Both the position numbers and the translations under genes were made by a program. Shown piece after piece: positions 1 through 39,553 of a stretch of DNA of 39,553 bases. Origin of the DNA: Actinomycetes bacterium. GTDB taxonomy: Bacteria; Actinomycetota; Acidimicrobiia; Acidimicrobiales; UBA8190. The notes beneath the pieces are model-generated. The model did not search any database. It worked only from the letters and a program-made list of their open reading frames with translations, and had not been told where the DNA came from. Within the stretch, counting starts at the first letter, position 1. Each line of letters starts with the position of its first letter. The DNA is taken from assembly GCA_021826725.1 (NCBI GenBank), contig JAKAYQ010000006.1, positions 1-39,553 on the forward strand, read 5' to 3'.

Positions 1-2031
1 CGATCTAGCGGTCCCGGCACAGCTCGCGCTGCCAGCCGCTCCCCCAGAGGTCTGCGTCGCGCCGGCGCCGCCCGAACCGTCTCCGCTGGTGCCGGCCGTG
101 CCGGCGGTACCGGGATCGCCGCCAGCCCCACCCGGAGAGCTCGGACTGTTCGACCCGCCGCCGCCACCGCCCCCCGCAGCGACGAGGACGTCGGCCTGTG
201 TAAGGGTCGACCCGCTGTACAGGTAGCTGCCGCCGCCGCCACCGCCACCGTAGCTGCCGGTCGACGACGCTACGCTCGCACCGCCGCCGCCGACAACGGC
301 GTCGAGGACTTCATTGGGTGTGACCGGGATGGTCGCCGACACCTCGCCACCCTTACCTCCAGGTCCGCCGGTGTACCCGGTGCCGCCTTGAGCGCCCGAC
401 GCGTCGACCTGGATGCTCGTGACCCCTGCGGGAACGGTGTAGGTCTGCAACGACCCGGTGTACGAGAGCGTGACCGCCGACGCCGCCTGGACAGACTTGT
501 CGAGAACGTTGCCGACCTCGTCGGTCACCACCGTCGTCACGTTGGTCGGCGAGGTGATCGTCTCGGTCGTGTTCCCACCAGGGACGGTCGGGTTCGTGTA
601 GCCATAGGTGGTCTTCTGGTAGAAGGGGCTGGTCGTCGTGGTCGTCCCGGTCGTCTGCTGCTGCAGGACGCCTTCGTAGTAGCTGTAGGTGTCGACCTGC
701 CCGTCGGGTTCGCCGACGGTCGTGGTGCGACTGTCGTTCGACCCCAGGCACGCCGGCTCGTCCCCCGACGCGCACGTGTCGCTGTAGGTGTATTCGACCT
801 GGTTCGCTGTATTGACCGTGCCGTTCGCATTGAACGCGTACGTGGTCTGGTTGCCGTCGGGGTCGGTGATCGACTGGAGCTGGCCGCTCACAGACGACGA
901 ATACCCGAATTTCCATGCCGGCCCGGCGTCCGCCGACGTCGCGGGACCTTGGATCTCCGTCAGGGTCGGCGACGTCGACGTGGCGGGCGTCGGGAACGTG
1001 TACTGCTCGCCGCCAGGCCCATAGACCGCTGTCGCCTCGCCACCCTGGGTACCCGCACAGGTACCGCCGCTCTGCGTCGAGCAGTCGTACTGGATGGTGA
1101 TGGAGCGGCCCGCCGCGTCGGTCATCGCCTCGCAGTAGCCGCCTCGGCAGCCGTCGGGTCCCGGCCCGGCGATGTTCGTCGTGATCTGCTCGGCAGACGG
1201 GTCCGCCACGCTGCCTTCGGCCTGCAGCGTTCCCAGATACGAGCATGTCTGCGTCGACGTGCCCGAGGTGACCACAAAAGCGGAGTTGTTCGGCGTGGCC
1301 AACGTGGCGTCGACGCGGGGATCCGCGCAGAAGCTGGCGGCGTTCGAGGGGTTCTTCGGGACCATGCCGGTCGGACAGTCGTTCGACGTGCCGTACGTCG
1401 CGCTTTCGTCGGCGAACGCGTCGACGGAGCCGTTCGACTCGATCACGTCGTAGCCGCTGTAGTTCGCGTCGAAGGGCGATACGATCTGGCTGTTCCAGTT
1501 GTCCGTCCAGTGCAGGCCGAACAGCGGGTTGGTCGCGCTCCCTGCGGTGGGACCCTGCGCGTCGTAGGTGAGCGTCAAATTCAGCTCGCCGCCCTGGTCG
1601 GGCACGGCGAACAGCGTGTAGCTGTCGGACAGGTCGCCGGTCGCGGTGTTCACCATCTTCGCCGGGTTGGTCGTCGGCGGTGTCATCACCGCCGCGACGG
1701 TCCCGCTGATGCACATGGCGCAGTGCTCCGCCAGGTTGCCCCCACCCCACCACTCCGACGGGGTGAACAGCTCACCGGACGGCGGGCCCGTCGTCGCGGT
1801 CAGCTGGGCGTGGCCCAGCCCTCGGCCGGGCGTCGACACGAGAGGCACGAGGAGCGCCCCGACGAGCGCCATCACCACGGCCATGCCGAGGACCGAATGC
1901 CACAAGCGATGACGGGCACCGCCCGCCCCCGCCGACACGGCCGGGTACGGCTCTCTTCCGCCACGCCAAAACCCGTTCCGCACCGCCACCTTCAGCCTGC
2001 TGCGCCCGCCGCCACCGCTCGACCGGCTCAC
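1..2031 (-). CDS. RHS/YD-repeat-like secreted protein with N-terminal membrane segment and glycine-rich domain (3' end runs off left edge)
   Basis: Frame open from GTG at 2031 to base 1, read by hand: MSRSSGGGGRSRLK...LWHSVLGMAVVMALVGALLVPLVS...VNTATGDLSDSYTLFAVPDQGGELNLTLTYDAQ...PLFGLHWTDNWNSQI...GYSSSVSGQLQSITDPDGNQTTYAFNANGTV...SAVTLSYTGSLQTYTVPAGVTSIQVDASGAQGGTGYTGGPGGKGG. GTGA overlap with upstream CDS. Not in the supplied ORF track, probably because it lacks a stop inside the window. Confidence 0.85.
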   Translation of the reverse strand, partial: MSRSSGGGGRSRLKVAVRNGFWRGGREPYPAVSAGAGGARHRLWHSVLGMAVVMALVGALLVPLVSTPGRGLGHAQLTATTGPPSGELFTPSEWWGGGNLAEHCAMCISGTVAAVMTPPTTNPAKMVNTATGDLSDSYTLFAVPDQGGELNLTLTYDAQGPTAGSATNPLFGLHWTDNWNSQIVSPFDANYSGYDVIESNGSVDAFADESATYGTSNDCPTGMVPKNPSNAASFCADPRVDATLATPNNSAFVVTSGTSTQTCSYLGTLQAEGSVADPSAEQITTNIAGPGPDGCRGGYCEAMTDAAGRSITIQYDCSTQSGGTCAGTQGGEATAVYGPGGEQYTFPTPATSTSPTLTEIQGPATSADAGPAWKFGYSSSVSGQLQSITDPDGNQTTYAFNANGTVNTANQVEYTYSDTCASGDEPACLGSNDSRTTTVGEPDGQVDTYSYYEGVLQQQTTGTTTTTSPFYQKTTYGYTNPTVPGGNTTETITSPTNVTTVVTDEVGNVLDKSVQAASAVTLSYTGSLQTYTVPAGVTSIQVDASGAQGGTGYTGGPGGKGGEVSATIPVTPNEVLDAVVGGGGASVASSTGSYGGGGGGGSYLYSGSTLTQADVLVAAGGGGGGGSNSPSSPGGAGGDPGTAGTAGTSGDGSGGAGATQTSGGAAGSASCAGTARS

Positions 2032-3446
2032 CGCGCGCTCCCCAACGACCCGGCCGACGAAGAAGCCGACGACCCCGACCCAACCGAGCCCGAACCGGGC
2101 TGCCCGCCAGAAGACGCTCCCCTCGACGAACCCGAGCCACCAGACGACCCAGCCGGCGAACCTGCCGGCGAGGACCCCGCACCCGTCGGCGATCCCCCCG
2201 ACCCTGTCGTGGAGCATGCAGACGACGACCCGGCTGACGAGCCGGAACCGGCCGAGCCCACACCAGACGAACTCGGTGTCGGCGGGCTCGACCCCGAAGA
2301 GCTCGCGCCCGAGGTCTGCGGAGGCGACCCGCCCACAGCTTCGCCAGCCCACGGCCCCGACCCGCCGGCCGGAGCCCATCCGGCACCGAGGCCGGTTGCC
2401 TGCCGACCAGCGGCGACGCAGCGCTTCGCCCGGTTCGAGCACACGAGCGCGGCGACCGAGCCCAGCGCCGACGGCGCCGGCTGCCAGCTGTGACCCCCGT
2501 CGGAGGAGACGAGCCCAACCGGTGCCAAGCCGCCGGCACTGCCTCCGCCGACAGCGTCACACGACGTCGCGCTCGAACACGACAGCGCGTCGAGGCTTCC
2601 CGACCCCTTCGGCATCGTGACCGCGGCCCACGTGTTGCCGCCGTCGGTCGTCTCCACCGCGAACGCGGCCACACCCGGCACCTCGCCAGCCAGCGCGTTG
2701 GGACCGACGGCGACACAGTGCGTCGGCGTCGCACACGCGATCGACCGCAGGCTCTGCATCCCACCCGACACCGGCCGGTACGCCCAGGTCTTGCCGGCGT
2801 CCGTGCTCACCACGATGTCGTTGCCCACCGCGATGCAGGTCGTCGAGGTCGGACAGGCAACGCCGCCCAACGCCTGGTCGGCGTACCCCGGCATTGACAC
2901 CGCCGACCAGCTCGCACCGGCGTCGGCAGACCGCAGCAGCACACCCGAGAACCCGACCGTCCCGGCTTTCGCTCCGACCGCGACGCACACCGAGCTCGTC
3001 GCGCACGCCACCGACAACAGGTCTGCGCTCGGAGCCGGATCGCTGCGCAGCCCCCAGGTCGACCCACCGTCGGTCGACGCCAGCACCGCGCCCGCACCCA
3101 CCGCGACACAGCCGGAACCGCTGGGGCACGCCACGTCGTTCAGCGCGCGCACCCCCGACGGGAGCGGAACCGCCGTCCATGTCGTGCCGCCGTCGACGCT
3201 GCGGGCGATCGTCCCATCGCCTGCGGCCGAGGCCCCCGCAGCCAGGCACGTGGTGCCGGCATCGCACGCAACACCGTTGAGCCCGGCTACGCCCCTGCCC
3301 GCACCGCCGGGGAGCGGGATCTCCGGGGCGAGCGATCCGGCGCTGCTGGAGGTCCCCGGAGACACCCCCGCCGGAGGACCTGTGACAGCTGCCGCGACAC
3401 CGACCGATCCCGCCGCGACGCCGAACACGCCGAGCGCCACCAACAC
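2028..3446 (-). CDS. Secreted Ycf48/BNR-like beta-propeller protein with Ser/Gly-rich C-terminal tail
   Basis: Signal-like N-terminus MLVALGVFGVAAGSVGVAAAV; about seven repeats of the form VACxxxxxCxAxG...STDGGxTW; low-complexity Ser/Gly/Pro tail. Confidence 0.85.
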   Translation of the reverse strand: MLVALGVFGVAAGSVGVAAAVTGPPAGVSPGTSSSAGSLAPEIPLPGGAGRGVAGLNGVACDAGTTCLAAGASAAGDGTIARSVDGGTTWTAVPLPSGVRALNDVACPSGSGCVAVGAGAVLASTDGGSTWGLRSDPAPSADLLSVACATSSVCVAVGAKAGTVGFSGVLLRSADAGASWSAVSMPGYADQALGGVACPTSTTCIAVGNDIVVSTDAGKTWAYRPVSGGMQSLRSIACATPTHCVAVGPNALAGEVPGVAAFAVETTDGGNTWAAVTMPKGSGSLDALSCSSATSCDAVGGGSAGGLAPVGLVSSDGGHSWQPAPSALGSVAALVCSNRAKRCVAAGRQATGLGAGWAPAGGSGPWAGEAVGGSPPQTSGASSSGSSPPTPSSSGVGSAGSGSSAGSSSACSTTGSGGSPTGAGSSPAGSPAGSSGGSGSSRGASSGGQPGSGSVGSGSSASSSAGSLGSAR

Positions 3447-3892
3447 CTTCGGAGCTCGCCGACGCCGAACCTGCTTCAGGCCACGACGCGCGCCGCTCCC
3501 GGCCTATCCCCCACTCCCCGCCACAACATCCCCTTCACACCGGCAACGGTTGCAAACGGTAGCGGCGCCTCTGCAGCCACTACAACCAGTCAGGTGGTCG
3601 TGAGGAAGGCGGGTAGCGGTGGACAGTTGGGTGAGAGCGGAGGTACTCGAGCCGTGAAGAGCCCGGGCTGGGGCGCGCTCCGCTGACGGGAGCTCCAGAA
3701 CGCGCCGGGGACTAGCGTGGAGCTGTGCCCGCTGCCGCTTCCGCTGCCTCAGGCCGAGCGCTACGGAGAGCTGGTGGGGACCACGCGCACGTTGATGCTC
3801 GGCACAGGCGCACCGACCTCAGCGACCACGGCGCGGCCCATGCCGAGCAGCACGAACCACCCGAGCCGGAGCGCACACAGCGCGACGACCCC

Positions 3893-4309
3893 GTGAGCGC
3901 AGTTCTCGACCTCTTCCGGACCCGGGGCGGCAGGGTCACCGTGTCGCGCCGCCTGCTGCTCCGGTGTCTGTTCGACCGACCCGGCCACCGTACCGCCGAC
4001 GAGCTCGTCACGGCCGTGCGCGCGCTGGACCCCGAGGTCCACCGGTCCACCATCTACCGCAACCTCGACGAGCTCGAGCGGCTCGGCGTCATCGAGCACG
4101 TCCACCTTGGGCACGGCCCAGCCAGTTACCACCTGTCCACTGAGCGCCACGGACACCTGGTCTGCGAGCACTGCGGCACGGCACTGGCCGTGCCGGACGG
4201 ATTGTTCGACGAGTTGGCCGGCACCGCCCTGGCCCAGTTCGGGTTCCGGATCCGACCCAGGCACTTCGCCGTGCTGGGAACCTGCGCAGCCTGCGCAACC
4301 GGCGCCTGA
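3893..4309 (+). CDS. Fur-family metalloregulator
   Basis: VLDLFRTRGGRVTVSRRLLLRCLF...HRTADELVTAVRALDPEVHRSTIYRNLDELERLGVIEHVHLGHGPASYHLSTERHGHLVCEHCG...CAAC; ORF extends to 3725 but the domain starts near GTG 3893. Confidence 0.88.
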   Translation: MSAVLDLFRTRGGRVTVSRRLLLRCLFDRPGHRTADELVTAVRALDPEVHRSTIYRNLDELERLGVIEHVHLGHGPASYHLSTERHGHLVCEHCGTALAVPDGLFDELAGTALAQFGFRIRPRHFAVLGTCAACATGA

Positions 4310-4457
4310 GCGCCCCGACCCGAGCGGTGTCGCCGACCACCCCGGCGTCAGTGGACCCAACCAGCGGCGACACCGACCAGCAGCGACACAGACCGGCGGC
4401 GCGTTCGGAGCCTGCAGTATCAGCAGGTCGCGGGTCGACGCAGAGACCTGCACCGCT

Positions 4458-5285
4458 TCACGGAGGCGGACGCCTCACTGCCGCCAGCAGGCGGCGCCCG
4501 CTCCGGTCTGCGTACCGCCGGACAGCGTCCCCGGCGTCGTCGGGACGCCGCCCAGCGACCGCCGTGAGCACGCGCCGAAGATCGGCGAGGACCGGGCGGG
4601 GATCGGTGAACGCGGCGCGGAACAGGGGTGCTGTGGCGCCGTAGAGCTCTTCGAGCCAACGCATCATCACGACGAGCGGGCGGTTGGCCGTGGCATCGAC
4701 CAGACACGAGAAGAACGCGAGCTCCTCTGCCTGCAGCGCAGCCGCGTCCCCCGGCGCTGCGGCACTGGCCGCCTCGAACCGTTCGTTGAGCTTGGTGAGA
4801 TCCGGCTGGGTTGCCCGCACGGCGGCCAGCTGCCCCGCAAGCGCTCCCAGAACGCGTCGCACCTCGAGCACCTCGGCCACCAGCTCCGGCCCGGCAGCCA
4901 CCAGAGCCCGGAGCACAAGCGCCGGATCGGTCGCCTGCAACGGGTCGCGCACCACCGTGCCGATCCCTTGGCGGGACTCCACCAGCCCTGCCTGCTCCAA
5001 TCGGGCGATCGCATGGCGCAACGACGTCCGGTTGATACCGAGATGGGCCGCCAGCTCCCGCTCCGGCGGCAGCGTGGACCCGGGCCGGTAACGGCCGGTG
5101 AGCACCGCTTCGGTGAGGCTGTCAGCGACCTGCGCCGGGACTGAGCGTCGCGACGGAAGGTCGAGCGGTACGCCGACAAGCGGACCGCCACCCCTCGACG
5201 CCTCACCTGTCGTGCGGGAGCGCGCGCCAGCCCGCTTCACACCAGCCGTCGTCGCTGGAACAAAAGTGTCCGGTGGTGTACTCAT
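4458..5285 (-). CDS. GntR/FadR-family transcriptional regulator (FCD-like C-terminus)
   Basis: SVPAQVADSLTEAVLTGRYRPGSTLPPERELAAHLGINRTSLRHAIARLEQAGLVESRQGIGTVV wHTH followed by helical effector domain; start codon choice (5285 or 5297) uncertain. Confidence 0.9.
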   Translation of the reverse strand: MSTPPDTFVPATTAGVKRAGARSRTTGEASRGGGPLVGVPLDLPSRRSVPAQVADSLTEAVLTGRYRPGSTLPPERELAAHLGINRTSLRHAIARLEQAGLVESRQGIGTVVRDPLQATDPALVLRALVAAGPELVAEVLEVRRVLGALAGQLAAVRATQPDLTKLNERFEAASAAAPGDAAALQAEELAFFSCLVDATANRPLVVMMRWLEELYGATAPLFRAAFTDPRPVLADLRRVLTAVAGRRPDDAGDAVRRYADRSGRRLLAAVRRPPP

Positions 5286-5306
5286 TGGACCAACCACTGT
5301 ACCAAT
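5284..5306. promoter_or_regulatory. Candidate GntR operator: ATTGGACCAACCACTGTACCAAT inverted repeat
   Basis: Arms ATTGG/CCAAT at the divergent start region of gntR and the lipocalin-like gene. Confidence 0.55.
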
Positions 5307-5364
5307 GTTCCGAACAGGTGCTACCGTTGGTCACGGGCACGATCGTCAGCAGCCGGAGCAGCAG

Positions 5365-6774
5365 ATGCGCATGGGGATGCGGTTCACCGAACGGATGGCC
5401 GGCACGTGGTGCACCGTTGACGGCTGCGGCGAGCAGCCCATCGGGTTCGACATGCAAGCCGACGTTCCTACGGTGCTGCACCCCTTCGGAACGGTGTCGG
5501 GCCGTCTCGTCGGCACGCTGGTAGCTGTCGGCTTGGCACAGCGGGCGGAGGCTACGGGGACGATCGAGATATCGCCGGTGGAGCACCGCCGGATCCGCTA
5601 CACGCTCGACTTCAGAGGAGACGACGGTGCCCTCTTGCACCTGGACGGGTGGAAGTCGATCGACTGGCGGCGACCTGTGTCCACGTGGACCACGCTGCCG
5701 GCGACGATCACCGCCTCCGGGGGATCGGTGGTCGGCACAGCCACACTGCGCTTCAGGCTCCGCGACCTACCGGACCTCGCCGCCCGCCTGCGAGCAACGC
5801 CATGGACCGACGACGCTCTCGCCCTGCAGGAACCCCGGTGGAACGGCCGCCCTGGGCGCCTCGAAGTCTGGTACGAGACGTTCACGGACCCGGTGACGGG
5901 AACCGGCTTCTGGCTTCATCACGAGCTCGTCGCGCCCAGCGGGCCGTCGCGCCGTTGCGGCGCGCCGAGCTCGGGCGGCGACGGGGCCTACGTGCACGGC
6001 TGGGCCGCGGCATTCCCACCCGACAGCCCGCCCACGTGGGCGCGCTACGGGCCGCGCCCACTTGGGCCCCGCCGGACGCCGGCAGAGGGCGCGCCTCGGG
6101 TGGAGCCCGGTGTCCGGTTCGGGAAGGCCGGAACCTTGCGCTGGGACCTTTGCTTCGAGGACCACTCTCGACCGCTGCACACGTTCCCCGCCGTCACCTG
6201 GCGTCACGAGCTGTTGCCCGCTGCCCACGTGGTTCCCGCCCCTTGCGCCACGTTTCACGGCACCGTGGTCGTCGGCGGCCGGACGATGGTTCTCGCCGAC
6301 GCTCCCGGAGCGGCAGCTCGCATCTACGGTCACGGCAATGCCGAGCGATGGGCGTGGTTGCACGCCGACCTCGGTGACGGCGACGTGCTCGAGGTCGTCG
6401 CCGCGGTCCCCCGCAGGCCGGGCCTCCGGCGGCTGCCACCTGTGACCCTGGTCCGGCTCCGACGGGGTCGACGCGACTGGCCGGCCCACCCGTTGCCATC
6501 CGCACCTCGCATGCACTGCCGGATCGCCCTGCCCGGATGGACGGTGTCGGGCAGAGTCGGCGACCGGCGCCTCCACGTGCGCGTCGACCAGCCTGCCGAA
6601 CGTTGCGTGACGGTGCCGTACACCGATCCCGACGGCGACCCGGCCACCTGCACCAACACGGAGCGGGCGGACGCCCACGTGCTGCTGGAGCGCCGGCAGG
6701 CCGGCCGGTGGCTGCCCGACGGCGAGTGGAGGCTGCAGGGCACCGCCCACGCCGAGGTCGGCGGCAGGCCATGA
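5365..6774 (+). CDS. Uncharacterised protein with lipocalin/AttH-CrtC-like features, paired with GMC oxidoreductase
   Basis: ORF open from 5098; ATG 5365 preceded by GGAG spacing. MRMGMRFTERMAGTWCTVDG...; C-terminal half EVWYETFTDPVTGTGFWLHHELVAPSG...AYVHGWAAAFPPDSPPTWARYGP. Confidence 0.7.
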   Translation: MRMGMRFTERMAGTWCTVDGCGEQPIGFDMQADVPTVLHPFGTVSGRLVGTLVAVGLAQRAEATGTIEISPVEHRRIRYTLDFRGDDGALLHLDGWKSIDWRRPVSTWTTLPATITASGGSVVGTATLRFRLRDLPDLAARLRATPWTDDALALQEPRWNGRPGRLEVWYETFTDPVTGTGFWLHHELVAPSGPSRRCGAPSSGGDGAYVHGWAAAFPPDSPPTWARYGPRPLGPRRTPAEGAPRVEPGVRFGKAGTLRWDLCFEDHSRPLHTFPAVTWRHELLPAAHVVPAPCATFHGTVVVGGRTMVLADAPGAAARIYGHGNAERWAWLHADLGDGDVLEVVAAVPRRPGLRRLPPVTLVRLRRGRRDWPAHPLPSAPRMHCRIALPGWTVSGRVGDRRLHVRVDQPAERCVTVPYTDPDGDPATCTNTERADAHVLLERRQAGRWLPDGEWRLQGTAHAEVGGRP

Positions 6775-6820
6775 GCCGCGATGTTCGACAGACGCCACAG
6801 GCCATGCGCCGGCAGGCCCG

Positions 6821-8665
6821 TTGATCCCCGGAGCTGCCGGACTTTGCGCGGCGCTGCTCGATTTGGAGCCCGCTGACGCCCAGCGGCTCGCCGCCGAGGT
6901 CACCGCGCTGGCGGCCCACCTGCCCGCTCCCGCCCGTGCGCTGCTGGCCGTGGGCACGGCGGCAGCCGAAGCCGTGACGCTGACGCGCACCGGTCACCGG
7001 TTAGGGAACCTCGACGGAGACCGGCGACGGGCACTGGTGGCTGGACTGGCCGCCACAAAGGCGGCAGCGCCACTCCTCGACGCTCTGAAGGTACCGGTGC
7101 TCCTCGCCCACGGAGCGCTCACTGCGGCAGCCGACACCGGATCCCGCGACCCCGGCCCACCCGCCCGGCCCGACGCTGCACTCGACGTGACGCCGGCAGG
7201 TCGGTGGCCGACTCGATCCGTCGCCGACGCGGTGGTGATCGGGTCCGGCGCGGGTGGTGCGATGGCCGCCCGGACCCTGGCCCAGGCCGGGCTCGCGGTC
7301 GTCGTCGTGGAAGAGGGTCGGCGGTTCACCGTCGCCGAGCTGCGAGCCAGTCCACCGATCGAGCGGTTCACCGCCATGTACCGCGACGGCGGTGCCACCG
7401 TGGCCCTCGGCCGGCCGCCGGTGGTGCTGCCCGTTGGCCGGGGCGTCGGTGGAACCACCCTGGTGAACTCAGGCACCTGCTACCGCACTCCCACCGCGGT
7501 CCTGGACCGCTGGCGTGACGACCACGGCGTTGCCTTAGCCGACCTCGATGCGTTCGGGCCCCTGCTCGACGACGTGTGGGCCACCTTGCAGGTGGCTGCC
7601 GTCCCCGACACGGTCATGGGCGCCAACGGGCAGATCGCGCTGCGGGGCGCCGGCGTGCTGGGGTGGTCCGCGCACCCGCTCCAACGCAACGCCCCCGGCT
7701 GCGGCGGGTGCTGCCAGTGCGCGGTCGGCTGCCCCCGGAACGCCAAGTTCGGGGTGCACCTGAGCGTGCTGCCCGCCGCGTGCGCGGCGGCAGCCCGTAT
7801 CGTCACCGGCGCCCGGGTCGAGCGCGTGCTGCACGGCGCCGGGCGCGCCACCGGCGTGCGGGCACGGCGCTCCGACGGGAGCGCGTTCGAGATCCTCGCT
7901 CCACACGTGGTGGTGGCCGCCGGTGCCACCGAGACGCCACCACTGCTGCGCCGCAGCGGTCTCGGCCGGCATCCCCACGTCGGGCGCAACCTCGCAGTGC
8001 ACCCGGCACTCAGCACCGCCGGGTGGTTCGACGAGCCGGTTAACGCCACGAGCGGCGTGCTGCAGAGCGTCGGCATCGACGAGCTGCACGAGCGCTACGG
8101 CATCCTGATCGAGGCGACCGCCACTCCGCCCGGCATGGGTTCGTTGCTGTTGCCCGGAGTCGGGCGCCCGCTGGCCGACCAGCTGGCCCGGGCCGACCAC
8201 CTAGCCACCCTTGGAGCGATGGTCGGCGACGCCCCGAACGGCCGGGTGCACGGCACAAGCCGCGCCCTGGTTCGCTACGACCTTGCGCACGCGGATGCGC
8301 GCCGGCTGCTGCGGGGGGTAGCGGCCATGGGCCGGGTGCTGTTCGCCGCGGGTGCGACCGCCGTGGTGACCGGGATCGGCGATCACCCCACCGTACGCAG
8401 CCCGGCAGCACTGGACGAGGCGGTCGTGTCTGCCCGGCCCGGCCGACTGCATGTTGCTGCCTTCCACCCGACCGGCACGGTGCGCATGGGCGCCGACGAC
8501 CAGACGCACCCGGTCGACCCCGACGGCCGGCTGCGGGGTGTGGACGGGGTGTGGGTGGCCGACGCGTCGGTGCTGCCAAGCTGCCCCGAGGTAAACCCGC
8601 AGGTGTCGATCATGGCGGTTGCCCTTGCGGTCGCCGGGCGGTGCGCCGCCGGGGCCGGCGCCTGA
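6821..8665 (+). CDS. GMC-family FAD-dependent oxidoreductase (cholesterol-oxidase-like)
   Basis: VVIGSGAGGAMAARTLAQAGLAVVVVEEG FAD-binding motif; GRGVGGTTLVNSG; CGGCCQCAVGCPRNAK; HPTGTVRMG and WVADASVLPSCPEVNPQVSIMA GMC C-terminal motif. Confidence 0.93.
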   Translation: MIPGAAGLCAALLDLEPADAQRLAAEVTALAAHLPAPARALLAVGTAAAEAVTLTRTGHRLGNLDGDRRRALVAGLAATKAAAPLLDALKVPVLLAHGALTAAADTGSRDPGPPARPDAALDVTPAGRWPTRSVADAVVIGSGAGGAMAARTLAQAGLAVVVVEEGRRFTVAELRASPPIERFTAMYRDGGATVALGRPPVVLPVGRGVGGTTLVNSGTCYRTPTAVLDRWRDDHGVALADLDAFGPLLDDVWATLQVAAVPDTVMGANGQIALRGAGVLGWSAHPLQRNAPGCGGCCQCAVGCPRNAKFGVHLSVLPAACAAAARIVTGARVERVLHGAGRATGVRARRSDGSAFEILAPHVVVAAGATETPPLLRRSGLGRHPHVGRNLAVHPALSTAGWFDEPVNATSGVLQSVGIDELHERYGILIEATATPPGMGSLLLPGVGRPLADQLARADHLATLGAMVGDAPNGRVHGTSRALVRYDLAHADARRLLRGVAAMGRVLFAAGATAVVTGIGDHPTVRSPAALDEAVVSARPGRLHVAAFHPTGTVRMGADDQTHPVDPDGRLRGVDGVWVADASVLPSCPEVNPQVSIMAVALAVAGRCAAGAGA

Positions 8666-8852
8666 TCCAGGCTGCCGCAGTCGGCGCTCGGCCCCACCGC
8701 CCCGGCCAATCGACGCAGGACTTCGGCTCGAACCGCGGCACGCCCGTGCCGGTTCGCGGGGACGTCCAGGTACGCCGCCCCACCCACACCCACCCTGCTT
8801 CCCCAGAGAGTCACCCCACCCACCGAGCGTCCTTCCCTACACTGGAGCCGGC

Positions 8853-9449
8853 ATGAACCTGTTTGCCGAGGCGTTCGTGACGATCCTGGTCGTCATCGAC
8901 CCTGTCGGCAACGTACCGGTGTTCCTCGCCCTCACCCACGACGAAGCCCCGGCCAGCCGCCACCGGGCCGCCCGGCAGGCGACGCTGGTGGCCACAGCCG
9001 TCATCTACGTCTTCGCCCTCTTCGGCCAGGCGATCCTGCATGGGCTCGGCATCACGCTCGCCTCGCTGCAAGTGGCCGGCGGGCTGGTGCTGCTGCTCGC
9101 TGCCCTCGAGTTGCTGCACCCCCCGAGCGGTTCGGGACTGCCCTCTGGACGCAATGTCGCGTTCGTGCCATTGGGCACACCACTGCTGGCCGGTCCCGGG
9201 GCCGTTGCTGCCACCATGGTGTACGCCCAGCGAGCCCACGGCGCCTTCGGCGAGGTCACTGTCCTCCTCGCCTTGCTCGCCGTGATGGTCGTGGTGTTCC
9301 TGGCGCTGCGCTTCGCCACGGTGGTCGGCCGCATCGTCGGGGACAACGGGATCGATCTGCTGTCGCGGATCGTCGGCCTGCTCCTGGCCGCCATCGCCGT
9401 CCAGATGGTGGCGACCGGGGCCATGCACTGGGCGCGCTTCGGCGTGTAG
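8853..9449 (+). CDS. MarC family integral membrane protein
   Basis: MNLFAEAFVTILVVIDPVGNVPVFLALT...VPLGTPLLAGPGAVAATMV...GLLLAAIAVQMVATGA; MarC/YhgN-like motifs. Confidence 0.88.
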   Translation: MNLFAEAFVTILVVIDPVGNVPVFLALTHDEAPASRHRAARQATLVATAVIYVFALFGQAILHGLGITLASLQVAGGLVLLLAALELLHPPSGSGLPSGRNVAFVPLGTPLLAGPGAVAATMVYAQRAHGAFGEVTVLLALLAVMVVVFLALRFATVVGRIVGDNGIDLLSRIVGLLLAAIAVQMVATGAMHWARFGV

Positions 9450-9548
9450 AGCCACGCCGCTCGTCGATGTCAGCCGGGCTGACCGAGCCCGGCCACGTGT
9501 GCGGTCGGGACCATCACCGGCCCGCCCGGCTTCATCGGTGGACTCCAG

Positions 9549-10913
9549 TCACACCCGGGCCATGTTGCCGAACCGGGTGTAGTGATCGAGGAAGGCAAGC
9601 TGCACGTTGCCGACAGGACCGTTGCGGTGCTTGGCGATGATGATCTCCGCGGTGCCACGGTCCGGCGAGTCTGGGTTGTACACCTCGTCCCGGTAGATGA
9701 AGAGCACGACATCCGCGTCCTGCTCGATCGAGCCCGACTCGCGCAGGTCGGCCAGCACGGGCCGCTTGTCCTGGCGCATCTCCAAATTCCGGGAGAGCTG
9801 GGACAGCGCCACAACCGGCACGTTGAGCTCGCGCGCCAGGATCTTCAGGCCCCGGCTGATCTCAGAGACCTCGACCTGCCGGCTCTCAGCCCGGCTCCGG
9901 CCGGTCATGAGCTGCAGGTAGTCGATCACCACCAAGCCCAGTCCCTGGCGGGCCATGAGCCTGCGGGCCTTGGCCCGGATGTCCATGACCGTGACGTTCG
10001 GGTTGTCGTCGATGAAGATCGGCGCATCGCCGAGCCGCCCGATGGCGTCGGAGATCTTCGGCCAGTCGCTGTCGAGCAGCCTGCCATTGCGCATACGGGT
10101 GGCGTCGACCCGAGCCTCGGAGCACAGCAACCGCTGCGTGAGCTCCAGGTGGCTCATCTCGAGCGAGAACAGCAGGACCGGCTTGGTCATGTTCATGGCG
10201 GCGTGGTTGACGATCCCCAACGCGAAGCTCGTCTTCCCCATGGCAGGTCTGGCTCCGACCACCACCAGGTTCGACGGCTGCAAGCCGGCCAAGCGCTCGT
10301 CGAGATCCGCGTACCCGGTCGGCACCCCGGTGATGGTCTCCTCGCGTTCGTACAGGTGCTCCAGATGGTCGAGACTCTGCGCCAGGAGGTCGCGCAGCGG
10401 CGACAGGGTGTCGACCAGCCGGCGCTGAGCCACCTCGAAGACGAGGGTTTCGGCGCGGTCGACTGCCTGCTCGACATCCTCGGGCACGCTGTAGCCGAGC
10501 TCGGCGATCTCCCCGGCCACCGAGACCAGGCGGCGCAGCAGGGCATGCTCTTCCACGATGCGGGCGTAGTGCCCGGCATTGGAGGTGGACGGGGTGTTGA
10601 CCTGCAGGGACACCAGCAATGACGGGTCGCCCAGGGCATCGGACAAGCCGGTACGCCGAAGCTCCTCGGCCACCGTGACCGGGTCGGCCGGCTCGCCACG
10701 GGTGTACAGCCCGGTGATCGCCGAGAACACGTGCGAGTGGGCCGGCTTGTAGAAGTCCTCGGCCGAGCAGCACTCGAGGGCGGCGGCGATGGCGTCGCGA
10801 GAGAGCAGCATCGCTCCCAGGACGGACTCCTCCGCCTCCAAATTGTGGGGTGGAACGCGTCCACCGACGGCCTGGAGCCGGCGGGGCCGGGAATCTTCGA
10901 GCGCTTGCGCCAT
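9549..10913 (-). CDS. dnaB: Replicative DNA helicase DnaB
   Basis: PHNLEAEESVLGAMLLS...LVVVGARPAMGKTSFALGIV...VVIDYLQLM...LSQLSRNLEMRQDKRPVLADLRESGSIEQDADVVLFIYRDE; ATG 10913 with AGGGGGA SD. No intein. Confidence 0.97.
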   Translation of the reverse strand: MAQALEDSRPRRLQAVGGRVPPHNLEAEESVLGAMLLSRDAIAAALECCSAEDFYKPAHSHVFSAITGLYTRGEPADPVTVAEELRRTGLSDALGDPSLLVSLQVNTPSTSNAGHYARIVEEHALLRRLVSVAGEIAELGYSVPEDVEQAVDRAETLVFEVAQRRLVDTLSPLRDLLAQSLDHLEHLYEREETITGVPTGYADLDERLAGLQPSNLVVVGARPAMGKTSFALGIVNHAAMNMTKPVLLFSLEMSHLELTQRLLCSEARVDATRMRNGRLLDSDWPKISDAIGRLGDAPIFIDDNPNVTVMDIRAKARRLMARQGLGLVVIDYLQLMTGRSRAESRQVEVSEISRGLKILARELNVPVVALSQLSRNLEMRQDKRPVLADLRESGSIEQDADVVLFIYRDEVYNPDSPDRGTAEIIIAKHRNGPVGNVQLAFLDHYTRFGNMARV

Positions 10914-10967
10914 GGTCCCCCTACCCTGCCGGACGGTGCTTGCGGAGCGTAAGACGGAGAACCTGTG

Positions 10968-10994
10968 CATATCCCGGTACGGACCGGGGATATG
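10968..10994. promoter_or_regulatory. Strong imperfect palindrome CATATCCCGGT-ACGG-ACCGGGGATATG upstream of dnaB
   Basis: 11 paired bases with a single bulged G and 4-nt loop, 55-81 bp upstream of the dnaB ATG. Confidence 0.75.
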
Positions 10995-11438
10995 ACTGTG
11001 GACAGCAGCACAGCCGCGCACGAAGGAACCGCCGCCGTGCTCCGCGCGCATTTCCGGCACTCACACGCATGACCCCGGCGGAGCATGTGGGCGCACGCAA
11101 CCCGACAGGTTGGCCCGCCGGGGGGCTGGTCTGCGACCTCGGTGCGCCGGGACCGCCACCACCGCTACGGCCCGATCTGGGGGCTCGACAGGGGACCTCG
11201 GCGGCGGTGGGGACACCAAGCACGGGACCATGGTGCACGACGCCTGTGACACCGACGAAAGGGATCGCCCGACAGGTCGTGGACCGAGCCGGTCCGGCGA
11301 GCTGAGCACCACTCGACCTCCACGCGCGATCAGCGCGGTGGCGAGGTGCTCCCGCCGGAGCAGGTGCTGACCGGCGGTGCCTGCGCGCCAGCAGTGGTGG
11401 CAGCGGCTCGCCGGCGGACGTCGCCGACGGGCCGACCG

Positions 11439-11891
11439 TCAATCCTCGGCCGCGACGACCTCGATGGTCATGTGCGCGGCCACGCCGCTGCTCAGGTGAA
11501 CCGGCACGCTGTGGACACCGACCGTCTTGATCGGCTCTTCGAGCTGGATCCGACGCCGGTCGAGCGCCACGCCGGCCTGTGCCTCGGCCGCTGCCGCGAG
11601 GTCCGCTGTGGTCACCGAGCCGAACAGCCGGCCGCCGCTGCCAGCCCTTGCCTCGATCCTCAGCGTCGCGCCCGTCAGGGTGCGGGCCACGGTCTCCGCC
11701 GCCTGGTGGTCCGCAGCCTCGCGGAGATCACGAGACCGGCGCATGGCAGCCGCCTGGGCTTCGATCCCCGGCGACGCGTCCACCGCCCGGCGCTCGGGAA
11801 ACAGGAAGTTGCGGGCGAAGCCCTTGGACACCTCGACGATGTCGCCGCGCTTGCCGAGACGGTCCACATTGGAACGCAGGAGGACGCGCAT
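11439..11891 (-). CDS. rplI: 50S ribosomal protein L9
   Basis: [37 protein letters not shown]; located next to rpsR. Confidence 0.96.
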   Translation of the reverse strand: MRVLLRSNVDRLGKRGDIVEVSKGFARNFLFPERRAVDASPGIEAQAAAMRRSRDLREAADHQAAETVARTLTGATLRIEARAGSGGRLFGSVTTADLAAAAEAQAGVALDRRRIQLEEPIKTVGVHSVPVHLSSGVAAHMTIEVVAAED

Positions 11892-12400
11892 CACACCACC
11901 TCTTCGCCTGTAGCGGCAAGCGCTGCAGCTGCCTGCAGGTCTGCTGCATCTGCAGCGCCGGCAGCCGGGGCGGCCGACGCGCCGGGTGCCGGCCGGGAGT
12001 CGGAGCGCTCACGCGCGCCGTCACCGCCACCTCGCGCGCCGTCGCGCTGGCCGTCACGACCGGAGTCGCCACCCGGGCCTCCGCGGCCCTGGCCACGACC
12101 ACCGCGGCCACGGCCGGCCGAGCGCTCGGTCATCATGCGCTGGGTGTAGGGCAGCAGGACCAGCTCGCGCGCCGTCTTGATGGCGATGGCCACCTCGCGC
12201 TGATGCTGGGTGCAGTTGCCCGAGACGCGACGAGCCCGGATCTTGCCTCGGTCGCTCATGTACTTGCGGAGCATGCCGACGTCCTTGTAGTCGACCCACT
12301 CGACCTTGTCGCGACACAGCGCGCAAGGCTTCTTCTTCGTCCGCCGGGCGGCGTCCTTGGGACTGCGCCGGCTGGTGCTGCGGTCGGTGTTCCTGGCCAT
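11891..12400 (-). CDS. rpsR: 30S ribosomal protein S18 with about 78-aa RG-/Ala-rich C-terminal extension
   Basis: [68 protein letters not shown] then [47 protein letters not shown]...; ORF track start upstream is too long. Confidence 0.95.
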
Positions 12401-12401
12401 C

Positions 12402-12875
12402 TCAGAAAGGCTCCTCGTCGTATCCGTATCCCCCGGCGCTGCCACCGGCAGCGGGGGCGGCAGCCGGGCGTGGGGCGGCCGCCGTGGGGCGGCCGCCGTC
12501 ACCGGGGCCGCGCCGCTCGTTCTTCGTCACCTGGGCGGTGGCCCAGCGGAGGCTGGGGCCGATCTCATCGGCCACGACCTCGACCTTGGAGCGCTTGTCG
12601 CCGTCGGGTGTCTCCCACGACCGCTGCTCCAACCGGCCGGTCACCATGACCCGCGAACCGCGCGTCACGCTCTCGGCGGTGTTCTCCGCCATCTCCCGCC
12701 AGCAGACGACGTCGAAGAACGATGTCGCCTCCTCCCACTCCTGGGTCTGGCGGTTCTGCCAACGCCGGTTGACGGCGAGGCCGAAGGTGGTGGTGGCCTG
12801 GCCGGTCGGCGTGAACCGCAGCTCAGGGTCGCGGGTGACGTTTCCCACCAGCACCACGGTGTTCCCGTTGGACAT
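12402..12875 (-). CDS. ssb: Single-stranded DNA-binding protein
   Basis: [41 protein letters not shown]...[37 protein letters not shown]; acidic tip DEEPF. Confidence 0.97.
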
Positions 12876-12895
12876 GGCTCCTCCCTTCGACCCGT

Positions 12896-13291
12896 TCAGC
12901 CGGCTTCGACCGGAGCCGGAGCCGGAGCCGATGCCGCCGGCTGCGGCGGTGCCGGCAGCGGCGGTGCAGGCGCCGGGCGGCCCGACCGGCGGTGGCCGAC
13001 AGCAGCGTCGGGAATGCGGACGATCTTGTGCCGGAGGACCTCGTCGGCGAGCGTCAGGAACCGGTCGAGCTCCGCGGCGGCGGCCGGCTCGGCGCTGAAC
13101 TCGACGAGGACGTAGTAGCCCTCGCGGCGGTGGCGCATTTCGTAGGCGAACGCCCGCTTTCCCCAGCGGTCGACCCGTCCCGGGGTGCCGCCGCGCGTCC
13201 GCAGCGCCTCGAGCCCCCGGTCGAGCACGGCGTTGACCGCCGTGTCCTCCGCTTGGGCGTCGAAGATGATGACTGTTTCGTATGGCCGCAC
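12896..13291 (-). CDS. rpsF: 30S ribosomal protein S6
   Basis: RPYETVIIFDAQAEDTAVNAVLDRGLEAL...WGKRAFAYEMRHRREGYYVLVEFSAEPAAAAELDRFLTLADEVLRHKIVR; ORF starts at 13300 but the GTG at 13291 has better GGGAGG spacing. Confidence 0.95.
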   Translation of the reverse strand: MRPYETVIIFDAQAEDTAVNAVLDRGLEALRTRGGTPGRVDRWGKRAFAYEMRHRREGYYVLVEFSAEPAAAAELDRFLTLADEVLRHKIVRIPDAAVGHRRSGRPAPAPPLPAPPQPAASAPAPAPVEAG

Positions 13292-13335
13292 GGGCGGCAC
13301 ACCTCCCTCAGGACCCGGCGCCTGTGCGCTCGGGG

Positions 13336-13352
13336 CTCCGCTCGGCGGAGCA
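13336..13352 (-). promoter_or_regulatory. Perfect 7-bp stem, 3-nt loop hairpin in rpsF leader (GCTCCGC-CGA-GCGGAGC on the minus strand)
   Basis: Perfect inverted repeat gctccgc/gcggagc, about 45 nt upstream of the rpsF start. Confidence 0.5.
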
Positions 13353-13393
13353 GGGTCGTGATCATGCCCGCCAGGACGGCGGACCGGTCCATG

Positions 13394-14236
13394 CTAGCCG
13401 ACCGGCGGTGACCCGCTCCCCGGGCCGGTGGCGTGGTAGGTCTCGGCGTCGGAGGGGAAGGACCCGGCACGGACGTCCGCGGCCCAGGCGGCCACGGCGG
13501 CGCTCGCCATGTCGTGGAGCTCGGCGTAACGGCGGACGAACTTGGCCGGCCGGCCGGTGCCAAACCCCACCAGGTCGTGGAAGACCAGCACCTGACCGTC
13601 ACACGCAGGGCCGGCGCCGATGCCGATGGTGGGCACGGCAAGCCGGTCGGTGACGGCCGCAGCCACCACATCGGGCACGCCCTCGAGGACGACGGCAAAG
13701 CAGCCGGCAGCCTGGATGGCGCGGGCGTCCTCGAGCAGCGCTGCAGCCGCGGCATCGTCGCGCGCCTGCACCCGGTAACCGCCCATGGCGTGCACGGACT
13801 GGGGGGTGAGCCCCAGATGCCCCATGACCGGGATCTCGGCGGAAACCAGCGCTTCGATCACCGGGACCCGCCCGGCACCACCTTCGAGCTTGACCGCCTC
13901 GGCCCCGGCCCGCACCAGCACGGCGGCGTTGCGCACGGCGTCGACAGGGTCGAGGTGGTAGCTCAACCACGGCATGTCGGCCACCACCAGCGCCCGGGTA
14001 CCGGCCCGGTGGACGGCTCCGACGTGATGGGCGACGTCTGCCACGTCGACGTGCAGGGTGTCGGGGTACCCGAGCACGGCGTTGGCCATCGAGTCGCCGA
14101 CGAGGACGACGTCGACACCACCTGCATCGACGGCAGCCGCCGTAGGGGTGTCGTAGGCGGTGATCATGACGATCGGCTCGCTACCATCCGCTCGCTTGCG
14201 GGCGCGGACCGACGGAACGGTGACCCTGTCTGGCAT
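13394..14236 (-). CDS. panB: 3-methyl-2-oxobutanoate hydroxymethyltransferase
   Basis: ITAYDTPTAAAVDAGGVDVVLVGDSMANAVLGYPDTLHVDVADVAHHVGAVHRAGTRALVVADMPWLSY...AVKLEGG...VMGHLGLTPQSVHAMGGYRVQ...IGIGAGPACDGQVLVFHDLVG. Confidence 0.96.
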   Translation of the reverse strand: MPDRVTVPSVRARKRADGSEPIVMITAYDTPTAAAVDAGGVDVVLVGDSMANAVLGYPDTLHVDVADVAHHVGAVHRAGTRALVVADMPWLSYHLDPVDAVRNAAVLVRAGAEAVKLEGGAGRVPVIEALVSAEIPVMGHLGLTPQSVHAMGGYRVQARDDAAAAALLEDARAIQAAGCFAVVLEGVPDVVAAAVTDRLAVPTIGIGAGPACDGQVLVFHDLVGFGTGRPAKFVRRYAELHDMASAAVAAWAADVRAGSFPSDAETYHATGPGSGSPPVG

Positions 14237-14316
14237 GGCGCTCCCTCCTGGCCGTCCAGCGCACGAGGCTGCCGGCGGCATCGGGACCTGTCTGAGACGA
14301 GCGTAGCATCGGGGTC

Positions 14317-14565
14317 GTGGCCGAACCCGACCCCAGCGGCACGTCCACCGGCACACCCACCAGCACGTCCACCGGCGACCCCGCGGGTGCCGCCGAGCCT
14401 GCGTCGTGCGACAGCTGCGGCCGGGCCGACGCCGACCTGCAGGCAGTTCACCGCGTGTACCTGTTCTTCGACCGGCTGGGCGCCGTGACCGGCGAGCAGC
14501 AGGTGCCCGACGTGGAACGGTGGTGCCTGTCCTGCCGGACCAGCTACCCCTGGCAGCCCGCCTGA
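14317..14565 (+). CDS. Small putative zinc-ribbon protein
   Basis: GTG start, 82 aa; SCDSCGRADADLQAVHRVYLFFDRLGAVTGEQQVPDVERWCLSCRTSYPWQPA with two CxxC pairs. Confidence 0.65.
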   Translation: MAEPDPSGTSTGTPTSTSTGDPAGAAEPASCDSCGRADADLQAVHRVYLFFDRLGAVTGEQQVPDVERWCLSCRTSYPWQPA

Positions 14566-14694
14566 CAGGGCTCCACGCACGCCCGCCTGACCGGCCCCCG
14601 TTCCTTCACGACCCGCCCGATTCCAGCCATCTGCCCCAGCCACCCGCTCCAGCCGGTCCCGCGCCCACCACCGACGCGATCCCAGCCACCCGCG

Positions 14695-16008
14695 TCACGA
14701 CCCTGCCGATCCCGCGCTGCCCGCTCCAGGCACCGCCGTCGGCGCCGGAGCCGAGCTTGACGCTCCAAGCTCCTGCCGGCGGCGAGCCGACAGGATCGCG
14801 GCGCCGAGGGCGGCGGAACCGATCGAACCGGCCAGTAGACCGGCACGAGCCGCGGCGAACAGCCGGGGCTCGCCGGCGAAGGAAGCTGCGGCGAACAGCA
14901 GCGGCACGGTGAACCCGGCGCCGGCCAGCGCCGAGCCACCAGCCAGCCCGCTGAACCCGACTCGCCCAGGTCGGTGAACCCGGACTGCCCGAGCCCCCCC
15001 AAACGCCGCCAGCACGATGCCGGCGGGTTTGCCCACCATGCGCGCCACGACCACCCCGGCGAACACACCGACTGTCCCCGGCGCCGCGAGCAGCGGCCCC
15101 CGGATGTCGACGCCGACGTTGGCCAGCGCGAACAGCGGGAGGACGAGGAGGGCCGACACAGGGTGCAGCACCCGTTCCAGACGTGGACCGCTCAGGCGAG
15201 CCGACCGGCTGTCGGGCATGAGCGCACAGACGGGGGCAAGCACGCCGGCCAGGCTCGGCTCCACACCGCCGCGGGCGAGAGCCACCCACATCGGGACCAC
15301 CGCGAGCACCACCGGCCAGGCCGAACGCCACCGGCGACGGCCGGCGACCAGCACCGCTGCCAGGGCAGCCGCTACTGCCAGAGGCACGAGAGCCAGGTGC
15401 GTACCCGACACGACAGCGAGAACGGCGACCGAGCCCACGTCATCGGCGACCGCCAGGGTGACGAGGAACAGCCGGAGCCCGGCAGGCACTCGGTCGCCGA
15501 GGACGGCGGCTGCCCCCGCCACCAGAGCGATGTCGGTAGCCATGGGCACGCCCCATCCCCGGGCCCCGGCCCCGCCGTGGACGACAGCGGCATACACCAA
15601 CGCTGCTCCGGCCATCCCGCCGCCTGCGGCCGCCACGGGCACGACGGCTCGACGCCACGACGCCAGCGATCCGGCGTGCCGCTCCCGGCCGATCTCAAGA
15701 CCGACCACAAGGAAGAACACCGTCATGGCGCCGTCGTCGACCCACCCGCGAACGTCGGGCACGATCGATCCCACACCGGCGAGCACGGCGGGATGGCCCC
15801 ACACCGACTCGTAGCCCGATCTCCACGGGCTCGACGCCCACACCACCGCTACGACGGCGGCAACCGCCAGCAGCATCCCGGAACGACGCTCGTCCTGCCA
15901 GTAGCGCCCGGCACCGCGCAACGCCCGTCCCAGGCGGCGCGCAGCGGTGCGCGCCGGCTCGCCAGAACGATCGACATCGGCAGGGAGGGGGGAGGAGGGG
16001 CGCGCCAT
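14695..16008 (-). CDS. nhaA: NhaA-type Na+/H+ antiporter
   Basis: VDDGAMTVFFLVVGLEIGRE...GWGVPMATDIALVAGAAAVLG...LFLVTLAVADDVGSVAVLA...LVLPLFALANVGV...GKPAGIVL...GAGFTVPLLFA. Confidence 0.93.
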   Translation of the reverse strand: MARPSSPLPADVDRSGEPARTAARRLGRALRGAGRYWQDERRSGMLLAVAAVVAVVWASSPWRSGYESVWGHPAVLAGVGSIVPDVRGWVDDGAMTVFFLVVGLEIGRERHAGSLASWRRAVVPVAAAGGGMAGAALVYAAVVHGGAGARGWGVPMATDIALVAGAAAVLGDRVPAGLRLFLVTLAVADDVGSVAVLAVVSGTHLALVPLAVAAALAAVLVAGRRRWRSAWPVVLAVVPMWVALARGGVEPSLAGVLAPVCALMPDSRSARLSGPRLERVLHPVSALLVLPLFALANVGVDIRGPLLAAPGTVGVFAGVVVARMVGKPAGIVLAAFGGARAVRVHRPGRVGFSGLAGGSALAGAGFTVPLLFAAASFAGEPRLFAAARAGLLAGSIGSAALGAAILSARRRQELGASSSAPAPTAVPGAGSAGSAGS

Positions 16009-16060
16009 ATTCGTCCGCCGACCAGGCTTCCCGGCACGCCGAACGCAATCCTACCAGTCG

Positions 16061-16151
16061 GTTGCCGGTTGCCGGTTGCCGGTTGCCGGTTGCCGGTTGC
16101 CGGTTGCCGGTTGCCGGTTGCCGGTTGCCGGTTGCCGGTTGCCGGTTGCCG
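16061..16151. repeat. Perfect heptanucleotide tandem repeat (GTTGCCG)x13
   Basis: 91 bp of uninterrupted GTTGCCG units, flanked by ...CCAGTCG and CCACAGG. Confidence 0.97.
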
Positions 16152-16297
16152 CCACAGGCTCCATTCTCCTGGAACGGGTGTCATCGAACCGTGCCAGGCA
16201 CGACAAGACCCGCGGTGGCCGAACGGCGCCCACCGCCGAGGGGGCGCGCCGGCCACAACCGCGGTCTCCAGGTGGCCGGCTGCCGGATCGCCCCGGC

Positions 16298-17104
16298 TCA
16301 GGTCGCGGTGGCCACGCCCTCGCTCCGGGACCAGGCCAGCCAGCGGGCCCGGTACGACACTGCCGGGTAGCTGAGCACGACGGTGACGAAGAGGACGAAC
16401 GTCAGGATGTGCACGCCGGTGCAGTATTCGCAGATGTTCTTGATGAGGAACAGCTCGGCGATCACCAGGTAGACGACCATGCCGATCCCGGCGACCACGC
16501 CCGCCAGCCGCAGGCGCGCCAGCAGCACACCCGGCACCCTGAGGGGGCCGAGCCGGATGTCGGCTCCTCGCCACAGCCGCGGCAGGTTGAGCACGGTCAT
16601 CGCGGCGTAGAAGATTAGGCCGAGAATGGCCACCGGGATGCCGAAGACGTACGACTGCGGACTGGTGGTGACCTTGGTGCAATTGATCAGGCCGCTCGTC
16701 GAGCAGACAAGCGCACCGGGGTTGTAGTGCGTATAGGTCAGGTACCCCGAGTCGGCCAGGGCCAGCACGCACAGACCGAATGCCAGCCACGGAACCCACG
16801 GCGGCGCCCCGGCCGGCGCGTCGTCGAGGCGTTCAGGGCGCGTTCCTCGATCGCGCGCCGGTCCCGACGCCCCTGAGGACCTGGGCGGGGTACCGGTGCG
16901 AGCAGCGGGACCGGTCGTTCGCGCCGTGGCCCCGACCGGAGCCGCCGGTGAGCGTCCGCCCGTGGAGACCGAGCGGTCCCGTCCGGTGGGTTCCCCGGAC
17001 GCGGCCCCGCCCGATCGGCCGCCGCGCGCCACGGCCGGTCCCCCAGGACGGCGTGATGCCGCGCCGGTCGATCTGGTGCCGGACGGTCGCCGCTTGCCGC
17101 TCAT
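16298..17104 (-). CDS. Vitamin K epoxide reductase (VKOR) family membrane protein
   Basis: WLAFGLCVLALADSGYLTYTHYNPGALVCSTSGLINCTKVTTSPQSYVFGIPVAILGLIFYAAM...LVIAELFLIKNICEYCTGVHILTFVLFV; CxxC CEYC and TM segments; basic disordered N-terminus. Confidence 0.9.
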   Translation of the reverse strand: MSGKRRPSGTRSTGAASRRPGGPAVARGGRSGGAASGEPTGRDRSVSTGGRSPAAPVGATARTTGPAARTGTPPRSSGASGPARDRGTRPERLDDAPAGAPPWVPWLAFGLCVLALADSGYLTYTHYNPGALVCSTSGLINCTKVTTSPQSYVFGIPVAILGLIFYAAMTVLNLPRLWRGADIRLGPLRVPGVLLARLRLAGVVAGIGMVVYLVIAELFLIKNICEYCTGVHILTFVLFVTVVLSYPAVSYRARWLAWSRSEGVATAT

Positions 17105-17135
17105 CTCCCGCTCGTCCCCGTCTCCGTGGCCGGGG

Positions 17136-18215
17136 TCAGATCCCCAAGGCGATCGCCGCCTTGTGCACCCCGGGATTGGTGCAGACGGTAGACGGCTGCT
17201 GGCCGGTGAGGCTGCAGATGCCCGCGATGAAGTCGTTGGCCGTCCCCACGATCGCCTGGGTGACGGGGCTGTTGGCGTTGGTGAGGGTGGACGCGACCTG
17301 CTCCTGGGTCATGCCGGCCAGGAGCTGCGGATAGATGGGCGCCCCGGTGACCAGCACCTTGTTGCCGATGTCCACGAACGGCACGCCGGCCGAGTTGTCG
17401 TACTTGGCGTACACGGCCTTCTCCTGGGCGGTCAGCGGGGTCAGCACCGTGTGCGTGTTGACAGCCGTGGTGTCCTGGCTCAGGTACTCGACGGGCTGGA
17501 AGTTGACGTACGTGCTGGTGAACGTGGTGTGGGTGAAGTCGAGGGTGGGCGTGTCCGGGTAGCTGTCCCACGGCGACGAGGTGGTCTCACCGACGTTGGA
17601 GAACGTTCCGAACTTCGAGAACGCCAAGTACAGCGACCACCTCGTCGCCGCGCAGTAGGGGCAGAACATGCCACCGATGTAGAGGGCCGCGGGCAGCGGG
17701 CTCGAACCGAGCTTCAGCACAGGCTGGCTCTTGGGCGCGAGGCTCGGCCCCGTCAGCCCTGAGATCCCCACGGACTTCCACGCGCCCACCGTGTCCTGGA
17801 CCGAGGCCGGCACCGAGGCCAGCTGGTTCAAGACGCCCGGTGCCGCCGTGGTCACGGTCGGCGGCCGCAAGCCGTTGGCGCCGGATGACGCGGTGCTGGA
17901 GCCGCCGGTCACCTTGACCAGGACGATGGCCACCACGATCACCACCACCAGGGCCACGGCGCCGATGGCGATGGTGGACGGCGACATCCGGCCGGGTCGC
18001 GGCGCCCGGGCCTGCACGGATCGGCCGGCAGGTGGACGACCCGGCCGACCGGGACCGGAGGGCGGGCGACCGCCGCCACCGCCAGAAGAAGCACGATCAC
18101 CGCCCTGCGGGCGACCGCCAGACGAACCGCGGCCTCCTCCGCTGCCCTGCGGGCGACCGCCGCTGGCCGCACCGCCACGACCCCTGTCTCTGCTCGCCTC
18201 AGCTGCTGCGCTCAC
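17136..18215 (-). CDS. DUF929-like membrane-anchored thioredoxin-fold protein
   Basis: RG-rich N-terminus, TM MSPSTIAIGAVALVVVIVVAIVLV, then LYIGGMFCPYCAATRWSLYLAFSKFGTFSNV...CPYC redox motif. Confidence 0.85.
   Translation of the reverse strand: MSAAAEASRDRGRGGAASGGRPQGSGGGRGSSGGRPQGGDRASSGGGGGRPPSGPGRPGRPPAGRSVQARAPRPGRMSPSTIAIGAVALVVVIVVAIVLVKVTGGSSTASSGANGLRPPTVTTAAPGVLNQLASVPASVQDTVGAWKSVGISGLTGPSLAPKSQPVLKLGSSPLPAALYIGGMFCPYCAATRWSLYLAFSKFGTFSNVGETTSSPWDSYPDTPTLDFTHTTFTSTYVNFQPVEYLSQDTTAVNTHTVLTPLTAQEKAVYAKYDNSAGVPFVDIGNKVLVTGAPIYPQLLAGMTQEQVASTLTNANSPVTQAIVGTANDFIAGICSLTGQQPSTVCTNPGVHKAAIALGI
18102..18161. repeat. 18-bp direct repeat GCCCTGCGGGCGACCGCC (two copies, 42 bp apart) within the DUF929-like gene
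   Basis: Copies at 18102-18119 and 18144-18161; encode repeated GGRPQG. Confidence 0.85.
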
Positions 18216-18483
18216 ACGATCCCCAGTCGAATTCTGGTCGCCACCCCGGGTGACCGACCCTCGTCACGTCCCCTCCATGTTGCCGCATCGGCGATACCCG
18301 GTGGCTGCAGGCGCCGAGGGCGGCCTCGCGTGCGGATATTCCGGGTGTCCGGCCTCCGGCAACGGGGATGGGCTCCGGGCCGTACCACTGGTGTCCCGAC
18401 CGGCAGCCCGACCTCGACCGGCACGGCGACCGTACCTGCCGGGCAGCGGCAACCGGGCAGCGGTCCCGGGCTCTTTCCCTCAC

Positions 18484-18966
18484 TCAGCGCTCGAGCCGGC
18501 CCACCCCACGATCACGGGGAGCCGCTCCCTGGTCGGCTGCACCGGCACGGACGGTCGAGACCCGCCCCCGGCGCCTGCCGGCCGGGAACATACGAACCAG
18601 GTGGTTCCACGCACAGTCGGGGCAGACCTCGACGACGTAGCAGACCACCGGGTCCGCCCGCCGGAGCAGCCGGTCGAGCTCGGTCGGAGTCGCCGGGCAC
18701 CGGCCTTGTGCAGGCAGGCGTGGTCCGAACACGTACGTGACCTGGACGAGCGTGGCCGATTCGCAGATCGGGCACGTCTCTCCGACCGGGACGCCGATGT
18801 GCCGTGCTGCTCGAAGGAGCTCCGGATGGGCGTCGCAGACGTCGGGACGCCCCAGGCGCCCTCGCTGGAAAGACCGAACCACCGCGTTGCGAGCCAGCCG
18901 GTACTCGACGCGGCCGCCGTCGCCGCTGGTGGGGAACCCTCGGATGCCCGGCGGCCCGAATTGCAC
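18484..18966 (-). CDS. DUF5318-like zinc-binding protein
   Basis: VEYRLARNAVVRSFQRGRLGRPDVCDAHPELLRAARHIGVPVGETCPICESATLVQVTYVFGPRLPAQGR...VVCYVVEVCPDCAWNHLVRMF; neighbourhood (PadR, ino1) as in other actinobacteria. Confidence 0.85.
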   Translation of the reverse strand: MQFGPPGIRGFPTSGDGGRVEYRLARNAVVRSFQRGRLGRPDVCDAHPELLRAARHIGVPVGETCPICESATLVQVTYVFGPRLPAQGRCPATPTELDRLLRRADPVVCYVVEVCPDCAWNHLVRMFPAGRRRGRVSTVRAGAADQGAAPRDRGVGRLER

Positions 18967-19047
18967 GGGTTCAGGGTAGCGCCGGACGGCGCTGAACGGG
19001 CAGGGGCCAGGCACGGCAGCTGCAGCGGGCGACAGGTTGCCCGCGTG

Positions 19048-19078
19048 TCGATATATCGATACGATAGGTCGTACCGAT
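19048..19078. promoter_or_regulatory. Overlapping palindromes: TCGATATATCGA (19048-19059) and ATCGATACGA-TAGG-TCGTACCGAT (19055-19078)
   Basis: First palindrome is perfect; second has 9/10 arm complementarity; in the DUF5318/padR divergent region. Confidence 0.65.
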
Positions 19079-19171
19079 GCATTCACCTGTGATCATCTCC
19101 GAGCCGGCACCGCTGGCAACGCCGGCGGTCCGACCGGCAGGGGCCCGTGCCCGACGTCGGGGGACGCGCTG

Positions 19172-19891
19172 ATGATGGAGCTGGCCATCCTGGGCCTGCT
19201 CGAGGAGCAGGAGATGCACGGTTACGAGATCCGTCGGCGTCTGCGTGATGAGCTCGGGCTCTTCGCCAACGTGTCGTTCGGCTCCCTCTATCCGGCGCTC
19301 TCCCGGCTGGAGCGCTCAGGTGCCCTTGCCGCCGTCGAGGACGACCGGCACGTCGCCCCCGTCCCGATGACAGGGTCGCTCACCGGTGAGTGGGCCGCTT
19401 TGCGGGCCCGGCGCCCCGTCGGCACCAGGGGCCGGCGAGGACGAAAGGTCTACCGCCTCACCGACGAGGGCCGCCGCCAGTTCGCCATTCTGCTCGCCAC
19501 CGAGCCACCGACGGGCGACGACACGCGGAGCTTCGGCCTCCGCCTGGCTTTCGCCCGCTACCTGCCGCCCCAGGCCCGCCTGCGCCTGCTCGAGCGGCGG
19601 CGTGCCCAATTGCTCGACCGCCTGGGCGCCGCCCGCAGCGCTGCGGGCGGCGTCCGCCTCGACCGGTATGCGCGCTCGCTCGTCGAGCACGCCGCCGAGT
19701 CGATCGAACGCGACGTCCACTGGCTCGACCGCCTGATCGAGGCGGAACGCGCCCCGGGCGGCGCCGGAGATCCGGGGAGCGCCTGGTCGCGTCCCGGCAG
19801 CATCACAGGCGCCATGCCCGATGACCGGCTCGCTTCGGCGGGCCCCGATCCGACCGCTCGCGCGGTCACCACCGGAGGAGACATTCCATGA
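19172..19891 (+). CDS. PadR-family transcriptional regulator
   Basis: [52 protein letters not shown]...[17 protein letters not shown]. Confidence 0.93.
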
Positions 19892-20985
19892 GCAGCATTC
19901 GGGTGGCCATCGCCGGCGTGGGGAACTGCGCCAGCTCACTGGTCCAGGGCGTGACCTACTACCACGACGCCTCGCCGGAGGACGTCGTCCCGGGTCTCAT
20001 GCACGTGGACCTCGGCGGCTACCACGTCCGCGACCTGGAGTTCGTGGCCGCCTTCGACGTCGACGCCACCAAGGTCGGCGTCGACCTGGGCAAGGCCATC
20101 CACGCCGGCCAGAACAACACGGTGCGCTTCGCCACCGTCGGCCACCTCGACGTGACCGTGCAACGCGGCCCCACCTTCGACGGGCTGGGCACCTTCTACC
20201 GCGACGTGGTGGAAGAGTCGCCTGCCGAGCCGGTCGACGTGGCCGCGGTCCTCGCCGAACGGCGGGTCGACGTGCTCGTGAGCTACCTGCCGGTGGGCTC
20301 CGAGGAGGCCCAGCGCTACTACGCGCAGGCCTGCCTGGACGCCAAGGTCGCGTTCGTCAACGCCATCCCGGTGTTCATCGCCAGCGACCCCGAGTGGGCC
20401 CGCCGGTTCCGTGACGCCGGCGTGCCGATCATCGGCGACGACATCAAGAGCCAGGTGGGCTCCACCATCGTGCACCGGGTGCTCACTCGGCTGTTCGAGG
20501 ACCGCGGCGTGGCCCTCGACCACACCTACCAGCTGAACTTCGGAGGCAACATGGACTTCCGCAACATGCTGGAACGCGACCGGCTCCGCTCAAAGAAGAT
20601 CTCCAAGACCCAGTCGGTCACCAGCCAGATCGAGAACACCGTTCTCGACGCCGACGACGTGCACATCGGCCCCTCGGACCACGTGCCGTGGCTGTCGGAC
20701 CGCAAGTGGGCCTACATCCGCATGGAAGGTCGCAACTTCGGCGACGTGCCGCTCAACGTCGAGCTGAAGCTCGAGGTGTGGGACTCCCCCAACTCGGCCG
20801 GGGTCATCATCGACGCCGTTCGATGCGCCAAGCTTGCCCTCGACCGCACGGTCGGTGGTCCGCTCGTCGGCCCGTCCGCCTACTTCATGAAGTCGCCCCC
20901 CGTGCAGTACCACGACGACGAGGCCCACGCCCTGGTCGAATCCTTCGCCGCCGGGGGCACCGACCCGGTCTGGCCCGAGGGCTGA
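19888..20985 (+). CDS. ino1: Inositol-3-phosphate synthase
   Basis: [22 protein letters not shown]...[89 protein letters not shown] overlap with padR. Confidence 0.97.
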
Positions 20986-21137
20986 TCCGGGCGGCACCCA
21001 GGCTCCCGACCGTGGCCCTCCTCGAACCCGGGATCACTTGCCGGCCCGGGATCGAGGAGCAGGCCGGGCACGCAGCCGACACGCCCCGACCGGTCCGACC
21101 GCGCCAGCCGCCTCATCGCGCCAGCGGCGCAGCCGCG

Positions 21138-22556
21138 TCAGCTGCCGTCGGCGGCCTGGTGCTCCTTCCACCAGGCGTCGAGCCGACGGTAGGCCTCCGC
21201 CTCGCCCAGTGGCCCCTCGTCGAGCCGGAGCTCCAGCAGGAAGTCGAGGGCCTGGCCCACCACCGGCCCCGGGCGCACGCCGAGGTGGTCCATGATCTGG
21301 CGACCGTCGAGGTCGGGTCGGATGGCGTCGATCTCCTCCCGGGTCCGCAGCTCCTCGATCCGGTGCTCCAACTCGTCCATGCGCCGGCTGAGTGCCCGGG
21401 CCTTGGCCGCGTTCCGGGTCGTGCAGTCGCAGCGGGTCAGCTCGTTGAGCTGGACCAGCAACGGCCCGGCGTCACGGACGTACCGACGGACTGCCTTGTC
21501 CGTCCAGCCCAGCCGGTAGGTGTGGAACCGCAGGTGCAGCTCGACCAGGCGGGTGACCACCTCGATGTCATCGTTGCCGTAGCGCAGCGCCCGCATCCGG
21601 TCGCGCGCCATACGAGCTCCGACCATCTCGTGGTGGTGGAACGTCACTCCCCCGGGCCCGAACGCCCGGGTCCGGGGCTTTCCGATGTCGTGCAGCAGTG
21701 CGGCGAGACGCAGCTGGCGGTCCGGGCTCGTCTTGTCCACCACCGCCAGGGTGTGGGCCAGGACGTCTTTGTGGCGGTGAATGGGGTCCTGCTCCAGGCC
21801 GAGCGCCGGCAGCTCAGGCAGCAGCTCACCGCCCAACCCGGTCTCCACCAGGAACGCCAGCCCGGACGAGGGCCGGGCCACCACCAAGAGCTTGTCGAGC
21901 TCGTCCCGTACCCGCTCCACGGAGACGATGGCGAGGCGCTCGTGCATCGCCCGGACCGCCGATACGAGCGCCTCGTCGGGAACGAGCCCCAGACCTGCGA
22001 TGAAGCGGGCGGCGCGCAGCATCCGCAGCGGATCGTCGGAGAACGAGATCTCCGGATCGAGCGGTGTCCGCAGCCGTTGCTGCGCCAGGTCGGCCAACCC
22101 GCCGAACGGGTCGAGCAGCTCGGGTCCGTCGGCTCCCCCGACACCGGTCAACCGGAGTGCCATCGCGTTGACGGTGAAGTCCCGGCGCGACAGATCGACC
22201 TCGACGTCGTCGTCGAACACCACCTCCGGCTTGCGGGAGTCCGCCCGGTAGGCCTCGGCACGGTGCGTCGTGATCTCAAGCTGCCGGCCTGCGACCAGGC
22301 AGCCGATCGTCCCCCACGGCTTCCCCTGGAGCCACACGGCGTCAGCCCAGCCCTGGAGCAGGCGCTCGATGTCGTCGGGCCGGGCGTCGGTCGTGAAGTC
22401 GAGATCGCCCGCGCCAGTCGCCCCGCCAGCCGAGCCGGCCAGCACCATGTCGCGGACCGAGCCGCCAACCAGGTACAGCGTGAAACCCGCCGACGCAAAG
22501 CGCTCGGCCAGCGGGGCGGTCTCCTCGACCAGGTGGATCACTCGTTCGGGTACCAC
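21138..22556 (-). CDS. CCA tRNA nucleotidyltransferase (HD-domain type)
   Basis: GFTLYLVGGSVRDMVLAGS...DLDFTTDARPDDIERLLQGWADAVW...RRDFTVNAMAL...LLDPFGGLADLAQQRLRT...SDDPLRMLRAARFIAGLG...LRLAALLHDIGKP; GTG start 22556 chosen over longer ORF. Confidence 0.94.
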   Translation of the reverse strand: MVPERVIHLVEETAPLAERFASAGFTLYLVGGSVRDMVLAGSAGGATGAGDLDFTTDARPDDIERLLQGWADAVWLQGKPWGTIGCLVAGRQLEITTHRAEAYRADSRKPEVVFDDDVEVDLSRRDFTVNAMALRLTGVGGADGPELLDPFGGLADLAQQRLRTPLDPEISFSDDPLRMLRAARFIAGLGLVPDEALVSAVRAMHERLAIVSVERVRDELDKLLVVARPSSGLAFLVETGLGGELLPELPALGLEQDPIHRHKDVLAHTLAVVDKTSPDRQLRLAALLHDIGKPRTRAFGPGGVTFHHHEMVGARMARDRMRALRYGNDDIEVVTRLVELHLRFHTYRLGWTDKAVRRYVRDAGPLLVQLNELTRCDCTTRNAAKARALSRRMDELEHRIEELRTREEIDAIRPDLDGRQIMDHLGVRPGPVVGQALDFLLELRLDEGPLGEAEAYRRLDAWWKEHQAADGS

Positions 22557-22655
22557 AGGCGCCTGAGGGTAGCGCCGCTGTGACCGGTCTCGTTCCCATC
22601 GGAGCCGCTGCCCGTCCAAAGACCGGTCGGCGGACCGATAGGCTCCCTCGGCGAC

Positions 22656-25142
22656 GTGGAACGGACCCGTGCGAGCACCACCCCCGCGCGCCGCGGCGAC
22701 TGGACCCACCCCGGTGCGCTCCCGGCCGCCTCCGGCTCGGCACGGCCGTTGGGGCGCCGGCGGATCGCCCGAGCACCTGACGGGCCGACAGTCGTCGGCC
22801 TGTTCGCCGTCGCCATCGCCGTCGCCGCCTTGCTCTCGGGTGGCCCGGTCGCCACCACTGCCGCCAGCCGCCTCCCCGCCCGGGCGACGACACGTTCGAC
22901 CGGCACGCAGCCGGCTGCGCACCGTGCGGCGGCACACCACCTGTCTGCGCACCGTGCCTCTGTGCACCATGCCCCTGTGCACCAGCTGGCCGCACACGGC
23001 GCGGCTCCACCTGCACCGCCTGCCGGCACCCACACCGGAGGACCCGCTGCAGCGGTACCTGCGTCCAGCCCGCAGCCGGCGCTCCGCCTCGTCCACCAGG
23101 TGTGGACCGTCGGGCCAAGTCAGGCCTTCACCGCCACCGTGGCCATGTCCGGTGGGCGAGCAGACCAGCTGACGATGACCGTGTCCGTCTTCTCGCGGCT
23201 GCACACCCGGACTGCGCTGTCACAGACCCTGTCCGGCACCGTCAGGGGTGCCGTCAGGTTCCGGTCGGACCCTGTCCCACTCGCCTCGTTGCCCACCGCG
23301 AAGACAGGCCAGTACCAGGTCGACCTGGCGCTGCAGACGCCCGACGGCACGACCAGCAGCGCCACGAGCGGTGACACGGCTCCAGCCGCGTTCGGACCCG
23401 CCACGCTCCACTGCACATTGGACCAGCCTGGCACCTGCGGCGGCGTCTACCCGGTCGAGATCCAGGTGGGCCCAGCCGGTGAGGCCGCCAGCGCCACTCT
23501 GGTCACCGAGCTGGTGTACACCTACCCGGCTGGCAACCCCTACCACGCCACCAGCCCCCTGCGCGTCGCGTTGGTCGTGCCCTTGACGACCGCCGGCAGC
23601 GCCGGCACGCCACCCGCCGGATCCGTCGCGCAGCTGGAGCAGCTCGCCCGAGCTGTCACCTCCCCGGCGTCGGTTCCACTCACCGTGGTACCCGAACCCG
23701 CGGCGCTCGGTGCCCTCGGCCGCAGCCCCAGCGTGCTCGACCGACAGGCCCTGGCCGCGATGGACGCGGCGATCAGCGATCCGGCCCACCAGGCCCTGTT
23801 GCAGAGCTACGTGCCGGTCGACGCCACCGCCCTCGTCAACGCGGGGCTCACGGAGGAGCTGGCCGACCAGGTGAGCCGGGCATGCCGGGAGCTCGGCCCG
23901 CCGAAGACAACCATCGGCACCTGGGTCGCCGGCGCCGCTCTCGACGACGCGGCGGCAGCCGCTCTGTCGGCGTCGACCTGCAACCCGGTGCGCCGGCTGG
24001 TGCTGCCGGCATCGTCGGTGACCGGTGGAGGCTGCACGATCACCTGCACCACCCCGTTCACCGTCGACGCCGGTCAAGGCGGCCCCCTCACCGCCATGGA
24101 AGCCGACTCCCAACTGGCCAGTGAGATCACTGCCCCAACGCCCGATCCCGTACTGCAGGCCCACCAGCTGCTGGCCGACCTGTCACTCACCTACTTCGAG
24201 GCGCCAGGATCGGCCCAGGCTCGGGGGGTGGTGCTGGCCGTTCCCCCCGGTGCCGCCGTCTCGCCCGGTGCGATCGCCGACCTGGTCGGGGGACTGGCAG
24301 CCGACCCGGCCCTGACCCCGGTGACACTGGCCCAGCTCTTCGCCCAGGTGCCGGTGGGTGCAAACGGCCAGCCCGCCACGCGGCGCCTGATCGCCCCCGG
24401 CGGCACCCACGGCCTGCCGGTCCGGGCGCTGCAGGCGGCGCGGTCCCAGCTGACCGCCTACACGAGCGCGGTGGGCTCGACACCTGCGGGCCAACAGGCG
24501 GTCACCCAGCTCGCTGGGGATCTGCTGCGCACGGAATCGATCGATCTGCGCCCCGTCGAGCAGCTGCACGCCGTCACCGCCTTCGAACGCTCGCTCGGCG
24601 CCGAGCTGGGCCGGGTGACGCTGTCGGGTGGCGTGATCCGGCTCACCTCCAGCTCAGTCCTACGCGTGCCGATCGCTCTCGGCAGCACAACCGGGTTCCC
24701 CGTGGCGGGCACGCTCACGGTCTCGAGCGACAAGCTCCTCTTCACGCCCGGCGGCCAGTGCCAGGGCATCGACCGGGGGCCCGCCGGGTTCTCCGGTGTG
24801 TCGTGCCCCGTGGTCTTGTCGAAGGTCACCAACGCCGTGTACGTGTCCATGCGAGCCCGGATCGGGGGGGACTTCCGCGTCGCCGTGACGCTCGACACGC
24901 CCGCCGGAGGGCTGGCCATGGTGCACGGGCAGCTCACCGTCCGGTCCCTGTCCACCTCGGTCGAGGCCGTCGTCCTGTCCGTGGCCGCCGGCGCCGTGCT
25001 GCTTGCCTGGTGGGCCCGGACCGGGTGGCGAACTCGGCGGCGGGCACGGCACGGCCGGCACCCGCGCAGCGCTGGCAGCCCCGGCACGCCCGCAGGGGTG
25101 AACACCGGCGAACCTTCCCCCGGAACACCGGCGCCGGCGTGA
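22656..25142 (+). CDS. DUF6049-like membrane/secreted protein (Rv3909-type by position)
   Basis: N-terminal TM VVGLFAVAIAVAALLSGG, long extracellular region, C-terminal TM VLSVAAGAVLLAWWARTGWRTRRR; position between cca and murJ. Confidence 0.75.
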   Translation: MERTRASTTPARRGDWTHPGALPAASGSARPLGRRRIARAPDGPTVVGLFAVAIAVAALLSGGPVATTAASRLPARATTRSTGTQPAAHRAAAHHLSAHRASVHHAPVHQLAAHGAAPPAPPAGTHTGGPAAAVPASSPQPALRLVHQVWTVGPSQAFTATVAMSGGRADQLTMTVSVFSRLHTRTALSQTLSGTVRGAVRFRSDPVPLASLPTAKTGQYQVDLALQTPDGTTSSATSGDTAPAAFGPATLHCTLDQPGTCGGVYPVEIQVGPAGEAASATLVTELVYTYPAGNPYHATSPLRVALVVPLTTAGSAGTPPAGSVAQLEQLARAVTSPASVPLTVVPEPAALGALGRSPSVLDRQALAAMDAAISDPAHQALLQSYVPVDATALVNAGLTEELADQVSRACRELGPPKTTIGTWVAGAALDDAAAAALSASTCNPVRRLVLPASSVTGGGCTITCTTPFTVDAGQGGPLTAMEADSQLASEITAPTPDPVLQAHQLLADLSLTYFEAPGSAQARGVVLAVPPGAAVSPGAIADLVGGLAADPALTPVTLAQLFAQVPVGANGQPATRRLIAPGGTHGLPVRALQAARSQLTAYTSAVGSTPAGQQAVTQLAGDLLRTESIDLRPVEQLHAVTAFERSLGAELGRVTLSGGVIRLTSSSVLRVPIALGSTTGFPVAGTLTVSSDKLLFTPGGQCQGIDRGPAGFSGVSCPVVLSKVTNAVYVSMRARIGGDFRVAVTLDTPAGGLAMVHGQLTVRSLSTSVEAVVLSVAAGAVLLAWWARTGWRTRRRARHGRHPRSAGSPGTPAGVNTGEPSPGTPAPA

Positions 25143-27151
25143 GCGCGGGAGCAGGGGCGGCCGGCGGCGCTGGCGCTGGACCGGGAACCTCCGGCGGGGG
25201 CCCAGGATCTGGCGGCTCCTGGGCCGCCGGCAGCCTCGCCGGGGGCAGCAACGACCTCGCCCGGGCCACCGGGGTCATGGCCATCGGCACGCTGCTGTCG
25301 CGCGGGACCGGCCTGCTGCGCACCGTCGCCACCGTCTACGCCCTCGGGTTCGCCGGCGTGTCGGGCGACTACAACCTGGCCAACACCATCCCGAACATGG
25401 TCGTCGACCTGCTGCTGGGCGGCGTACTGGCGGCGACGTTCATCCCCGTGTTCGTGCAGCGCCTCGCCAGTCGGACCGAGGACGAGGCGTGGGATGCCAT
25501 CTCCGCCGTCGTGAGCGTGGCGGTGGTCGCCATCGCCGCCGCGTCGGTGCTCTTCCTGGTGGCCGCACCGCTGGTCGTCGACGTCCTGACCGGGCTCGGC
25601 TCCGGCGCGCACGGCGGGGCCGATCGCCGCCTGGCGACGGACCTGCTGGTGCTGTTCGTCCCCCAGCTCACCTGCTACGGGCTGATCGCGCTGGCCACCG
25701 CCGTGCTGAACGCCCGGCGGCGCTTCGCCGCCCCCATGTTCGTCCCCATCGTCAACAACGTCGTGCTGATCGCCGTCCTGGTGGCGTTCCGCCAGCTCGT
25801 CGGCCCCGCGGTGGTCGGCGCTGCGGGGGGTGCCCAGGCCCTCCTGGCGCACCGCGGCTGGCTGCTGCTGCTCGGCGTCGGCACGACCCTGGGCGTCGTC
25901 GTGCAGGCCATCGCGCTGATACCGGCGCTGCGGGGGGCGGACCTGCACCTGCGCTGGAACCCCCGGTTCCGCCACGAGTCCGTCCGCACCGTCGTCCGCT
26001 TGTCGGGATGGACCTTCGGGCTGGTCGTGGCCAACCAGGTGGCGCTCACGGTGGTCCTGGCCCTGTCCGAGGCCATCGGCCCGCGGGCGGTGTCCGCGTA
26101 CACGTACGCGTGGCAGTTCTTCCAACTCCCGTTCGGCGTGGTGGCCGTGTCGGTGATGAGCGCGACCGCTCCGGAGCTCGCCGAGCGGTGGACGCTGCAC
26201 GATCTCGAGGGGTTCCGCCGGCGGCTCGCGACCGGCCTTCGGGCCATCCTGGCTGTCATGGTGCCCGCCGCGGCGGGCATGGTCGTCCTGGCCCGCCCGG
26301 CCGTCGAGCTCTTGGGGCACCTGACCCACCAGGCCGGGTCTGCCGGCACCGCGCAGGCCCTGTCCGTCCTGGCACTCGGTCTCCCCGGCTTCTGCGTCTT
26401 CCTGTACGCCATCCGTGTCCTGCAGTCGATACAGGACATGCGCTCGGCATTCTGGCTGTACGCGCTGGAGAACGGCATCAACATCGTGCTGGCGGTGGCG
26501 CTGTACCGGCCGCTCGGCGTGCGCGGCATCGCCGCCTCGATCGCCGCCGCCTACACCGTGGCGGCCGTCGTCGCCCTGGCCCGAGTGCGTGGGGAGGTCC
26601 AGGGCCTCGGCGGCGACCTGATCGGCGGAGCGCTCCGGAGGATCGGCGTGGCCAGCGTCGTCCTCATCGTGGCCGCCGCCGCGGGGGTCGACGTGTCCGC
26701 TTCGCAGACTGGGCCCGCCCTGCTGGGTCGCCTGGTGCTGGGTGTGGCGGCCGGCACGGCCGGCTATCTGGGCACCATGGCCGTCGCCGCGATGGCGGAC
26801 AGACGGCGACGGCTGGTGCCTCCCACCAGGAACCGCCCCGGTGCGAGCACCACGGGCAGGACTGGCGCCGCCGCCGATCACCGGTCTTCGGGCACCGTCC
26901 CCGGCTCGGGCAACGGCTCGGGCGCTGACGCACGTGGTGGCTCGGGTGGCGGCCGGCTCAAGTCCCGGGCCGCCAGGACCCGAGGCCGGGTCCCGCCGGG
27001 ACTGCCGGTCCCAATGGCGCCCGCGGGGCGACCCCCGAGCCGTCCGACGAGCCTCGGTCCGCTGCGGCGCGCCGGGGACGGGGGATCGGCACCCGAGCAG
27101 GACACCGGTCCGGACGACGGTTCGAGCGCCGGTCCCCCTGGCGACGGGTGA
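25139..27151 (+). CDS. murJ: MurJ/MviN lipid II flippase family protein
   Basis: ATGVMAIGTLLSRGTGLLRTVATVYALGFAGVSGDYNLANTIPNMVVDLLLGGVLAATFIPVFVQRL...; GTGA overlap with upstream CDS. Confidence 0.93.
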   Translation: MSAGAGAAGGAGAGPGTSGGGPGSGGSWAAGSLAGGSNDLARATGVMAIGTLLSRGTGLLRTVATVYALGFAGVSGDYNLANTIPNMVVDLLLGGVLAATFIPVFVQRLASRTEDEAWDAISAVVSVAVVAIAAASVLFLVAAPLVVDVLTGLGSGAHGGADRRLATDLLVLFVPQLTCYGLIALATAVLNARRRFAAPMFVPIVNNVVLIAVLVAFRQLVGPAVVGAAGGAQALLAHRGWLLLLGVGTTLGVVVQAIALIPALRGADLHLRWNPRFRHESVRTVVRLSGWTFGLVVANQVALTVVLALSEAIGPRAVSAYTYAWQFFQLPFGVVAVSVMSATAPELAERWTLHDLEGFRRRLATGLRAILAVMVPAAAGMVVLARPAVELLGHLTHQAGSAGTAQALSVLALGLPGFCVFLYAIRVLQSIQDMRSAFWLYALENGINIVLAVALYRPLGVRGIAASIAAAYTVAAVVALARVRGEVQGLGGDLIGGALRRIGVASVVLIVAAAAGVDVSASQTGPALLGRLVLGVAAGTAGYLGTMAVAAMADRRRRLVPPTRNRPGASTTGRTGAAADHRSSGTVPGSGNGSGADARGGSGGGRLKSRAARTRGRVPPGLPVPMAPAGRPPSRPTSLGPLRRAGDGGSAPEQDTGPDDGSSAGPPGDG

Positions 27152-27465
27152 GCCGGGCACACCCCGAGCACGACCGGGAGATGAGCCCACCGGTCCTTCT
27201 TGGCGGCGGGTGGACCGGCAGGGCCGGATCGGATGACCGGGCAGCACAGGAACCGGTTTGCGTCCCTGGACAGGGCAGGCGCCAGCGGTAGGAGAAGCCG
27301 GAGCCGGTTCGCCCCGGACTTCCGAGCCGGTTGGACCCGGGCTCCTGCGCCGCCGCGTGGCAGACTCGGTCAATAGGCTCGTTACATCGAGCAGGATTCG
27401 ATGGGCTGAGTTCGAGCGCAGCGTTGCGCTGCCCGGGTCGGACCCGCACAAGGAGAGGGGACGCC

Positions 27466-28341
27466 ATGGCCGGCATCCACGTTGTCACCGACAGCGCCTG
27501 CGACCTGACACTGGAGCTGGCTGAGGCAAAGGGCATCCGCGTCGTACCGCTCACCATCCGCTTCGGGGACGAGGAGCTCGTCGACCAGGTGGAGCTGTCC
27601 GCCAAGGAGTTCTGGGACCGCGTCATCACCGGTCCCGACATGCCCCAGACCGCGGCACCCGCGCCGGGTGCATTCCAGCAGGCGTTCCTGGCGGCGGCAG
27701 ACCAGGGCGCGGACGGGGTCCTCTGCATCGACCTGTCCTCGGGTGTGTCGGCCACCTACCAGTCGGCGTTGGCCGCGGCGAGCGCCGTTGGCGACCGGAT
27801 CCCCGTTTCCGTCATCGACTCGCGCACCGTCACCATGGGCACCGGACTGCTCGCGCTTGCCGCGGCCGACCTGGCTGCCACCGGCATGCCACTTGCCGTG
27901 CTGACCGCCGAGATCGAGGCCATGAAGGCTCGCACGACCGTGCACGGCGTCATCGACACGCTCGACTTCCTCCGCCGGGGCGGCCGCATCGGCGGGGCGG
28001 CGCGGCTCATCGGCTCCATGCTGTCGATCAAGCCCGTCATCGAGGTGCGCGACGGCGTCGTCGAGGTCGAGTCGAAGCAGCGGACCCGGATCCGCTCGCT
28101 CGAGTACCTGGCCGGCAAGGCCCGCCAGGCCGGCGCCATCGATCGCATCGCCGCGGTGAACGGGGCCGCCGGCGACATCGAGGTGCTGCTCAGCATGCTC
28201 GACGGGGTCGAGAGCGTCCACGACCGGGTCGTCACCGACCTGGGGCCGGTGGTGGGCAGCCATGCCGGGCCCGGCACCATCGGGCTGTGCATCGTGCGGG
28301 CCGCCGACGCGTTGGGCCAGGACCCCGGGCCGAACGGGTAA
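27466..28341 (+). CDS. DegV family fatty-acid-binding protein
   Basis: MAGIHVVTDSACDLTLELAEAKGIRVVPLTIRFGDEELVD...TAAPAPGAFQQAF...CIDLSSGVSATYQSA...VIDSRTVTMGTGLLAL...TLDFLRRGGRIGGAARLIGSMLSIKPVIEV. Confidence 0.95.
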   Translation: MAGIHVVTDSACDLTLELAEAKGIRVVPLTIRFGDEELVDQVELSAKEFWDRVITGPDMPQTAAPAPGAFQQAFLAAADQGADGVLCIDLSSGVSATYQSALAAASAVGDRIPVSVIDSRTVTMGTGLLALAAADLAATGMPLAVLTAEIEAMKARTTVHGVIDTLDFLRRGGRIGGAARLIGSMLSIKPVIEVRDGVVEVESKQRTRIRSLEYLAGKARQAGAIDRIAAVNGAAGDIEVLLSMLDGVESVHDRVVTDLGPVVGSHAGPGTIGLCIVRAADALGQDPGPNG

Positions 28342-28350
28342 CCTCGCCAC

Positions 28351-28689
28351 ATGGAGCTGGGCAGCGCTGACGCGTCAACGGCCGAGGCGGCCGGCAGCGG
28401 CGACATCGCCGCCCGGGTCGCCGACACGATCGAGGCGGTTGTCGACGCGGTCCACGACAGGGCGATCCGGCCGTTGCTGCTGGTGGCCCGGGGCATCGTG
28501 TATGGGATCGTTGCCGGCACCATGGCGCTGGTCGTCGCCGTCGTGCTCGCCATCGCTCTGGTGCGGATCCTCGACGTGTACGCGTTCGGCAACCGCGTGT
28601 GGGCGTCGGATGCGCTGCTCGGTGCCGTGCTCTGCGCGGCAGGGGCGGTCGCCTGGCACAAGCGGCGCCCAGCAGGGGAGGAACGATGA
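28351..28689 (+). CDS. Small two-TM membrane protein of unknown function
   Basis: 112 aa; [27 protein letters not shown] and [22 protein letters not shown] overlap with trxB. Confidence 0.75.
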
Positions 28690-29645
28690 CCGAGGTTCGT
28701 GACGTCGTGATCGTCGGCTCGGGGCCTGCTGGCCTGACCGCCGCCATCTACTCAGCACGCGCCAACCTGTCCCCCCTGGTGCTCGAGGGCGAGCCTTCGT
28801 CCACCAGCGACCAGCCCGGGGGCCAGCTCATGCTCACCACCGAGGTGGAGAACTTCCCCGGCTTCGTGGACGGCATCCAGGGTCCCGAGCTGATGCAGCG
28901 GTTCCGCGACCAGGCCAGCCGGTTCGGTGCCGAGCTCCAGACCGTCAAGGCGACGCGGGTCGACCTGTCCTCCCGGCCGTTCGCTGTGTGGACCAGCCCC
29001 GGCGGCTCCGGCGAGCCGGCAGTGACCACCCGCGCGTTGATCGTCGCCACCGGAGCGCAGTCGCTCATGCTCGGTGTCTCCGGGGAGGACCTCCTGCTCG
29101 GCCACGGCGTATCGACCTGTGCCACCTGCGACGGCTTCTTCTTCCGCGGGCAGGAGATCGCCGTCATCGGCGGGGGTGACTCCGCTCTCGAAGAGGCCCT
29201 TTTCCTCACCCGCTTCGCCAGCAAGGTGACCCTGGTGCATCGCCGCAAGGAGCTCCGGGCCTCCAAGATCATGCAGGACCGGGCGTTTGCCAACGAGCGC
29301 ATCTCGTTCCGCTGGAGCTCCGTCGTCACCGCCATCCAGGGCGACACGTCGGTGACTGGAATCGCCCTGCGTGACGTCGACAGCGGCGCCGAGGAGATCC
29401 TGCCGGTCTCCGGCGTGTTCGTGGCCATCGGGCACCGGCCCAACACCGACATCTTCTCCGGCCAGCTGGAGATGGGAGACACCGGCTACATCCGCACCTT
29501 CGGCGGCAGCCGGTCGAGCGTGGACGGTGTGTTCGTCTGCGGAGACGTGCAGGACGACGTCTACCAGCAGGCGATCACCGCCGCTGGATCCGGCTGCATG
29601 GCGGCCATGGACGCCGAGCGCTGGCTCGAGGTCCAGGGCCGGTGA
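28686..29645 (+). CDS. trxB: Thioredoxin reductase
   Basis: [30 protein letters not shown]...[14 protein letters not shown]...[43 protein letters not shown]...[10 protein letters not shown]. Confidence 0.97.
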
Positions 29646-29763
29646 CCTGAGCCTGGCGCGCCCAATCGCCGCGGAGCGCCAGTGGAATGCCCTCGGGTGC
29701 CCGAGCGTTTATCAGACGACTGCAGCGGGCGAGCCATGACGACTCGCCGAGGAGGTAGCCCAC

Positions 29764-30090
29764 ATGAGCACCACGATGCCGACCCTCACAGACGCCACCT
29801 TCGACGAGCACATGGCGAACGCCGACGTGCCTGTCCTGGTGGACTTCTGGGCCGAGTGGTGCGGGCCGTGCAAGATGATCGCTCCCGTGCTCGAGGAGAT
29901 CGCCGGAGAGCAGGCGGGCAAGCTCCAGGTGGTCAAGCTCAACATCGATGAGAACCTGGACGTGACTCGGCGCTTCGACGTGATGAGCATTCCGACGCTG
30001 CTGCTGTTCAAGGACGGGGAGCCGCAGATGCGGATCGTCGGTGCCCGCGGCAAGGCGCAGCTGCTTCAGGAGATCAGCTCGTACCTGTAA
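29764..30090 (+). CDS. trxA: Thioredoxin
   Basis: VPVLVDFWAEWCGPCKMIAPVLEEIAGEQAGKLQVVKLNIDENLDVTRRFDVMSIPTLLLFKDGEP. Confidence 0.97.
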   Translation: MSTTMPTLTDATFDEHMANADVPVLVDFWAEWCGPCKMIAPVLEEIAGEQAGKLQVVKLNIDENLDVTRRFDVMSIPTLLLFKDGEPQMRIVGARGKAQLLQEISSYL

Positions 30091-30125
30091 GCCCAGCCCT
30101 GCCCGGCACCGAGCCGGAGGACCCG

Positions 30126-31202
30126 GTGCCGGGACCCGGCACCGGCGATCCGGCGCGCCACCGAACCGCTTCGGGCGGCGGCGAGGGTTCGTCGGCGCGT
30201 GGCGCTCCACCGATCGGGGTTTCCGCTGCTGCGCTCCCGCTCCGTTCAGGCGACCGTGGAAGCGCGGTATCGGACCTGCAGGGACGGCTGACTCGTCTCG
30301 GCCTGCCGGTGGTCCCCGATGAGGACGGCACCTTCGGGACCGGCACGCGTGCCGCCATCGAGGCCTTCCAGCACCGCCGGGGCCTGCGGGTCGACGGCAC
30401 CTGCGGTACCCAGACCTGGTCGGCGCTCGTGGAAGCCGGCTTCGCGCTGGGATCCCGCCTGGTCTACGACCGGCGACCGATGCTGCGCGGCGACGACGTC
30501 GCCGAGCTGCAGCGCAGGCTGTCGGCGCTCGGGTTCGACACCGGCCGCGTCGACGGGATCTTCGGTCCGGCCACTGCCCACGCCGTTCGCGAGTTCCAGG
30601 GCAACGTCGGTCTACCATCCGACGGCATCGTGGGCGCCACGACGGTCCGGGAGCTCGGTCGTGTCATGCCGCGGCACGCCGACCCGTCGCTCGTCTCCGC
30701 CGTACGCGATCGCGAGCGCCTGCTGCACGCGCCACGAACCCTTCTCGACCGCAGGATCGCGATCGCCGAGGCCGGCGGCCTGGACGTCCTGGTCACCGCC
30801 GTCCGACGGCGCCTGGTCGCCGCGGGCGCACATGTCGTACCGATCCTGCACCCATCGGGATCCGTCCAGGCCACGATGGCCAACGCCGCTGCCGTCGAGG
30901 TCTTTCTCGGGCTCCACCTCGATCCGCCCGAGACCCGGTGCGCCTGCCTGTACTACTCCGGCTTCAGCTACGAGTCCCTCGGCGGTCGCCGACTGGCCGA
31001 GCTGACCCAGGGACTGGCGGCAGCAGCGCTGGGGGTGCCCGCAGACGGCGCCCGAGGCATGTCGCTGCCAGCACTGCGCGAGACCCGAATGCCAGCCGTC
31101 CTGTGCGAGATCGGACCCGCCGCAACCGTCGTACGCCGCAACGGCGAGCTGGCCGACGCGCTGGCCGACGCGCTGGCCGCCTGGGCCGCGACCCCGGTCT
31201 GA
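30126..31202 (+). CDS. CwlM-like protein: two peptidoglycan-binding domains plus degenerate amidase_3 domain
   Basis: LRSGDRGSAVSDLQGRLTRLGL...RRPMLRGDDVAELQRRLSALGFDTGRVDGIFGPATAHAVREFQGNVGL; C-terminal LGLHLD...CEIG remnants of amidase_3. Confidence 0.88.
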   Translation: MPGPGTGDPARHRTASGGGEGSSARGAPPIGVSAAALPLRSGDRGSAVSDLQGRLTRLGLPVVPDEDGTFGTGTRAAIEAFQHRRGLRVDGTCGTQTWSALVEAGFALGSRLVYDRRPMLRGDDVAELQRRLSALGFDTGRVDGIFGPATAHAVREFQGNVGLPSDGIVGATTVRELGRVMPRHADPSLVSAVRDRERLLHAPRTLLDRRIAIAEAGGLDVLVTAVRRRLVAAGAHVVPILHPSGSVQATMANAAAVEVFLGLHLDPPETRCACLYYSGFSYESLGGRRLAELTQGLAAAALGVPADGARGMSLPALRETRMPAVLCEIGPAATVVRRNGELADALADALAAWAATPV

Positions 31203-31438
31203 ACCGCCCCTGTCGCACCTGGACCCGCCCCACCGGCCCTGCCCCACCCTGCCCCGCTCGGCCCAACCGACCCGCTGCGCACCGCACGGCTTGGGTCCCG
31301 GGTCCTACAGCCCTACCGGGACCCGCCCTTCCCCGCCTGGACCCGCCCTGCTCAGCACCGCTCGGCTTGGTTCCCGAGCAGGAATCGCGTCGCGTGACAC
31401 CGTCTCGTTCAGCGTCGGCTGGCCCTGTCGTCGAGGTT

Positions 31439-31471
31439 TGTCCACAGACTCGTGCACAGGTTGTGGATCAC
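31439..31471. promoter_or_regulatory. Two DnaA-box-like sites in inverted orientation: TTGTCCACA (+, 31439-31447) and TGATCCACA (minus strand, within 31462-31471)
   Basis: Each has one mismatch to TTATCCACA; lie in the cwlM/parB convergent gap. Confidence 0.5.
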
Positions 31472-31492
31472 GTCCACCTACGATTTAGCGTA

Positions 31493-31518
31493 AGATGACC
31501 ACCGAGCGTGGTATCTTG
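31493..31518. other. Inverted repeat AAGATGACCAC-CGAGC-GTGGTATCTT
   Basis: 10-bp stem with one bulged base, between convergent cwlM and parB. Confidence 0.55.
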
Positions 31519-31624
31519 CTGGGCATATGTCCGGCTTATCCTCGTTGCACCACAAATCGTGGCCAAATTGGCCCGTCATTTCGTCAACGCTCGATCCTGT
31601 GGTGGAGATCGACCTGAACATCCC

Positions 31625-32602
31625 TCACCGTCCACCTCCGCCAACCATGAGCTTGTAGATGCGCTCCAGGTCTTCGAGCGTCGCGAAGTCGACCAGTACG
31701 CGACCATGACGTCCCCCCATCTCGACCTTCACCCGAGTATTGAGGTAGGTGGCCAAGAGCTCCTCGAGCTCAAGCACGCCCGGAGCCGGCAAGCGACGAT
31801 GCACCACGTCGGCTCCAGAAGATCCGGCCGACGATGCGGTTCCCCCATCAGGCGCTGTGGCCGAACGAACCGCTGCCCCGGCTTCAACCACATCGACCAC
31901 CTCGGGACCGTCCTCCAGCAGTTCGCCCGGCTCCGGCTGCATGCGCTGCCGGACCAGCGTCTCGACAGCGCGCACCGTCAGGCCGTTGGCGACGATCTCC
32001 TTTACCATGGACTCTTGCCACGCCCGGTCCGGCGTTCCGAGCAGTGCGCGCGCATGACCGGCGCTTAGGGTTCCTTCGGCCAGGGCGCGCTGCACGCCCG
32101 GTGGAAGCTGCAACAGCCGGAGGGTGTTGGTCACGGCAACACGGCTCTTGCCGACCCGGGTAGCAACCTGATCGTGCGTGTAGTTGAACTCGTCGATCAG
32201 CTGCTGGTACGCCGACGCCTCCTCGATCGGGTTGAGATCCTCGCGATGGAGGTTCTCCACGAGCGCCTGCTCCAGGCTGTGCAGGTCGTCGGCAGTCTGC
32301 ACGAGCACACGGATCGTCTGGTGTCCGGCCCGTCGAGCCGCGCGCCAGCGCCGCTCCCCAGCGATGAGCTCGAACTGCTCCGACCCGACCTCACGTACAA
32401 GGACCGGCTGCAAGACGCCAAGCTCACGGATCGAGGCGGCCAGCGATGCCATCGACTCCTCGTCGAAGTGCTGGCGCGGCTGGTACGGATTGGGGCGAAC
32501 ACTGGCAATGGGAACCTCTCGCAACCCTGACCGGCGATCCCCCGACGCCTCAGTGGGGATGAGCGCACTCAGCCCCTTGCCCAGACCACTACGGCGTGCC
32601 AC
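31625..32602 (-). CDS. parB: Chromosome partitioning protein ParB
   Basis: RRSGLGKGLSALIPTE...VPIASVRPNPYQPRQHFDEESMASLAASIRELGVLQPVLVR...ELIAGERRWRAARRAGHQTIRVLV...LVENLHREDLNPIEEA...GTLSAGHARALLG. Confidence 0.97.
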   Translation of the reverse strand: MARRSGLGKGLSALIPTEASGDRRSGLREVPIASVRPNPYQPRQHFDEESMASLAASIRELGVLQPVLVREVGSEQFELIAGERRWRAARRAGHQTIRVLVQTADDLHSLEQALVENLHREDLNPIEEASAYQQLIDEFNYTHDQVATRVGKSRVAVTNTLRLLQLPPGVQRALAEGTLSAGHARALLGTPDRAWQESMVKEIVANGLTVRAVETLVRQRMQPEPGELLEDGPEVVDVVEAGAAVRSATAPDGGTASSAGSSGADVVHRRLPAPGVLELEELLATYLNTRVKVEMGGRHGRVLVDFATLEDLERIYKLMVGGGGR

Positions 32603-33980
32603 CGCTGACCTCCTTCGCCAGCTCTCGGTAGGCAATCGCCCCGCGGGAGCTCGGATCGAACACAGTGATCGGCTGCCCGAACGACGGCGCCTCGGATATC
32701 CGGACAGTCCTCGGGATGATGTTCCGGCACACTTTGTTCCCGAAGTGCCGGCGAACCTCCTCTGCCACTTGTTCGGCGAGCTTCGTCCGAGCGTCGTACA
32801 TCGTCAGCACGATCGTGGTCACCTCCAAGCCCTCGTTCAGGTTCGACTGGACCAGGTGCACGTTGCGCAGGAGCTGCCCGAGCCCTTCGAGCGCGTAGTA
32901 CTCGCACTGGATCGGCACCAGGACCTCGGCTGCCGCTGCCAGCCCGTTGACCGTGATCAGGCCGAGCGACGGCGGGCAGTCGATCATGACGAAGTCGAAG
33001 TCCTCGATGACTGACTCGAGCGCCTTCCGCAAGCGCAGTTCACGGCTGAACGTCGGTACCAACTCGATCTCGGCACCCGCCAGGTCGATGGTCGCCGGTG
33101 CAACGAACAGGTTCTTCAGGCTGGTCGGCTCGATGCAGTCTTCCAACGCGGCTTCCCGCATGATCACGTCGTACATCGACAGCTCGAAGTTCCTGCCATC
33201 GATCCCGAGCCCCGTCGTCGCGTTTCCCTGCGGATCGAGGTCGACGACCAGCACGCGATACCCCAATTCCGCCAGCCCGGCGCCGAGATTGACTGCGGTC
33301 GTCGTCTTGCCGACCCCGCCCTTCTGATTGGCGATGGCCATGATGCGAGGCGTGGGCCGCGGGATGTAGGCACCGTATGTCACACCATCCTCGACAGCAG
33401 GATCTTCGGCGGCGACTGCTGTCTCGCCGGGCACTCCGACAACCTCGCGTTCGGCATCAACCTCGGCGGCGGCTACAGCGAAGACCTTGTCGGAACCGCC
33501 ACCACCAGGGCGATCGACGACGGAGGGAGCGTCCTCCGGGGCGTCCTCCGGGGCGTCCTCCGGGGCGTCCTCCGTCCCTCTTTCCTCGTCAACCAGGTCG
33601 GCGCTGTCGCGCTCGGCGCTCGCCGCAGTGCCGATCTCCGCCGCGGTTTCGGTATCGACCACCTGCGAGCGCTGGTTGCTCGCGGAAATGGCGGCTGCGG
33701 CCACCTCGTCGGGCGCACTCAGCGCTCCGCCTCCAGCCACACCATCCCCGCCGGACGGTCCCGCGTCGCCGTGCAACAGCGCTGGACCAGAACCGTCGTC
33801 TGCCGGGTGGCCCGCCGGATGCTCCGAGTCGGTCATGCGTTCCCCGCGACCGGCGGACCCTGGTGAAGACAACTGATCGGCTGCTGCAGACCTTGGGTGG
33901 GCAGCTGCCTTCCCCGGAGCAGCGGGACCGCTGGGCGGGCGGATCGGGCTCGTGATCCGAGCTCTCCTGCGTTTCGCCAC
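32589..33980 (-). CDS. parA: Chromosome partitioning ATPase ParA with long acidic N-terminal extension
   Basis: RIMAIANQKGGVGKTTTAVNLGAGLAELGYRVLVVDLDPQGNATTGLGI...; GTG 33980 with upstream GGAGGA; overlaps parB start. Confidence 0.95.
   Translation of the reverse strand: MAKRRRARITSPIRPPSGPAAPGKAAAHPRSAAADQLSSPGSAGRGERMTDSEHPAGHPADDGSGPALLHGDAGPSGGDGVAGGGALSAPDEVAAAAISASNQRSQVVDTETAAEIGTAASAERDSADLVDEERGTEDAPEDAPEDAPEDAPSVVDRPGGGGSDKVFAVAAAEVDAEREVVGVPGETAVAAEDPAVEDGVTYGAYIPRPTPRIMAIANQKGGVGKTTTAVNLGAGLAELGYRVLVVDLDPQGNATTGLGIDGRNFELSMYDVIMREAALEDCIEPTSLKNLFVAPATIDLAGAEIELVPTFSRELRLRKALESVIEDFDFVMIDCPPSLGLITVNGLAAAAEVLVPIQCEYYALEGLGQLLRNVHLVQSNLNEGLEVTTIVLTMYDARTKLAEQVAEEVRRHFGNKVCRNIIPRTVRISEAPSFGQPITVFDPSSRGAIAYRELAKEVSGGTP
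33530..33577. repeat. 12-bp tandem repeat GCGTCCTCCGGG (about 4 units, last degenerate) inside parA
   Basis: Encodes EDAPEDAPEDAPEDAP in the ParA N-terminal extension. Confidence 0.92.
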
Positions 33981-34640
33981 GACGACTCCTCCATAGTGGT
34001 GCGGTCCCGTGAACCGGTGGGGTCGAGATCGGTCCGCGACCGACGACCACCCAGAGCCGGCCGACGTGCCCGAGGCCGAGACCATGCCCGTCGAACCCTA
34101 TCGCACCACGGCGTGCTCCAACCTCCTCCCGCACATCACGATCGCAGACGATGTCTGGTCACTGTCGGACCGCCGGCCAGCCGTCGGGGACGGCGACCGC
34201 TCCTCTACGCGATGCACATCAGGGCCCCGCCTCGTTGTCGCGACACCTGTGCTGAGCTGCGGCGACGTCCGGACCCGCATCTGCGAACGCCCGTGCCGCC
34301 GGCGATGTTGTCGACTGTTCTGCGATGCGCGTGGGGCAGTGCCTTGTGTACTGGACTGGTCGGCGGCTGTCCGCGAGGAAACGGGGCGGGGATGGCACGT
34401 GGCTCGGGGTTCGGGCTGGGCCTGAAAGAATGAGAAAACGACTGAACGCGGGCACTGGGGGACAGACGGAGCGATTGGCCGAACGGGGGACCGGAAGCAG
34501 AACCGGGGGAGCCTTTGGAGACGAACGGATGACCACTGAGGACGCGGGCCTCGAACGACGACGGAGATCCAGAGCGGAACGGTTCCCCGGCCCCAGACCA
34601 CGAATCGACCCCGGTGGCGTCCAACCGTGAACGCATCCGA

Positions 34641-34656
34641 CGTTCCACGTGGAACA
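34641..34656. promoter_or_regulatory. parS site 1: CGTTCCACGTGGAACA
   Basis: Near-match to TGTTTCACGTGAAACA, core GTTCCACGTGGAAC is a perfect palindrome; 0.7 kb upstream of parA. Confidence 0.88.
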
Positions 34657-34922
34657 CTTCGGTACCGATCTCTCAGAGGTGCGGCGGCGGGATCCCCCAC
34701 CAGCCGGCCACACGCATTGTGCAAGTCGAGAACCATGGTCGTCGTGACGACGCCATCCGGCTCTCCCTTCGCTTGCGACGGCCTTGACGCAACCGCGCCT
34801 GCCGAATGCGGCAGCGGACGGCCCGAAGCGTTCCGATTGGCTCCAGCGTCGAAGCAGCCAACCATCGACGTACCGCACGACCCGCGTGTGCGCACGAGGA
34901 GCTCCGGTGTGTACCTGGATCT

Positions 34923-34938
34923 TGTTCCACGTGAAACA
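34923..34938. promoter_or_regulatory. parS site 2: TGTTCCACGTGAAACA
   Basis: One mismatch to canonical TGTTTCACGTGAAACA. Confidence 0.93.
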
Positions 34939-35547
34939 CTCCGAACGTCGAACACGAGCCTCCCGCAGTCCCGCCCTTCACGTGGCGCACACCGCTCGAA
35001 CCCAGCAGCACACGGAAGCGGTGACGAGTCCAGAAGCAACGCACAACCGAGTGCTCCCCTCCGAGCTCGTTGGCCTTCTTTCAGCCGAAGCTCGCGGCAA
35101 GACGGAGATTCCTGGTTGAGTTGGGTCAACGACATCGGAAGAAGTACCGTGCGACCGGCGCCAGTTCGTGAAAGACGCGGCAATCGCCGTACCATGAATA
35201 AGCAGGTAGAGGTCGTGCAACATCCGCTGCAGGCGAACCGCGTGGCGCGAAAGCCGCCCGACGACGAGCGATGCAGTGTCCACCAGACGGGGCGGGCGGC
35301 TCGCGGCGCCCAGTGCAACGGCGCCTGCAGCTGAGCCTGGAACCGGCCGACCCGCCCCCGAACCCCTCCCGGACCGCACGAAGTACCGCGCCACGCCTCG
35401 ATGCGATGTGCTGCGTCGTGCCCCCTCTGAAGACCGGCAAACCGTACCGACCCGAACCCTTCCGAGCATTCGGTGCACATGGTGTGGACCGCTGGCCTCG
35501 GGAAGATCACCCGCGCAAACCAACATCAGGGTGCCTGGCTCCGTGCG

Positions 35548-36345
35548 TCAGCCCCCGTGCGCCACCGGCACGACACGGTAGAGCGGTCGCTTGGTCGCAA
35601 TACCAACTCGGCGCGGGTACCGCTCCGGGCACAAACGGTCCTGCTGCAGCACGGTGAGGTGGACCGGGGACTGCACCGTTCGAACCGGCCGCAGGCCCAG
35701 CTCCCCAAGCGCGTCGACCGGCCACCGCCCAGGATCCTCATCGGGAGGCTCGGATACCACCAGGACACCACCGACCTGCAGAAAGGGGGCCGCGCACTCC
35801 GCCGTGACCGGCGGCGGACCGAACGAGCGGGCAACGACGACGCCGAACTCCCCGCGGAGCTGCGGATCCCTACCGGCGACCTCGGCCCGAGCGCAGACGA
35901 CCGCGACGGCTGCGCCCAGGCAACACGCTTCGATGGCCTGCTCCAGCAGTGCACATCGCCGGTGGGCACTGTCGAGGAGCACCATCGGGCGACCGGGCCA
36001 CCGGTGCGCGAGAACCAGTCCTGGAAGTCCACCGCCCGATCCCAGGTCGAGCACCGGGCTCGTCGCCGCGGAACCGCCCAGCTCCTCCACGATGTCGCCG
36101 AAGCTCCAGGCGTGCCGAATCTGGTCCGCCAGGGGACGGTCACCGAAGACGCCGAGCGTCCGTGCACGCGCCACGGCCTCCCACAACGCGGGAGCCTGCT
36201 CAGGCGAAATTCTGGGGTCGCCATCCCATCCCTGCCGCGGGAGCATCCCCTCGGGCACGGCACCCACCACCCCTGCAGGTGAACCCGCCGGAAGACCGAC
36301 CGAACCCGGTGACTTCTCCGGCTCGGGGTTCACGTGGCCGGTCAT
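35548..36345 (-). CDS. rsmG: 16S rRNA m7G527 methyltransferase RsmG (GidB)
   Basis: DRPLADQIRHAWSFGDIVEEL...PVLDLGSGGGLPGLVLAHRWPGRPMVLLDSAHRRCALLEQAI...VVVARSFGPPPVTAECAAPFLQVGGVLVVSEPP; synteny. Confidence 0.92.
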   Translation of the reverse strand: MTGHVNPEPEKSPGSVGLPAGSPAGVVGAVPEGMLPRQGWDGDPRISPEQAPALWEAVARARTLGVFGDRPLADQIRHAWSFGDIVEELGGSAATSPVLDLGSGGGLPGLVLAHRWPGRPMVLLDSAHRRCALLEQAIEACCLGAAVAVVCARAEVAGRDPQLRGEFGVVVARSFGPPPVTAECAAPFLQVGGVLVVSEPPDEDPGRWPVDALGELGLRPVRTVQSPVHLTVLQQDRLCPERYPRRVGIATKRPLYRVVPVAHGG

Positions 36346-36394
36346 ACCCACTCCCACTCGAGCATCGCTTGCGGCGATGCCGAGCCGGACGAGC

Positions 36395-37762
36395 TCAGCC
36401 CTGACCGCCGTCGACCGGCGCGAGCACGATATGGCGCCGCGGGTCCTCGCCCTCGGAGCGGGTGACCACGCCCTCGATGCCGTTGACGGTGTCGTGGACG
36501 ACCTTGCGGTCTGCGGCCGACATCGGCTCGAGCGCCTTGGCCGTGCCGCTGGCGAGCACCTCATCGGCGACGCCCTGCGTAAACCGCTGCAGAGCCTCTA
36601 CCCGCTTGGCGCGGTACCCGGCGACATCGACAAGGATCCGGTCGCTCTGCCCACCCGTGATCTTCTGCACATAGGTCCGAGTGAGCTCCTGCAGCGCGGC
36701 GAGCGTCGTCCCACCAGGTCCGACCAGGGTCCCGAGCCCTTCGCCGTCGACGTCGACCGAAACCGTGTCCTCAGCGGTCTCCCGGATCGCCACGGAAGCT
36801 CGCAGGCCCAGCCTGTCCACCAGGCCTTCCACAAAGATACGGGCGGCGTCGCCCTGCTCCTGCAGCGTCATCTCGCCCACGGGGTCCTCCTTCTGGGCGC
36901 CGTACGACGGCGCCCGCTCTTCATCATCCACTACCGACGTGCCCACATCCTGCAATGCCGGGTTGCTCGTCGCTCCGGCGGACGCCGTCTTCTCGGCACC
37001 GCCGGCACCCGGGGTGGCCCGCCCCGATCGCCGGGCTCGTGGTGCGCCCGAGGCTGCCGTCTCCATGGGAGATTCGTCTGTGCTTCCATCGGCCGAGCCG
37101 CTGCTCGCCGAATTCCTGCTTGCCGGAGCACCTGATCCCGGGGAACCGGCGCTCTCGCCCGGTTCACCACCGGCCGCTGACCCGTCGCCAGCCCCGCCAC
37201 GTCCACGACCTCCACGGCGACGCGTCCGGCTGCCACCGGCCGCCGGCGGCGTCGGATCGTCCGTCTCCGCACCTTCGGCTTCCCCCGTGCCTGCCGCCAC
37301 GTCTCGGTCGCCGGCTTCAGGAGCCGCCGGCTCCGCCCCTGCTGCTTTCCGGTCCTGCGACCGTCCAGCTGCACTCCGAGACCCCCCGGTGCGTGCCCGA
37401 GACCGCGGAGCACTGCTGCCACTCGCTGCCGTCTCTTCGCCACCGCCGTCGCTCCCCGGCGTGGTGTCATCCGCGTTGCTGTCGTCGGCGCGTCCGCCAC
37501 TTCCCGACCCTCGCTCGCCTGACCCACTCCGAGTCCGACCGTTGCTTCCGCCCGACCGCCGCTCCCGACCGCGCTTCGGCCGAGCCTGCACCGGCCGGAC
37601 CCGGGCCCGGACCCGCGCCTCACCACGCATACGGCCGAACAGGCCAGGCTTGGGCTCGCTCACCACCACGAATTCAGCGTCGGTCTCGTCCACACCGAGC
37701 TGGTCCAGCGCGGCATCCTTGGCTTCCACCAGGGTCCGACCGGTCGTCTCTACCCACTCCAT
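36395..37762 (-). CDS. Jag/KhpB RNA-binding protein (Jag_N, long disordered linker, KH-R3H)
   Basis: MEWVETTGRTLVEAKDAALDQLGVDETDAEFVVVSEPKPGLFGRMRGEARVRARV...FVEGLVDRLGLRASVAIRETAEDTVSVDVDGEGLGTLVGPGGTTLAALQELTRTYVQ...ILVDVAGYRAKRVEALQRFTQGVADEVLASG. Confidence 0.94.
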   Translation of the reverse strand: MEWVETTGRTLVEAKDAALDQLGVDETDAEFVVVSEPKPGLFGRMRGEARVRARVRPVQARPKRGRERRSGGSNGRTRSGSGERGSGSGGRADDSNADDTTPGSDGGGEETAASGSSAPRSRARTGGSRSAAGRSQDRKAAGAEPAAPEAGDRDVAAGTGEAEGAETDDPTPPAAGGSRTRRRGGRGRGGAGDGSAAGGEPGESAGSPGSGAPASRNSASSGSADGSTDESPMETAASGAPRARRSGRATPGAGGAEKTASAGATSNPALQDVGTSVVDDEERAPSYGAQKEDPVGEMTLQEQGDAARIFVEGLVDRLGLRASVAIRETAEDTVSVDVDGEGLGTLVGPGGTTLAALQELTRTYVQKITGGQSDRILVDVAGYRAKRVEALQRFTQGVADEVLASGTAKALEPMSAADRKVVHDTVNGIEGVVTRSEGEDPRRHIVLAPVDGGQG

Positions 37763-37765
37763 CGG

Positions 37766-39121
37766 TCAGGGAGCCTTTCTCGTCCTCTTGGTCGGTGCGG
37801 AGCCGTCGTCCGGACGCGATCCAGACGCTTGGCCGCGATCCCGCCCGTTCACACCGGATCCCGTGCCACTCCCCCTCGGTCTCTCCCCACGGGGCGTACC
37901 ACCACCTGTCGGACCACCCGGGCTGGTACCGGGATCGGAGTCCGGCGCGCCGCCGGCCGATCCAGCAGGGCGGGGCTTGCGTGGCCGGCTCGCCGACCCC
38001 GGTCGTGCCGAACCGCCCGACCCGCCTGTCCGAGGGCCGCCCGAGGGGGCCTTGCTCCGGGGAGCCCCCGTCCGAGGCCCGCCCTTGGGCTCCCCGGTCC
38101 CACCAGCCCCTTCCTGGGGAGCCCGGGCCTGCTGGGCACCCGACGAACCGTCGCCCTTGCTGCCCGACAACGCGGCCCGCGTGCCCGGGCGCGAGCCACC
38201 CGAGCCGGTCTCCCCCGTCCCACCCTGCTGCAGGGTCCGCTGCTGCTCCAGCGCCCGCTGCTGGGCCTCGGCCAGGCGTTCCATCAACGTCTTCCGACCA
38301 GGCTTCGCCGTTCCCAGCCGGCCGACCCGGGCCGTGCTCGCCTCCGGCATGCTCCGGAACGCCCACATCTGCAGCCCGATCCGGCCGAGGGAGGAAACGA
38401 CGAAATAGACGTTCACACCAGCCGATATCCGAATGTAAATGAACGCGAATATGAGCGGCATGTACTTCTGCATGGCCTGCATCTGCGGGTTGGACTGGTT
38501 GCCGCCGTTCCGCTTCGTCATCTGGTGCATCTGAAAGTACTGAAGTCCGATGGCGATGAGGATAAGCAGGATGAAAGGAACCCGATCGACCAGCGGATTG
38601 TGGCTGAAAACGGTGTCAGCCAAATTGAGACCGAACGACTTCATCACTCCAGGGTGCTTGAAAAGGTCCTTGTACATCCCCGTCGTGTGCCCGATGTACC
38701 GGGGTGCTGGCGTCAGCACGTTGTGGGGGCCCTTGACCGTATTGGTCAACCCGTTGATCACCTCATACAGCACGATGAAGAACGGGAACTGGATGAGCAT
38801 CGGGATGCACCCACCGAGAGGGCTGACGCCGTTCTCCCGGTACATGGCCATCATCTCTTCGTTCAGCTTCACCTTGTCGTTCTTGTACTTCTTCTGCAGC
38901 TCCTTCATCTTCGGCTGGAGCTGGGTCATGGCCGCCATGGAACGGGTGCTCTTGATCGTGAGCGGTGCCGTCACCGCCATCACCACGATCGTCAACAGAG
39001 CGATGTCGATGGCGTAATTCGGGATGACCGAGTAGAAGGCGGCAAGCACCCAGGCCATGGCGTCGAAGAACGGCTGGAAGATCTTTCCCAGCGTGCTGGC
39101 CAGGAGTGGAAACGCGTGCAC
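37766..39121 (-). CDS. yidC: Membrane protein insertase YidC with long C-terminal disordered tail
   Basis: FDAMAWVLAAFYSVIPNYAIDIALLTIVVMAVTAPLTIKSTRSMAAMTQLQPKMKELQKKYKNDKVKLNEEMMAMYRENGVSPLGGCIPMLIQFPFFIVLYEVI; GTG start 39121. Confidence 0.96.
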   Translation of the reverse strand: MHAFPLLASTLGKIFQPFFDAMAWVLAAFYSVIPNYAIDIALLTIVVMAVTAPLTIKSTRSMAAMTQLQPKMKELQKKYKNDKVKLNEEMMAMYRENGVSPLGGCIPMLIQFPFFIVLYEVINGLTNTVKGPHNVLTPAPRYIGHTTGMYKDLFKHPGVMKSFGLNLADTVFSHNPLVDRVPFILLILIAIGLQYFQMHQMTKRNGGNQSNPQMQAMQKYMPLIFAFIYIRISAGVNVYFVVSSLGRIGLQMWAFRSMPEASTARVGRLGTAKPGRKTLMERLAEAQQRALEQQRTLQQGGTGETGSGGSRPGTRAALSGSKGDGSSGAQQARAPQEGAGGTGEPKGGPRTGAPRSKAPSGGPRTGGSGGSARPGSASRPRKPRPAGSAGGAPDSDPGTSPGGPTGGGTPRGERPRGSGTGSGVNGRDRGQASGSRPDDGSAPTKRTRKAP

Positions 39122-39134
39122 GGTCAGTCCTTCC

Positions 39135-39437
39135 TCAGTCGGGCACGGGATCGACCCCGTGCCCACCCCATGGGTGGCAGCGGGCCAGCCGTCGGACGGC
39201 GAGCCATCCGCCGCGCCCCAGCCCATGTCGTTCGATCGCCTCGATGGCGTACGCCGAGCACGTCGGCCAATAGCGGCAGGGCGACGGCCTGCCGACCCGA
39301 GCCAGTTGGTACCCGCGGACGAGCGCCACGCACGCCCGGCGCACGATCCTGGCCGGTAGGCGCCCCGGCCGGCCGGTGACCGGCCCGTCCGTCACGTGGT
39401 TGCCGACATCCACCGCGCCGATCTCCACGTCGGTCAT
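39135..39437 (-). CDS. yidD: Membrane protein insertion efficiency factor YidD
   Basis: [71 protein letters not shown] overlap with rnpA stop. Confidence 0.95.
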
Positions 39438-39553
39438 GGCGTCGTCGCCTTCGGACACGTCACCTGCGCCGTCAGGTCCGACACGGTGGCGAGCAGCTCC
39501 TCAAACCGCAACGCGTTGATCCCTGGCCGCGCGGATACCAGGTAGGAGCCAGC
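39434..39553 (-). CDS. rnpA: Ribonuclease P protein component, C-terminal part (5' end beyond right edge)
   Basis: Hand translation from right edge: [39 protein letters not shown]; synteny with yidD/yidC. Confidence 0.85.

Follow-up and report, generated by a model that had tools for sequence, protein, structure and literature searches.

A parS pair in the rsmG-parA interval as the predicted ParABS centromere of a member of the Acidimicrobiales

Introduction

Which function resides in a gap of about 1.5 kb between rsmG and parA that carries two parS palindromes and no obvious gene? The window addressed here is a stretch of 39,553 nucleotides and represents the entire contig C226 of a 3.33-Mb assembly (84% complete, 313 contigs) of an uncultured actinobacterium of the order Acidimicrobiales. 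Towards the right end of the window the genes are arranged on the minus strand in the order yidC-jag-rsmG-gap-parA-parB, and yidC-jag-rsmG-parA-parB represents the usual origin-side cluster in actinobacteria. The original prediction regarded the gap as a dedicated platform for ParB loading, which might in addition encode an RNA or constitute architectural DNA. Our analysis indicates that the gap is very probably an ordinary chromosomal ParABS centromere, i.e. a parS pair just upstream of parAB and near oriC, to which ParB is predicted to bind.

Results and discussion

Limits of the gap and flanking genes

The gap extends from the rsmG stop (35548) to the parA start (GTG at 33980) and comprises 1567 bp (Table 1). 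These limits follow from the parA start, which is fixed by a conserved Shine-Dalgarno sequence and GTG (GGAGGAG-tcgtc-GTG) kept in two other genomes of the genus; the residues VAKRRR encoded after the GTG and the purine-rich Shine-Dalgarno are likewise common to three genomes of the genus. A longer parA ORF reaching to 34085 was rejected as a gene, because the nearer congener G001 has in-frame stops upstream of the GTG. Thus, the parA start assumed previously was correct. According to a crude codon-usage gene call, no other unassigned interval of the contig is as long: the gap measures 1462 bp if counted from the over-long parA ORF, and the next intervals 1318 and 821 bp. The lower GC content is genuine, but the difference is small and not peculiar to the gap: in 500-bp windows, 63-68% GC was determined for the gap, 63-66% for parA/parB and ~70% elsewhere.

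Table 1. Features of the rsmG-parA-parB region. Positions refer to the window.
Feature	Position	Strand	Evidence
parB (336 aa), overlaps parA	31625..32635	-	TIGR00180 ParB/RepB/Spo0J above cut-off; PDB Spo0J 1vz0 2e-56, ParB 6t1f 1.5e-53
parA (463 aa), GTG start; deviant Walker ATPase, N-terminal extension long and variable	32589..33980	-	Pfam AAA_31 1.6e-64, CbiA; start by conservation
Intergenic non-coding gap, parA start to rsmG stop	33981..35547	.	Conserved parA start and Shine-Dalgarno; negative ORF coding scores (-7 to -66 bits); substitutions without codon-phase bias
Conserved block upstream of parA, GGTGCGATAGGGTTCGACGGGCATG	34085..34115	-	Kept in G001, largely in G002
Element A, one copy of a dispersed 84-nt intergenic repeat	34234..34315	-	Matches: own genome 6, G001 8, G003 2
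parS site 1, CGTTCCACGTGGAACA	34641..34656	.	Exact GTTYCACGTGRAAC; G001 counterpart conserved with ~12 flanking bases on one side
parS site 2, TGTTCCACGTGAAACA	34923..34938	.	Exact match; G001 counterpart identical across the 14-mer core
Element B, fragment that occurs twice in the G001 genome, outside its gap	35053..35141	+	Within the 447-bp block missing from the gap of G001
rsmG (gidB) ORF	35548..36564	-	Pfam GidB 6e-17

Judged by family and structure-sequence comparison, both ParA and ParB are complete. Besides its AAA_31 match, ParA carries the deviant Walker A motif KGGVGKTT. Residues 14-238 of ParB align to Spo0J/ParB structures and the GERR motif is present, i.e. the features for CTP binding and the helix-turn-helix are both found; family matches and helix-turn-helix region are those of chromosomal ParB/Spo0J. 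The nearest ParB relatives are encoded by MAGs labelled Actinomycetes, Acidimicrobiaceae or Acidimicrobiales. Identity as Noc was rejected (TIGR04285 yields 227 bits versus a cut-off of 315), and no NBS sites (ATTTCCCGGGAAAT) were detectable in the window at up to 3 mismatches. Two side observations concern the flanking genes: The N-terminal extension of ParA (33400-33980) is unusually long (~200 aa), variable and probably disordered, and diverges between the window genome and G001 to nearly the same degree at every codon position (identity 0.82/0.80/0.77). The true start of rsmG is probably located further downstream than the ORF indicates.

The gap carries the only exact parS sites of the assembly

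Both 16-bp palindromes in the gap are of the TGTTNCACGTGAAACA type, and their 14-mer cores (34642-34655 and 34924-34937; 282 bp apart) match GTTYCACGTGRAAC with 0 mismatches. No further exact match exists in the whole assembly, while a control scan with the reversed motif gave 0 exact matches. By chance, ~0.02 exact 14-mers are expected per 3.3 Mb, as estimated from base composition, as compared to the two found, both of which lie within 1.6 kb. Two more matches on unrelated contigs were obtained when one mismatch was allowed, but these were regarded as background because the reversed control also yielded one. A scan restricted to the window at 0-3 mismatches retrieved 2 sites versus 0.67 expected and is not significant by itself. 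The pair of palindromes noted originally is thus confirmed, and the genome-wide scan assigns both exact sites of the 84%-complete assembly to the gap, which is probably the main or only parS locus of the chromosome. The missing part of the genome may carry further sites.

The rsmG-parA interval carries parS across the order

Relatives were addressed in two samples, one comprising 31 genomes of the order that span 15 families and one comprising 148 evenly drawn genomes of the order. In the smaller sample, 20 of the 31 genomes possess exact parS sites, 43 in total, and for 42 of these the distance to the parA stop, measured upstream, is 0.8-3.9 kb. G017 is the single exception, with parA at the broken edge of its contig. 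It is this shared address, at most 4 kb from the parA stop on its upstream side, that argues for an ordinary ParABS centromere. The view of the gap as a ParB-loading locus is accordingly strengthened by sequence comparison, i.e. by the exclusivity of the sites in the assembly and the 42/43 sites at the same address. In the larger sample, exact sites were found in 117/148 genomes, and two is the commonest count (0 sites, 31 genomes; 1, 35; 2, 55; 3, 11; 4, 11; 5, 4; 6, 1). Several zero-site genomes belonging to the family of the window organism retain near-matches in the rsmG-parA interval. The third genus member, G002, has the parS pair and a recognizable parA leader, while it aligns poorly elsewhere. 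Paired sites are 26 to 2239 bp apart among the relatives.

Proximity of parS to oriC was observed in relatives G001, G018, G022 and G048. In G001, dnaA is located ~5.5 kb from parS on one contig, and in G018 and G048, each a single contig, parS lies at one terminus of the sequence and dnaA at the other, which is what a circular chromosome linearized at dnaA should give. As the dnaA gene of the window genome resides on a different contig, the oriC distance is inferred from G001. The gap itself does not look like oriC, as no DnaA box (TTRTCCACA, up to 1 mismatch) is present within 33981-35547. Elsewhere, in the interval following parB (31203-31624), which separates convergent genes, two DnaA boxes are present: an exact one (31438-31446) and, on the other strand, one with a single mismatch (31462-31470); the total number of DnaA boxes in the window is near chance.

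The gap is non-coding and most of it diverges rapidly

Open reading frames are present in the gap, the one named previously being 34098-35510 (470 aa), and 1.5 kb without assignment leave room for a conserved RNA or small protein, to which the parS sites would be incidental. Several findings speak against this option. Coding scores are negative for every ORF in the gap (-65.7 bits for 34098-35510), and neither Pfam, NCBIfam nor PHROG returned a protein family above cut-off. Alignment of 34098-35510 with G001 gave identities of 0.67-0.68 at each codon phase, i.e. equal divergence at all three phases, and divergence of the gap exceeds the synonymous level. These data bear out the earlier statements that the gap is non-coding and that its long ORFs are not protein-like. 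The proposed RNA, in contrast, found no backing: An Rfam scan of the gap detected no family at gathering score, the best match being a sub-threshold SAH riboswitch (E 0.69), and the folding energy equals that of shuffled sequence (mean z +0.19). No tRNA or tmRNA was found, and terminator and promoter scans remained at chance level, with the sigma-70 scan detecting no promoter. Altogether, we give next to no credence to a conserved RNA or small protein.

Comparison with G001 revealed where the gap is conserved. Identity is 88% for rsmG and 95% for the parA core, but 70% for the gap. Conserved islands are confined to the parS sites, whose cores share 27/28 bases against a background of 68%, and to the 200 bp preceding parA, including the block GGTGCGATAGGGTTCG, which resembles an actinobacterial -10 region. 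The block at 34085..34115 is a probable -10/start region of the parA promoter. Apart from parS and the parA leader, the gap shows 68% identity versus 75% at fourfold-degenerate sites of rsmG; its bulk thus evolves faster than synonymous sites. In addition, a 447-bp block of the gap is absent from G001. From the negative coding and RNA tests, this missing block and the repeat fragments (elements A and B, Table 1) we conclude that the bulk of the gap is shaped by mutation, insertion and deletion. Element A was taken as a sequence repeat because consensus folding was unfavorable: its interpretation as structured RNA was rejected, as only two double-change pairs, many broken pairs and a positive (unfavorable) covariation term were obtained. 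Its copies are mostly intergenic, often just downstream of a gene, and were not detected in the other 28 sampled genomes.

The idea that the whole 1.5 kb serves as a dedicated architectural element is not supported, given divergence beyond the fourfold level and the absence of 447 bp in G001. Moreover, the relatives have intervals between 24 bp and 3.3 kb, and many manage with 24-700 bp; because gene starts were picked automatically, single values are approximate and a few are incorrect. Hence, parS and the parA leader are the conserved portions of the gap, whereas the remaining sequence and the gap length are not conserved. Gaps exceeding 1 kb occur at 9 of ~40 loci, including the single-contig genome G018 (3.3 kb, five sites); the 1.57-kb gap of the window is therefore long but not unique. 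It might be imagined that several Acidimicrobiales lineages widened this interval to 1-3 kb and that selection keeps it gene-free. If true, the widened gap would provide a dedicated, transcription-poor platform for ParB loading, where clamps could slide between spaced parS sites and beyond them with no RNA polymerase in their way. We consider this scenario doubtful.

A further alternative concerns the role of the sites. They are located 0.66-0.96 kb upstream of parA, and control of par-region promoters by ParB-parS has been proposed in mycobacteria (PMC2346475). The two sites could therefore mainly serve ParB-dependent autoregulation of parAB, with the centromere residing elsewhere. However, the assembly contains no other exact parS, at least 520 bp separate the sites from the conserved promoter-like block, and among relatives parS may lie anywhere from inside parA to ~3 kb away from it. 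A mainly regulatory role is thus very unlikely, although the sites may regulate parAB in addition to centromere function.

Proposed function and comparison with known systems

In characterized systems, ParB is loaded at parS in the form of a CTP clamp, from where it slides for kilobases, and ParA moves it (PMC8494293, PMC5815017, PMC7022226). For the centromere proposed here, the two parS sites would serve as loading points for ParB dimers, which would turn into closed, CTP-bound clamps and slide across the flanking few kilobases; the resulting complex would be moved by ParA for segregation and would probably load SMC. Being 282 bp apart, the two sites could act as one loading center covering parAB and rsmG. 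The parA promoter and leader aside, the remainder of the 1.5 kb would represent a mostly unconstrained spacer whose length has changed in both directions through insertions and deletions. Most relatives have a shorter gap, and the spacer reading assigns the extra length to drift. A single origin-proximal parS is enough in some bacteria (PMC7022226), while it gives defects in others (PMC5815017). Two sites are therefore a plausible complete set for the window organism.

The mycobacterial ParABS system is alike in its jag-gidB-parA-parB order near oriC, the same parS sequence and the small number of sites (2-3; PMC2346475; PMC7022226, Table 1). However, gidB and parA overlap in mycobacteria and two sites are located upstream of gidB and within parA (PMC2346475), whereas those of Acidimicrobiales reside in the rsmG-parA gap. 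Streptomyces coelicolor and Corynebacterium glutamicum likewise have origin-proximal parS and a ParB of this family, but S. coelicolor possesses 21 sites and C. glutamicum 10 (PMC7022226, Table 1), as compared to two in the window genome. Caulobacter crescentus shares few clustered sites, ~8 kb from the origin, with ParB spreading ~2 kb per site; it differs by having at least five sites, which lie inside essential or costly genes (PMC5815017) rather than in a gene-free gap.

We thus regard the locus as the normal centromere of this group rather than as a novel element. A partial literature search by titles retrieved no paper that deals with parS in Acidimicrobiales or places it in the rsmG-parA interval. 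What appears modestly new, as judged from the genomes compared, is that this interval represents the centromere address of Acidimicrobiales, usually with 1-2 sites. This supplies a centromere address for a large, mostly uncultured actinobacterial order and shows that the position of parS within the jag-rsmG-parA-parB cluster differs from that published for mycobacteria. With usually 1-2 parS in a predictable interval, these would be minimal centromeres suited to test how few ParB-loading sites suffice.

Insertions in the rsmG-parA interval

Finally, a gene or mobile element could have inserted at the centromere and decayed, leaving the extra length of the gap; this would complement rather than compete with the centromere reading. 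Dispersed-repeat fragments within the gap and the ORFs inserted at this position in other lineages are in line with this possibility. On the other hand, no recognizable gene remnant is left: the endonuclease-like protein described below has no significant match in the window, and a phage DNA collection gave no match. We hold this origin to be possible, yet somewhat unlikely.

Five family members carry a conserved gene of ~130-170 aa (MATELEQGILVGLLVGEGHFGGDG...) in the rsmG-parA interval, namely at L034 (G010), L036 (G013), L037 (G015), L039 (G008) and at G006:C38:126117-126443. It was found by gap-versus-gap tblastx, which is noisy at high GC and was used solely for this purpose. The product is LAGLIDADG-like by eye and gave a weak PHROG HNH-endonuclease match (E 0.009) and no Pfam match. 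The same five genomes are devoid of exact parS and have merely near-matches in the interval, with one variant half-site; they may form one clade, and the association of the endonuclease-like gene with the lack of exact parS may therefore reflect a single event. L069 contains a possible transposase-like fragment (by eye, no Pfam match) between its two parS sites, and in its close relative L066 the gap is ~1 kb shorter.
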